A DNA stretch of 64,000 nt from Agapetus fuscipes (Eukaryota; Arthropoda; Insecta; Trichoptera; Glossosomatidae): positions 9,176,001-9,240,000 of the forward strand of contig OX637338.1 of assembly GCA_951799405.1 (NCBI GenBank), in the 5' to 3' direction. The notes beneath the pieces are model-generated. The model was not told the origin of the DNA. It did not search any database and saw nothing but the letters and a program-made list of their open reading frames with translations. This document shows, in pieces, positions 1 through 64,000 of this stretch. The position numbers and the translations under genes are program-made. Within the stretch, counting starts at the first letter, position 1, and each line of letters opens with the position of its first letter.

Positions 1-468
1 ATGCTCTAGAAATGACTCTGAATACTGGAAGTTGCGATGTTGGTTTATTAATGGCAGCTCCTTTATAAATATTCCGTAATGACGATGATAAAGAATTAAC
101 GACCTCGCACATATTTATTGATTTTACAGCGATCTGGAAATGCTTAATATCATCGGGAGCAACGGAAAATTACACGAATAATTCTCTTAATAAACAAAAT
201 AACATGATGATCTTGTTAACAATGGTTCTATAAGACTGTATTTTCAATCTCAGTAGGATTCTACGTATTTCGCATCCCTCCTACAAAAAAATACTTTACT
301 CTTATGGATGATAATACTACAGAAAAAAAGACTTAATTTTTTAACAAAAAACAAGACTTTCTGGTGAGATAGTAACCAAATTTTTAAAAATCTTTATTAT
401 TCCTGCATCCTAAATAATGTTCAAATGCAATTTTTTACCGCGTTTTCTTACCTAGATATAGTATCTGG
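1..468. other. Unassigned AT-rich DNA
   Basis: I see no coding region, repeat boundary or RNA gene here. The sequence is AT-rich with homopolymer runs. Confidence 0.5.
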
Positions 469-712
469 CGAGTGGAACCTATTTATTGTAGTTTGATTTT
501 TGTTAACCACTTTCGTTGAATTTTCCTTCCCTCGGGTTTTCCCTGCACTTTCTCATTTTAAGGCTGTGGTACCTATTTCCTGTTTCTACAATTTTTGAGA
601 TGAAATAAACATCAAAACTACAACCACTCCTGAAAGAACACTCCGTGAGAATTAAACCCTAGTCCTTGGCTTCGAATGTAAGCTTCCTACCAACTAAGCT
701 ATCGACGAAACA
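469..712 (-). repeat. Diverged tRNA-derived SINE (family A)
   Basis: Read on the reverse strand, this begins with a tRNA-like head at about 655-710: an A-box-like 'tagcttagttggtag' and a B-box-like 'actagggtttaa'. It continues into a body that matches, with many changes, the full copies at 61626-61903 and 62333-62617 (aaacatcaaaact, ctcgggttttccc, gagtggaacctattta). It is an old, decayed copy. A tRNA gene is unlikely, because the acceptor stem does not close. Confidence 0.6.
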
Positions 713-1610
713 ATTCATTAAACGGACCACACCGAAACAAAAATGGTAAGTTGTGACTGTAAAACGATTGGAATTAGAACCAATGAGGTCCGTACGTGAA
801 TGGGTAGGTACAGAGAATATTGTGTCGTCAGCTGGGTGGATTACTAGGGAAAAGGCACACAAATATTTTGATAAAAATCGCCAATAACGGCAGTTCCATA
901 CAAGATTGACGTTTGCTCGTCGAGAAAAAAGTTACCAATTAAAAAAGCTAGGACCTCATTATTTACAGTCGACAAAAAAAGACAAAGATAAATACACAAA
1001 ATTGCAACAAAGTTACAAAAATATAGATGTAGCTACTTTCATACACGAGTAACAATATTTTTTGTATCGTATAAAGCGTGTATCCAACCAGTAAAAATTC
1101 ACAATGTTTTCCAACAATGGCTGAGTAGGCGAATAATTCGCTCATTACAATAATTTTATCATTTCGACAATCGCACAGCGTTGCTGAGCGCGATCATTTA
1201 GTGTTGAGACATAAAATTAATCTAATTCAACAAAATAAATAATAGATTCCATCGGCCATTGGATCCACAGATAGCCTTGGCTTTTTTATGAGTAGGCAGA
1301 CATGGCGTCGTCCATATAGCCAGCCTATAAACACACAATTATTATTATTTCTGTATTAAACACATCACAATTTGATTTATTTTATACTGATTTTATCATG
1401 CATATCGATCTTTAAACATTTCATTCGATTATATATAATGTGAACCGAAATGTTTATAGATACAGTATCAACACAAAGCAATGAATCCATTATTTTTTTC
1501 TCATTTTGTCATTATATTTTTACCGAATAAATACAATACGTGAATAAATATAATATATTGAAATATGGCAAAATTTTCCAATAAACGCATCATCATCAAC
1601 TCAAGTTCAT
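713..1610. other. Unassigned AT-rich DNA
   Basis: No supported gene. Short open frames occur on both strands, but they have no recognisable domain and are rich in residues expected from AT-rich noise. Confidence 0.5.
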
Positions 1611-1614
1611 CATC

Positions 1615-1830
1615 AATGGCACGACAGCCGAAGATGGACCTGGGATTTCTTCATCAAGCGCAGTCTGTTCAAAGCCTTCCACCTTCAGTCTCATACTCCT
1701 ACCGCACGACTCCTTCCAGCCTCCTTAATTGGGGTCTTCCTAATGTCCTTTGTGTCTGTAAACATAACCATTTTTTCCAGGCTGTGATTATCCATTCGCA
1801 GCCAAAGAAGTCTGTTGACTTTTATTTATC
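1615..1830 (-). pseudogene. Degenerate repeat, possible end of a non-LTR retrotransposon ORF
   Basis: On the reverse strand a short translation reads EWIITAWKKWL followed by GRPQLRRLEG, which loosely resembles the 'GRPxxRW' block near the C-terminus of many non-LTR reverse transcriptases. The same sequence in diverged form flanks the R1-clade insertion near 44.8/46.85 kb (gcgaatgga-atc, agcctggaaaa-atggtt, aaggtggctgg). That shows this is a dispersed repeat and not a host gene. The family assignment is weak. Confidence 0.4.
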
Positions 1831-2635
1831 GGATGAATTTATTTTCCCCCAAAGATATCGAGAGAGCTTTGGTCATGCTTGGTGAATGTAAGTGAAACAA
1901 AACATCTATGACCTCATTACAGAACATTGTGGACTAAGGTAAGAAAATCCATACTTTGATAAAAATTTGAAATAAAGAGGACAGTGAGCAAAAAAATGGA
2001 TACAGAGAATTCTTTCAATAAAACGTCACAATGAAAACTTCTTTCTTCAAATTATTGAAAAACATGTACAAAATACATACTATTTGATACAAAAATACAA
2101 AAAAAGCATAACATAAAATTGCATAATACTAGATCTATTGTTGCCAAACGAACTCATCTAATAATTGTAACAATTTATGTGAGTCAATTTGTACCTACTT
2201 ACATTGTTTAAAATGTAAAACACCCGATAAAATTTCGTATCAATCGTCCAATATGGATGAAGTGCCAAACTTAAAAAAAAAAAAAAAATCGTACGATCAA
2301 ACTGACCACACATCTTAACTGTCAAATTTCAAATGCAACAAAGTCGGTAGGTAGCTGCAAAAGATAAAAAGCATATGAGTTTAAATTATTAAAGAAAATT
2401 TAAAACAACATGACAAAAAAACATATACATCCGAAACACGCTGTGAATTCATCCAAATGATTTTGAAAACGGATTCTCTTATAAATTCCTGTTCATTCAT
2501 TTTGAACCATTTTATGCTGCGGCGTTAATTCGTTTGTGATATTACAAAATGATACAATTTTATTTACATAAAAAAGGGCGTTGATATGTGATAAGCTGCC
2601 TTTGTGATGCTCTGCTTTGTTGGCGTATTATTATC
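1831..2635. other. Unassigned AT-rich DNA
   Basis: Nothing recognisable. This is the left flank of the LTR retrotransposon, with its 4-bp target site copy 'atac' at 2636-2639. Confidence 0.5.
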
Positions 2636-2639
2636 ATAC

Positions 2640-3112
2640 TGTTATGTAAATATAAATATTGAAATAAGTATGGATAGTTATAGTTATAAGAATCCTCAAA
2701 AGTATTGGTAGGTAAGATCGATAATTATGTATAAGTGTAGAATTCTCTAGGCTAAGTAGGTATTTGTTATAATTATAGGAATACTGTGTTACATTTGTAG
2801 GTAGGATTTTGGTTGTATCTCTAGGTAGTACGTGAAGCGTCGAGAAGTAATAATTACTCTGGAACCGTCTGGCGACTTTAGTTCTGGATCATACTGCTCT
2901 GAAGAGTATAAAGGTGCGAATGGCCTGCAGAGCGGGCCAGTATCGTAGCGACTAACAAACACATCGAAGCCATCTGATCAGTGAACCGAAACCAATGGAA
3001 TAATCGAGAAAGTAGTGTGAAAATAAATTTTGTAACAGTGTAAAATAAATAACTATTGAAGAAGACCTGTGTATTTTTAATTTGAAGACAATTGAACCCT
3101 AATTTCGTAACA
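2640..3112 (+). repeat. 5' LTR
   Basis: This 473-bp repeat begins 'tgttatgtaaat' and ends 'tttcgtaaca'. It matches 6065-6537 at every base but one. It should contain the promoter and transcription start. I cannot place a TATA box with confidence, but 'gagtataaag' near 2896 is a candidate. Confidence 0.95.
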
Positions 3113-3408
3113 ATTGGCGTCAGGTGCGGAATTGTCAAGAAAAATTAAGATCTTCTGTCTAAAAATAAATAAAATAAATTAAATAAGTGTTAAAATGAAC
3201 TTTATTCAAATTGAACTTTGTGTGAACTGACTTTTGTGAAAACAAGTGTTTAAATAAATTTTTGTTAAAAGAAAAGACGCAAAAGCAAGTTGCTTATAAA
3301 TTCTGGAACATCATATGGAACATAATTCTGGACATAACATAATGACTATTTTACCGCATTGAGAAAGTCATCAAATTGGACCATAGTTTTTTTTTATTAT
3401 TGTGTGTG

Positions 3409-3443
<35 letters not shown>

Positions 3444-3783
3444 GAAAAATATTACAAAAGAACGTTCCAGATTCATCGAGAAAAAGTTTTTGAATAACTA
3501 TCCTTTGTTTACAAGTGTGTGAATGTACATTAAGTACCTACCTGTGTGTTTGAAAGACTTGAGACGAAATAAATAATTATGTACTATCAGACATTATTAT
3601 GTTAAAAATATTGGTGAATTAAAAATAAATATTAAAAGACAGTACCTACCTACCAATCAGTGTAATCAGACAAATTATTATTTTTGCTAAAGTACGTATT
3701 CAAAACAGCTATATATATAAAACTCAAAACTTGTATTAAATAAATTTAAAAATATTTTTGTTTTGAAGTAAATTTTGAAAAAA
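3113..3783 (+). other. Leader of LTR element with primer-binding-site-like start
   Basis: Starting at 3115, 'tggcgtcaggtgcgg' has the TGG expected of a site complementary to the CCA end of a tRNA. I cannot name the tRNA. The rest is a roughly 650-base AT-rich untranslated leader with a long A run at about 3412-3439. No coding sequence is seen before the Gag start. Confidence 0.6.
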
Positions 3784-4536
3784 ATGGCAACCAAAGTGAA
3801 CATCAAGGACCTCAAAGTCACTGAGCTTAAAAATGAGCTTCTGGAGAGGGACCTGGAGACCTCAGGAGGGAAGGCGGCCTTACAGGCACGCCTCATGGAG
3901 GCCTTAGAACAGTCAGGCGAAGACCCGGCATATTTTGTCATGGCGTCTGGAGGGGACCGCGCCTTGGACGAGCTAAACCTCAGCATCACCGGAAACTTCA
4001 CTTCCATGGAGGAGAAGATGGCTGACAACGCCAAGACTATGAAGGAGGACCTGGCAACCATGGAGGAGAAGATGACCAGCAACCTGACCGGGCTAGAGGA
4101 GAAGATGACTGGGCTGGAGGAGAAGATGACCAGCAACCTGACCGTGCTGGAGAAGAAAGTGGCAGAAAGCTCGCGAGCAATGTCAGAGATTGAGGCCCGT
4201 GTGGCAAGCCTGGAGGACCGTCTGCGTGCCGAGCTGGCTGACAAGTGCCAGATGGAGTCCACCAGAATCTCCCCCAAAGGCGGCCTTCACGACGAGACCG
4301 ACCAGGGATGCTCAACTCCAACCAGGGTCACAAGAGGGGATGATGACCCTTCCCTAGCAAAGCACAACCTCCCAACCTTCGACGGGAAGACGTCGTGGGA
4401 GGAATACTTGACCCTCTTTGAGACGGCTGCCATGATGGGAGCCTGGAGCCAGCAGAAGAAGGCTTCGGTTCAGCCTGTCGCTCCGAGGAGACGCTCTCAG
4501 GGTTCTGCAGGCCATACCCCTGGACAACCGTGGTGA
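3784..4536 (+). CDS. Gag-like protein, N-terminal part (SAP motif, coiled coil)
   Basis: The first AUG in frame is at 3784 (MATKVNIKDLK); the frame is open upstream only through a TTG. Residues about 7-42 read as a SAP-type DNA/RNA-binding helix pair (LKVTELKNELLERDL, GGKAALQARLMEAL). A coiled coil follows with a short repeat 'LEEKMT(S/G)NLT' (about residues 75-125). The end carries the start of a retrotransposon capsid-like region (LPTFDGKTSWEEYLTLFETA). The frame then runs out of homology near 4477-4481, and the capsid-like reading resumes in the +1 frame. The last 20 or so residues before the stop at 4536 are therefore off-frame. Either a one-base indel broke the gene or a programmed shift joins the two parts. 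Near-identical LTRs favour a recent lesion. No leader peptide is present. Confidence 0.8.
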   Translation: MATKVNIKDLKVTELKNELLERDLETSGGKAALQARLMEALEQSGEDPAYFVMASGGDRALDELNLSITGNFTSMEEKMADNAKTMKEDLATMEEKMTSNLTGLEEKMTGLEEKMTSNLTVLEKKVAESSRAMSEIEARVASLEDRLRAELADKCQMESTRISPKGGLHDETDQGCSTPTRVTRGDDDPSLAKHNLPTFDGKTSWEEYLTLFETAAMMGAWSQQKKASVQPVAPRRRSQGSAGHTPGQPW

Positions 4537-6064
4537 CTTTGGGCAGCTGAAGCAGCGCTTGGATATGCGCTATGGCCACAAGTGCCTGGAGCAGCTGTAC
4601 AAGTCGCAGCTGAACACAAGGGTGCAGAAGCCCAACGAGAGCCTCCAGGAGTTTGAGATGGACATCGTCCACCTAGTACGAGACGCTTACCCGACATTCC
4701 CTGATGACATCTGCGAGAGCTTGGCAGTGGACAAGTTCCTGAACGGATTGAGAGAATGGGAGACGCAGCAAGCAGTGAAGCTGGCTCTTCCGAAGACGTT
4801 GAACGAGGCGCTAAGCCGAGCTCTCGAATTTGAGGCTGTCAAACAGTCCATCAGGGGCCACGCCAGGGTTTGTGCAATCAAGGCAGAGGAGGTCAAACTA
4901 CCTACAACCGAGGAAATAATAGAAAAAGTGCTGCAGCAACTTGAGCCAACGAGACAGAAGGCGCACTGCTGGACGTGTGGCCAGCAAGGACACCTGAGCG
5001 CGAGGTGCCCAAAGTCTCAAGGACCGGAGAAATTGGAAGACGACCGCAAGGATGTAGAGACCACCATGGAGATGAACAAACGGCTGAGGAAACAGCTCCA
5101 GGATGCCGAGAGAAAGGTCAAAGTCATGGAGACGGAGAACAGGCAGCTGACGAAGAACTTGGCCAGCAGTGAAAGGGTCCGGCGAACAGCGGAGGCCGAG
5201 AGGGACGAGTTGCACGAGACTGTGCTGAGCCTGGAGAGACAGAACAAGGGGCTTAAGACTAAGCTCCAGCAGCTGGAAGCTGGGCAGGGGCCCAGGACGA
5301 AGGACACCATCGCCAACCTGGAGTCCAAGAACAGCAACACCAAGGAGGCGGGAGCTCGAATGAAGGATAACCACCGGCCAACTCAAAGAGCAAAGTGGTC
5401 AAACAATGACCAGCCCGCCCAGAGAGTACAAAAATGCGTCGCATCCAAAGAAGCGCCCCTGTTTGAGACGTTCTGGAGCAAGGTGCAAGAGGGACAGAAG
5501 ATTCGCCATGGGGTGACCACAGAAGTCCACAAGGACTTATTTGAGGTCACTGGGGACCACACACTGGCATGCAGTGTACCGGAAGATCTAGATATGTCTA
5601 GAGGAATTGCACGGGTCTTCCGATACAAATTCGGAGAACCGCAACCCTCGAGCAGCCCGCAAGGAAGAGCTCTGAGACTACCGAAGGGGCGTCAACAAGC
5701 ATACTGCCTGGTTGTCCCGGATTCCAGCAACCTGGAAGAGGACTACAAGGCATTGTGGGACGGCCTTGTTGAGCTGCGTGACTACATGTTGGAGGATCAG
5801 CAGGCGCGTCTGGCAATACCGAAGATGGGTGGCGGCCGCGCTAATCGAGACTGGCGGATAATCCGGAGTATGATTGAAGCAGTGTTCTCGGGAGTCGGCA
5901 TCAGCGTCATGGTGTGCTGCGAGCAAGCGCAGCCGAGAGCCAGTGGGGAGAAATCCGTGGACTGCCACTTCTTCCTGACCACAGGGTGTCGACGTGGATC
6001 AGCATGCCCCTACCTACACAGAGTCAAGACTGTTCCGGGACGAAACAGTCTAGGTGGGGGGTAG
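4481..6064 (+). CDS. Gag-like continuation: capsid, CCHC knuckle, coiled coil, macro domain, CCCH finger
   Basis: This frame picks up the capsid-like region at about 4481 (RGDALRVLQAIPLDN); its first AUG is 4565. Domains in order are as follows. Capsid-like helices lie up to about 4900. A zinc knuckle CWTCGQQGHLSARC (C-x2-C-x4-H-x4-C) lies at 4967-5008. A charged coiled coil spans about 5050-5310. A basic linker follows. A macro domain occupies about 5530-5925, with key blocks KDLFEV, the loop DLDMSRGIARVFRYKFGE, and the C-terminal IPKMGGG...DWRIIRSMIEAVF. A CCCH-type finger (C-x7-C-x5-C-x3-H) lies at 5963-6019. The stop codon abuts the 3' LTR. The macro region most resembles the TARG1/OARD1-type ADP-ribosyl-ester hydrolase fold. 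However, the catalytic-loop GAG is changed to SRG, and the acidic residue expected after the GxG loop is not in place, so hydrolysis is doubtful while ligand binding may persist. Macro domains are not a standard Gag component. Confidence 0.8.
   Translation, partial: LRGDALRVLQAIPLDNRGDFGQLKQRLDMRYGHKCLEQLYKSQLNTRVQKPNESLQEFEMDIVHLVRDAYPTFPDDICESLAVDKFLNGLREWETQQAVKLALPKTLNEALSRALEFEAVKQSIRGHARVCAIKAEEVKLPTTEEIIEKVLQQLEPTRQKAHCWTCGQQGHLSARCPKSQGPEKLEDDRKDVETTMEMNKRLRKQLQDAERKVKVMETENRQLTKNLASSERVRRTAEAERDELHETVLSLERQNKGLKTKLQQLEAGQGPRTKDTIANLESKNSNTKEAGARMKDNHRPTQRAKWSNNDQPAQRVQKCVASKEAPLFETFWSKVQEGQKIRHGVTTEVHKDLFEVTGDHTLACSVPEDLDMSRGIARVFRYKFGEPQPSSSPQGRALRLPKGRQQAYCLVVPDSSNLEEDYKALWDGLVELRDYMLEDQQARLAIPKMGGGRANRDWRIIRSMIEAVFSGVGISVMVCCEQAQPRASGEKSVDCHFFLTTGCRRGSACPYLHRVKTVPGRNSLGGG
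6049..6062 (+). other. Polypurine-like tract
   Basis: A G-rich run 'taggtggggggt' lies immediately before the 3' LTR, where plus-strand priming is expected. It overlaps the last codons and the stop of the Gag-macro frame. Confidence 0.6.
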
Positions 6065-6537
6065 TGTTATGTAAATATAAATATTGAAATAAGTATGGAT
6101 AGTTATAGTTATAAGAATCCTCAAAAGTATTGGTAGGTAAGATCGATAATTATGTATAAGTGTAGAATTCTCTAGGCTAAGTAGGTATTTGTTATAATTA
6201 TAGGAATACTGTGTTACATTTGTAGGTAGGATTTTGGTTGTATCTCTAGGTAGTACGTGAAGCGTCGAGAAGTAATAATTACTCTGGAACCGTCTGGCGA
6301 CTTTAGTTCTGGATCATACTGCTCTGAAGAGTATAAAGGTGCGAATGGCCTGCAGAGCGGGCCAGTATCGTAGCGACTAACAAACACATCGAAGCCATCT
6401 GATCAGTGAACCGAAACCAATGGAATAATCGAGAAAGTAGTGTGAAAATAAATTTTGTAACAGTGTAAAATAAATAACTATTGAAGAAGACCTGTGTATT
6501 TTTAATTTGAAGACAATTGAACCCTTATTTCGTAACA
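6065..6537 (+). repeat. 3' LTR
   Basis: Direct repeat of 2640-3112 with a single substitution (a to t at 6526 relative to 3101). It is followed by the target duplication 'atac'. Confidence 0.95.
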
Positions 6538-6541
6538 ATAC

Positions 6542-7000
6542 CAATGATTGGAAATTCAAATTAAAATATTATGTCATGAATTGTTGGCGCTTTTAGACAA
6601 ACTATTTTATTCAATTCCATCCTTTTATGCAAAATATACCTACTCGCCATCGCACACATAAATCTAAATGACATATCACGTGTTGTGTCATTGTGAAAAA
6701 TAGAATGTTTGTATTGTGATGCATTTATTATTTACATTGTGTATAATGATTGAAAATTACAATAATCGACACACCTTAGAACTCAAAGCTTTTTTACTGC
6801 GTATTTTAGCTACTTTATGTCATCATCGTCATGATCATATTCTTGAGTCCAGAGACCCAGGATAGGTCTAAGCATTGTTCATCAACCATATTCATTCTTT
6901 TTCTGTACCTACTCTCACTGCTTGGTAATCAGACACTACTCCGTTCAGCCACTTTGTTTGATAAAACGCAACGCAACTGCGCTGCACATATATTTTAACT
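6542..7000. other. Unassigned AT-rich DNA
   Basis: This is the right flank of the LTR element. I see nothing recognisable. Confidence 0.5.
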
Positions 7001-7002
7001 TC

Positions 7003-7182
7003 ATGCCGCGTTCTACCTGAAGGGGGCGCATGAGTCGAGTGAACCTATTTATTTGTACAGGTAAGGGGCTTGCCTTACGCCAACCACTTCAGTTGAAGTG
7101 GGGGTCTCCCAGCTCATTTCTTGTGAAGGCTGAATAAATCTTGCGGGAATTTTCTTTTGGGTTTGAAATAAACACCGAAACG
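7003..7182 (-). repeat. tRNA-derived SINE (family A), head missing
   Basis: On the reverse strand this matches the body and tail of the complete copies near 61.7 and 62.4 kb. Shared blocks are cggtgtttatttcaaac, ttcacaagaaatgag and acttcaactgaagtggttggcg. The tRNA-like head is absent. Confidence 0.75.
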
Positions 7183-7458
7183 ATGATGAAGATGATTTAC
7201 CAAGTAATTATTATTCACTGAAAAAAAAACAATCACGGGATGATAAATTTCTTTGTTGCATTATCCCAAAGAATTGACCGTCGGAGACAGACACGTTTGA
7301 AATGTGTTTCTGGGGGAAATTTTCTCAAAAATCATTTCACCAGTGTCATCAATCTGGTCCGAATGATTACATACAATGCACTAAGATAAACAAGTTTTTT
7401 CAAGACTTGAAAATAATTTCAAGCATTCGCACATAGATAAGCCAAGATTCGCCATACT

Positions 7459-7695
7459 GTAAGGTTGGTATGAGGCTGACCACCCATACTGTAAAAAATG
7501 GTTCACTTTGCCAATGTCACCCCTGTTTCAGGGAAGGTCGGCAAAAGTTGTGGGGCTTATGTTCATTTGAAGTTTGGATTTTATTTGTAAGTACACATTC
7601 AGCATTTGTAAGCGCGAACTACACTTGTTGGTTTGTGGGCATACATCTGAGAGCTTTAAATGAATATATCCTTGCAGCTTAGATTATAGATTTAT
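7459..7695 (+). repeat. RTE-tail unit, full
   Basis: Almost identical to the 3' end of the full RTE element at 22626-22870, differing at only a few positions. It therefore belongs to the youngest subfamily. It contains a short open frame that only mirrors the repeat and should not be read as a gene. Confidence 0.85.
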
Positions 7696-8095
7696 AGATA
7701 GCACATAGAGAAGTCAATGGTTCTTCATTTTTTTTTACTACGAAAGAATGCAAGAAATACCATCTACGCTTCCTTTCTTCACTCTAAGTGGGGCTTAATT
7801 GAATGTGAGTGTAACAAGTGAGGCGACACACTACATAAATTAGTACAAGAGCATGTTTAGTGCAGGTAGCTGGTGATCGTGAATGGGTGAAGGCCCGCAA
7901 AGGAAATGGTCACGAGAAAATCGACTCCGTGGGAAAAAAATTCCACTTTAAATGCTTCCTTGAGTGTTCACTTATTATAACAACACTAACGACCTAACAT
8001 GCTGTGACTAACTCGCGATCTGTAAACTGTGAATATTATAATGTAAGGGAAAAAACTACAATACTCAACTCTAGGAATAACCTGTAACAATGTCA
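7696..8095. other. Unassigned DNA
   Basis: Nothing recognisable between an RTE-tail unit and an RTE remnant. Confidence 0.5.
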
Positions 8096-8104
8096 ATTTA
8101 TTTT

Positions 8105-8235
8105 TCTTATGAGGAGATTGTGAAAGAATGGGATATGCAAAGTGAGCGTAAAAGAAGAAAATGCATGAAAAACGTGATGGATATGAATGAATTGAAAGAG
8201 GTATGTAAGGAAAGGATGAAATGGAGGTAGTTCTG
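8105..8235 (+). pseudogene. RTE-type non-LTR retrotransposon, C-terminal ORF remnant
   Basis: Forward translation gives KEWDMQSERKRRKCMKNV then MNELKEVCKERMKWR and a stop. This aligns with the last 35 residues of the intact RTE protein (DWDIQSHNKRRTCMKKV... MKEVCKDRKKWR). It is a short 5'-truncated copy with no catalytic part. The sequence after the stop differs from the intact element, so it is another subfamily. Confidence 0.75.
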
Positions 8236-8389
8236 CAGAGGCTCTGGCCACCTCTAGTGGAGTGGCAACAGAGTTACTGTTACTGTATGATCGTTGTGAC
8301 CTGTTTTTGATTAGGGAAGATGATTTTTTCAGCCCAGAAGTGAATCATCTAAGTAGCAAAGATACATTACTATTTAATATTCATACTAA

Positions 8390-8525
8390 ATGCATGCCCG
8401 CTTACAAATACTGCGTGTGCAGGTACTAACAAATTAAAGATCTAACATCAAATGAACAAAAACCCTGCCACTTTTGCCAAACTTTACAGGGGGGATATTG
8501 GCACAGTGAACCATTCATTTTACAG
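8390..8525 (-). repeat. RTE-tail unit, partial and diverged
   Basis: On the reverse strand it keeps 'ggttcactgtgcc', the 'cctgtaaag' region and the 'tgcatgcccgcttacaaat' region. The head is missing. Confidence 0.55.
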
Positions 8526-8553
8526 CATACTCGTAGATGTACCTACAACAATT

Positions 8554-8785
8554 CCTTGACTGATGGGTTGGTATGAGGTTTATCACCCATACTGTACAAA
8601 ATAGTTCACTTTGCGATGTCACCCCTGTATCAGCGAAGGTCGGCAAGAGGTTTGGTTTTAATTTGTAAGTAAACATTCAGCATTTGTAAGCGCGAACTTA
8701 CAAGTTTCTTAGACGTGTTTTTTTGTGGGCATGCATTTGATGTGAGCTTTGAATGTTAATATATCTTTGCAACTTAGATTATAAA
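8554..8785 (+). repeat. RTE-tail unit
   Basis: Begins at the family's usual start (ccttgactgatgggttggtatgagg) and ends 'caacttagattataaat'. It has a small internal deletion in the middle. Confidence 0.8.
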
Positions 8786-9429
8786 TGATTAAAACATGTA
8801 TTGACGTAAACGTCATGTATGTGTGACAAAGTAAGACATGGCATTTTTTTACGCTCGGTCTGTTGAGGTGTGAATCTTATTCCTGAGGGGGAAGGGATGG
8901 GGGTGGTACTCCAGGGGAGGTAATGGATGTATCATGTTATGAATAAGGCACGGGAACCACGGTGGGCAGCTACGCCAGTGGACAACAAAGGCAGCACTGC
9001 GTCATATCCGGCGCGACACCCTCTCTCACTATCAAGTACAACATCAACACACCAAACAATGAAAACTTGATTTTTCAATGTAGAACACTGTCTTCCTTAC
9101 ATTTTTTTTAATGTTACGAAGGTATAAGTTTATATCTGTGTTTTTGATTGATTGTATGTGTGTATAGACGTGTTTGATACTTTGTAAATCGTATTTTTTC
9201 GAGGCATCTACTCGAGAAGTTTCTCTCTGGTACAGGCAAGAATGAGCTTTGGTCATCCACAAATACGGGCTGCGGAGCTGCGAAGACACAGTACTCATTA
9301 GTACCCGTGCCATGTAACCAACAGTACAGAAGTTAAAATGTGAACCATATGTAAGCAAATTGTGTGAAATAAATTCAATTGATTTTTTTTATAGTGAACC
9401 CAAAGCTAATCATAACAATATGTTACAAA

Positions 9430-9640
9430 CATTCACCCACTCTACAGCAACTGGGTCTTGTTTTGTAGCGATGACCGACCAAATTGGCCCTTTATCAAGG
9501 CAAGCCAGTGCTATTGCTAATAGAGTCATAAAGCTAATTTTGACTTGCGTGTTTTTCAACAAAACAACGCCGGTTCGACTCTTATCACTCTTGACGACTT
9601 TGACCCTGAGCTAACAGATCTCATTAAGTTATTGGTAATT
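9430..9640 (+). repeat. SINE family B remnant
   Basis: It contains the core 'ctacagcaactgggtcttg', shared with 30268-30520 and, in reverse, 54005-54515. The tRNA-like head is absent. Confidence 0.45.
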
Positions 9641-9689
9641 AATAATTCATTAATTATATCTCATAACGAAGAAAGTGTACAGAGGAAAT

Positions 9690-9890
9690 GTCAGGGAAAA
9701 GCGTGGAAGGGGAAGACCAAGGATGGAATGGATCAACCAAATAGCCGAAATTGCGAAAGAATGAAACCCGCAGAGTGAGAAAGAGAAGAGTATGTATAAG
9801 GAAAGTGATGAATGTTGAAGAGATGAAAGAGATAAGCAAGGACAGAAAAAAGTGGCGACGCATCTGCGGAGGTACCGGCCACCCCTAAGG
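9690..9890 (+). pseudogene. RTE-type non-LTR retrotransposon, C-terminal ORF remnant
   Basis: In two forward frames it reads like the end of the intact RTE ORF: a 'KAWKGKTKDGMDQ' region, then a frame change, then 'VMNVEEMKEISKDRKKWRRIC'. It is a decayed 5'-truncated copy of a third RTE subfamily, followed by 'ggaggtaccggccacccc' where the intact copy differs. Confidence 0.7.
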
Positions 9891-9899
9891 ATACAGTAG

Positions 9900-10480
9900 T
9901 ACCTACCTACAGTGCAGATTAAAAAATATTAAACATTAATACCTGTTTCTGGCCAGGAAAAACTAGGTTTGTGAACTGTGGGAAAGGAATGATAATATTT
10001 TGCCTTCGTTTAGTCATAGAGCTGAATGAAACCAAATCTTTTCTTCCCTTGAGAAACCGTTCGCATTCCAAATATTTGATCCAATAAAACGTCGCCATAA
10101 CTCATAGCAACCAGTCCCATCAATAATATCACCGTCATATTAAAATCTGAACCAAAAATATAAAACTCGACCACAGAGTTTTACCAAATGAAGAAAAACT
10201 AAGACGCTCACATGTAGCGCTGTTTAAATTTATGTACATTTTTTGATAAACTGGTTGAGTTTTATGCTCGGTGGTATATTCGCTTTTATATTTGCATTCC
10301 TTGAGAATGACCCGAAACGGATAAAGGCAAGTGGATGTGACTTCCCGGTAAAACGATACTTGTGTGGGAAAGTATTCGATACTCGCATATCCTTTGTGTA
10401 ACCCTTTGTCATCGGCATATCATTACAGCCAATATAATAACCTGAATATTTTATACAACCTGTTATATTCATAAACCGCT
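9900..10480. other. Unassigned DNA
   Basis: I see nothing supportable. The short open frame on the reverse strand at about 10230-10472 has no recognisable domain. Confidence 0.45.
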
Positions 10481-10945
10481 CCTTGACTGATAGGTTGGTA
10501 TTAGGCTGACCCCACGTGCGGTGAAAATTGGTTCACTTTTGCCAATGCCACCCTGTTCACGTGATGTTTTTTTTTTTTAATTTCTTATGCACACGTCATG
10601 CAGAATGTATTGGTGCGCACCTACATGTCTGTGGGCACGCAGTTAATATGAACCTTAGATGTTAGCAATAATAAAGAGAAATAACTCGAAAATTGGGAAA
10701 ATCGAGATTTTGTAATAAAACGCAAGAACAATGCGAGAAGAATAGGTAGAATGCGACAGCCGTTCAATTTGGACGAATATGACCGAGATAAAACATCGGC
10801 CGCCTTTTTCATTCCATACAAGTTGTACTGGTTGTCTGAACTTCAAACGTGATTTCCCAACATTCATGTTTTTTGAGTTATTGCTCTTTATTATTAAACG
10901 TGCGATATATTTGCCGCTTAGGTTATAGATTATTATAGATCACTA
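10481..10945 (+). repeat. RTE-tail unit split by a small insertion
   Basis: The head lies at 10481-10662 and the tail 'gccgcttaggttatagatt' at 10910-10945. The gap is filled by the inverted-repeat element at 10665-10902. Confidence 0.7.
10665..10902. mobile_element. MITE nested in an RTE-tail unit
   Basis: Ends are inverted repeats of about 20 bases: 'aataataaagagaaataactc' at the left and 'gagttattgctctttatta' at the right. There is no coding capacity. Possible 3-bp target copies (tta) would suit a PIF/Harbinger-type MITE, but I cannot fix the exact borders. Confidence 0.55.
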
Positions 10946-11129
10946 GCAGACTGACCGTGCTGCGCACGGTTGTCTGCTAGGTCCTTCGGGCAGAGTGAGT
11001 CTGGCTTCGCAATAATTTTTCCTCACACCTCCTTCATAGTAATTAAATGCTTTAAGAAGTAATTTGAAAAAAAATTGCGGTAAAAGGGTTATTTAGTTCT
11101 TTCATGTTGTGAGATTCTTGTATGAAGCA

Positions 11130-13275
11130 TGAGGTATGAGGCTGACCTCCCATACCTAAAAAAATGTTCACTGAACGAATGTTTCTCTGTTCCTGAAAAG
11201 TTCGGCAAAATTGCAGGGCTTATGGTCAAGAGAGGCTGAAATTTTTATTTGTAATAATTACACATGCAGCGTTTGTAAGCGCAAACTCACTCATGTCTGC
11301 TTGGGGGCATCCATTCAATATGAATTATAAAATGTATGTATGCAACTTAGATTTATATTCTAAAATTAAAAACATCAAGTGCCACAATTATATGTTAGCG
11401 TGAAAAGACATTTGCCAGCTTGTGGGTGTGCATTCAATTTGAATCATCAAATAACTTTTTTTGCAACTTTAGATTATAAATTAAATTTAACGTTGTTGAA
11501 TCAAATTCCTTGACTTAAGGGTTAGTATGAAGCTTACCACCCATATCGCATAAATGGGTTCACTTAACTAATGTTCCCCCTGTTTCTGAAAAGGTCGGCA
11601 AAAGTTGCAGAGCTTATGTGCATTAGAGGCCTTCATTTTAATTTGTAAGTTCACATGCAGCATTTCTAAGCGGGAACTCACTCGTGTCTCCATGGAAGCA
11701 TGCATTGAATATGAATTATAAAATGTATCTATGCAACTTAGATTTATATTCTAATATTAAAAACATCAAGTGCCACAATTATATGTTAACGTGAAATGAC
11801 ATTTGCCAGCTTATGGGTGTGCATTTAATTTGAATCATCAAATAAGTTTTTTTGCTACTTTAGATTATAAATTAAGATTAACGTTGTTTAAGGATTTTTC
11901 AAACTCAAATCCTTGACCTATAGGTTGGTATGCGGCTGACCACCCATACTGTGAAAAATGGTTCACTTTGCCAATTTCACCCCTGTTTCAGGGAAGGATG
12001 GCAAGAGTTGCAGGGCTTATGTTCATTTGAGATTGGGTTTTTATAATGTAGGTCCACATGCGGCATGTGCCAGCGCGAAATTATACATGTCTGCTTGTGG
12101 GAATGCATTGAATATAAATCTTAAATGATATATATCCTTGCAGCTTAGATTAGATTAGAAATTTCTAATCTAATCTAACCTTGACTTATAGGTTAGTATG
12201 AGCCTGAATACCCATATTGCAAAAAATGGTTCATTTGAAAAATGTTTCCCCTGTTTTTGAAAAGGGTGGCAAAAGTTGCAGGGCTCATGTTCATTACAGG
12301 CCTTAATTTGAATTTGTAAGTTCACATACAGCATTTATAAGTGCGAACCCACTCGTGTCTCCAGGGGGACATGCATTGAATATGAATCATAAAAGTTATT
12401 GTATCTGTGCAACTTAGATTTTATATTCTAATATTTAAAAAAAATCAAGCGCCACAACTATAGGTTAGCGTGAAATGACATTTGCCAGTTTGTGGGCGTG
12501 CATTCAATTTGAATCATCAAATAACTTTTTTTGCAACTTTAGATTATAAATTAAATTTAACGTTGTTGAAGGATTTTTTAAACTCAAATCCTTGACGGAT
12601 AGGGAAGTATGAGCTTGAATACCCAGATCGCAAAAAATGGTTCACTTGGCAAATGTTTCCCCTGTTTTTGAAAAGGTTGGCAAAAGTTGCAGGGCTTATG
12701 TTCATTAGAGGCCTTAATTTTAATTTGTAAGTTCACATGCAGCATTTATAAGTGCGAACCCACTCGTGTCTCCAGGGGGGCATGCATTGAATATGAATTA
12801 TAAAAGTTATTGTATCTGTGCAACTTAGATTATATATTCTAATATTTATAAAAAGTCAAGCGCCACAACTATATGTTAACGTGAAATGACATTTGCCAGT
12901 TTGTGGGCGTGCATTCAATTTGAATCATCAAATAACTTTTTTTGCAACTTTAGATTATAAATTAAATTTAACGTTGTTGAATCAAATTCCTTGACTTAAG
13001 GGTTAGTATGAGGCTTACCACCCATATCGCATAAATGGGTTCACTTAACAAATGTGTCCCCTGTTTCTGAAAAGGTCAGCAAAAGTTGTAGGGCTTATGG
13101 TCATGAGAGGCTGAAATTTTTATTTGTAAATACACATGCAGCATTTGTAAGCGCAAACTCACTCGTGTCTCCGTGGAGTAGTGCATTGAATATGAATTAT
13201 TAATGTTAATGCGTCTATGCAACTTAGATTGTATATTATAATAATACTTAAAAAAAATTAAATGCCGCAATAAGT
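11130..13275 (+). repeat. Local array of diverged RTE-tail units with a second half-unit
   Basis: About six units run head-to-tail (starts near 11130, 11506, 11910, 12176, 12590, 12988), several with a period near 400 bases. Most consist of one RTE-tail unit followed by a second partial tail ('atgacatttgccagtttgtgggcgtgcattcaa' region ending 'gcaactttagattataaatt'). The composite has therefore been multiplied as a block and not inserted independently each time. The unit at 11910-12175 belongs to a different subfamily and ends in a (gatta)n run. No real gene is present. Confidence 0.75.
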
Positions 13276-13800
13276 ATGGTTTCATATAAAAAGTTGACCT
13301 AATCGATCGTCATTATTTCTAAAAAATACATGTTATAACTGGTTGAAGTATAATTTTGAAATAAATAAAGAATATAGGTAGGTACTCAACGGAATTCAAC
13401 CGAAAAAGAATCGACTTGTATGGCAACTTTGAAGCGTATGTTGAAGTGTTGGCAATTTATTTGAAATTCGAATGTCAAAATGAGTTTTGTTTCTCGCATA
13501 GGTTTTACATAAAAAGGTGTTGTGATTGATCATGTTTATTTATTTAAAAAACAACAATTAAAAATCTATTAATGATGAGGAAGCACATCCCAAGTCCTGA
13601 ACAATATTTTGTTGTGAATATGACGTGCATCTGTTCAGGAGTTCTTCAGTTTGTCATCCATTAACGCACAATTATTTTGTATGGGGAGGCCGTTGAATTT
13701 TATATTATAGGGGGATGAATTTTTTAACACTTTGTTTTCGTATTAAAAAAAAAGTTACTCCTAGTTTAATTGATGGGTAGATACTTACCAAACAGTATCT
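13276..13800. other. Unassigned DNA inside the duplication
   Basis: No repeat or gene recognised. The same sequence recurs at 15101-15625. Confidence 0.5.
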
Positions 13801-13814
13801 ATGATCTACTATAT

Positions 13815-14170
13815 CTAATCCGAGATTAAAGATTCGTAAAAAATGAATGCCCACAAGCAGGTAAGTAGGCAAGTTCGCGCTTACGCATGCTGCACTAAAA
13901 ACATAAATCTCAAATGAACATACACCCTGAACTTTTCTGATGCGGTAACATAGACAAAGCGAACAAATCTTTACAGTACGGATGTTATAGCCTCATACCA
14001 ACTTAATACTTTTTAATATCCAATCTAAGTTGAAATTATATATTCACATTTAAGGCTCATATTTAATGCATGCTCACATGCAGGCACATGTAAGTTCCCT
14101 CCTACACATGCTGCATGTGCACCGACAAAATAAACCAAACCTCACATGAACATAAACTTTCCAACTCTTG
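13815..14170 (-). repeat. Two RTE-tail units, reverse strand
   Basis: The first is 13815-14010 (ends 'agcctcataccaac'). The second is 14030-14170 and is cut off at the duplication junction. The intact version of the second is in copy 2 at 15855-16088. Confidence 0.7.
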
Positions 14171-14173
14171 TCT

Positions 14174-15995
14174 CCACTCGTGTCTCCAGGGGGACATGCA
14201 TTGAATATGAATCATAAAAGTTATTGTATCTGTGCAACTTAGATTTTATATTCTAATATTTAAAAAAAATCAAGCGCCACAACTATAGGTTAGCGTGAAA
14301 TGACATTTGCCAGTTTGTGGGCGTGCATTCAATTTGAATCATCAAATAACTTTTTTTGCAACTTTAGATTATAAATTAAATTTAACGTTGTTGAAGGATT
14401 TTTTAAACTCAAATCCTTGACGGATAGGGAAGTATGAGCTTGAATACCCAGATCGCAAAAAATGGTTCACTTGGCAAATGTTTCCCCTGTTTTTGAAAAG
14501 GTTGGCAAAAGTTGCAGGGCTTATGTTCATTAGAGGCCTTAATTTTAATTTGTAAGTTCACATGCAGCATTTATAAGTGCGAACCCACTCGTGTCTCCAG
14601 GGGGGCATGCATTGAATATGAATTATAAAAGTTATTGTATCTGTGCAACTTAGATTATATATTCTAATATTTATAAAAAGTCAAGCGCCACAACTATATG
14701 TTAACGTGAAATGACATTTGCCAGTTTGTGGGCGTGCATTCAATTTGAATCATCAAATAACTTTTTTTGCAACTTTAGATTATAAATTAAATTTAACGTT
14801 GTTGAATCAAATTCCTTGACTTAAGGGTTAGTATGAGGCTTACCACCCATATCGCATAAATGGGTTCACTTAACAAATGTGTCCCCTGTTTCTGAAAAGG
14901 TCAGCAAAAGTTGTAGGGCTTATGGTCATGAGAGGCTGAAATTTTTATTTGTAAATACACATGCAGCATTTGTAAGCGCAAACTCACTCGTGTCTCCGTG
15001 GAGTAGTGCATTGAATATGAATTATTAATGTTAATGCGTCTATGCAACTTAGATTGTATATTATAATAATACTTAAAAAAAATTAAATGCCGCAATAAGT
15101 ATGGTTTCATATAAAAAGTTGACCTAATCGATCGTCATTATTTCTAAAAAATACATGTTATAACTGGTTGAAGTATAATTTTGAAATAAATAAAGAATAT
15201 AGGTAGGTACTCAACGGAATTCAACCGAAAAAGAATCGACTTGTATGGCAACTTTGAAGCGTATGTTGAAGTGTTGGCAATTTATTTGAAATTCGAATGT
15301 CAAAATGAGTTTTGTTTCTCGCATAGGTTTTACATAAAAAGGTGTTGTGATTGATCATGTTTATTTATTTAAAAAACAACAATTAAAAATCTATTAATGA
15401 TGAGGAAGCACATCCCAAGTCCTGAACAATATTTTGTTGTGAATATGACGTGCATCTGTTCAGGAGTTCTTCAGTTTGTCATCCATTAACGCACAATTAT
15501 TTTGTATGGGGAGGCCGTTGAATTTTATATTATAGGGGGATGAATTTTTTAACACTTTGTTTTCGTATTAAAAAAAAAGTTACTCCTAGTTTAATTGATG
15601 GGTAGATACTTACCAAACAGTATCTATGATCTACTATATCTAATCCGAGATTAAAGATTCGTAAAAAATGAATGCCCACAAGCAGGTAAGTAGGCAAGTT
15701 CGCGCTTACGCATGCTGCACTAAAAACATAAATCTCAAATGAACATACACCCTGAACTTTTCTGATGCGGTAACATAGACAAAGCGAACAAATCTTTACA
15801 GTACGGATGTTATAGCCTCATACCAACTTAATACTTTTTAATATCCAATCTAAGTTGAAATTATATATTCACATTTAAGGCTCATATTTAATGCATGCTC
15901 ACATGCAGGCACATGTAAGTTCCCTCCTACACATGCTGCATGTGCACCGACAAAATAAACCAAACCTCACATGAACATAAACTTTCCAACTCTTG
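14174..15995. repeat. 1.82-kb tandem duplication, copy 2
   Basis: Second copy. It starts at 'ccactcgtgtctcc' and ends at 'ccaactcttg', after which the original right-hand sequence continues. About three filler bases (tct) sit at the junction 14171-14173, which suggests end-joining and not a clean exchange between repeats. Confidence 0.9.
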
Positions 15996-16088
15996 CAGCC
16001 TTTCCCTGAAATTGGGTTGGCATTGGCAGAAGTGAACCATTTTTTTACAGCATGGGGCTCAGCCTCATACCAACCTATTAGTCAAGGA
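15640..16088 (-). repeat. Two RTE-tail units, reverse strand
   Basis: Equivalent to 13815-14170, but the second unit is complete here and ends with the usual head 'accaacctattagtcaagg'. Confidence 0.75.
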
Positions 16089-16094
16089 ACTCAA

Positions 16095-16414
16095 GTCATA
16101 TTGTATTAAAAAATGGTACCAACTTATTTTTTGAAAATAATTATGAATAGGATAAAAGGTAAACATTCTAAAACGTCATCATAATATATTAAACAAACGC
16201 ATGCAAAAAGACATGAGTTAAGTTAATATATTCTATTAAATATATTTGCAATTTGCAATTGCATATTTACATAATGTTTTTGCAACTATGCAAAACAAAA
16301 AGAGTAATGTGTAATGTAGGAAATTTCATTTTCTGATGAAGTAATTACATTGGTAAATTAGAGTTTAACATTTAAAATTGGCATAATGACTGTTAAGCTA
16401 TCTACATATGCCTT
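16095..16414. other. Unassigned AT-rich DNA
   Basis: Nothing recognisable. Confidence 0.5.
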
Positions 16415-16658
16415 AGGCCGTTTGTCCACCGCACGCCGTCACCGTCACGTCACAGAGAACGAGATTATTTCGGGCCGAGTTTAATTAATGTGACGGCGAT
16501 CGTTGGTCCACCGCGACCGATTTCGCTGGTAATAGGTTATGTATTGTATTGCCTGTAACCAGGCAATACAATAAATACATAACATGTACCGCTACTTCGG
16601 CGCCGTCATCTCGTTCCCGGTGACGTGACGGTGACGGCGTGCGGTGGACAAACGGCCT
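16415..16658. mobile_element. 244-bp fold-back MITE with long GC-rich terminal inverted repeats
   Basis: The outer 38 or so bases are perfect inverted repeats (starting 'aggccgtttgtccaccgcac', ending 'gtgcggtggacaaacggcct'). The centre is a second hairpin around 'tgtattgtattgcctg' / 'caggcaatacaata'. There is no ORF. Such long, GC-rich ends stand out against the AT-rich flanks. I could not find a clear target duplication, so the superfamily is open. Confidence 0.85.
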
Positions 16659-18790
16659 GGCTTAGATGGACGGGAAACCTGCATGACTTTAGATCGGTAG
16701 TAATTTACGTAAGCCACTAGACTACCGACAAAACCCACACATTTTTGTTGTGGACAATTGATAACTAATTTTGATTAATGACTAAGCGATTGTATGTGTG
16801 TTTTCATGTAACAACCAACAAACGGTACATTGCTTCCACTAAATGTAAAATATCGGAAATGCCTGCAATCACAATTACCCATAAAGCCTATCGATATGAG
16901 TTTAATTAAGCCGCCGTTCATAACCTTCAAAATAAAAATAGCATGATTAACAAAGGTTGGCCGGAAGTCGCGCCCACACCGATATAATCATCAGAACACA
17001 GCTAGAAGCTCTGCCACAATAGCCTTTCATACAATAATCACTAAATTGACCGTAGAAATGAATTTCGCTCGGTATTGAATTATTTTTCATTGCCTTGGCG
17101 ATTGATATTTACTTGTATCATATTGATGCATGTACATACATAGGAAGCTTACTTCCCAAAGTAAAAAAATACGTAACATTTATGAAAACTAAAACGCTTT
17201 TTATATTTGCTGTTATACTTTCAATACACTTTTAGATAAACACTATAGTTTAGTTTAAGAGTATTTTTTCATGCTAAGCAGTTAATTAGGTTGTCCGACA
17301 TGGGTGTGCTGGAACATTTGAGGCTTCACAGAACCATCGATAAGTCACATTACTTGACTCCAGAGTTATGAAATAATATACAAAGTTGTTGCTTTGTTTT
17401 CAGTACAAAAAGTCAGCAACTGTAGTTGCTTAAATCATGTGTATTTTGCAAGATTTCTTATCACTTTGTAGTATCCCATCGACACCGTAAACTGTATTTA
17501 TAACTGAACTTTAAAGTCGAGTTGGCCAATGATTTTGCATAGTTTAGCATCCATAGAATCTGTAATTAATTATTACAAAACATAAAAAACTATTTCCTTC
17601 GAGAACAGGTAACTTCTCATTGTATCAGCTCCTCGAAAAAAATATGCAGGTATCTCTCCATTTAGTTTGGGAGTTAAAACTCATCACCCATTTTATAAAT
17701 TTCAGTTTTTTTTTTCATAGACCTGTTCTGAAACATCAACTTTTGAAGATGATAGCAACAAGAAGAAAATTCCTTCAAAATAGTCACACTGAGGTGGCTG
17801 GATGATGTTCAACAGACTGCAAGGAGGTGAGTGAACCAAATGTCCAACAAAAAGGCTTGGAAAAGACCTAAATCAAGGAGTGAAAAGGGATGATCGAGAA
17901 CCATGTTAGTGTTTTTTTCCTTCCAGCTCTGGTGTTGATTGATGTAAGCAACGCTTGTATGGTCTATAATAACAGAACGTTTACACTATATCCTGTACTA
18001 AAATGCAATAACCGCCCCTTAGGTAATTGTCGCGTCGCTCGGTACATTCATTATTATAGGAGGAAGCCGGAAAAGTGCTAAAAAAATACCCGTTTTAAAT
18101 TAATAAGAACTGTTTATAAGTACAAATAATATCCATTCCTAATAATGTAAAGTACACTGGCGATGAACTCAATAATCATTACCAGGGCTTCATATGATAC
18201 GGAAAGTATAATTGATATTTCATCCACATAATATTATTACTACATTATGCCATAGGGGTCAAATGTTGTTGTATGTTGTAAACTTGTAACGTGTAAGGAT
18301 TAGTAATTTTAAGCTCCAGCTGTAAGTAAATATGCCAAACAGGTAAGTACATTCTAAATTTAAATATCTGGAAAAGGGAAGAGGAACGTTTTTTTAAGTG
18401 CATTATAAGAAATATGTATTTGACACTAGAATGGACGAGAGAAAGGTAGCTGGATGGAAAATTGGCGTGTGGTGGTACCTTAAGCCTACAATGAATAATT
18501 GGTGGATTCGAGAATTTATACCTACTGAGATTTTCGTACACAATGTGTGCGACCTTTGATGACAGAGATGAATTAAATACACATGATTTATTATCCCCAC
18601 ATGAGGATGTCGCCGAACAAAATATTCAATAGAATAGGAAATATTTGAGACAGTTAAAAAAAGGACTACCCCTGCAGCAGTAGTTAATAGTCAAAGAAAG
18701 ACAAACAAAACCTATAAAGTAGGCTGTCATGGATTTATGAATTTAGTACTTTTGAATCGATTATTGTATGTAGGTAGATAAACTTAAATA
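16659..18790. other. Unassigned DNA
   Basis: About 2.1 kb with no recognised repeat, RNA gene or protein domain. Open frames of 60-98 codons occur but look like chance. Confidence 0.45.
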
Positions 18791-18864
18791 TTAATTATTA
18801 AAAAATGATAACAAACTTTGTTTAGTTCTACTTTATAAAGTTTGTTATCATTTTTTAATAATTA
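18791..18864. repeat. Perfect 28-bp inverted repeat (hairpin)
   Basis: The arms 'ttaattattaaaaaatgat...' and '...atcattttttaataattaa' are perfectly complementary around a loop of about 17 bases. They may be the ends of a tiny MITE. Confidence 0.7.
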
Positions 18865-19502
18865 AAATGGTTATGCTTAATTCAAAGAGAGAAAAAGCTT
18901 GCCTGGCGGGATAGCCACAAGCCTGTGTAATTAAGAATAATTAATATTATTGTGCTGTGGTTTATTGTGTATACATTGTGAAAGGAATAAAAGTAAACAT
19001 ATTAAAGTGGCTGTTATATTATTAATTGTGTCAATCAGCAAGACAGAGAAGAAAAACCCTCACATTTTGTGAGGGTTTTTTCGTGAGTGCTACACAGTTT
19101 ATCAAGATTTATTATTTCGGGAATTACATTGTACACGCAGCCTTCGTCCAAATTCGACAACTGAAATTGACATTTGTGGATGGATGGGAGGTTTTTAATA
19201 AGACAATAATTACAATAATTTTTTTAAAGAAACATTTTTGAAACATAACCTACAACTTTTTTTGAAAAATTTGGAACAACAACAAAATTATTGGAAAGAA
19301 GAATTAAAAAATCAAAATTGGATACCTACCTACCTACCTGTAATACCTACCTGATGAACAACATGGCAGAAGACGTGAAATGGACAATTTACACTTTTAT
19401 ATGGACAATATTTTTTTCTGTTTTAATTTTTATGTTTTATAGCTGTATTTTTTATTTGTATTTTTAAACTCACTTTAGTTCTTAACATTTTGTTTTGTAG
19501 CA
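18865..19502 (+). other. Sequence upstream of RTE ORF; possible 5' UTR with a strong hairpin
   Basis: No coding domain. At 19052-19081 a perfect stem 'aaaaaccctcaca' / 'tgtgagggttttt' with a 4-base loop stands out. The RTE 5' border cannot be placed because no second full copy is in the window. Confidence 0.4.
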
Positions 19503-22500
19503 ATGGCCACCAACAATAATTTTAAATCTGTACATTGTGGAAATGCCACCACTAATTTTCATAGAAAGAATGAATGGGTTTTCGGGACATGGAATGTAAG
19601 GAAGATGAATGATTGCAAGGAGAAAGAAATTATGAATGTAATGAAAGAGAAACGAATAAAAGTAATGGGTGTGACAGAAACAAAAATGAAAGGGAATGGT
19701 GAGAAAGTATTAGCGAATGGTGAATTGTATATTTGGTCAGGTGTGGAAGATGGGAATGAAAGGCAGGGTGTAGGTGTGATTGTGAGTGAGTGTGTGAAGG
19801 GATGCATAGCGGGTTACCAAAGAATTTCTCCCAGGATTTTGGTTGTTAAATTGAAAATTAACAGTTTGAAACTTTTCTTGGTGACCTGTTATGCTCCTGT
19901 TGATTCAGAGTGTATGGAGGTGAGAATGAGTTTTTGGAATGAGCTGAATGCGGTTGTGCATGAAAGGAAGAATAATGAAAACATTGTAATTTTAGGTGAT
20001 ATGAATGGATGGATAGGTGCGCAGAGGGATGAATGTTTGAAAATTATTGGTCCTGGTGGGAGAGGTGTAGTCAATGATAATGGGCGACATCTGATTGCTT
20101 TGTGTGCGGAGCACAGTCTTTTTGCATCGAATACTTGGTTTCGGCATAAGGATGTGCATCTGTACACGAGGCAGATTGTGGGAAGTCGCACAATCATTGA
20201 CTACATCTGTGTGGATGAAAGACTGAGAGGAGCCGTAAGAGATAGCCGTGTCTACCGCGGGCCTGAAATAGGCAGTGATCACTATCTCTTATGTGCTAAA
20301 ATAATGCTTGGTGAAGTAAGAAAGAAGAAACGCAAGAAGCAAGTAAGAATGACTAGAATAAAAGTAGAAAGGCTGAATGAAGAAAATGTGAAAGAGAAGT
20401 ATGTATCAGAGCTCCACAAAATTTTAAGTGTAAATGAACTTGAGAAGAATGTGTGTGGAAAAGATATTGAAAGCATGTGGAAAGATCTGAAGGAAGGAAT
20501 GATTGAGTGTGCTAAAAAAGTATGTGGGGTAACGAAAGGTGGAAAATTGAAAGGAGATGCCTGGTGGAATGATAGAGTGAAAGAAGCTGTGAAAGTTAAG
20601 AAAAAGTGTTATGAAAATTGGCTGAATGATAGAAATGATAGAAAGCTAGAAGACGAATATAAGATAGCTAAGAGAATGGCAAAGACTATAATTTATGAAA
20701 GCAAGATGAATGAACAAAGAAAGATTGATGAAAGGATTAACAAAAGTTTCACCGACAGTAAGAAGGAATTTTGGAGGTGGATCAATGCGGATAGAAATAA
20801 ATCTTCTGCATTGACCACTCCGGGAGTCAAAAGTGCTGCCGGTGAGATGGTATGGGAGAATGAAGAAGTATGCAAGAGATGGAAGAACTATTTTCAAGAA
20901 ATTTTTGGCCAGGGTGAAAGAAGAATTTATGAACAGACAGATGAAGAGAATGAATTGAAGATTTTGAAAGAAGAAATGAAAGTGTCTATTTCACGTCTGA
21001 AGAATGGGAAGTCTGCTGGGTTTGATGGTATAAATGGTGAAATGTTGAAAGCAGGAGGTGAATGTGTGATAGATTGGATGTTTGAATTATGTAAGCTTTG
21101 TGTGAATGCAGGAGTGGTACCGATGGATTGGAGGAAGGCAGTCATTGTTCCCATTTACAAAGGTAAAGGGGACAAAAAAGACTGTCAGAACTTCAGACCA
21201 ATCAGTCTACTCAGTATACCAGGAAAAGTCTTCTGTAAGGTGATTATAAAAAATGTGATTCTGACTACTAGCAAAAGGGTTTCCGATATACAGTCCGGCT
21301 TTATGGCCGGTAGAGGCTGTGTTGATCAGATTTTCACTCTACGACAACTTGTTGAAAAACAATTGTCGGTGAGGGGGAAACTATTCACGGCCTTTGTGGA
21401 TCTGGAAAAGGCTTTTGACTCAGTGGACAGAGGTATGTTGTGGGATGTTTTGAAAGCATACGGAGTGAATGGAGCTCTACTCAATGCGGTGCATGCGAAC
21501 TATGAGAATAGTATGGCTTGCATTCGTATTGATGGTGAGTATAGTGAATGGTTTGAAGTTTTTAAGGGTGTAAGGCAAGGATGTGTGATGAGCCCATGGC
21601 TATTTAACATAGTCATGGACAAGTGTGTTCGAGATGCTAGACTTGATGATTGTGGAATAATGATAGGAGAGAGCAAAGTAAGCGTTCTACTGTATGCGGA
21701 TGATGCAGTCCTTGTATCTGATTCAGCAGTGGAATTGCAAATGATGCTCTCTAGATTGAACGAAGCTTTGAAAGGTAATAATTTGAAGTTGAATGCAAGA
21801 AAGACGAAAGTTTTGATTTTTGAAAGAGATGATGAAAATATGAATTATGAATTTAAAATTAATGGAATGAATGTTGATGTCGTAAATGAGTTTGTATATT
21901 TGGGAAGTAAGTTTGAAAAAGATGGAAGAATGGCCGGTGAATTTGAAAGAAGAATAATGAAAGGCAGGTGTGTACTGGGTGCGACCGCTTGCATCGCCAG
22001 GAACCAAAATCTCTCAAAAAATGTTAGATTGGCGGTGCACGGTGGTATACTAGTGCCAACCTTGATGTATGGAAGTGAAGCCTGGACGGTGAGTGAAAGG
22101 GAAATTAGTAAAGTCCATACAGTAGAAATGGACTATCTAAGATGTATGATTGGGAAAAAACGAAGTGACAGGGTGAGAAATGATTTTGTAAGAGAAGAAT
22201 GTGGTGTAAGGGAAAGTGTGAAAGTGAAGATTAAAAGAAGTATGTTAAGATGGTTCGGGCATTTGGAGAGAATGAGTGATGAAAGATTGACGAAGAAAGT
22301 ATATGTTGCTAGAATAGATGGATGTCGTGGTAGAGGAAGACCGAGAAAAGTATGGAAGGATCAAATCTCTGAAATAGCGAATGACTGGGATATCCAGAGT
22401 CATAATAAAAGGAGGACTTGTATGAAAAAGGTTATGACTCTGGATGAAATGAAAGAAGTATGCAAGGACAGGAAGAAGTGGCGGCTAATCTGCAATGTTG

Positions 22501-22508
22501 ATTTCTAA
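19503..22508 (+). CDS. RTE-clade endonuclease/reverse transcriptase, intact
   Basis: This 1001-residue protein nicks chromosomal DNA and copies its own RNA at the nick (target-primed reverse transcription). An AP-endonuclease-like domain covers about residues 25-265, with TWNVRKMN, the acidic TETK, LGDMNGWIG and the catalytic end SDHYLL. The reverse transcriptase spans about 480-770, with GKSAGFDGINGEMLK, FVDLEKAFDSVDR, GVRQGCVMSPWLFN and the active-site LLYADDAVL (about 730). The C-terminal part has LYGSEAWT-like, RWFGHLERM and GRGRPRKVWKDQI blocks that are characteristic of RTE and relatives. No RNase H or Gag-like ORF1 is seen, as usual for RTE. There is no stop or frameshift, so the copy may be active or very recent. 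The start is the first AUG of the open frame. Confidence 0.93.
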   Translation: MATNNNFKSVHCGNATTNFHRKNEWVFGTWNVRKMNDCKEKEIMNVMKEKRIKVMGVTETKMKGNGEKVLANGELYIWSGVEDGNERQGVGVIVSECVKGCIAGYQRISPRILVVKLKINSLKLFLVTCYAPVDSECMEVRMSFWNELNAVVHERKNNENIVILGDMNGWIGAQRDECLKIIGPGGRGVVNDNGRHLIALCAEHSLFASNTWFRHKDVHLYTRQIVGSRTIIDYICVDERLRGAVRDSRVYRGPEIGSDHYLLCAKIMLGEVRKKKRKKQVRMTRIKVERLNEENVKEKYVSELHKILSVNELEKNVCGKDIESMWKDLKEGMIECAKKVCGVTKGGKLKGDAWWNDRVKEAVKVKKKCYENWLNDRNDRKLEDEYKIAKRMAKTIIYESKMNEQRKIDERINKSFTDSKKEFWRWINADRNKSSALTTPGVKSAAGEMVWENEEVCKRWKNYFQEIFGQGERRIYEQTDEENELKILKEEMKVSISRLKNGKSAGFDGINGEMLKAGGECVIDWMFELCKLCVNAGVVPMDWRKAVIVPIYKGKGDKKDCQNFRPISLLSIPGKVFCKVIIKNVILTTSKRVSDIQSGFMAGRGCVDQIFTLRQLVEKQLSVRGKLFTAFVDLEKAFDSVDRGMLWDVLKAYGVNGALLNAVHANYENSMACIRIDGEYSEWFEVFKGVRQGCVMSPWLFNIVMDKCVRDARLDDCGIMIGESKVSVLLYADDAVLVSDSAVELQMMLSRLNEALKGNNLKLNARKTKVLIFERDDENMNYEFKINGMNVDVVNEFVYLGSKFEKDGRMAGEFERRIMKGRCVLGATACIARNQNLSKNVRLAVHGGILVPTLMYGSEAWTVSEREISKVHTVEMDYLRCMIGKKRSDRVRNDFVREECGVRESVKVKIKRSMLRWFGHLERMSDERLTKKVYVARIDGCRGRGRPRKVWKDQISEIANDWDIQSHNKRRTCMKKVMTLDEMKEVCKDRKKWRLICNVDF

Positions 22509-22625
22509 TGTTGGTGTATTCATTTGCTACATTTTTTGCATAGGAAATTTTTGACTTTTTTTGTATAGATTTCTTTGTAAGGTTTTGTTCTTTTTTATAT
22601 TTAAATGTAATTTATTATTCATATT

Positions 22626-22870
22626 CCTTGACTTATAGGTTGGTATGAGGCTGACCACCCATACTGTAAAAAATGGTTCACTTTGCCAATGTCACCCCTG
22701 TTTCAGGGAAGGTCGGCAAAAGTTGTGGGGCGTATGTTCATTTGAGGTTTGGATTTTATTTGTAAGTACACATTCAGCATTTGTAAGCGCGAACTACACT
22801 TGTTGGTTTGTGGGCATACATCTGAGAGCTTTAAATGAATATATCCTTGCAACTTAGATTATAGATTATT
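22626..22870 (+). repeat. RTE-tail unit at the 3' end of the intact RTE
   Basis: This is the reference copy of the dispersed repeat: start ccttgacttataggttgg, end caacttagattatagatt. It lies 118 bases after the RTE stop codon. Confidence 0.9.
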
Positions 22871-22887
22871 ATTATTATAGATTATTA

Positions 22888-23135
22888 TGCGGCTGACCAC
22901 CCATAATATAAAAATTGGTTCACTTTGCCAATGTCACCCCTGTTTCAGGGAAGGACGGCAAGAGTTGCAAGGCTTATGTTCATTTGAGATTGGGTTTTTA
23001 TATTGTAGGTCCACATGCGGCATGTGTTAGCGCGAAATTATACATATCTGCTTGTGGGAATGCATTTAGTGTAAATCTTAAATGATATATATCTTTGCAG
23101 CTTAGATTAGATTAGATTAGATTAGATTAGAAAAT
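22888..23135 (+). repeat. RTE-tail unit, second copy downstream of RTE
   Basis: It lacks the first 20 or so bases and ends in a clean (gatta)5 run. It belongs to the subfamily with 'ggtccacatgcggcatgtg', different from the preceding copy. Confidence 0.8.
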
Positions 23136-25071
23136 GGAGTTCTACAATGTTTCCGCTAAAACTTTTCAAAAACTTAAATATTATTTATAAATATTTTCCG
23201 TATAGTATAAAATGATCGCTATTTACTTGTGCCAATTTTCTTGCTGCTACAGTCATTCTTAACTCTGAGTATAGCATTGTAACAATTTTTACTGAGCAAT
23301 GAAGGTAGCGAGTATTGAAAAAATTGTATAAACAGTTAGAGAGGCGCTATCATTTTTTCTTACAAAATTGTAAATACTCGATGACTTTGTAATTTAGTTA
23401 AAGTTTGCGCTGTATGGTTGGTTTAGTATCAGTGGCGACATCTCCCGCCCGTGGCCGGAGCGCGCAGGGCCGCCTCGGGGCGCAGCGGGGCGCGCGCTAA
23501 TGCGGGTTATCGGGGGCACGCGCCGCGGGGCGCAACACTAGCTCAGGGACTGACAAACAATGTCGTCACAATATTGTGTTTTTTTTTATACTCAAACTTT
23601 AATCAAGAAAATGGTAAATAAAGCGTAAATGATCTCAGCTTGCCGCTAATCAACGAGAACTTTTAAAAATTAAATTTTGAATAGAAAGAGGAACGCCACT
23701 GAAATTAGAAGTATGCAGCTACAACTGCTAGTTATTATGCGTACCAGAAAATATCAATTTTATGACTCAATCGTGGAAAATGTGGAAAGGAAATACGAGT
23801 CTAATTAAAATAATATTCTTCTCAAGTTGAATGTCAATTTGTTTTAAATGCAGACATGTTTTTCACATCTGCGAGAACCAAACATTTTTCAAAGAAAGTA
23901 ATTTACGAGTTAGAGTTTCAGCCATATTCATTTTAAATAACTGTCAATTTTTTTTTTATTATTAAGCAAACAAACATTTATAGATACATGTATTACATTT
24001 CAATAAAAAATCATTATGACAGTTATGAAACCAGCAAAGAAACAACACAACGTGTATTAAACAAAAATGTTGCTGACTAATATGTTGATTAAATTCCACT
24101 CGTTGAAACTGTGAACACCTGACATAAAACATTCAAACGAAAAAAATCGGTCGTTAAAGACAATAACTAAATCAGGAATTGAGATATGTATGTTTCGGCA
24201 GCCCTGATTTAATGGCAGCAACCTGCTGGCTCGTAAGTAAATACAAATAATAACACAGAGTGTAGAGCTGCAGTCATTTGTCATATCACATAATGTAGGG
24301 GGGGCCGGTGGGCGCTCGCGATAGCAATCTCAGCGGCGCCCGGGGGGGCTCCTGCAACGCCTCACCCTAGATGCCTCTCTGTGAGATAAACCACAACCAA
24401 CATTAGCGGAAAATAATGACATTTACCGGGTTAGCCAGTGAAATATTGTGAATCTCTTCTATCATATAAATGTTCCATTTATTCATATTAAAGTGAAAAT
24501 ATATTAAACTGATGGATGTGAAAATTAGGTAGGTACTTTGTAGAATTGTAGAACTGCAATTTTATGACATGCCTTTTAAAAATTTGGAAGGCATTTTATG
24601 ACATGACTTCAATTGTTAAATGTCTATTTAGGATAAAAATCAACACATTGTCAACTTCCTTCCAGTTTTTACAACTAGTGTTTTTTTTCATAGATTTTTT
24701 TTTCTACATCGAATCTGTCGTCCAAAATGGAGTGGCAAAGTCAAAGTTGTGCTCCAAATGAGTGTGAATATATTAGTGTTGTGCCTTTTGCATTGTTAAG
24801 ATAAATGACGTCATTTGTCATTTTCATGATGCCACATCCTCTTCCCGATAAATTAATATGACAATAAGATTTCGATAAACCTTTCAATAGTTCGTCACAA
24901 AAAAACAACATGACTAATGATCTAAAAAACATAAATACAATGCAAAACTTCTCTGTCATAAATATTCATAATGTTGATAACAAGCAAAAGGTTCTATGTT
25001 ATCTGTAACCTAAGTTTCATGAATATAAATATACCCGATTGCGATCCACTTTCTAATGTCTAATCGCTAAT
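23136..25071. other. Unassigned DNA with two GC-rich islands
   Basis: No gene or repeat recognised. Two islands stand out: 23440-23545 (about 100 bases dominated by C and G, with CpG runs) and 24296-24370. They could be regulatory DNA. I see no exon next to them. Confidence 0.4.
23440..23545. promoter_or_regulatory. CpG-rich island, possible regulatory element
   Basis: Strong local GC enrichment with many CpG dinucleotides (ggccgcctcggggcgcagcg and similar) in otherwise AT-rich DNA. No TATA box, coding exon or repeat boundary is apparent. The function is an inference. Confidence 0.3.
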
Positions 25072-25127
25072 ATAAGTTGCAAGGATATGTAACATTGGGA
25101 ATTTACATTATATGCATTCTCACAAGC

Positions 25128-25398
25128 AAACATTTATAAATATTAATTAAATAAACAAAGTTTTAATTCACTTTTATAAAAAAAAAAAAAAAATGTCTAG
25201 CACTTTCGCCTACAAGGCATCATCAGGACTGTCCTGCAGGACTGTCCTGATGATGCCTTGTAGGCGAAAGTGCTAGACAAAAATAAAAATTAAAAAAATA
25301 TACATAAAAGTGAATTAAAACTTTGTTTATTTAATTAAAATACAATGGACTTTCACTGTGTAAACTGTAAACCACCAAACCCTTCAAAACATTTATAA
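25128..25398 (+). mobile_element. Palindromic hammerhead-like element 1 with 12-bp target duplication
   Basis: The body is 25140-25386, between two copies of 'aaacatttataa' (25128-25139, 25387-25398). It consists of a short reversed arm and a longer forward arm, complementary around 'gtcctgcaggac'. The long arm ends in a block 'ctttcactgtgtaaa' plus 'aaaccaccaaaccc' that also ends element 3. There is no ORF. The structure recalls Penelope-like or retrozyme-like insertions in which a truncated inverted copy joins a longer one. Confidence 0.8.
25243..25279 (+). ncRNA. Hammerhead-ribozyme-like core
   Basis: The order fits a type I hammerhead: stem I strand TGTC, CTGATGA box (25247-25253), a short stem II (GCC/GGC with a TTGTA loop), GAA, a self-complementary AGTGCT in place of stem III, a cleavage-site A (25275), then GACA pairing back to TGTC. 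One extra base (T, 25254) separates the box from stem II. Self-complementary stem III loops are known for dimeric hammerheads of Penelope-like elements. Activity is untested and the extra base could abolish it. Confidence 0.45.
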
Positions 25399-25560
25399 GT
25401 TCGCGCTTGGGCATGCCGCATGTGAATCTACAATATTAAAACCCAAAGCTCAAATGAGCATTCAATCTGCAACTCTTGCCAACCTTCCCTGAAACAAACA
25501 GAGGTGACGGTGGCAAAGTGAACCATTTTCAATAGCATGAGTGGTCTGCCGCATACCACA

Positions 25561-26262
25561 ACCCAGTGGTAATGTAAACAGCGCATGTTTGAAATAAAAT
25601 AACGCCGGTGTAAATCCCCTCTGGCCTTCTTGACGATAGCATTGACCCTTAGTTAAAAAAAAAAACATTGTGTAATTAATTAATCAAATATTCATTAAAA
25701 TAAAAATTAATAATGAACCTGTTTTCTGGTGGCGAGGTGGAGAACATTTGACTGCTCGATCAGCTGCTCATGCGCTGTCATGTTTTATTTGAAAAAAAAA
25801 AAGTGTGTCTGTTCTTTGTCTAGTTGTATTCGAAATGTCCATATTTATTGTAAGACAAACATCCATAGATAATTTCCTTGTGTTGTCGTCCCAAGACGTT
25901 GCGTTGCTTCGTGAATAAACCGTTTTATGAATTGATCGTTCCTTTGTTAGCACACTTCATCTTGATTACCCAACGTCACGTGTTCGGCCCAAGTGTTCGG
26001 ACTGAGCGCTCGCCGAGGCTCAAAATTCAAAATAATGGAGACGGCACAATAGTCCGCCCATTTGTCAGTATAAAACATATCTCGGCGCGATGACGCGTAT
26101 ATTATTAAAGCGTGCCTTGTTGGTTCCTATCACCACTAATATTACTTATGTGAGAGACCTCAGAGGTTGACAACGTCTTGTGTATGAACAATACTTACTT
26201 TTTAAAAAAAAAAAAAAGGAAACAAGTATGTATTTGAATAAAGTTTACAACTTTCACTTTCA
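25561..26262. other. Unassigned DNA
   Basis: No supported gene. Weak SINE-like fragments near 25585-25670 ('aacgccggtgtaaatcccctctgg') could be a remnant. Confidence 0.4.
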
Positions 26263-26264
26263 CT

Positions 26265-26420
26265 ATCATGGCCGGTCCGCGAAGACATCGAAGACCACCA
26301 CGGCGCTTTGAAAACTCGCCTTGAAGATGCTTTCTACTCGTGAAAGCGAAACGTCGGCAGATGTGGGAGCTGCAAGTAGAACATGGTCAAACCCGAAAGA
26401 ACACAAAACTGATTTATTTA
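26265..26420 (+). repeat. Single-armed relative of the palindromic elements
   Basis: It starts with 'atcatggccggtc' and ends near 'agaacatggtcaaacccgaaag', both of which recur in palindromic element 4 (34100-34400). It is not palindromic and has no clear target duplication. Confidence 0.5.
26318..26358 (+). ncRNA. Degenerate hammerhead-like core
   Basis: Stem I GCC/GGC, box TTGAAGA (first C changed to T), one extra base, perfect six-pair stem II GCTTTC/GAAAGC, GAA, self-complementary ACGT, cleavage-site C. The C3 change would be expected to kill activity. Confidence 0.4.
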
Positions 26421-26462
26421 TTGAGTATGTCTTTATTCATATAGTCTTAGTCGCATTCAAGT

Positions 26463-26656
26463 TAAACATTTATTATTTTGGATGGTTGGTGCATTAACAC
26501 TGTGAAAATTCATCTTTATTTAGTTATTAAAAAAATCTTTTTTAATTTTCACTTTGATGACTACGAAGTAGTCGAAAACGTTTGTGTCCTTTATATAAAT
26601 AATAAAAAAAGTGAAAATAAAACAAGATTTTTTTAATAACTAAATAAACATTTATT
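26463..26656 (+). mobile_element. Palindromic hammerhead-like element 2 with 12-bp target duplication
   Basis: The body is 26475-26644, between two copies of 'taaacatttatt' (26463-26474, 26645-26656). The arms around 26520-26560 and 26600-26640 are complementary ('ttagttattaaaaaaatctt' against its complement). The core 'ttgatgactacgaagtagtcgaaaacgttt' is a degenerate hammerhead-like motif. The outer left block 'aacactgtgaaaattcat' is shared with element 5. Confidence 0.75.
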
Positions 26657-26699
26657 GGTAGCTTTTCATCCTTCCTTCATTTCCTTTATCCGCATTACA

Positions 26700-26835
26700 A
26701 ACCTTGAAGGCCCCAGGCTTCCCGCACCACAATCCTGCAAGGCTCTCTGTCTTGTGCTGCTTCCCTCAATGTTATCCCTTCACTCTCAGAACCTCCGTTC
26801 AGGCCTCGACATTGTCTGCCCACCGCATCCTGGGA
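26700..26835 (-). pseudogene. Non-LTR retrotransposon ORF remnant, C-terminal
   Basis: Reverse-strand translation reads 'WADNVE' ... 'VKGITLREAAQDREPCRIVVREA', matching the common pattern at the end of many non-LTR reverse transcriptases (RWxDNVxxW...AxDRxxWRxxV). The key tryptophans are partly lost. It is a short dead fragment. Confidence 0.5.
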
Positions 26836-26959
26836 CATCATAGATTGAAATCAAGTAAATATAAGCACGATGTATTTGATAAGCGTCATTTTTGCATAAA
26901 TCACTTCACACTTCAAAAACTCTCTAGGTCAAGAACTTAGTAGCTACAAAAAGCATCAA

Positions 26960-27130
26960 TTCTTGAGCAAGTCGCTGGATACACCTTTAAGAATCAGTAT
27001 TATTTTAAGCAGATGAATATTTAACCCAGCGAAGAGCATATTATTTTAAAAAAATGTTTTTGTTCTTCGCCAGGAATCCAATCTACTACCTTACGATTAT
27101 GGGTCTGAAGCATTAACCATTAGACCGTGC
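26960..27130 (-). repeat. tRNA-derived SINE (family B), partial
   Basis: The reverse strand starts with a tRNA-like head 'gcacggtctaatggttaatgc' and runs into 'gctcttcgctgggtta', the junction also present at 54400-54515. Part of the body at 26960-27000 follows. Confidence 0.55.
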
Positions 27131-29785
27131 ATTATAAGAGTAAGAAGACACTAATTATTTCCAATGATAGATGACCAATCTACATAATATGTAGGTTAAT
27201 GAAGCCAACTAGGTACTAAATTTGAAATAAAATGTCTCTGGCTTAAGTCGATGGTTTTGTAATTTAAGAAGAGCTGATAGCAGAGAAAGAAGAAGAGTAC
27301 AAAAATTCAATAAAAATACAGATTTAAAACTATCAACGAAAAGTCGCTTTGACATTTGATTGTTGAATACACCTGACAGGCATATGAAAAGGTTCACAAC
27401 TCACATCACATGCGATCTTTCCTTCCAAAGCCATGTAGGACCATTGTCACCGTCATTTGTCAGACAAATCGCTAACACAGATGAAAAATGTCCGTTATTA
27501 ATGCCGCATCCAGCCTCTCACAAAGCGAGCCCGAGATGAAATAATACAGAAAATGATATGGACGACTAGACAAACATAAAAGGGCCTATCTAAAAGGGGT
27601 GTAAGACAATACCGCGGGCCGAGCATATTGTCTGTCGGCTTCGGTGAATCAAAACGACAACTGTTATGGGATACAGAGAGAATGCCCGCTTGATTAATGT
27701 ATCAAACCTATTCGTGAAAATTGTATTAGGCATTCGGATAATGCCGACGAGGGAATGCCTTTCACACAGCATTATTTAGAAACATTTAATGCATCGATTG
27801 TATCATAATTTAACACGTGAAAATCACTTTGGTTGGCGGACGATTCACAGATTACATGTATCTGAATAACACTTGTATTTTTTTTATGTTCCCTTTTGTA
27901 GTCACTCTCTCAATAGGCTCTTAACGCGTGAAATTATTAAAAAAGGTTCTTGAAATACGCACTCAAAATACTCTTGATTTGCGTGCTGAGTGAGTGATTG
28001 GGTGTAAAAATAAACATTAAATTAGAATTGAGGTTGTAAGATTTTATAACCTGCATTTTTCACACCATTGTGAATGCGGAGATTTTTGTAACAAAGTTAT
28101 TGTGTTGGAAGAGTGAGCTGTGAAACTATATCTGACAGGTGCGCAGCAAAAACTTAATAATGATCCATGGTTCTATTCTAACAGGTACTTCCTAAGTTGG
28201 AGGTTAGTAGAAAAAAAATGTACTTTTGAATAATGTTCCGTGCATTCAGGAGGATTTTAGCATTCGATGGTACACACACATTTTAAAGGCAGTGATTTTA
28301 TTCTCGAAACACTGGGGTACTGTCCACCTTGTAATGCCATTCAGTACAATTGGAAAAAGTGAAGTAACTCACTACCTGCACAGGAGCTCAAATTTCAGGT
28401 TTCTATTAATTAAAAAAATGTATATATGTAGCATTTAAAGTTTAAGAGTTAAGTTAGGTTTCAACTCGTGAAGAAAATCTTTGTTTAATTTTGAAATTAT
28501 TAAATTTAGCATTTTAATCAAATTTCCTCTTTCTTCGATGTTTTATCGTCATCATAAATATTTCTAACTACTAATAAGAGCAATAAGTGATATTATAATT
28601 ATTAAAAGTTGTTTAATTATATTATACAACTTTTTTTACTTGAACATACGACAATTATATTCCTAATTGGTAATGTGTTTTGAGAAGCTCTACACTTTTT
28701 ATCGACTTTCCAATAAAATAAGCAATTATTGCATACATTATTCTTCTCCCCTAAAAGCCCATAGAATCAGTGTGGAACATACTCCAGTCCAACAGTAGCA
28801 TGTCCTCATTACCAGCCTCCCAGACACATCTCCGTACATCGGGCTGACCCCAGCACCTCGAGTATTCGACCTTACATTCAAACTCAACCAGAAAGTTTCA
28901 CCAAAAAGGTATGAAAACAAAAACAACGCTTTCAGTGAGCTTTTTAGTTTTTATACATTTTCTGGGAAACGGTATGGTTGAGTTTAAACGTGAAGGTTTG
29001 CTGTTGGGGCGCCAGAAGGGACTGCGCTAATCGAATCTGGCCATCAGTGCTCGCTCTGCATAAATAAATAACAAGCTGCAATGGAAAGTAATAATTCCGC
29101 CGCAGGCTAAAAGCTAAATTGGAAAATTGACGCTAAAGGCGACGTCGCCCTAGCGCTTAAACAATCATTCACCGCTCCTGCAAGTGAGAGGTGAATGAAT
29201 AAATCAATATTGAATTTTATAAAATGCGGGGATGCTGACGTCGCGTCGGCAGGAAGCGGCGGGGAATGAGTGGCCTTTTTTTTCAAAATTTATTTTATTG
29301 TCACCCTCAAACCTATATTATATTACATTTTTTATTGGAATCTTCTATCAAGCACAATAAAGGCGTTCAAGATTTTTTCAAACATCCCATAATAGTTTAT
29401 TTATTTTACAAATCCGTTAATTATTTAATTTATTTTATCTGTCTAGACTCTGGTCATCACAAATTTTCGATAATCGAAATAGAAATTTCACAAAATCAAA
29501 TCCAGGATTCTTTTTTTCTGATGGGTAGCATTAAAAACAATTTATTTTCAAAAGGTTATCTCCATCGAAATACATTATTGATATTAGAGATTTTCTCTGA
29601 AACTGATCGGTACAGAAGAACACCGTAAAAAGGTAAAACATTTGGTCACCGGTGAAAATTTCACCCAGGCTTCTTTTGACAAAACATTATACCCAATCAA
29701 TCGATTGTCTTGATTTTTTTTAAATCACTTATTTGGAAAGAAATATCATTCTTCAATGGCACCATAGCTCAATTCAATGTCTTAC
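27131..29785. other. Unassigned DNA
   Basis: About 2.6 kb in which I recognise no repeat family, RNA gene or protein. The stretch 28980-29270 is less AT-rich and lacks known repeats, so it is a candidate for conserved non-coding DNA. That is only a guess from composition. Confidence 0.4.
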
Positions 29786-29787
29786 CT

Positions 29788-29918
29788 TAGCCTCCTTCAA
29801 CCTCTGCCTTCAATTCTGCTTGTCCTCCTATACCACAGTCCAGTTCGCAACTTGTAAAAACTGAACCACATCCTTTTCCACTTCATCTCTCCATCTCAGT
29901 CTGGTCCTTCCCACTATT
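29788..29918 (-). pseudogene. RTE-like reverse transcriptase ORF remnant, C-terminal
   Basis: On the reverse strand, across small frame changes, it reads 'GRTRLRWRDEVEKDVVQFLQ', 'NWT' and 'RQRLKEAK', which is the familiar GRPRxRWxDEVxKDL...NWR...R..EAK block ending many RTE-like proteins. It is a dead fragment of a family different from the intact RTE here. Confidence 0.6.
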
Positions 29919-30059
29919 AAAGAATTATTTTAAGCCAACAAATCGAAGTACTCACTCACAACTTTCCACTAACTACTTACTCTCTGTATTCTTTAGGTAG
30001 GCATAAGCTGCACTGGCCGACCCACGGGGGTTAATAAGGTCGGGATATAATTCGATTTG

Positions 30060-30180
30060 TCATTTAGTTAGTCGCCGGCTGTAGTCGGGCGAGCGAGGGG
30101 TCTTTTGTTTAGGGGCTCCCCGGGGACCCCCGGGGGTCGGTGAGGAGGCGGGGGTCAGACCTTCTCACCCCCGACCCCTA
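30060..30180. promoter_or_regulatory. GC-rich island
   Basis: About 120 bases of C/G-rich sequence with a near-palindrome 'ccccggggacccccgggg'. No adjoining exon is seen. The regulatory role is speculative. Confidence 0.25.
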
Positions 30181-30267
30181 ATAACACGTCACTACAATAG
30201 TAATTATTGAAGTTGCACAGGGTATGTGAGCGAATATTGGGAGATATCAGTCAATCTATATTGGTCT

Positions 30268-30525
30268 ACACCGGCCTGAAGTCTATTGGTTACCTTTTCT
30301 GACCCTTAAATTGATAGTTGTGGGTTCGAATCCCGGCGGAGCACAAAAAAATACCATTTATGTTTTCAAATATGCTCTTCGCTGCGTGAAAAATCGTATC
30401 CCTTTACTAAAGACCGGTCACTAAAGTTCCAACCAGCTTTACAGCAACTGGGTTTTGCTTGAGAATTGTTGCTTTCTACAACGCCGATTAAGCTCGCAGA
30501 GGGCTCTGAGGTGTAATCCACACAA
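30268..30525 (+). repeat. tRNA-derived SINE (family B)
   Basis: The tRNA-like head carries 'ctattggttacc' and a good B box 'gggttcgaatccc' (30323-30335). The body has 'gctcttcgctgcgtgaaa', 'agctttacagcaactgggttttgcttgag' and 'gctcgcagagggctct'. All of these recur in reverse at 54005-54515. Confidence 0.65.
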
Positions 30526-31553
30526 AAACAGCGCGCACCAAAAAAAACATCCTGAGATTCTTTTAATTAATTATTAGTATGTTATATTCATATTTATTGA
30601 ATATGTATAAAATTCACATTTTGAGTTACTAAGTTTGTTAAATTACTTAAATGTAAATGTGTCAGAAAAGGTTTTTTGCGAGTTAAAAAAAATTGACTTC
30701 ATAAAATGAACCAAGAAAAACTCTACATCGTAGTAGTGTCTAGTAATAATTTCGTGCACAAATACCTATCCAATCCATATTATCAAAACACATTGTGGAA
30801 AATTTAAACCATCTAACTACATTCCAAAAACGCTATTTTTAGTTCATCAGTAAGACAACACCTAATAGAAATTCATGGCAGTTGAAAGAAGGACTTAATT
30901 GAACCAGATATTTCAATAGTAAGTCTTATGTTCAACTGTAAATACAGCTGTTCCAACATGTTTGCCTGTATGGAATCCTGGTCCTTGTATTTTAGGTAAA
31001 TTTTATACCAATTGTTCCAAAATATTTTTACATTTCCTAATATTGACAATAATAAATGATTATCCTGTCACAATACTTGTCTCCATCTACTTGGTCTCCT
31101 CGCATTGCTCCACCATGTAATAAGTTCGCAATAACACACGCCAGGCCTCTCCAGCGCTCACCGTCAAGTGCCCTTCATCTTTCCAATACAATAACCGCAA
31201 CTCCGAGTCTTCCCCGCCATTCCACTCGGCTGGCTCCTCAGCTGGCTGATGACGCAGTTACTTCCACCTCACGCTGATTGGACAGCCATCAAGATAAGTA
31301 TCATCGTTTTATTGGATTTGGGGGCAGCAGCAGCAAGGGAGGGAAGTGGGATGTTGCTCTATTCCCCCCCGGACGAGGCTTTCTGAAAACCAACAGAAGT
31401 CTGCCTTAAAATAATCATATAAATGAAGTAAAAGAAAAGAATTTCTTAAAGTTTTAATATTATTAAATAGTCATTAGTTTATTAACCTTAAGAAAATGAG
31501 TATCTAATTTTTTATTGTGATTGAGCGAATAACAGTTATAGGCTTACTCAACC
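30526..31553. other. Unassigned DNA
   Basis: No supported feature. The stretch 31080-31310 is C-rich and open in one frame for 73 codons, but it has no recognisable domain. Confidence 0.4.
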
Positions 31554-31801
31554 TTCATAAGAAATATTTTTCAGGGTTTGGTGGTTTACCTTTACACAGT
31601 GAAAGTCTATTGTATAATCAATTAAATAAAACACACTGTTTCAATTCACTTTTATTATTTTAACTCTGTCAAACGTTTTCACCTAAAAAGGCATCCTCAG
31701 GACGATGACAAATCAAATCAAAAATTAAATTTAGACAGAGTTAAAATAATAAAAATGAATTGAAACAGTGTGTTTTATTTAATTGATTATTCATAAGAAA
31801 T
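31554..31801 (-). mobile_element. Palindromic hammerhead-like element 3 with 12-bp target duplication
   Basis: The body is 31566-31789, between two copies of 'ttcataagaaat' (31554-31565, 31790-31801). The arms 'aaataaaacacactgtttcaatt' and its complement surround the core. The long arm is on the left and ends in the same block as element 1 (gggtttggtggttta, cacagtgaaagtc). Confidence 0.8.
31667..31704 (-). ncRNA. Hammerhead-ribozyme-like core
   Basis: On the reverse strand: stem I GTC, box CTGAGGA, one extra T, stem II GCCT/AGGT, GAA, self-complementary AACGTT, cleavage-site T, then GAC closing stem I. The order and the extra base are the same as in element 1, while the arm sequence differs, which suggests the core is kept. 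Confidence 0.45.
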
Positions 31802-31802
31802 G

Positions 31803-31945
31803 AGCATCAGCACCCTCGTGAGCTGGGAAATCCCCACTTCAACTGAAGTGGTTGGCGTAAGGCTGGCCTCTTTACCTATCAAAATAAATAGGTTCCACTC
31901 GTCACATTCAACCCCTTCGAGAAGGGAGGGAAAACGTAGCATGAG
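31803..31945 (+). repeat. tRNA-derived SINE (family A), head missing
   Basis: It starts in 'agcatcagcaccctcg' and contains 'acttcaactgaagtggttggcgtaagg' and 'aaataaataggttccactcg', shared with 35355-35492 and 62480-62617. It directly abuts the target duplication of palindromic element 3. Confidence 0.75.
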
Positions 31946-32985
31946 GGTTATTCTATATGTGTACCTTGGTTGCGTTTATTTCATTGTAATTTTATTGATT
32001 GATGTCTATATGCATGTACCCAGTACCTACTTAATTTTTAACCAACATAATATTTCCTCTTCAATCATCCATATGCAAATAACCCTGATTATGAGTTCCA
32101 GGTTAACAAACATCGTTTTTTTCTTGGGACATCGAGACCTAGATAATTTTATTTAAATATTAAAAGTTATTTTAAAGAAGTCAATGGAAATATTTGTGAA
32201 AGCTTGAGCAAGGCGTTCGGTAAAATTATTAAGTCAATTCAAGCCGTCTTGCTAAGGATTTCCGTTGTAATCGATTAAAAGATTGCAGCTATCTGACAGC
32301 AGTACAACATCACAAAACTTCATGATTATTTTTCTATTTATGAAAAATTAATTCACCTTTTTGTGACACAGGTTATCTTACAGAATGCCCTGTCGCAATG
32401 AGCGCTATGCGTGATTCGGCATCCCTCGGGACTTTCATAAAACTCGCTCTCGGTTTCGTTTCCCGAGGTAATAACCACTGCCAGGATCAAGCTGTTAAAC
32501 TTTTCTTATTTGGGATAAGTCGTGAACTTCCTTGCCGACTGGACGGAGCAATATAAACGAGATTTATCCCGCGCTAAGCCCATCTGTCGGAAAAATCAAT
32601 TTATATTATTAAATCTCGATAATACAGCTTCAAGGAATTAATTCATCTCGACTTTATAATTTATTAAATTTCCTTTGGAATGGATGAAAGGAAAATTTCA
32701 TTATTTCATTTGAATGAATTTTCTTTCAGCGCTGTAATCAAATTACAAAATATTGAATTCCAAATTTATACAAGTAGTACTTGCCATTAAATTTAAAATT
32801 TATTTACACAGAAGAGCATTAAAATGAATATTTTTTTACCTACCGTAACAGGAATAGAGAGATTACATTGCTTTTCAAATAAATTATTGTTGTATATACC
32901 TACATTGAAAACTAATCTTCCTTGTTGAAAAATATTTATACTCGTACTTACGCGTAGGATCAGATGTTTAAAAGTAAAATTTCCT
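31946..32985. other. Unassigned DNA
   Basis: About 1 kb without recognised repeats or genes. The 32380-32720 part is less repetitive and could be conserved non-coding DNA. Confidence 0.4.
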
Positions 32986-32987
32986 CA

Positions 32988-33236
32988 TGGACTTATAGGT
33001 TGACTTATAGGTTGGTATTAGGCTGACCACCCATCCTGTAAAAAGATGGTTCACTTTTCCAATGTCACCCCTGTTTCAGGGAAGGTCGGCAAGAGTTGCA
33101 GGGCTTATGTCCATCTGAGATTTGATTTTTATATTGTAGGTCGACATGCGGCATCTGTTAGCACGTATCTGCTTGTAGGAACGCATTCAATATGAATCTC
33201 AAATTATATATATCTTTGCAACTTAGATTTAGATTT
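32988..33236 (+). repeat. RTE-tail unit
   Basis: The head is duplicated ('ggacttataggttgacttataggttgg'). The rest matches the (gatta)-type subfamily at 22888-23135. Confidence 0.8.
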
Positions 33237-33239
33237 ATA

Positions 33240-34087
33240 AGTTTGTTTAAATATATCTTCTTAATTCTTATACGACTGTCAATAATTTAACAAAAGTCTA
33301 CCAACCATTATACTCTTTTTATCGCATCAATTCAACCAATAATTCAACATCTAAACTTTCAAAAAAAGCCGCTCTTTGTTGAGTTTATTTATCAGGGGGT
33401 ATTAGGAGCACATGAGCATACCAGGACTCCCCAGCGGCGTGTAAGCGACATGACCGGTAAGCACAATCTCAACTACCCCTAGCGTCAAACTTCACTTGCA
33501 AACTCAACTGTTACGTTTAACAAAATATACGAGACTAAAGCAGAACCTATTGTGAGCGTTGAAGTGTCTTATAAAACGGTATTGTTGAGTTAAAATGTGA
33601 CGTTTTATACTTGGGGTCCGGGCCCAGGATATGTGATTGCCACATTTGATTTGATGTCCTCAATCACGCGGGGTCCGGCTTTTACTGTCGCCACTCTGAT
33701 TACGCAAGTTTTTCTGGACAAGCGGATAATTCAGAATGTGGTCACATACGAAATGGATTTTGCAGAGGTGTGGCTCTGCGGGATGTTAGTTAGTGTTATC
33801 CTCTCTCGCTTGCTTAGTGTCTCCCACGGGACGACTCCTACAATAAACGTTTTGACATTAATCAGAAACCACTGATTCTGCGGAAGAAAAACGATCTAGG
33901 AAATCTAGTCTCACAAACCAAATACATATGTATGTAGGTGATGCTAACCTTTATGAATGCTCACGATTTAGTTTATACTTCTAACAAACACTCAGTATCT
34001 TTGGTTATCAACTTCATATGTTTGTAGATACCTATTCAAGTGAAATTACTTTCTCTTCAAATATTGTATTACATTATTCTTACAAAG
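33240..34087. other. Unassigned DNA
   Basis: An open frame at 33597-33875 lacks an AUG-proximal context or any domain I know. I do not call it a gene. Confidence 0.4.
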
Positions 34088-34412
34088 GGTATGAATGATA
34101 AGTGTTTTTAGGCTTTCATGGCCGGCTTCAGATGATGATGATGATGATGATGATGTCTCCATCCTTCCGGGCTTGTAGACCATGTTCAATAATTGTAGGC
34201 TGCTTTATTCTTTTTTCTTTTTGTAAGGCTGCTACGTTTCGTCAGTGACGTACGAAGAAGAAGCCCTGAAGAAGTCAGTCGTACGTCACTGACGAAACGT
34301 AGCAGCCTTACAAAAAGAAAAAAGAATAAAGCAGCCTACAATTATTGAACATGGTCTACAAGCCCGGAAGGATGGAGACATCATCATCATCATCATCATC
34401 GGTATGAATGAT
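34088..34412 (+). mobile_element. Palindromic hammerhead-like element 4 with 12-bp target duplication
   Basis: The body is 34100-34400, between two copies of 'ggtatgaatgat' (34088-34099, 34401-34412). Arms of about 120 bases are essentially perfect complements, from a (gatgat)n run to the 'gtcagtgacgtacga' centre. The extra left block 'tttcatggccggcttca' is shared with 26265-26420. Confidence 0.85.
34262..34307 (+). ncRNA. Hammerhead-like core, stem I not closing
   Basis: Box CTGAAGA, one extra base, six-pair stem II GTCAGT/ACTGAC, GAA, self-complementary ACGT, cleavage-site A. The flanking stem I strands (GCC and GCAGCC) pair at only one position, so this copy is unlikely to be active. Confidence 0.35.
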
Positions 34413-34731
34413 GTTTATTTTTCTCTTGTACTGATTGACCCACACCATTTTAACAATATTGTAAGCGTGTCGTTTTTATTTTTCATATTCATTGATTTAA
34501 TTAAACCTATCCACGTATAAACGATTCTCTTTCCATCTACTACTCCGTAACTATGCAACAGGCAACATAAATCATTAATTAAATTCATGACTAAATCTAT
34601 TGACCTTATTATTGTTTTTCCAAAGCGTATCTGAATCAATATATTAAAAAGATAGGCAGAAATTTTTAAGTGAATAACCTCAACTTTATAAAGCTCTACT
34701 AAGAATGTTCTAGAAAAATCTTGAGTCTATA

Positions 34732-34912
34732 ATCTATCTATCTATAATCTAAGTTGCAAGGATATATTCATTCAAAGCTCTCAGATGTATGCCCACAAAC
34801 AAACACGTGTAGTTTGCGCTTACAAATGCTGATTGTGTACTTACAAATAAAATCCAAACTCAAATGAACATAAGCCCTGCAACTCTTGCCGACATTCCCT
34901 GAAACAGGGGTG
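34732..34912 (-). repeat. RTE-tail unit, head missing
   Basis: The tail side is complete, with 'tctatctataatctaagttgc'. It is cut off at 'gaaacaggggtga', just before the conserved ggttcactttgcc block. Confidence 0.75.
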
Positions 34913-34914
34913 AT

Positions 34915-35354
34915 TTCCCAAAAATAATTAATGTACTTTTATTGTGCATCCATGACATTGAATTTAATTTCATGTTTACGTAAAAAAATATAGAACAGTA
35001 CACAAAAGACAAACAAATATTCACACACGCCGATGTTTTATGATCCATTATTTTGATACACCAGCTGTAACACACACTTCCAGTTTATCGCGGACATAAA
35101 TTTTCATATGAAATTTATGATATCGAGACACGCATAATCCCGCGCTACCACGGCTTCATATTGAGCCTGCGCCTGCGTGGGGAACTGAACCATATACTAT
35201 CTGCATTTACATACGTTGTGCTCAAATATTATGTGTTTTGGGCTGCTCAAACGGAACCAGTAAGTATTGAGAATTAGAGGACTTTATGTGACAAATTATT
35301 CAAATTAAAGCGCTAATCTACCAACACATTAAGAAAATATTGATATTTTGTGGT
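34915..35354. other. Unassigned DNA
   Basis: Nothing recognisable. Confidence 0.45.
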
Positions 35355-35492
35355 GAGGATTAGCACCCTTGCCCCTTCGGGAGCTGGGAAACTCCCACTT
35401 CAAGTGAAGGGGTTGGCGTAAGGCCTGTAAAAAAGTATGTTCCACTCGCCACTTGCGAAATCCTTTGGGGATAACGCGGCAAAAAATTAACC
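35355..35492 (+). repeat. tRNA-derived SINE (family A), head missing
   Basis: Contains 'ggagctgggaaactcccac', 'gttggcgtaaggcc' and 'gcgaaatcctttgggg', as in 62480-62617. Confidence 0.75.
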
Positions 35493-35819
35493 TCTATGTG
35501 TAGCTTAGTTGAATTTCGTTTTGCGTTGCATAGGAAGATGTCGACATTCGTATAAAACATACCTTAAAGAAAAACAGAAGCAACCCCTCATTAATGGCGC
35601 TATGAAGAATCAGTCTTTCTGATCAGATCTTTAAACTTGTTTTAAATTTTTGTGTTAGAGAAGTAAATTTTGTGTAGTAAGTATACTTACTTAGTCATTT
35701 TAACACCACTATCATTCAATGACATACCTACCTTAACTTTTAAGTTGCTTGATGTGATAGAAAGTACGCATCGGTAAAAATATGCACCTACTACCTTGAC
35801 ATGAAAATTTTTTCAGACA

Positions 35820-35960
35820 TCTTAATTGGAAGGTTTTGAAAATTATTTTTATAAAAATTTGTGTAACCATTCTGCTCCTGAAGATGCCTCATTAGGCGAA
35901 AATTACAACTATGTGTTATCGATTTGAATTTTTAAATAATTATTGAATTGAATGTTGGAA
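35820..35960 (+). repeat. Degenerate palindromic hammerhead-like element
   Basis: The core at 35878-35906 is CTGAAGA, one extra T, GCC/GGC stem, GAA, then AATT. It has weakly complementary AT-rich arms ('gaaaattatttttataaaaatt' against 'gaatttttaaataattatt'). No target duplication is clear. Confidence 0.45.
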
Positions 35961-36734
35961 AATTGCCACAGTTACGTGACAGACCGCTTAAGACAATTGT
36001 CATTGCTGAAAGGTGTTATTATTTTACAAAAAATTAAAGAATTCAACTTTGTTTTAATCCACATTCATTGTTATTTTTTGAGTCATTACTAACATTTTCG
36101 GAGAACAAATTATGTCTTTTTTTTTTTAAATAATAACACCTTTTAATAATAGTTTTCCACAGCGTTTCACAAAAATCTTTCGAAAATCTATTATCATTGC
36201 CTTTACTAAGCAAAATTACTTGCAATCTGTCCCAGTCTCTTTCTTCGTCTGAACACGCTACATTAATATGTAACTTCCATAAACAAGGTGTAATATTTCA
36301 CACACCTCCACGCTATTAAGTGAAGCGGGAGCTGCCGGAGAGAGCTAGCTGCACGTACTGCAGAGTGCACGAGCCAACCAGAGCGCGCGCGCTTATGACA
36401 GCCGCCCCCGCCCAAATATTAAATCATAACTGGGCGGGCGCCGCCTACGCCAGTCCAGAGGGAGAACGAACATTGGGAGAGAGTGAAGGTGTGAAGGAGA
36501 TGAGCGATATGAAATGTGACGCAATCGTATTGCTTCGAGGATGGTATATAAGAATCTGTAGGTGCGTACTATTTAGAATGCATATATTTCAGTATAGAAG
36601 GAATCAATGATTTTTTTTAAATTTAAGTTGAAAAATATATACAAGCATTAAATCTCAAACATTACTCAAAACAAACTCATTATCTTTTGAAAAAGGTGTG
36701 TTCAAACAAAATTTTATTCATTGTTTATGTGTGT
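35961..36734. other. Unassigned DNA with a GC-rich island
   Basis: 36310-36480 is GC-rich with 'agccgcccccgccc' and 'gggcgggcgcc' (GC-box-like). It may be regulatory. An open frame at 36320-36610 has no known domain and probably reflects the composition. Confidence 0.35.
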
Positions 36735-36835
36735 CAAGTCCCTGTTTCGAGCCGCAGCATCTAAAGTCAAAATAGCCATGATGATCGCCGATCTTCGATA
36801 GAAGTGGCACAAAAAGAAGAAGAAGAAGAAGAAGT
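36735..36835 (+). pseudogene. Possible 3' end of a non-LTR retrotransposon
   Basis: Forward translation reads SLFRAAASKVKIAMMIADLR and a stop, then 'aagtggcacaaaaagaag' and an (aga)n run. I recall this block as a common insect retrotransposon ORF end with a short repeat tail, but I cannot name the clade. Confidence 0.4.
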
Positions 36836-37046
36836 TGATGTGTGTATAGCAATTATTGTTTCTTATTGTTGACCTGATTTAGGTATACGTAGATAGGAAA
36901 AAGTGGTTATAAATATTAGTGCCTTGTGGGCTCTAGCTTTTTCATTTCCCTAAACTACAAGTAAGAATAAAAGTAGAACTCAAAAAACCAACTAAGAGAG
37001 TGTTTAAATAGAAACCAGCAAAAAATTACTACATGATCTTTGTTTC

Positions 37047-37290
37047 TAGACTTATAGGTTGGTATGAGGCTGATCACCCATACTATAAAAAAATCAATTT
37101 GCCAATGTCACCCCTGTTTCAGGGAAGGTCGGCAAGAAGTTCATGGTTTATGTTCACTTGAGATCTGGTTTTTATGTGGAAATCCACATGCAGCATGTGT
37201 GACCGCGAACTTTTACATGTGTGTTAATAGGAATTAGGAATGCATTTAATATGAATCTTAATGTAATACATCTTTGCAACTTAGATTATA
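37047..37290 (+). repeat. RTE-tail unit
   Basis: Full-length, from 'acttataggttggtatgagg' to 'caacttagattatag', somewhat diverged. Confidence 0.8.
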
Positions 37291-37291
37291 G

Positions 37292-38247
37292 ATTTTTTGG
37301 GTAGGAAAATAACGGTTATAAATAGAAGTGGTTTATGGGCTCTGAACTTTTCCATTTCCCTAAACTATAAGTAAGAATAAAAATTTAACTAAAAAGCAAT
37401 CAAGAGTGTGTTTAAATTGAAACCAGCAAAAATTTACTACACGATCCTTCGTCAGATTGTCAAAATTTATACGCAGTGAAAATGGAGAATCCAAAAAATA
37501 TCACTAATGAATGAATGTCAAGACCTTCGACTCGGTCATTTATAAAAGTAAAAAAATAAAGCATGAAATTGGTAAACAAACAGAAACCTTTAGAAACTAA
37601 TTTCATAGGAGGCTCCTCCACCGGTATGCGCGGTGGTCCTACGATAAGACGTTTTATACGACATTCGAATGAAATACGGAGCAATTATCTCGATGAAAAA
37701 ATACAAAAATTCAGGTATAAAATATTCATGCACATCTTTTCTTTTTGTTTTTTTTTTTATGAATATGGTAGCTTGAAACTTAACATTAAAACTCAAATAT
37801 AACGTTTCACAAAAATGTATGGCATCTACAACGCTCACTAGAGTCGCTGCTCGTAGTTTCGTTATATTTTTATTTAACGCTACGGTTGAGCAAAAACGTA
37901 AACTTTTATACTTGAGATTCAGAGTCCTTTCCGTCCGAGGCACTTGTATCAAGTCGAATGCTCTATCTCTTTCAAACTTCAACAAACAAGATTGTGACTT
38001 TAATGTGTAAAAGCGAGATGGGTAGAAGCGATAAAAACAAATGTGAGACATGCCCTATAAAAATAGCCAAAAAACACAACTTTTGCATTAAAATTGTTGG
38101 ACATTTTAAAATTATTGCTAGGAAGTTTTATGTTTATTTTTTGTACTGGTTTAATGAGTCTCGGACACATTTCATTTTGAAGTTATCTCATCTGATTTAT
38201 TATGGAATGAAACCAATCATGCTTTGGGAATTTTACTTGGTTTAATA
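37292..38247. other. Unassigned DNA, open on both strands
   Basis: The longest frame runs 153 codons on the reverse strand (37590-38051), opposed by frames on the forward strand. It shows no recognisable domain. Much of it is basic and aromatic-rich. I do not call a gene. Confidence 0.4.
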
Positions 38248-38248
38248 A

Positions 38249-38432
38249 TCTATAATCTAAGCTGCAAAGATGCCCTGCACTATTTCTAGAGGAGTCGTTT
38301 ATTTTCTCTCTAATTTAATCTCTGCAACTCTTGCGTCTTTTCATTAAAAAAGGGGTGACATCAGCTAAGTCAAACCATTTTTTACAGTTCCTACCCATGG
38401 GTGGTCAGCCTCATACTAACCTATAAGTCACG
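38249..38432 (-). repeat. RTE-tail unit, diverged
   Basis: The ends are clear ('tctataatctaagctgc' and 'agcctcatactaacctataagtca'). The middle is shortened. Confidence 0.65.
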
Positions 38433-38599
38433 CAATAACTGCTGATTCATTTTAAAAAAATCATTTAAAAGTAATACAACTTCTATAAATTTATTTTAGG
38501 AGAAAAGTGGGAGCCCCCCAAATATTATCTAGATTTTTGATAGTAACTTCGTGAAAGATTTTTTTTTAATTGTAATAAAATTCGATTTACTTAAATTTA

Positions 38600-38725
38600 A
38601 AAAAATCAATGTTTCAATTTACACCTGAGGATGGAATGTAGGTACTGTTTCTTCCGACACTGGTTCTATAGAAAATAGACTCAAAAAGTGAATTAAAACC
38701 AAATTTTATTTTATTTTAATTTATA
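38600..38725 (+). repeat. Decayed relative of the palindromic elements
   Basis: 'acacctgaggatgg' is followed by 'aaaaagtgaattaaaac', which is the arm sequence that follows the core in element 1. The hammerhead-like GAA box is lost. Confidence 0.4.
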
Positions 38726-39234
38726 GTTTTAAATTCGTTCATCTTAAAACCACGTGCACCATTTTCAAAACTTCCAAAAACAAAACTTTATTTTTAACTT
38801 TTTAAAGATTTCAAAATTTTCAAGATTTTTGGTTATAATTTGTTGAAAATTTAAAATTACCTTCATATGTTATTTGCCACACAATCTACCTACAAGTACC
38901 TCGCATACTTTAAAATGCACATCAGACTTGACGTATTGGCGTATTATCATAATTTTAAAACGCTCAGAAAAACGTCCTGGCAATGCATTGTGACATTTTA
39001 CTCAATATTTTTACTGCCTGACAGTTTTATATCCTCAGGTGATTTACGCAAAATAGCTTTCATATCTTCTTACAAAGGAGGTTACAGGAGTAGCTGACAT
39101 CACTTTAAGCTGCTTTTTTAATGTTCTACTAAATTGTGTGAAATCTTTTTTGTTGTAATATTTTTGTTATCACGAATTGACAATGACTTCGAGTTTTGTG
39201 TACCTATTCCTTCAATAGAGTAAAACATTGCGTT
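38726..39234. other. Unassigned AT-rich DNA
   Basis: Nothing recognisable. Confidence 0.45.
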
Positions 39235-39356
39235 AATTCTCCTGCTCATGTGAACATAAACCTTACAAATCCTGCCGCCCTTCTCTGAAACCGGGGGGGC
39301 ATTGGTAAAAGTGAACCAGCATGAAGGTCAGCTTCATACAAACGTATTAGTCAAGA
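39235..39356 (-). repeat. RTE-tail unit, head part
   Basis: Keeps 'tgaacataaaccttacaaatcctgccg' and ends 'acaaacgtattagtcaag'. Confidence 0.6.
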
Positions 39357-39519
39357 TACAAAAAAATATATACAGAGATGTGGACTAGAAGCTGACAGAG
39401 AAAAATTAAAAATACACAAATGTTTCGGAGGAAAACAGCACCTTTGATGACTGATTTAGCTTTCATACATTTTCTACTAATCTAATCTTATCTAAGTTAC
39501 AAATATATGTTACATTGGA

Positions 39520-40765
39520 CTGCAGTAGCGGCTCTAACTAAAATCCGAGAGAGGGGATGACTTTGGATGATAGTTTGATGACCACCCTATAGCACCCCAC
39601 GCAGCACACATTAACCAATTTTTATCAAAAATGTAAACCAAGCCCTTGTTTCATTAATTTTATTCAATTGTGGAAGTTTTTATAATTTGAATTTGAATGT
39701 ATTTAATTTTTATTTTGTATTTTAAAAAAATACGTAAAAGTTAAAAATGTGTAGACGAGTTTGCAATTGGTAGATTTTTTATGTTGTTGAATTGTTGTAA
39801 GTTAGACGATAATTAGGTTGAAAAAAGCAAGTACATACTTACTTACTTGAAATCCGAATATCCATGGCCACACTTGGTCATCACCAAAAAGAGCAGTCAA
39901 CCAAAATATGGTATACTTCATTTATCATTAAACAATGCGAATCCACCCACTTTTAAAGGCCACAACCTTATTGTACAAAACAAACAAGAAAATTTTAATG
40001 TAAACTTTCCATGAAAAACGATATATTTTCGGCTTCGGGAAGCACTGCTGTTATTAACATCTCCCCACGGTAAAAAACGCGCTAGCACTAACTTTTAACC
40101 AATAAAATTATATTGTATTTGTGTGATATTATGATGGCAGCTCCTTGTCAAATACTGGGCCGAGGAATTTACGAAAATAATAAGTTCATTCATTCAGTTA
40201 TAATATCATCATGTTCATATTTTGTTTTAAACGCGTCATATTATTGTTGATGTACCATAGGTGTCCGACCAAAAAGTCCCTACAGACGTACAATGGGAAA
40301 CCCATACACGCGGGCGCCAAAAGCTTCTGTATTGAACATTACGAACGTACTTACAGAGACTTATGTACACACACACGCGCAACTATCGCGGTGATCCGAA
40401 TAAAAGTCCCGCTCCACCCGAAACAGCCCGAAATATGACTTCGCTTGCGTCCGCGCAGGGAACGAGGTACGAGGAAACGATGGATAGTGGATCATATTTC
40501 AATCTTATCGAATGTACACAATACACATGTACCTAACGTTTTAACAAATATTATTATATTTTTATCAACAAAATCCTTCGTGTGACTCACTGCGTCCGTT
40601 CTATTGTGAAATATTTAAACATCTTCGGTCAGTAAAATATTTTGAAAGATATACTTCGTTTACACTATTATTTACAGATTTCTCAGTTTTTTCTTCTCAT
40701 AAAATTTTATGTTTCCAATTTCATTCATAGGGATGTTCCCCACTGTCCCCTAATGAAGAGCCGCC
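39520..40765. other. Unassigned DNA
   Basis: No supported gene or repeat. A scrap at 39477-39515 resembles an RTE-tail-unit end. Confidence 0.4.
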
Positions 40766-40769
40766 ACTG

Positions 40770-40977
40770 CATTGGAGATTCACATTACATGCATTTTCAC
40801 AACCAGACACGTACAAGTTCACGCTTGCACATGCCGCATGTGAACCTACAAAATAAAAACCAAGTCTCAAATAGACATACACCCTCCAAATATTGCCGTC
40901 CTTCCCTTTGGCATTGGCTAAATTAACTATTTTTACAGGATCGGTGGTTAGCCGCATACCAACCTATAAGTTAAGGA
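40770..40977 (-). repeat. RTE-tail unit
   Basis: Runs from 'gcattggagattcacattac' to the head 'ataccaacctataagttaagg'. Diverged, with a deletion around the central cag block. Confidence 0.7.
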
Positions 40978-41174
40978 ACATACACGACAAATTACATTTT
41001 TTAAATCAATAAATAACAATATCTATGGACATACCCGGAGTAAAAAATATTTTCTTCTTGATGGTTCCATAATCAGATCCGCAGATTTGACTACTATAAA
41101 ATTAAGACGTTACGAGGCCGGGTTGCTAGGACAAACGCTTACTAATATTGTGTTCCTGGTTGCTTAGTTCTTCA

Positions 41175-41480
41175 ATTACGAGTACTTGGACTTGCGGGGT
41201 TTTCCCGTTGAGAAGAATGCAAGTTTGGAACCACGTGCCGAAAGAGTTTTGACTCTATATTTTTCAATACTTACCAAAATGCTGATAAAATACAAATGTA
41301 TGGATATCCAAATCAAAACATACAAAAAAGCGCGTGATTTATTTGAGTGGCCAGTTATGAATGGCCTTCCTACTTCAGATGATTTTTGGTTAATTGGGAC
41401 GGGCTGGACTCGAGCCCGGACCACAGAAGCTGCACGTCGCGCCTGCCCGATCACAGACCGAGATGTGGCAGAGATCGGGG
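41175..41480 (-). repeat. Possible tRNA-like SINE remnant
   Basis: On the reverse strand 'ccgggctcgagtccagcccg' can fold as a T-arm with a B-box-like loop, preceded by 'gtctgtgatcgggcagg', which could be an anticodon arm. No second copy in the window supports it. Confidence 0.25.
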
Positions 41481-41817
41481 ATATTTATGGGCGGACTATT
41501 GACACCGCTGCACGGGACATCGGCCCATATCTAATTTATTGCTTCCCCACTCATATTGTACCCATACATTCGGCCACATAATTAGAGATTTCGAGTTTTT
41601 TTTTCGATTTTTAAAAACAAAATCAAATTGTGATCTTCTTTATTGAAAATAAGTTACATTTTTTTACTGGAAGTAAGATAAGTCTAAAAGTTCAACCCTC
41701 TTTAAAGATTTCCTGGATTTAAATAGATAAGGTAAGTAAGTAGAGAGTAGGTACGTACTATATTTTTAGTTAGTTATTTGACTAGGGGTTTTTAAATGTA
41801 TATTTTATAGGTAAAAT

Positions 41818-42086
41818 GTATAACAATTAGATTTTGTAGGGTTTGTGTATTCACACAGTAAAAATTCATTTTATTTCAAATAAAACTATTTTTTTCTTAA
41901 ACGTAGTTTAATTTTCACAATAATATTTTATATCTCGAGCACTTTCGACCTTCAATACTCAGGTCATTATCAACTCTTGATAATGACCTGAGTATTAGAG
42001 GTCGAAAGTGCTCGAGTAAAATATTATTGTGAAAATTAAACTACGTTTAAAAGAAAACAATAATTTTATTTGAAGTATAACAGTTA
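41818..42086 (+). mobile_element. Palindromic hammerhead-like element 5 with 12-bp target duplication
   Basis: The body is 41830-42074, between 'gtataacaatta' (41818-41829) and 'gtataacagtta' (42075-42086), one mismatch. Arms of about 100 bases are complementary around 'atcaactcttgat'. The core 'ctgagtattagaggtcgaaagtgctcgag' keeps GAA and the self-complementary AGTGCT but has a changed box. Confidence 0.8.
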
Positions 42087-42202
42087 CTTTATTTTTAAAT
42101 CTTAAATGTATGAAGAAATTTGTTTTATGGAGTTTCAGGTATTTCATAATTTAATGAAGAATGCATTATTTTGGTATTAAAAATGTATCGAGTAATCCGT
42201 AT

Positions 42203-42453
42203 ATCTAAATCTAATCTAAATCTAAGCTGCAAAGATATATAAATATCATTTAAGATTCATATTAAACGCATTCCTACAAGCAGGCATGTATAATTTCGCG
42301 CTAACACATGCTGCATGTGAACCTACAATATAAAAACCCAATCTCAAATGAACATAAGCCCTGCAACTCTTGCCGATCTTCCCTGAAACAGGGCTGGCAT
42401 TGGCAAAGTGAACCATTTTTTACAGTAGGTATGGGAGGTCAAGCTCATACCAA
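42203..42453 (-). repeat. RTE-tail unit
   Basis: Complete, (gatta)-type subfamily, with a multi-copy tail 'atctaaatctaatctaaatc'. Confidence 0.8.
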
Positions 42454-42459
42454 GTAGCT

Positions 42460-43127
42460 TTTACTCTTATGGAGCTATCAGGAATGGGAAACCCTCTCTC
42501 GTGTTCTAGACAGGGCACTAGGAGAAGAGGAAGTATCGTAATGGTATACTTTTTTAAATACTTGTATGATGATTTGGTACAAAGATTCTTGTTTATGGAG
42601 GTCAGCTTCACAGCATCACACATCTGCTTACATCTAAGTTAAAAAATAAAAATAGAGCAAACAATGTAAGCATTTAGTCAAGCTACCCTTCCCAATTTTA
42701 TATGCTGCCTCAATCGATTCCAATGATTCGATATACGTGCGAAACAACCTCATCTTTCAAAATTGTATCGAAATATTCTCCGCTGCGTCCTTATCTTCCT
42801 TGGATAGTCTTTATGTGTTAGAAAGAGTGAGAAGTAATTCATTCATGATATTTTTAATGCGAGACTTCGATTAAGAATCAACCACTGGCGTAGCTTTTAA
42901 GAAAAGAAACCACGTTTATTTCAATATTTTTTTATTTTTTATTATTTGTTCATAATTTTTGGGGTTTTCTTTTTCATGTTTTTACTGTTTGTTTAAATAG
43001 TGAAGGTTTCTTATTTTCAAAAAGTCTTCTTGTAATCTCAAAGCGTGTATTTTTTTTTTTTAAGATTTAAATCAATTAGTAAATTAGCATTCTTAATGAA
43101 AAAACATTTCAAAAATACTTAACTATT
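42460..43127. other. Unassigned AT-rich DNA
   Basis: Nothing recognisable. Confidence 0.45.
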
Positions 43128-43513
43128 GCGTAAAAAACAGGGTAAAAATGTTTGGTTAACTAAAAAACTTTAAAGAGGTACTGTTATATCCTTCATAGGG
43201 TTTTTTCCTGTTTACGGATCAGCTTTTACAAAAAGTCAGTTTCACATTTGAGAGTACCAGATTACTGATATTATTGACTGATAGGTTGGTACGAGGCTGA
43301 CCACCCGTGCTGTAAAAATCGCGTAAAAAACAGGGGAAAAATGTTTGGTTAACTTAAAAACTTTAAAGAGGTACTGTTATATCCTTCATAGGGTTTTTTC
43401 CTGTTTACGGATCAGCTTTTACAAAAAGTCAGTTTCACATTTGAGAGTACCAGATTACTGATATTATTGACTGATAGGTTGGTACGAGGCTGACCACCCG
43501 TGCTGTAAAAATC
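43128..43513. repeat. 193-bp tandem duplication
   Basis: 43128-43320 is repeated as 43321-43513 with very few differences (for example 'cagggtaaaa' against 'caggggaaaa'). Each copy ends with the first 50 or so bases of an RTE-tail unit, so the duplication arose after that unit inserted. Confidence 0.85.
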
Positions 43514-43730
43514 GGTTCACTTTTGCCAATGCCACCCCGGTTCAGGTAACGGCGGCAGGAGTTGCAAGGTGTATGTCCATGTGAGGTTTTCTTTATTTGT
43601 ATGCACACATGCAGAATGTGTAGGCGCGAACCTACATGTGCCTGTCTGCAGGCATGCATTTCATATGAGCCTTAAATGCTTACATATCCTTGCAGCTTAG
43701 ATTATAGGTTATAGATAGATAGATTCTAGT
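43466..43730 (+). repeat. RTE-tail unit
   Basis: A full unit whose first 50 or so bases also occur at 43275-43320 through the tandem duplication. Same subfamily as 52505-52759 (acgaggctgaccacccgtgctg). Confidence 0.8.
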
Positions 43731-44804
43731 CGATCGTTACAATAATGTAATTTTTTTCTGAATTATTCGTGAATCAATCTATTACCTACATTCATTTTTA
43801 GGTAGCAATTAAAAAACCTTCATAAGGAAGAACCGAATGAATTGTTTCTCATCTAATTCTATTGAAATATTTATTTAACTCTTCAAAAAAACAAAACTAT
43901 GGAACGCCTCTGTCGATAGATAATCATTGTACCTCAAGGCACCTGACGAGATGATGGGGTACATTTTTGAAAATTCCAATTTGTTTTAAGTTTCGTTTTT
44001 TCCAGTAGCCGTCCCTTTCACGGCGATGACAATATTTGGACGAGCAGAATGGAAACACGAATCGATCACAAACTATAAAAAACGTGTCGAATCAATACAA
44101 GGAATAATGATCCATAAGATGGGTTAGTCCGCATTCCTACAGGGAAGGATCAATTCTCGGTATAAATCCTTAAAATCAGTCCTACGGAAACAAAGACAGC
44201 CATCTAGGTTTTCCGAATGAAATGAGATAAATATATAAAAAATTATGAGAAAATTATTTTCTGTGTTTTAGTGTATTTATCTCATATTCGAAAACAAATT
44301 CTGGATCGCCGCCTTTGATTTAATATATATCAAAAAGGATAAATTTCAAGGATAAGGATGCAACAATTGAATTAGATATCCACTTTTTGTGATCAATATA
44401 TAAATAAAGCATCTGAGAATGTTCTCATCTCAATAATGTTGAGTTTTTTGGGGCGGCCGAGAAACGTGACTCTTATTATCAAAGTTTCGATTATTTTTTG
44501 TGCACCTGATCTCCATTCATGGAGCGATATTATGCTTATAAGTAACTCTGAATCGATCAATGAAAACAAAATCTGATCTACTACGTAGAGACCATTTTTT
44601 GTCGCTATCACTTTTTACTTTCGTTTATTTCGACCACCTAATCTACGGCTATAGCAGCGTATTTTGTGTCACCAAAAGTAGATAATATTTTCTCATAAAG
44701 CTATTTTTAATGCCCATACGTATGCGTTTCCTTTTTATGCCCATACTGTATTGTACCTAAATTCATTATTATATTCACAATTGGTTGATTCACATTTAGC
44801 GAAT
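43731..44804. other. Unassigned DNA
   Basis: Nothing recognisable before the R1-clade insertion. Confidence 0.45.
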
Positions 44805-46848
44805 GGATCATCGGAGCCTTTTTTTTATTTTTTTTATTTTTTTTTTTTTCCATTGAGAGGGGAAAATCTTCAAAAGATTCCTGCCATTGTTTCCGCCGGC
44901 AGGATATGTGAGACTTTTACTCACTAAAAACCCCCCTCTGCATCTTGCCACACCCTGGAACTGCCGTCAAGCATGACATCAGAGTGTGGTGTGTCTTTAC
45001 ATGCACAGCATGTCTTCACATTTCAGTTGCGTCAATTGGCAAATCTACACTATCTACATTGCTCTAAGACTACTATCTACATTTATACTACTATCAACAG
45101 AAACTACATTTTGGCGGGTCGTGTTCATCCTTCGCCTTACGCGCTCGGCATCCTCCTTCTCTCCGATCACGCGAGAGGAAAAGGTATCCCAGGCCCGCCA
45201 GTTCTCTTCTGATTGGAGCATTGACGGCACCACCATGTCCAGGTCCAGTCGATCGACCACAATGGTTGCCATTAATGACCCCCTGTGGTCCGCCCAGGCA
45301 GGACACGACAGTAGCGTGTGGTCCGCGTCATCATTTTCTGAGTCGCAGTGCCAGCATGCTGCAGTTGCTTCTTTTCCTATACGGTGTAGGAAAAATCCGA
45401 AACAACCGTGTCCACTCAGCATCTGCGTGAGCCGGTAGTTCAGGCAGCCATGCTTCCTCGAGTAACAGAGCTCGAGTTGGCTGACAAGCCTGTTCGTCCA
45501 GCGTCCTTTAGATGCCGAGTTCCAGCGATCCTGCCACTTTGACAGCGTCAGTTTCCTATTGTGCGGTCCCTTACCTGATTCATAGACCGCTTTGCGCTCA
45601 AGCGCCAGCAGGTCTATGGGTGGAGAAGAAGCCAGCACCAATGCCGCTTCTTCGGATATGGTGCGGTAGCCGGAGATTACTCTCAGCGCGCTTCTTCTCT
45701 GGACGGCAGCCATCTTCTTCCTGTACAGCTCTGTCTCAAGCGAGTGCGCCCAGATGGGTGCCCCATACAGAAGTGTGGAGTGGACCACCTCATGCAATAG
45801 TTTCCTCCTGCATGATTTAGGTCCACCCACGTTCGGCATGAGCCTCCTCAACTGTATCGCTGCTCCGCTTGCCTTTGCAGCCGCCAGCTCGATGTGTTCT
45901 CCGAAAAGAAGACCACGATCGAGTTGGATTCCAAGGTACCGCAGTGATTTTGCCAATGGCACCTCAAAACCCTCTAGCAGCAGCTTAGGCAGCAGAGGTC
46001 GTCGCTTTCGACAGAACAGTACGGCTTCTGTCTTCTGCACGGCAAGCTGCAATCCGGCTCTGTCAAGCCAGGCCTTCACCCGCCTGAGTGCCTCGTTACC
46101 TGTAATTTCTATGTCGCGAGAAGTCCTTCCCTCAATCATCACTGCGATGTCGTCCGCAAAAGCAACAATGCTCGACCCCTCAGGCATGTCCGTCCGCAGT
46201 AGACCATCGTATAAAGCATTCCACAAGGTCGGTCCTAGGACCGATCCCTGCGGGACGCCAGACGTGATCCGCCGCTTTTCTTCCACACCGGAGGGGCCGT
46301 GCCGATACTCAAGACTTCGGCCATCAAAGTAACTCTCAAGCATGGCCATCAGATAGTAGGGCACGCGGAAGCTCTCTCTCAGCGCTCTGAGGATTAATTC
46401 CCATCGCGCCGAGTTAAAAGCGTTCCGGATGTCCAGCGCTACCATGACAACCCGTCGGTGGCTCTTCACCGTGCCCTGCCATGCTTGTCGGATAACGCTG
46501 ACAACGTGCCCAACTGCGTCAATCGTAGATCTGCCCCGCCTGAAGCCGTACTGTCTGTCGGAGAGACCCCGCTCCGGATCCTCCAGGATTGGCTGAAGTC
46601 TCCCGAGCAGAAGCCGCTCAAGGAGCTTTCCGAAGCCGTCCAGCATGCACAACGGTCTAAAAGACGAAGGTCCGTCCGCGACTGCCTTTTTGAGAATAAG
46701 GACAAGCCTTTGTCTCTTACAAGCATCACCAACGAGACCCTCCTCCAAGCACGCATTGTACACCCCAAGCAGAACCTCGGGAAACCCCTGGGCCACTAGC
46801 AGCACAATCTCATTTGGGACTTCGTCAGGTCCAGGGATCATCGGAGCC
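44805..46848 (-). mobile_element. 5'-truncated R1-clade non-LTR retrotransposon with 14-bp target duplication
   Basis: The body is 44819-46834, between two copies of 'ggatcatcggagcc' (44805-44818, 46835-46848). Its 3' end lies on the left as a T-rich run (44819-44850, a poly-A tail on the reverse strand), then a 3' UTR of about 200 bases. The 5' end stops just before the reverse-transcriptase core, so the endonuclease and ORF1 are missing. It is much richer in GC than its surroundings. Confidence 0.88.
45054..46834 (-). pseudogene. R1-clade reverse transcriptase, N-terminally truncated
   Basis: The frame is open for about 590 element-derived codons but lacks a start of its own; codons further upstream come from the flanking target. 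It begins at PGPDEVPNE (the usual RT entry motif) and continues with YGFRRGRSTIDAV, VALDIRNAFNSARW, SGVPQGSVLGPTLWN and the active site FADD (46149-46160). A thumb/connector region follows (LRYLGIQLD, LLYGAPIWA), then a cysteine-histidine motif CWHC...H-x4-C near 45300-45356, typical of the R1 group downstream of RT. Without an endonuclease domain it cannot move by itself. There is no internal stop, so the truncation happened at insertion. Confidence 0.88.
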
Positions 46849-47010
46849 TGGAAAAGATGGTTGTGACCCAAAGGCGCATGGCATTGTGAACACCCAGAAT
46901 CCAAATTAAGGTGGCTGGGTGAAGAGTCGAGGAGCGTACATAGGAGGAAGACGTCGGATATGCAGCGATTGCTGCGGTTAATCTATGTAGGCAGCCTGTT
47001 GATTACTTAT
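46849..47010. repeat. Target-side repeat flanking the R1-clade insertion
   Basis: Together with 44790-44818 this reconstitutes the uninterrupted target. It resembles the reverse strand of 1640-1815: shared agcctggaaaa-atggtt, aaaggcgcatg-like and aaggtggctgg blocks. Confidence 0.5.
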
Positions 47011-48814
47011 CAAAACATTTTGAAATCGGTTGTTATTTAAATTATGAATGAATGAGCTTGCATTTTTATATCGAGTGTAAAATTAAAACGTTTCCTTTTG
47101 TGTGGTTTTGGTTTCAATGCTGACCAGTCACCACCACTAGTACAGTCTGTATAATAACTTCCCTGCATCCCCCATACTAGTGTGCGTACAAAGGGACAGG
47201 ATGTTCATGCAATCCGATACTGATGGACTGTACCTGTGTGGCAGCGTTATGGATGGGAACGTGGCACATTACCTTACATTTAATACTTTAATCCGAGTAT
47301 AAAACATTACATGAACTTCTGCCGATCGCGTAAATGGAAAAATGCATAGAAGATACGACAGCACCTCTAGTGAGTGATCTAGTTTTCATTCCCTTTTTAT
47401 ACGATTCACGTGATCAAGGGAAGTTAATGTTGTATACTCGGGGAACTCGAGGAAATATTGTATTGTTTAAATAACCCACTCCCCGGAAACCGAGGTTGGG
47501 CCACCTACGATTATAGGTGTTTTTTGTGGACCTTTTTATATTAATACCCACAATAATTTAAAATAAAACATCACTAATTACTTATAAGGTGTCGTCAAAA
47601 TATAAAAAAAATACTATTAATTACCTACATATCATTTATGTAGAAGAAAATATAAACGAAAAACATTCAACGTAAAAAAAAATGTAAGGATCAACCAAAA
47701 TCACACGTCCTTTACCATATAACTCCTTGAGACTTTTGAAATGTTTCAACTTTCTAAATGTTTCCAGATGCTTGAGCCTTATAGCAAATATAATGAACTC
47801 TATATAAATTCTTTGAAATGTCTAAGTTTGCATTATATTATGCTTGGAAAACTCCTCACAACTTCAGTTTTGTTAATTTAATTTTAATTGAATTAAAACT
47901 ATAGAAAAGAAGGACAAAAGTATGCAAAAGTAAGTAAGTATGTTTAAAACGTGTTTAATTTCAGATTAAGCTTATGCTATTTTTCTCAGTATAAAACAAT
48001 GTATGGAGGCATTAAATAACCGTTGATACTTAAAATCTACGAACAAGACAGGGTATGTAGTACGTTTTCATATGAGCATAGATTTTCGTAGATAGCTTGA
48101 AATGAGAGGTGTTTATTATTTGGCGGGAGGGGGTTGGTATCGAAGGGATGTTGTGGGGGTGAAAGGGGGTGAGTCAGAAGACGGGAACTGTAAGTTTGAG
48201 CTTGTGCGGAATTTATGACCGACAGGAGAGACTAACATAAAGGCACCACTGGGAGCGCTCGCAACGCAAACTTTGGTTAACTCTGGCCTTTAGCGAACCT
48301 GCCTTCTTTTCGTGTTGCTCTCAGTTAATATCGCCAAAGTCTGGATTAAGACAGCGCCGAAAGAAAAACTTTCATTTTAGTGTTATTATTGTATTAAGCT
48401 GAGGCTATTTATAGTCTCCCGGGTCTATTCAACAGAAATTACGTTTCTCTCATTCAAGATCATTTTTCTATGAATGTGTTCGATTTATCTTATTCGGATT
48501 GTTTGCATTTCTTACCGGTGGTTGTACATCTTCAGAGCATTGTTGCCAATCGTTTGAAACATACAACGTGTTTAATGAAATCGGGACCATAAAAATATTT
48601 TGTATTTATTAATCATACTTAGATTTCCTACATCTGAGAAAGGTATGGAACCTTAGCAGTACACTGACTGTAGTCCAGAAGTAATCAATTTAAAAAAGAT
48701 ATTCGTTTCCAAAAAAAAAAATATGAATGCTGTACAGAAAATGTTAGTCCAACATACTAAAATTGTAAATAGAGAAAAAAAGGGCTTTTAAAGCTCAGAT
48801 ATGAAATGCAAAAA
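47011..48814. other. Unassigned DNA
   Basis: No gene seen. 47330-47400 ('acagcacctctagtgagtgatctag') resembles 39430-39470 and may be a minor dispersed repeat. Confidence 0.4.
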
Positions 48815-48920
48815 AGAAACCTGACAGAGGAGATGAGTCAGGATAGAAAAGTTTGGCGTCTTCGAACAAGGAGGGCCGACCCCAAATGCTGGGATAAGGC
48901 AAAGGAAAAGAAGAAGAGAA
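48815..48920 (+). pseudogene. Non-LTR retrotransposon ORF remnant, C-terminal
   Basis: Forward translation reads 'LTEEMSQDRKVWRLRTRRADPKCWD' in spirit (segments EEMSQDRKVWR and RRADPK are clear), then a lysine-rich run and an (aga)-type tail. This matches the common end of insect non-LTR reverse transcriptases (ARDRxxWRxxxRRADP). Confidence 0.6.
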
Positions 48921-48967
48921 GATATCTTCTGCATGAAATATATTTTTAGCTTTTCTTTAATTATAAC

Positions 48968-49058
48968 TTTAAGGCTGACCACTCATACTGTAGAAAATAG
49001 TTCACTTTTCTAACGTCACTTCTATGTCAGGGATGGGTGGCAATAATTTCAGAGTTCC
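48968..49058 (+). repeat. RTE-tail unit, fragment
   Basis: Only the 'aaggctgaccactcatactgtag ... gttcacttttctaa' portion remains. Confidence 0.55.
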
Positions 49059-49212
49059 AGGACCTCATCATGACTACTGAATTTAAAAGTAAATCATCCA
49101 ACAAATTTCAATAACAGAATATTGCCATGTAAGTATAACTAAGTTTATAAAAACAGCTGATAGCGAAAGAAAAAGACGAAATTAAATAAATATTGATTGA
49201 GACTTTTAGTTT

Positions 49213-50735
49213 TAGTCTAAGAGCTAGACGTATGAAACCTTACCTCATCGACTACCAGGCAGAGACATGGTCAGGCTGGTAGTTTGCATCGAGTACATGA
49301 TTTTTTCACAGATCTGCCGTTTCCTATCCTGGAGCGTTTTGGATGCGGCCTCTTCAAAGAGGCCCAAAAAATGGTGCAAACTACCTCATCGACTACCAGG
49401 CAGAGACTAGTAAAAACTAATGCTCCATATTAATTACCTGCTTTTTGCATAAAAAAAAAAATTCCAAACCTGGAGCGTTTTGAATGCGGCTATTTTTTTG
49501 TAAATTATAAAAAACGATCTTTTGAAGTTAGTTGTATGAGCCATGGAAATAAAGTAAAAAAATATGATATTACATACATTACTTGTAATCAGAAGATAAA
49601 CATACTACAAATTTGTATTTCCAACCCTTCTTGTTCAGGAGAAAAAGGGGTAAAATGTTATTGTTTACAATATATTTTATAACTCAAAAACAAAATAAAA
49701 AAATATGATATTTTTGTACGTCAAATATAAGAACATAAATTTGTTTACAATAATGATCTCTTACATATTCTTGCTATCTGCTGTAGTTTCAGAGCATTTT
49801 CTAAAAAACTTTACGGCAGTTCCCGTTTTTGGTTCAAAATTCGGTTTGAACGCCTTAGTATTTTATTTTAAAAATTTATAAAAAATACCATCACCTAGAA
49901 GATTAAATTTCCTTTAAAATTGTATGAATATTTACTCTTTTATTGTGAAAGGATTGTATGTTATAGCGGTTTAACTTTTGTAACGTATTTTGATGGTTGT
50001 ATATAAGTACTTACCTATCTAGCACGAGTATCTGCGTAATATTATGATGATTTCATATTATCATCATAATATCACGCAAAATATGTTACCACAAGATTAA
50101 CCGCTATTCTGTTCAAACCTTTCACGATAAAATAGTTTATATCCATACAGTTTTACAGGCAATTTAATCTTCTAGGGGATGGTATTTTTAATATATTTTT
50201 ACAATCAAACACTAAGGCGTTCAAACCGGATTTTGACCAAAAAACGGGAAACGCTGTAACGGTTTTTGGGAAAATATTTCACTTCAAACTTTATTTTCTC
50301 TGAAACTATAGCAGATAGCAAGAATATGTAAGAGGTCTTTATTGTATAAAAATTTATGTTTCTATATTTTACGTACAAAAATATCACAATTTCTATTTTG
50401 TTTTTGAGTTATAAAATATATTGTAAAAAATAACATTTTACCCCCTTTTCTCCTGAACAAGAAGGGTTGGAAATACAAATTTGTAGTATGTTTATCCTCT
50501 TATTACAAGTAATGTATGTAGTATAATATTTTTTTACTTTATCTCCATGGCTCATACAACTAACTTCAAAAGATCGTTTTTTATAATTTACAAAAAAATG
50601 GCCGCATTCAAAACGCTCCAGGTTTGGAACATTAATTTTTGTGCTAAAAGCAGGTAATTGATGTGGAGCATCACCTCTTACTAGTCTCTGCCTGGTAGAA
50701 ATGAGGTAAGGTTTCGTGCGGCCGGCTCTTACACT
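49213..50735. mobile_element. 1.5-kb fold-back element with arms of about 700 bases
   Basis: The left arm from 'tagtctaagagc' and the right arm to 'gctcttacacta' are inverted copies along nearly their whole length, meeting at about 50040 ('attatgatgat' / 'atcatcataat'). Many substitutions and small indels separate the arms, so it is not recent. The left arm contains a 140-base internal duplication of the 'acctcatcgactaccaggcagagac' block (49241 and 49384) with a small hairpin 'gcctcttcaaagaggc'. There is no ORF. A TA target copy is possible at each edge. Confidence 0.8.
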
Positions 50736-51165
50736 ATTTGTTTTTCTTTCCTTTTAAGACAATCACCAGCAGACCACCCCTGTATAGTACTATTATTGTG
50801 CGTGCGCAAGTTAAATCTCTGTTGAAAGTCTGTACATAATAGGATTTTACTAGCGGCCATGTACCAAAAGTCAAAATGCGGCTTGGGAAATGATTGTTTT
50901 CATTAGTCCGCCATTACTTTATCGCGCATAAACAATCCGGCCCTCGTTATGGCCGCCATTAAACTATCATAGAGTAAACACGAGCTGAATTAAACGCAGC
51001 GAGATCACTCACATCTGACAGATTTGTGGAGGCTTGTGAAATCATTTCAGCACAATATAACTTTTGGGAGCAACGCAAATCTATCCTGAAGAACAATGAA
51101 ATTCATGGGAAATGTTTCAGTGACAGGATAGAAGAGCACAATTTTTGTCTTGTGATGTTTTGTTA
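50736..51165. other. Unassigned DNA, possible conserved non-coding segment
   Basis: 50870-51010 lacks repeats and is unusually dense in short homeodomain-type strings (tttatcgcg, ttatggccgccattaaa). It may be an enhancer. The evidence is only compositional. Confidence 0.3.
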
Positions 51166-51169
51166 TTGT

Positions 51170-51378
51170 AATGTACCTTCCTGTGATGTTTTGTCATGTG
51201 ATGTACTGTCATTGTGATGTTCTGTCATGTATTGTTCTTTGATGTGTCGTTCTATCATGTGTTGTTCTGTCATGTGTCGTTCTATCATGTGTCGTTCTAT
51301 CATGTGTTGTTCTGTCATGTGTCGTTCTATCATGTGACGTTATGCCACGTGTCGTTTTATCGCTGTGTCGTTCCAGCA
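51170..51378 (+). repeat. Minisatellite, 15-bp unit
   Basis: About 13 tandem units of the form 'ttctatcatgtgtcg' with variants (ttctgtcatgtgttg). The repeat length, a multiple of three, leaves open frames on both strands (THDRT on the reverse), which are not genes. Confidence 0.9.
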
Positions 51379-51379
51379 T

Positions 51380-52504
51380 GGAACCAAATGGTTCTATCAA
51401 AAGTCATTTGAAACCAACACATTTGCCAACAGATATGATTGAAGGCAAATTAAGCTGTAAGCATTCTCATGACTGGTAAATAAACTAGCTAAGGGTCAAT
51501 GGTTGTTGTTTTGTGACGTTTGTCCGCAAAAAAAACAAATTTTGAACATGCGTGTAAAAAACTTTACTAGGTGCAAATGACTTTTTATACTTATTATTTC
51601 ATCATAAAATGCTTTCAAGATGAGTAAGATTTAGGTAGGAACAAGATAACAGAGGTGCCTGGGGAGTCAAAGTTGAACTTGAGGTGTTAAGGTTTGGGTC
51701 TTTACGGAATGAATTAAAGTTTAAATTTGATTGTTGGTCTTTGTGTCGTGTGATAATGACTTTCAACGCGGCGATCTTATCGGGCATCATCTCGCTTTTT
51801 TGTTTTATAGACGATAGCGCCATAAACTCAGCAGAGACCTGTGTAAATACCCCTGGTGGGTCCGTACCAACAAACGCACCAGCCATCCAATAAAACGGAT
51901 AACCAAACCAACCTACGAATGACAATAAAAGCAGCCAAACAAGAAACAACGCACCCAGTCCCCCAACTCAACGTTTAAACTCCACAATAGCGTTCATCAA
52001 AAATAATATTCAAGTCAAAAACATCACCTCTAATGAGCGTTTTACTTTCCTTATTATTTTTTATTGTAGAAATCAAACATAATGCTCTATACTTGGGATA
52101 CAGAAAATCAAGCCATAAAATTATGATTGTTTTCCAGGGCTATTTTCAGTATGACGAACCGACCCGGATTGTTTTAGAGACGATCTTTTAATGGCGGCTT
52201 GTTAAATTTTTTATCGGTTTCGTTCAAATGCATATAAACACCCACAGAAATACATAAAATTAATTATCGGGCATTTTGATATGCACTATTATTGCCTAAT
52301 AAATATTCCCTTTTAAAATATATATAAGACGTAAATATAATTAATTTATTTATATGGCACTAAATCACGCGCTTCCTGTATTTAATGGTGACCCGAAATT
52401 AATAAAACAGTATAAAGGTTGATGTATTGAAATGATCCACAAGTAAATACGTTACCAATATTCAATAATTATTAATTGTTAATACATTCTATAATAATCA
52501 ATAA
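51380..52504. other. Unassigned DNA
   Basis: A reverse-strand frame of 115 codons (51602-51949) has a hydrophobic start but no recognisable family. I do not call it a gene. Confidence 0.4.
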
Positions 52505-52759
52505 TAATCTATAATCTAAGCTGCAAGGATATGTTAACATTTAAGGCTCATATGAAATGCATGCCTACAGACGTCAGACAGGCACATGTAGGTTCGCGCT
52601 ACACATTCTGCATGTGTGCATACAAATAAAGAAAACCTCACATGGACATAAACCTTACAACTCCTGTCGCCGTTCTCTGAACCGGGGTGGCATTGGCAAA
52701 AGTGAACCGATTTTTACAGCACGGGTGGTCAGCCTCGTACCAACCTATCAGTCAAGGAG
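52505..52759 (-). repeat. RTE-tail unit attached to an RTE ORF remnant
   Basis: Complete unit. On the reverse strand it lies about 100 bases after the RTE ORF end at 52862-52990, the same order as in the intact element. Confidence 0.85.
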
Positions 52760-52861
52760 CACAAAAAAAAATAATATGAGATTCATAATGAGACATATTA
52801 CAAATTAAAATTAAAATAAAGTACAATTAAAATTAAACTTAATATACACTTAGAATTAATG

Positions 52862-52990
52862 CCCTAGCCGCCATTGTTGCAAATCAACCGCCATTCCTTT
52901 CGGTCCTTACATACTTCTTTCATTTCATTCAGAGTCATAATCTTTTTCATGCACTCTTTCCTTTTGTTATGACTCTGAATATCCCATTCG
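52862..52990 (-). pseudogene. RTE C-terminal ORF remnant
   Basis: Reverse translation reads WDIQSHNKRKECMKKIMTLN then EMKEVCKDRKEWRLICNNGG and a stop, nearly the same as the end of the intact RTE protein. It is a 5'-truncated copy with its 3' UTR and tail unit in place. Confidence 0.85.
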
Positions 52991-53608
52991 TAGGATTTTT
53001 TAGTTAACAGCTGTAATTTAACAACTTATTACTTTCTATGTATGCGAATTTAGCAACTAAAAAATTCATTCACCTTCTTCATCTTTTTAATCTTCGATCA
53101 TTATTTTCTAGTCGAGGTTTTTCACAAAAGTTTAATATCATCCTATTTTTGTTCTAATTATACTTTCACTCAAACTGTATATTTTAAACTTTTTGAACAA
53201 TCCATTGTCATGGCATCTCATACCATAGATAAAAAAACCTTTTCCTAGTTGGTTAATAATAATACGTTCATTTATATAGATACCTACCAAACAGTTTCTT
53301 AGGTTCTTCAACCAAGATGTTGCCCTTCAAACTGGAGCCGATCGTCTTACAATTTTTCCCCGTTTGACGATATGTGGGAGGTAATATTTCTCATTTTTTT
53401 AGATATGCTCGAGATTAGATTTTAGACAAGCTTCTGCTTTCGCATGAAGACAACTGGCCAGGTAAAATAAGTTGGTGGATTGCATTCCTTTCCACAAATC
53501 TATTTTTATAAAAAAATAAAAAATTAAACAAATGTTGATATTTTAACGCAATTCAGCTCTGCAATTTGTACGACATGGAGCCTCGGCATCTGTGAGTTAA
53601 TTCATCCA
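52991..53608. other. Unassigned AT-rich DNA
   Basis: Nothing recognisable. Confidence 0.45.
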
Positions 53609-53850
53609 GTACCCTTAGTACGAGTTGTAAAACTTCAGTAATGTAAAGTTTACGGCAATTATGAAAGAGGGATTTCCCTCAAAATCTGCCATTTTTGTTT
53701 GTTTGAACTTGATTTTCTTCATCACTGTAACTCTTTTGCTAAGACCATAAAGTGTGAGAAACAAAAACGGCAGATTTTGGGAAAAATCAATCTTTCATAT
53801 TTTCCGTAAACTTTAATTTTCTCAAGTTTTGCAACTCATACTAAGGGTAC
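53609..53850. mobile_element. 242-bp fold-back MITE
   Basis: The ends 'gtacccttagtacgagttg' and 'caactcatactaagggtac' are inverted repeats, and complementarity continues inward. The internal stretch 'tttgctaagaccataaagtg' / 'aaaacggcagattt' is shared with the fold-back at 63214-63740. Confidence 0.8.
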
Positions 53851-54004
53851 AGGAAATCTTGAGCATCCAAAATATTCCAACATCTCAATGTGTGACTTTA
53901 TTATTGAGGCAGTTGGTTAGTGCTTACCCTCGCTTCCCATTGAATTCAGTGGTTTGACAGAAGCACAGTCTCATTAATAAATAATAATAATAATATTAAG
54001 ATGA

Positions 54005-54515
54005 TTTATTTGGTGTGCGGCGCTCTTTTTTCTGGGAATCACACCCCAAGAGTCCTCTGCGAGCTTGGTCGTAATTATATAAAGCGTCAATTCTCAAGCA
54101 AGACCCAGTTGCTGTAAAGTGTGAGGCTGGATGGACCTTTGGTTACTGGTCTTTGGTAACGCCTTTGGTAAAGCCTCACGGCTATAATCTTTCAGTGATT
54201 TCTGAGCTTCCTTTGCTTTGTGTACACACTTGGGAAAGTGTAGCTTCACGGGAGGGCCTTCTGTCACTCGCATCTCACATAACTTTTGCATGCGAGTCCT
54301 GTGACACATCCCCGGATGGGATGGATATACAGGGCGTGGGTCAGTGGAGGGGAGACTGACCCCTGAGAGAAGGTGTTGGTCTTTGGTAAAGGTATATGAA
54401 TTTTGCAACCCAGCGAAGAGCGTAAGAAAGAGCGTTTATGTGCTCCGCCGGTATGCGAACCCATCATAACCTTCCATTTATGAGTTCGAAGCGTAACCAC
54501 TAAACTACGGACAGG
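54005..54515 (-). repeat. tRNA-derived SINE (family B), long copy
   Basis: On the reverse strand the head 'ccgtagtttagtggttacgc' and B box 'gggttcgcatacc' form a tRNA-like 5' part, then 'gctcttcgctgggttgc', ending with 'cagcaactgggtcttgcttgag' and 'agctcgcagaggactcttgg'. A middle stretch is absent from the copy at 30268-30525, so one has an insertion or the other a deletion. Confidence 0.65.
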
Positions 54516-55317
54516 TCAATATTTCGTGCTGCAGTTTCGAAGGTACAAATTGCTGTGGTGATAGTTCATCATCAATAAAGAGGCACATGATGGAGAAGAA
54601 GCAGATATATATTATCTAAATGTCGCACAAAAGGGTTGATGAAAATATTTTCCAGTTGAAATGTGAATATAAAATTGAGCATTCATTATTCACCCCGAGT
54701 TTCCCTTTAACTTCATTGGTTGGTTATGTAAAGCGAGATATTATCTCTCCACCGCCCCCCATTCTCTCCAACCCTCCACACAAAAAGGGGTTGTGATCCT
54801 TCATTATTCATACCTGCCTGATCACTCATACACTCCTCTGTATAAGGTGACGCTGGGAGGGAAAATTATGCGAAAAGGAAAATGGAAATTCCGTCCCGTT
54901 CCGCTTGCCAGAGGAAAATTCCGCCGCTACAAAATGCACTGAGTAAAGCGAATACATATTTAATGATCACGTGTATTTGTTGAATATCGTTCGCCTCGCT
55001 TCAGCTAAGTGCCTTCCCATCTCCCGATGCTAGATTAGTATTATCGATTATCCAATATAATATGATATGCTTACCTTTGCTATTTAAAGGTTTCGAGGAA
55101 AAAATGATGTAACATCCATGGAAAAAAATTAAGAGGGAAGAAAAAGTATAAGTTGAATTTCTAATATTTTTCTTGTAAAAACGCAATTGAGTCACTACAA
55201 AAGAAGCGTCATTGTCGAAGAATCTATGAATAATTTCATGTAAAAATAAAAAAAACCGTGACGAGGAATACAATTTTTCAACCTATTTAATCAAAGCTAT
55301 GTAGAAGCAGGTATTTA
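54516..55317. other. Unassigned DNA
   Basis: Nothing recognisable. Confidence 0.45.
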
Positions 55318-55319
55318 AA

Positions 55320-55547
55320 GTCTATAACCTAAGCTGCAAAGATATGTTAACATTTCAGGCTCATATTAAATGCATACCTACTACACATTCTGCATGTGTG
55401 CATACAAATAAATAAAATTAAAAAAAAAAATAACACAAATCTTGTAACTCCTGCCGCTTTTCCCTGATATTGGAGTGCATTGGCAAAAGCGAACCAATTT
55501 TCACAGCACGTGGAGTCAGCCTCATACCAACCTATCAGCCAAAGAGC
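55320..55547 (-). repeat. RTE-tail unit
   Basis: Full ends, with a deletion and an A-rich insertion in the middle. Confidence 0.75.
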
Positions 55548-55635
55548 TTTAAATTAACATTATCAATAATAATTATTAATTCCTCACTTTTGTGGTACCT
55601 ACAAATGACTCATTGACATTTGTGAATTGTCATTA

Positions 55636-55885
55636 TTCCTTGACTTATAGCTTGGTATGAGGCTGACCACCCATACTGTAAAAAATGGTTTATTTTGCCA
55701 ATGTCACCCTGTTTCAGGGAAGGTCGGCAAGAGTTGCAGAGCTTATGTTCATTTGAGATTGGGTTTTTATATTGTAGGTCTCACATGCGGCATGTGTGAG
55801 CCCGAAATTATGCGTGTCTGCTTGTGGGAATGCATTTTATATGAATCTCAAATGATAGATATCTTTGCAACGCAGATTTTGATTA
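55636..55885 (+). repeat. RTE-tail unit
   Basis: Full copy of the (gatta)-type subfamily. The open frame within it is only repeat sequence. Confidence 0.8.
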
Positions 55886-55889
55886 GATT

Positions 55890-56685
55890 AAAATTGTCAA
55901 ATCTATATACAGAAAAGACAACTTGATGGGATTCTAACTGGCACTGTTCCTTCTATAATCTATAATCGCTAGTCAAATAGCCACCACCGCATTGTCCGGT
56001 CAGCAATAGTGCAAACAAAAACTATATGGTTATTTACGTTTAAATTTGTTCGAACCCTGTTGAAATTCTGATAGCAATAATTTCGTAGAATCAACCTTTC
56101 CGAAAAATCGTTCCCGGTCTGTTAATATTATATTTTGTTTGTTAAGGTTTTCATCGGATCCGATTTTGGTTTGAATACTTAATTGAATATTTCAGACCGG
56201 GGAACGTTATTGAAATTTCATCAATCAATAAGGGATTTTGTTTAGGAAACATTTTCATGTCTGGAGATGAATATTGTACGGCTTTAAGGCATAAACCGTG
56301 TTCTTCCCGTTGACGCGTGCGCCTTCAGAATAAATAATTCCCCGCAAAACAAATGTGACGACGTGGTAGCAAAACAATAATGATGCTATGAACGCTCATC
56401 ACCGGCAAAATAATTATCTTCGAAGCTAAAGCGAGACAAACCCACATAAATCTACCCTAAGGCCCGGTATTTTCAAGGTTAACATAGCGACTTTATACTG
56501 ATCAAAATGCCGCACTTATGTCACTCATGTTTGTTGTTTTTTTTATCTAATAAAAGTCACATAAGCTTACGTTGAAAACACCGTTCTTACTTATATAAAT
56601 TTAGTTGGAATCAACTATTGCGTTTTATCAAAAACGTTTGTGAAGTAAGCGAGCTCGATAATGAGTTTTTAAACATTATTATTTC
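55890..56685. other. Unassigned DNA
   Basis: Nothing recognisable. Confidence 0.45.
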
Positions 56686-56733
56686 TTTGACTCATAGGTT
56701 GGTATGAGACTGACCACCCATACTGTAAAAAAA
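56686..56733 (+). repeat. RTE-tail unit, head only
   Basis: 'tttgactcataggttggtatgag' through 'catactgtaaaaaaatg', then it stops abruptly. Confidence 0.65.
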
Positions 56734-57361
56734 TGATGAAAAAATGTTGCTTTGAATGTTGAGAAAACTTGAACATGCACTGATTTTAGCATTGCGTTTG
56801 GCATCACCATCTGGGTTATCCAAAACGTTGATAAAAGCCATCCTCTCAATCTCATGAATCAAAATTATATCAAAATTCTGGGTCCATTCTTCAACAAAGT
56901 TTTTCAAGAATATTTTGGCTTTACCCTTAATATTCAATAAAATAATTAAAACCAAGGGTAGTTGTAAAGCTTATATAGAACTATTTTTAAAGATTCCACC
57001 TGTTGAAGCAAAACCATAAAAGAAAACGTTAAATTTGAAGTTCACCAAAGAAAAGATACCGATTGAGACTTTGTATGGGTGCAGGTTCTACCCTCATGTA
57101 GTCGTATTTTTGTTTAAGATAGAGTATGGGAACCTCAAGTGTTTGTGGGACAATAAACGACAGGTTAGTATGGCAGCTATTAACCCTTGATATATTATGT
57201 TATTAAGTGATATTCATTATGAGCCATAGCGCCAGGATATGAACAGGTAAATCCTGTTTGAAAGCGATTCACCATTATTTAAGACTGCTGTAGCCTTGAT
57301 GTATTGATGGAGACAAACCATTATGGTTTTGGAATAACGTACCTACCTACATGCATCATCG
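56734..57361. other. Unassigned DNA with an unrecognised reverse-strand open frame
   Basis: 56734-56950 is open on the reverse strand and reads as plausible protein (KIFLKNFVEEWTQNFD, HEIERMAFINVLDNPDGD). I do not recognise the family, and it runs into an RTE-tail-unit head at its 3' side. It may be a fragment of a host exon or of a transposon protein. Confidence 0.3.
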
Positions 57362-57622
57362 TCTATAATCTATCTATAATCTATAATCTAAGTTGCAAGG
57401 ATATATTCATTCAAAGCTCTCAGATGTATGCCCACAAACAAACACGTGTAGTTCGCACTTACAAATGCTGATTGTGTACTTACAAATAAAATCCAAACCT
57501 CAAATGAACATAAGCCTTGCAACTCTTGCCGACATTCCCTGAAACAGGGGTGACATTGGCAAAGTGAACCATTTTTTACAGTAATGGTGGTCAGCCTCAT
57601 ACCAACCCATAAGTCAAGAAAT
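57362..57622 (-). repeat. RTE-tail unit
   Basis: Full copy, with three repeats of 'tctataa' at the tail. Close to the subfamily of the intact RTE. Confidence 0.85.
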
Positions 57623-57696
57623 TTGTCAATCGTCATCATGATTAATGGCATTTTGTCCCCTCAGTGCTTGTTTTGCTTATCTACCATTTGTTTCAA

Positions 57697-57890
57697 ATAT
57701 GATGATGAGCTGGTGATTTCATTATGGCGCCGTTTCGTGATTAGTCACACCAACGTTGCTTGTGCATGTGATGCCAGAAATTTGATTGTCTTTAGTGCAT
57801 TTCGGAACCTCTGGCTCTCTTACATGATATGGCAAGCGGTTCCAGGCCACAGGACCAGCAACTGCAAATGCACGCTCTCCAAAATATGAC
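57697..57890 (-). pseudogene. L2/CR1-like non-LTR remnant, copy 1
   Basis: The reverse strand carries the end of the reverse-transcriptase ORF ('AFAVAGPVAWNRLPYH'-like, degraded) and the 3' end 'gaaacggcgccataat...ctcatcatc'. It matches the better-preserved copy at 59471-59717. Confidence 0.65.
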
Positions 57891-58683
57891 CTTTCAATGA
57901 AATGGTCTTAAGAATCCCATTCTACACAATCAGATTCTTATTTTTTCTCCTAATTAAATCTCCTTATTTCATTCTGAGTGCGAAGCTATGTTGCAGAGTG
58001 TTGCGCCTAGTAATAGGAAGTATACCTACTCTGCATCTTAGTGGAATATTGATACCGTATACAGTCAGAAAATAGTGTAAAAATGTGATTGTGATTGATA
58101 AAACACGTTGTACAGCATTCTTGCCTTTGTCCAACAGGAAATTCTAAGTAAAGGTAAAATATATATTTTTGTAAGCTTTGGAAAATACATAAAATGTTAA
58201 GTTAATCATCCCTCATATAATTTGGCACTCTAGTTGGCGTATTATTTAACGCCTGGGATCTGACGCATAAACATTTTATGATGTTTCGCTTCGGACATTT
58301 TATTCTCGGATGAGTTATGTTCATCAGACTCATTGTCTCCTGCGTGGCGGGACCAGCCGCACACATAAACCCTCCTCAGCCACTAAAGATAATCTTTATT
58401 ATGAAAAAAATGCCACTTTTGCGTCAGTTACGAGGCAAAAACTACAGTCTCCCCATCGCTCATTCCATTCACAGCCGACGAAGGTCGATACCAATTTTTT
58501 ATAGTCGGGAGAAGGGAACTATAAAATTTCTTTTATCGCTAATTTTTAGGTATTTTTAACTGTCTAGCTCGTATAAGGTGATCCCTGATTGATAAAATTG
58601 CATTTTACTACCCACATGTTTTTTGCCGTTGTTGATCTTAAAAGCTCATAATTTTTAGTTCTTCAAGGAATCGAATCACAATA
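57891..58683. other. Unassigned DNA
   Basis: Nothing recognisable. Confidence 0.45.
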
Positions 58684-58900
58684 ATCCCATACTGTAAAAA
58701 ATTATTCACTTTTCCAATGTCACCCCTGTTTCAGGGAAGGTCGGCAAAAGTTGTGGAGCTTATGTTCATTTGAGGTTTGGATTTTATTTGTTAGTACACA
58801 TTCAGCATTTGTAAGCGTGAACTACGCGTGTTGGTTTGTGGGCATACATCTGAGAGCTTTAAATGAATATATCCTTGCAACTTAGATTGTTATTATTATT
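58684..58900 (+). repeat. RTE-tail unit, head trimmed
   Basis: Starts at 'cccatactgtaaaaaattattc' and ends with a (tta)n run after 'caacttagatt'. Same subfamily as the intact RTE. Confidence 0.8.
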
Positions 58901-59470
58901 ATTACATGGTAAATGAAAATAATATTTATTATTTCGTCCACACGACATTTTGGCCACAAAAGATAAAGCAGCTTCCTGAAAATTGAATGCCAACAAATTC
59001 CCCACTGATATTATCATCATCCACAGGTAGATTGTCTACAGGACACATGTAAAAATGTATACACGACAATCTCTTCACAGGCCAATACTTTAATCAGATA
59101 TGTACAAGTACCTATCTAGCAAATTCTAGATACACACATTACCTTTCGATACATAGTGCACCTTCGACAATCTAGTTAGTATTGTGTTCGACGAAATGTG
59201 TTTCTGGTATGCTTGTGGCTCATACTAATACGCTTTCAAACCTACTCAAAGTTCTTCATCATCACCTTCTAAAGGAAGTGTCTGAGATTTTTATAAGTTT
59301 GGTTTTACCTTTAAAAAAAATTGACTGATATCAAACATACAACCACACTATAGATATGTATATTTGACGAACTTAACAAGCTACAATCTGAAAGTGTCTC
59401 GTCCTGCACTTTCGAATCAGTACCTACTCTACTATTTTCATATTTGTGACTTTATCTTCGTCTCCAACGA
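58901..59470. other. Unassigned DNA
   Basis: Nothing recognisable. Confidence 0.45.
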
Positions 59471-59717
59471 TTATGATGATGATGATGAGCTAGTGATTTA
59501 TTTATAGCGCCGTTTCGTAATGTAGTCACTTCAAGGGTGCTTGTGCACGTGATACCAGAAATTTGCTTGTCTTCAGTGCAATTTGGAACTTTCCATGGTC
59601 CTCTAGTTTTTTCACATGATAAGGCAGGCGGTTCCAGGCCAGAGGACCAGCAACTGCAAATGCACTCTCTCTAAACACTGTGTTTACCACTCTGATCTGC
59701 TCTTCATACTTCAACAT
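59471..59717 (-). pseudogene. L2/CR1-like non-LTR retrotransposon, 3' end, copy 2
   Basis: Reverse translation reads RVVNTVFRESAFAVAGPLAW then NRLPYHVKKLE and FQIALKTSKFL, which is the well-known block ending L2/CR1/Jockey-type reverse transcriptases (AFxVAGPxxWNxLPxxI...FKxxLKTxLF). A short UTR and a (tcatca)n tail follow (59474-59488 on the forward strand as gatgatgatgatg). It is a 5'-truncated dead copy. Confidence 0.8.
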
Positions 59718-60342
59718 ACCTACCCATCATTCAAGCTCGTGCCATGTATTTGACAAACAATAGTGGGTTTGTAAGTGTGTGGGTAATACCAGGATAGGGA
59801 GTACATTCTGTTAGGGGCTGCAGGGGACCGTCCCACCCTGAGAGTCCCATCCTGACCGTCCCGTCCAGTCGAAGCTGATTTAGCGCTGCCCGTGTCTACG
59901 TGGAAACTGCCAACCGTCTCCCGAGAGCATAAACAAATGAGATACGATACGAAATTGAGGCAAATTTAAACACAACAGAAAAAACACACACAGTCACGAA
60001 AATAACGCTCGCATTTCCGATTCCTGCTAAAAACCGTTTTGTAGAGTCGATGCAAGGAAATTATCTGCACTTAATAATTATTGTATGAAATATTGTATCA
60101 TGCTTTGATTGATTTTCCTACATATGATCTGTTATGTTATTTTTTTGCCGCTTGGACAATCTATCTTTGAAGGAGATGCTAGTGGCCAATGTATCTTCAT
60201 CTGATAAGCAAGAAGCTATTTTATCCTTGGATATTATGCTTTATGGCAGCAAAGCCGTGTGGACGAAAAATTGACATAACTTTTTAAAACACTTTGTGAA
60301 CAGTCATTTCAATTTAACGATATCCCATACGTTTTTTAACAA
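59718..60342. other. Unassigned DNA
   Basis: Nothing recognisable. Confidence 0.45.
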
Positions 60343-60583
60343 TCTACAATATAAGTTGCAAAGATATATAAAGCTCATATCAAATGCATGCCCACAAACA
60401 AACACGTGTAGTTTGCGCTTACAAATGCTGAATGTGAACATACAAATAAAATCCAAACCTCAAATGAACATAAACCCTACAACTTTTGCCGACCTTCCCT
60501 GACACAGGGGTGACATTGGCAAAGTGAACCATTTTTAAAGTATGGGTGGTCAGCCTCATACCAACCTATAAGGCAAGAAATTA
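60343..60583 (-). repeat. RTE-tail unit
   Basis: Full copy, near the subfamily of the intact RTE. Ends 'accaacctataaggcaag'. Confidence 0.85.
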
Positions 60584-60584
60584 T

Positions 60585-61625
60585 AATGGAATAAAAAAAA
60601 AAAAATATTTATAGCAGGATGTTTGCTTTAAAATTCATAAAATTAATTATAGACAAACATGCATATCGCATTTCAAAAAAATATTTCTGCAAAAAAACAC
60701 GGACGGACCGGAAATACCAAATAATATGAAAAACAAACAAAGAAGCGTCAAAAATTAGTAGAAGTATGGCGCCAGATGAGGCGCACCAGCCGTCACCAAA
60801 TCATAAATTTATACATCTAGATAACACACTGACATTCCTTGCTTTGTCTTTTCATAAAAATGGGAAGTTGTGCAATTTATAGCATATTTAATACAACATT
60901 TGGGACAGACTGTCTGGAATCCAAGACAGTATGAATGTACGGCTAAAAATGTCTCAAACTGTGTCAGATGATGTTTTGCAGAACATCCAAACATAAACAA
61001 AGCTCTGCTGAGATTATTGAGACAAGATGTTAAATTTTAAGGGCATAAATAATATTTTTTTCAGAATAAAGGGAACAAACAACCTTTTGAATCATTTTTT
61101 TTTTTGTTTTTTTTTTGCATTTAGTTTTGTGATTGTCATTAAAGAATCTTTCCATTTTACATCATCCGTACTAAATTCATACTCCTTCCACAATCAATCT
61201 TTGTAACAAATATGACCACAGCTATGTACCTACCATGCAAAAGTCTTCAGTTATGTCATATTATGTTATATCAGTTTTCATTAATTTCACCCATAATATA
61301 ATGTAAGTTTTTTTTTTTTTTTAAGAAAGCCTTATTCGAGAGACTCTAAGGGTCTATGGCACTTGTTATAGTGCCGCAGAGGTGCAGTTGGTGATGTGGC
61401 AGTTGTCCATGTCCGGTTGCAGGGCCGTTAGCTGCGCAGTGCTGTGGTGTGTGTGGTTAATAATAAGATGATACCAATTACCACGTAAAGATCAAAAGAG
61501 TACATGAAAATCAAATTGGACTATTGTTCCTACCGATTCGGTTAACTATTGTGAAGGAATGAAGCCAAACAAAAAGTAAATATTTAAAATAAAAAAAACA
61601 AATCTACCATCAAGTGTAACTTCTT
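60585..61625. other. Unassigned DNA
   Basis: A T-run at 61309-61322 next to a less AT-rich block (61330-61450) could be the poly-A end of a small reverse-strand retro-insertion. No homology is seen. Confidence 0.35.
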
Positions 61626-61903
61626 GCCGTGTTTTCCCCGAAGGGGTCACAGGCGGTCACAGGGGGGGTGGTACCTATTTATTTTTACCCGTAAGGGGGA
61701 TGACATTACACCAACCACTTCAGGTGAAGTGGGGGTTTCTTAATCATTTCTTGTGAAGGCTGAGTAAACCTTGCCGGTATTTTATTTTGGGTTTGAAATA
61801 AACACTGAAACGGGATATCATTTCTGACACCCTCGGTGGGATTTGAACCCGAGCTCTCAGCATGAAATGCAAGCACTCTACCAACTGAGCTATCGACCGG
61901 ACT
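61626..61903 (-). repeat. tRNA-derived SINE (family A), complete
   Basis: On the reverse strand the head is tRNA-like: 'gatagctcagttggtagag' (A box) and 'gggttcaaatccc' (B box), 61842-61900. The body has 'tttcggtgtttatttcaaac'-like sequence, and the tail region 'acttcacctgaagtggttgg' through 'ccccttcgggg' forms hairpins. RNA polymerase III transcription is expected from the two boxes. Confidence 0.85.
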
Positions 61904-62332
61904 ATGACAATGTATTATTTTTAATATTTGAAGCTTCAGTTGTCGCTGCATTCCCCAGCTCGTTGTCGGACTGTACGCGCGACTCGTATGTATCTCCCTC
62001 CCAACTTGTAATTCTATTGATATGTACCGGCGTATAAAAAACTGGACGTGGGTAAAATGGGAATCTCGAGACGCGAATAAATTGTGATTCCCAGCGACGC
62101 TGAGCGTCGGGACGCCGAGCGGGCCGGACGACGGAGCGACGGGTTGTTTTCTATTCAAATATTGATCGACATGCCCGCGAATATTTATGTGAATGCCTCT
62201 GCAAAACAAAGTCGTTTTAGGGAAACAAATATAAACATTAGAATATGCTGAACGTTGTTGTGGGATATCTCCCTAGAACTGTATACAAAAAGGGGCATTA
62301 TTTTTGTTTTTACTACAATTATCTATTTTGTC
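61904..62332. other. Unassigned DNA between two opposed SINEs
   Basis: 62080-62150 is GC-rich (gacgctgagcgtcgggacgc). No gene is seen. The two flanking SINE copies are head-to-head. Confidence 0.4.
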
Positions 62333-62617
62333 CGGTCGATAGCTCGGTTAGAATATTGCTTGCATTCCATGCCGTGAGCTCGGATTCGAGCCCCACCGAG
62401 TAAAAAAGATTTCCCGTTTCGGTGTATATTTCAAACCTCCAAATTAAATACCGGCAAGGCTTACTCAGTCTTCACAAGAAATGAATACCAGCCCCCTCGG
62501 GAGTTGGGAAACCTCCACTTCAACTGAAGTGGTTGGCGGAAAGCCCCTTACCTGTAAAAATAAATAGTTTCCGCTCACTACATGCGAAACCCTACGGGGA
62601 AAATGCGGCAAGAAGTT
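62333..62617 (+). repeat. tRNA-derived SINE (family A), complete
   Basis: The head has 'gatagctcggttagaat' (A box) and 'ggattcgagcccc' (B box), 62337-62396. It then shares the full body with 61626-61903, ending 'tacggggaaaatgcggcaag'. Confidence 0.85.
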
Positions 62618-63213
62618 AGTTCATAGTTTATTTATATCAAACTATTCAATTTTTATCTCAATTATAATTTTGCATAATTATTTTGACTAAAAACTATGCA
62701 CAACTCCCATTATTTCAATAGTTAAAGTGGCGTTTCTGTACTTTTAATTTTTAAGTTATATACTTTGATCGCGATGAAGTTTAATTATCTATACGAGTAA
62801 AAATCAGTCTCAAAAAAACGTCATTAGGCAGAATTTATTTTTTTAACAAAAATACGTTGTCATCTGCGAAGTATGTAGTATTAAGTAAAAAAAATACATG
62901 ATTTTTTTCTAAAATCAGTTGTCCACTCACAACTCGCAGACGATAACCGGACAAGATTGACCACTCATTGTGATTTTTTATATCTTATCCTTCTTAAAAC
63001 TCATAAAACACTTTGTCTCTAAGGCCTACATCGTTGCATACAAAAAACACAACTGTGAGGGATGTTTCTCACTGTGTGTGGTATTCACACGTAGATCAGT
63101 AGACACTGTTGTACCAATCCAGAACCCCAAGTATAAAAAATTGCGTCCACACTCAGCCCTTGAATTTTACCACCGATGTATTGAAACTTAAACTGCACGC
63201 GTAGTGAGTGTTT
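62618..63213. other. Unassigned AT-rich DNA
   Basis: Nothing recognisable. Confidence 0.45.
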
Positions 63214-63740
63214 TAAGGTGTGTTATAAAGCTAAATCTGCCGTTTTTCTTTCTTACACTTTATGGTCTTAGCAAAATAGTTACAGTACTGAAAAAAATCA
63301 AGCATGTTTATTAACTTTTTATCTTTTGTAAAATGTCAATATTTTTTGAGTAAATATGGAAAAAACTGAAATTACTTAATGAATTAAATTTTCATTAAAT
63401 CAACGAATACAGTTTTTCCATATTTACTCAAAAACTATTGACATTATAAGAAAAATGTTGAGTACGGTACCTAAACAATGTATAGTTCTGTAATTAAAAA
63501 GCAAAAAAAAAAATCCAAAATACAGTACACACGAAAAAAAAGCTAAAAATGTTAAAAAAACGCGTTTTTTTAAATATTTTTTGTGGGAGCAATTTTTAAG
63601 TTATATATTTTGTTCAAGCTTTATAATTAAGATAAAAAAATAATAAACATGCTTGATTTTTTTCATTACTGTAACTATTTTGCTAAGACCATAAAGTGTA
63701 AGAAACAAAAACGGCAGATTTAGCTTTATAACACGCCTTA
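63214..63740. mobile_element. 527-bp fold-back MITE
   Basis: The outer arms 'taaggtgtgttataaagc' and 'gctttataacacgcctta' are inverted repeats, with long further complementarity inward (about 100 bases each side). A second inner hairpin lies at about 63345-63435 ('tgagtaaatatggaaaa' and its complement). The inner arm shares about 55 bases with the MITE at 53609-53850. Confidence 0.8.
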
Positions 63741-63766
63741 AATAACCAATACATTTTTTAGTACAG

Positions 63767-64000
63767 TGATACCTCAAGATACGAGTTTAAATCGTTCCGT
63801 AACCTTGCTCGTACGTCAATTCACTCGTATCTCAAAGCTATTTCCCGATTGTAATTAATTAAAATGCCATTAATCTGTTCCAGTCCCAAAAATGCTACCC
63901 CAATTGCTTTTGTTACGTGTTTTTGAATAAGAAAAATACATTTATAAATGAGAAATATTGTAGAAGAACATAATAAAAGAGAATGTAAAGCAAAAAAAGC
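63767..64000 (+). mobile_element. Left end of a mariner/Tc1-like element, cut by the window edge
   Basis: 'ta' followed by 'cagtgatacctcaagatacgag', a terminal-repeat type I associate with TA-inserting mariner/Tc1-like elements or their MITEs. The right end is outside the window, and no transposase sequence is visible. Confidence 0.5.

What the first reader, a model, noticed from the sequence alone, without database searches (positions are those of the whole stretch)
3784..6064. Gag-only LTR retrotransposon carrying a macro domain and a CCCH finger
A recently inserted LTR element has no pol and instead continues its Gag past the zinc knuckle into a coiled coil, a macro (ADP-ribose-binding) domain and a CCCH finger. 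Macro domains remove or read ADP-ribose marks used in DNA repair and antiviral responses. A transposon that packages one could counter host ADP-ribosylation, or use ADP-ribose binding to localise. The domain reading rests on visible motifs (KDLFEV, MSRGIARVFRYKFGE, IPKMGGG...SMIEAVF) compared with the TARG1/OARD1-type family. I know of no published description of this combination in a Gag, but cannot search.
Basis: partly seen in the sequence, partly recalled or inferred. Interest (0 to 1): 0.88.

Follow-up and report, generated by a model that had tools for sequence, protein, structure and literature searches.

The report
Jumping-gene integrase with ADP-ribose-binding-type tail
A young, very abundant insect jumping gene carries a protein domain of the kind that recognises ADP-ribose, a cellular damage and defence mark; the domain belongs to the tail of the element family's integrase, and the copy in this window is a shortened relative that joined that tail to its capsid protein through what looks like a spliced piece of the host's own myosin.

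Summary
Observation largely right, interpretation incomplete. The segment is a TARG1/OARD1-type macro domain (PDB phmmer E 1.4e-10; two other families 1.4e-18 and 2.3e-20) followed by a CCCH finger, in a young LTR element (LTRs 2640-3112/6065-6537, 1 mismatch of 473, TSD ATAC). Three corrections. (1) In this copy the Gag frame is broken (ORFs 3784-4536 and 4436-6064); 37 of 39 copies examined are open from Gag start to macro. (2) The macro-CCCH block is not a Gag invention: it is the C-terminal tail of Pol, just after integrase, in an autonomous Ty3/gypsy partner (126 of 126 scored integrase hits >=99% identical, 97 with a 1422-aa frame; tails read in 13). The window family is a non-autonomous derivative. 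(3) Its coiled coil resembles a spliced piece of the host's non-muscle/smooth-type myosin II heavy chain (82% over 101 bp). A second gypsy family has the same tail; a third has a TARG1-like macro with both catalytic residues between RNase H and integrase. In the window's lineage both residues are replaced, and the domain is under purifying selection (dN/dS about 0.17, dS saturated). Best mechanism, inferred: a reader tail steering integration, as proposed for chromovirus chromodomains; counter-defence is the main rival.

The parts
2636..2639 (.). target-site duplication ATAC (left)
2640..3112 (+). 5' LTR, 473 bp, TG...CA
   Evidence: 472 of 473 identical to the 3' LTR
3113..3783 (+). leader; likely primer-binding site from 3115 (TGGCGTCAGGTGCGG); the tRNA was not identified
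   Evidence: sequence; 95.8% identical leader in the autonomous copy L048
3784..4536 (+). ORF 1, start of Gag: SAP domain (3802-3909), coiled-coil repeats, start of capsid; frame ends here in this copy
   Evidence: Pfam SAP 1.3e-8
4436..6064 (+). ORF 2 in another frame: rest of capsid, zinc knuckle, coiled coil, macro, CCCH
4967..5014 (+). CCHC zinc knuckle
   Evidence: Pfam zf-CCHC E 0.00098, just under its cut-off; retroviral Gag knuckles in PDB, best E 0.00014
5028..5338 (+). piece like spliced tail of host non-muscle/smooth-type myosin II heavy chain
   Evidence: blastn to host exons in L077/L078; Pfam Myosin_tail_1 2.2e-9, slightly under its cut-off
5406..5518 (+). linker of the integrase tail
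   Evidence: 0 mismatches of 659 (5406-6064) to L047:3747-4405
5519..5914 (+). macro domain, TARG1/OARD1 type, catalytic K84 and D125 replaced
5951..6019 (+). CCCH zinc finger, C-x7-C-x5-C-x3-H
   Evidence: Pfam zf-CCCH; same spacing in family B
6052..6061 (+). purine-rich stretch AGGTGGGGGG, likely polypurine tract
   Evidence: sequence
6065..6537 (+). 3' LTR
6538..6541 (.). target-site duplication ATAC (right)

Best explanation
Shown: the window holds a member, without pol, of a Ty3/gypsy system. The autonomous partner is LTR - Gag (SAP, coiled coil, capsid, CCHC) - Pol in another frame (protease, RT, RNase H, integrase) with a macro domain and a CCCH finger as C-terminal tail of Pol - LTR. 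The derivative keeps both ends, Gag and the macro-CCCH tail and has, in place of protease to integrase, a short piece that resembles spliced host myosin II heavy-chain mRNA, in frame in 37 of 39 copies examined. Inferred: the derivative is mobilised in trans by the partner's enzymes, and tails and LTRs are shuffled by template switching. Inferred and less sure: the tail is a reader. It sits where the chromodomain sits in chromovirus integrases, lacks the TARG1 catalytic pair, and would tether the integration complex (or, in the derivative, Gag) to ADP-ribosylated chromatin or nucleic acid, the CCCH finger adding RNA or DNA contact.
For: Partner: L047/L048, LTR pair 0 mismatches of 472, Pfam protease/RT/RNase H/integrase/SH3 then CCCH; 126 of 126 scored integrase hits (2260 candidates) >=99% identical, 97 with frame 1422 aa by my count; 12 of 12 further tails fetched carry linker, macro, CCCH in frame. 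Shared ends: LTR 96.2%, leader 95.8%, 5406-6064 identical. Domain: TARG1 hits 1.4e-10, 1.4e-18 (family B), 2.3e-20 (family C). Selection: macro A/B dN/dS 0.17 with dS saturated, B/B 0.17, C/C 0.085. Catalytic pair replaced in A and B, D20 and G123 kept. Myosin. Youth: of 33 copies with both LTRs complete, 12 with 0 and 15 with 1 mismatch.
Against: No ADP-ribose binding shown; structure predictions were poor. 27 of 27 readable TSDs are NTAN, a DNA-level preference that needs no reader. The macro part evolves faster than integrase (dN 0.43 against 0.11), which also fits an arms race or weaker constraint. SCO6735 lacks both TARG1 residues and is still a hydrolase (PMC9411070, passages), so 'reader' is not forced. 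Trans-mobilisation is inferred from shared ends only. The derivative's open frames may reflect youth alone. The copies fetched are the best-scoring ones, so intactness and youth are biased upward.
Confidence: 0.5

Rival explanations
1. Counter-defence: the domain removes or masks ADP-ribose put on element proteins or nucleic acid by host PARPs.
For: TARG1 class is a hydrolase class; family C keeps both catalytic residues (K84 and D125 equivalents) and lies inside Pol; macro part evolves faster than integrase.
Against: Families A and B replace both residues (P or R, and A); family C has S for D20; the tail position beside integrase suggests an integration role.
Confidence: 0.25
2. The macro-CCCH tail is an RNA/DNA-binding or assembly module that no longer depends on ADP-ribose.
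For: CCCH finger (RNA-binding kind, recalled) with identical spacing in A and B; the tail is kept in a Gag fusion as well as in Pol.
Against: D20 and G123 of TARG1 are kept in A and B.
Confidence: 0.15
3. In the window's derivative the tail is a by-product: the 3' end is kept for cis signals (polypurine tract, LTR), and the open Gag-myosin-macro frame has no function. This can be true together with the best explanation for the partner's integrase.
For: Copies are very young, so open frames need no selection; capsid, linker, macro and LTR blocks differ in divergence as expected from recombination; variants among copies are too few to show constraint.
Against: 37 of 39 copies, and 132 of 150 scored hits with frames of 700-834 aa by my count, are open; two versions of the myosin piece exist (L050 and L058 about 90% identical to the window's).
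Confidence: 0.45

Closest known systems
TARG1/OARD1 (C6orf130), TARG1/ALC1-like macrodomain class
   Same: The only solved-structure family hit at E <= 0.5 and at E <= 0.001; nearly the whole domain aligned; D20 and G123 kept in A and B
   Different: 29% identity in the window copy; K84 and D125 replaced in families A and B, kept in C
Chromoviruses (Ty3/gypsy with a chromodomain at the integrase C-terminus; PMC3605345, start of abstract seen in the listing)
   Same: Ty3/gypsy element with a reader-type domain fused behind integrase
   Different: Macro plus CCCH instead of a chromodomain; targeting not shown
[quoted passage not shown] 2009 as cited in PMC4977317; passage of the review seen; the original not seen)
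   Same: LTR retroelement carrying a macro domain
   Different: There additional ORFs in vertebrate ERVs; here a C-terminal integrase extension, or an insert between RNase H and integrase, in Ty3/gypsy elements, and a Gag fusion
Non-autonomous and host-gene-capturing LTR elements (recalled as a class; PMC3532108, an insect TRIM family, seen only as a listing)
   Same: LTRs kept, pol lost
   Different: Gag kept, with a myosin II tail piece fused in frame to a macro-CCCH tail

Membership tests
Ty3/gypsy LTR retrotransposon (partner family A) | Pol order protease-RT-RNase H-integrase, between LTRs | tested here: met
   L047:137-4402 Pfam order, DTG, YLDD, H2C2, D..35..E; LTRs
Ty3/gypsy LTR retrotransposon (window element itself) | own pol | tested here: not met
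   No pol domain in the two ORFs; it is a non-autonomous derivative
TARG1/ALC1-like macrodomain | sequence similarity over the domain | tested here: met
TARG1/ALC1-like macrodomain | macro fold | tested here: inconclusive
   pLDDT 48.0 and 39.6, no match at E <= 0.001
TARG1-type hydrolase | Lys84/Asp125 catalytic pair | tested here: not met
   P and A in the window; R and A in family B; K and D in family C. Role of the pair: PMC9411070 passages
ADP-ribose binder | binding in vitro | not testable with these tools
   -
Chromovirus | chromodomain at integrase C-terminus | tested here: not met
   Pfam lists no chromodomain in L047:137-4402 at E <= 0.01

The most novel reading that the evidence does not exclude
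Ty3/gypsy elements have recruited TARG1-type macro domains in two places of Pol, as an integrase tail that reads ADP-ribose to choose or reach integration sites (families A and B) and as a probably active eraser between RNase H and integrase (family C); the tail is useful enough that a Gag-only parasite of the system keeps it, now tethered by a captured host myosin coiled coil.
Probability: 0.3. Interest if true: 0.92.

Novelty: new variant of a known kind. Interest (0 to 1): 0.78.

Why it matters
Host ADP-ribosylation marks DNA breaks, active chromatin and antiviral responses (recalled). Retroelement integrases with an ADP-ribose-reader-type tail, kept under purifying selection in two related families with many intact young copies, and a separate family with a catalytic-type domain in Pol, would make the link between PARP signalling and retroelement integration directly testable in an insect. 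The derivative also looks like a case of an LTR element carrying a spliced piece of host coding sequence in frame.

Tried and rejected
Chance or profile artefact: rejected, since three diverged element families hit the same TARG1 structures. Ordinary Gag domain: rejected for 5447-5926 (Pfam 0 families). Macro domain taken recently from this host's own gene: not supported; the TARG1-like exon (L083) is 46% identical to human TARG1 but 22-28% to the element domains. One or two captures: open; an unrooted 7-sequence tree puts A/B with C against TARG1 and host at support 78 only. dN/dS among copies of the window family: too few changes to be useful (variants per site, N over S: 0.33 macro, 0.42 capsid, 0.33 coiled-coil stretch, 1.24 CCCH). 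Between window family and partner the macro part has 0-1 synonymous and 1-2 non-synonymous changes of 408 nt while the linker has 7 and 21-23 of 111: recombination, not a selection test. Between A and B, integrase, linker and CCCH gave no ratio because synonymous change is saturated. Protein database: macro-CCCH region of the 542-aa ORF 0 hits among 915 candidates; macro piece alone 1 hit among 10 candidates, P0002, a partner-type tail; Gag half 12 hits, 11 with SAP, of which 10 end just after the zinc knuckle and P0010 runs on into an integrase-like part. Viral contigs: three scans, no relatives. PHROGs and NCBIfam: macro-type hits to the second half only (phrog_335 5.3e-9, DarG 3.1e-5). A search of the genome with P0010 was asked twice, not answered, and dropped; copy number of family C was asked twice and not answered. 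Literature: 10 searches, read as listings except for passages of PMC4977317 and PMC9411070; the only retroelement-with-macro report noticed is the fish ERV remark in PMC4977317. Other listed papers were not opened.

Full report
What is in the window. The element is 2640-6537: two LTRs of 473 bp with one mismatch, TG...CA ends, target-site duplication ATAC. The internal part has no pol. Two overlapping frames code: 3784-4536 with a SAP domain (1.3e-8) and 4436-6064 with zinc knuckle, a coiled coil and a CCCH finger. Pfam gives no family for 5447-5926, but a search against solved structures gives human TARG1/OARD1 (five sequences, best 1.4e-10) over residues 25-156 of the piece; the only other row up to E 10 is an unrelated protein at 0.53. 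The NCBIfam DarG model (3.1e-5) and phrog_335 (5.3e-9), both matching its second half, agree.

Copies. A DNA search of the genome (618 Mb, 148 contigs) scored 40 of 2054 candidates. I fetched 38 stretches besides the window (L009-L046), chosen as the best matches, so biased to young copies. In 37 of 39 the frame is open from the aligned Gag start through the macro domain, 706-806 aa; the two exceptions are the window copy and L031; the codon at the aligned start reads ATG in 35 of 39. Of 39, 33 have two complete LTRs: 12 with 0, 15 with 1, 2 with 2, 3 with 3, 1 with 4 mismatches, gaps not counted. 27 of 33 show a 4-bp duplication, all NTAN; the other six have an extra 44 bp before the 3' LTR match, read as a repeat of the LTR start that hides the border (the 27 were picked by hand). 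A protein search with macro-CCCH scored 150 of 1400 candidates, all >=99% identical; by my count 132 have frames of 700-834 aa, 17 shorter, one 1422. The 15 shorter ones other than L031 and the window were read upstream: 15 of 15 have at least part of the coiled coil, none an integrase match.

The partner. The copy with the 1422-aa frame (L047, with L048 upstream; element 7255 bp, LTR pair 0 mismatches of 472) is an autonomous Ty3/gypsy element: Gag with SAP, ending '...QAAEN' after the knuckle, then Pol, by my frame count in the -1 frame, with protease, RT, RNase H, H2C2 and integrase core, the integrase C-terminal SH3/p58 domains to residue 1199, then linker, macro, CCCH at 1386-1408. A PDB search of that tail gives TARG1 again (3.3e-10). 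Window 5406-6064 is identical to it (0 of 659), while a capsid piece differs by 33 of 450, LTR by 3.8%, leader by 4.2%. A search with the integrase end scored 126 of 2260 candidates, all >=99% identical; by my count 97 have exactly 1422 aa and five 1834-1861 aa, as if Gag and Pol were in one frame. The tails of 12 others were fetched; 12 of 12 continue in frame through linker, macro and CCCH, and all 12 are followed by an LTR match, partial or in pieces in L064 and L071. Their linker differs from the window's at 7 synonymous and 21-23 non-synonymous sites of 111 nt, while the macro part differs at 1-3 of 408; P0002 is of this type. Such sharp borders point to recombination between the two kinds. 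Among the 39 derivative copies, pairwise differences of blocks are nearly uncorrelated (r -0.11 to 0.28 in 20 of 21 block pairs; the exception, 5' LTR with leader at 0.94, I take to come from truncated or misaligned rows, not checked).

The coiled coil. Pfam calls it Myosin_tail_1 (2.2e-9, 36.3 bits, cut-off 38.1). PDB matches are weak but point to myosin II: Myosin-10 1654-1736 (0.0065), and for the second half Myosin-11 1795-1835 (0.021); a designed coiled coil scores better in both searches (0.0055 and 0.00072). The host's own myosin-tail genes lie on C13 and C9. The C13 gene is of the non-muscle/smooth type (one exon: Myosin-11 1.2e-21, against 4.3e-5 for muscle Myosin-4). The element's DNA matches C13 exons in order: 75% over 52, 17 of 19, 82% over 101 (E 5e-24), 78% over 80 (E 9e-14), 79% over 38 bp; the C9 gene gives only 15-base matches (E 0.29). 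In the host the blocks lie about 0.4 to 5 kb apart with sequence like splice sites beside some of them; in the element they are contiguous, with roughly 70 myosin codons missing before the fourth block (the 70 from the PDB positions). I read this as capture of spliced mRNA followed by divergence.

More families. Pfam's Macro model finds three fragments at two places in the host genome (9 of 9 candidates scored); the two places show no similarity to the element's domain. The DarG model scored 119 of 971 candidates; by matched range, 46 are of one type (B), 9 of another (C), 3 are short frames, and 61 are the rest, many with family A's frame lengths (my count). Sequence was read for 2 of 46 B, 2 of 9 C and 2 of 3 short frames. 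B (L081): integrase 82% identical to A (235 of 286), then linker, macro (51%), CCCH with the same spacing; TARG1 1.4e-18; L085 shows the tail only. C (L082, L084): macro between RNase H and H2C2-integrase, TARG1 2.3e-20 (L082), K84 and D125 equivalents kept, D20 replaced by S. Short frames (L083, L086): a TARG1-like exon, 46% to human TARG1 (L083), presumably the host gene.

Selection and mechanism. A/B macro: pS 0.73 (saturated), pN 0.33, dN/dS about 0.17; B/B 0.17 on 11 changes; C/C 0.085 with pS 0.69. So the domain is constrained as protein in these comparisons. A and B have lost the TARG1 catalytic Lys and Asp (PMC9411070, passages seen, for their role) but keep D20 and G123. An enzyme of this class without the pair is known (same paper), so loss of activity is likely, not certain. 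I commit to a reader tail on integrase, by position like the chromodomain of chromoviruses; binding, targeting and trans-mobilisation are inferred. For the Gag fusion in the window family I cannot separate function from by-product. The host is taken to be a moth or butterfly from chromosome number and size only; no name was available.

Noticed in passing
L082:1351-1776 and L084: A different gypsy lineage with a TARG1-like macro domain, both catalytic residues kept, between RNase H and integrase; 9 of 119 scored hits have this type by matched range.
   Followed up: partly
G000, integrase hits: Five of 126 partner copies have frames of 1834-1861 aa, as if Gag and Pol were fused in one frame.
   Followed up: no
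L012, L014, L015, L018, L025, L031, L034, L039, L047 (LTR start): An extra 44 bp (a tandem repeat of the LTR start where tested, L047) before the 3' LTR in some copies of both the derivative and the partner.
   Followed up: partly
window 4007-4157: 54-bp repeats in the N-terminal coiled coil; copies differ in length here, which probably explains the 706-834 aa range.
   Followed up: partly
L050, L058: A second version of the myosin-like piece, about 90% identical and 3 codons longer.
   Followed up: no
L023: Two derivative copies in tandem that share an LTR.
   Followed up: no
window 19479-22508 (+): Open 1009-aa frame with endonuclease and reverse transcriptase domains (non-LTR element).
   Followed up: no
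window 45054-46982 (-): 642-aa open frame with a reverse transcriptase domain.
   Followed up: no
L083, L086: TARG1-like exon on contigs C52 and C31; one search lists three such places in the assembly, two were read.
   Followed up: partly
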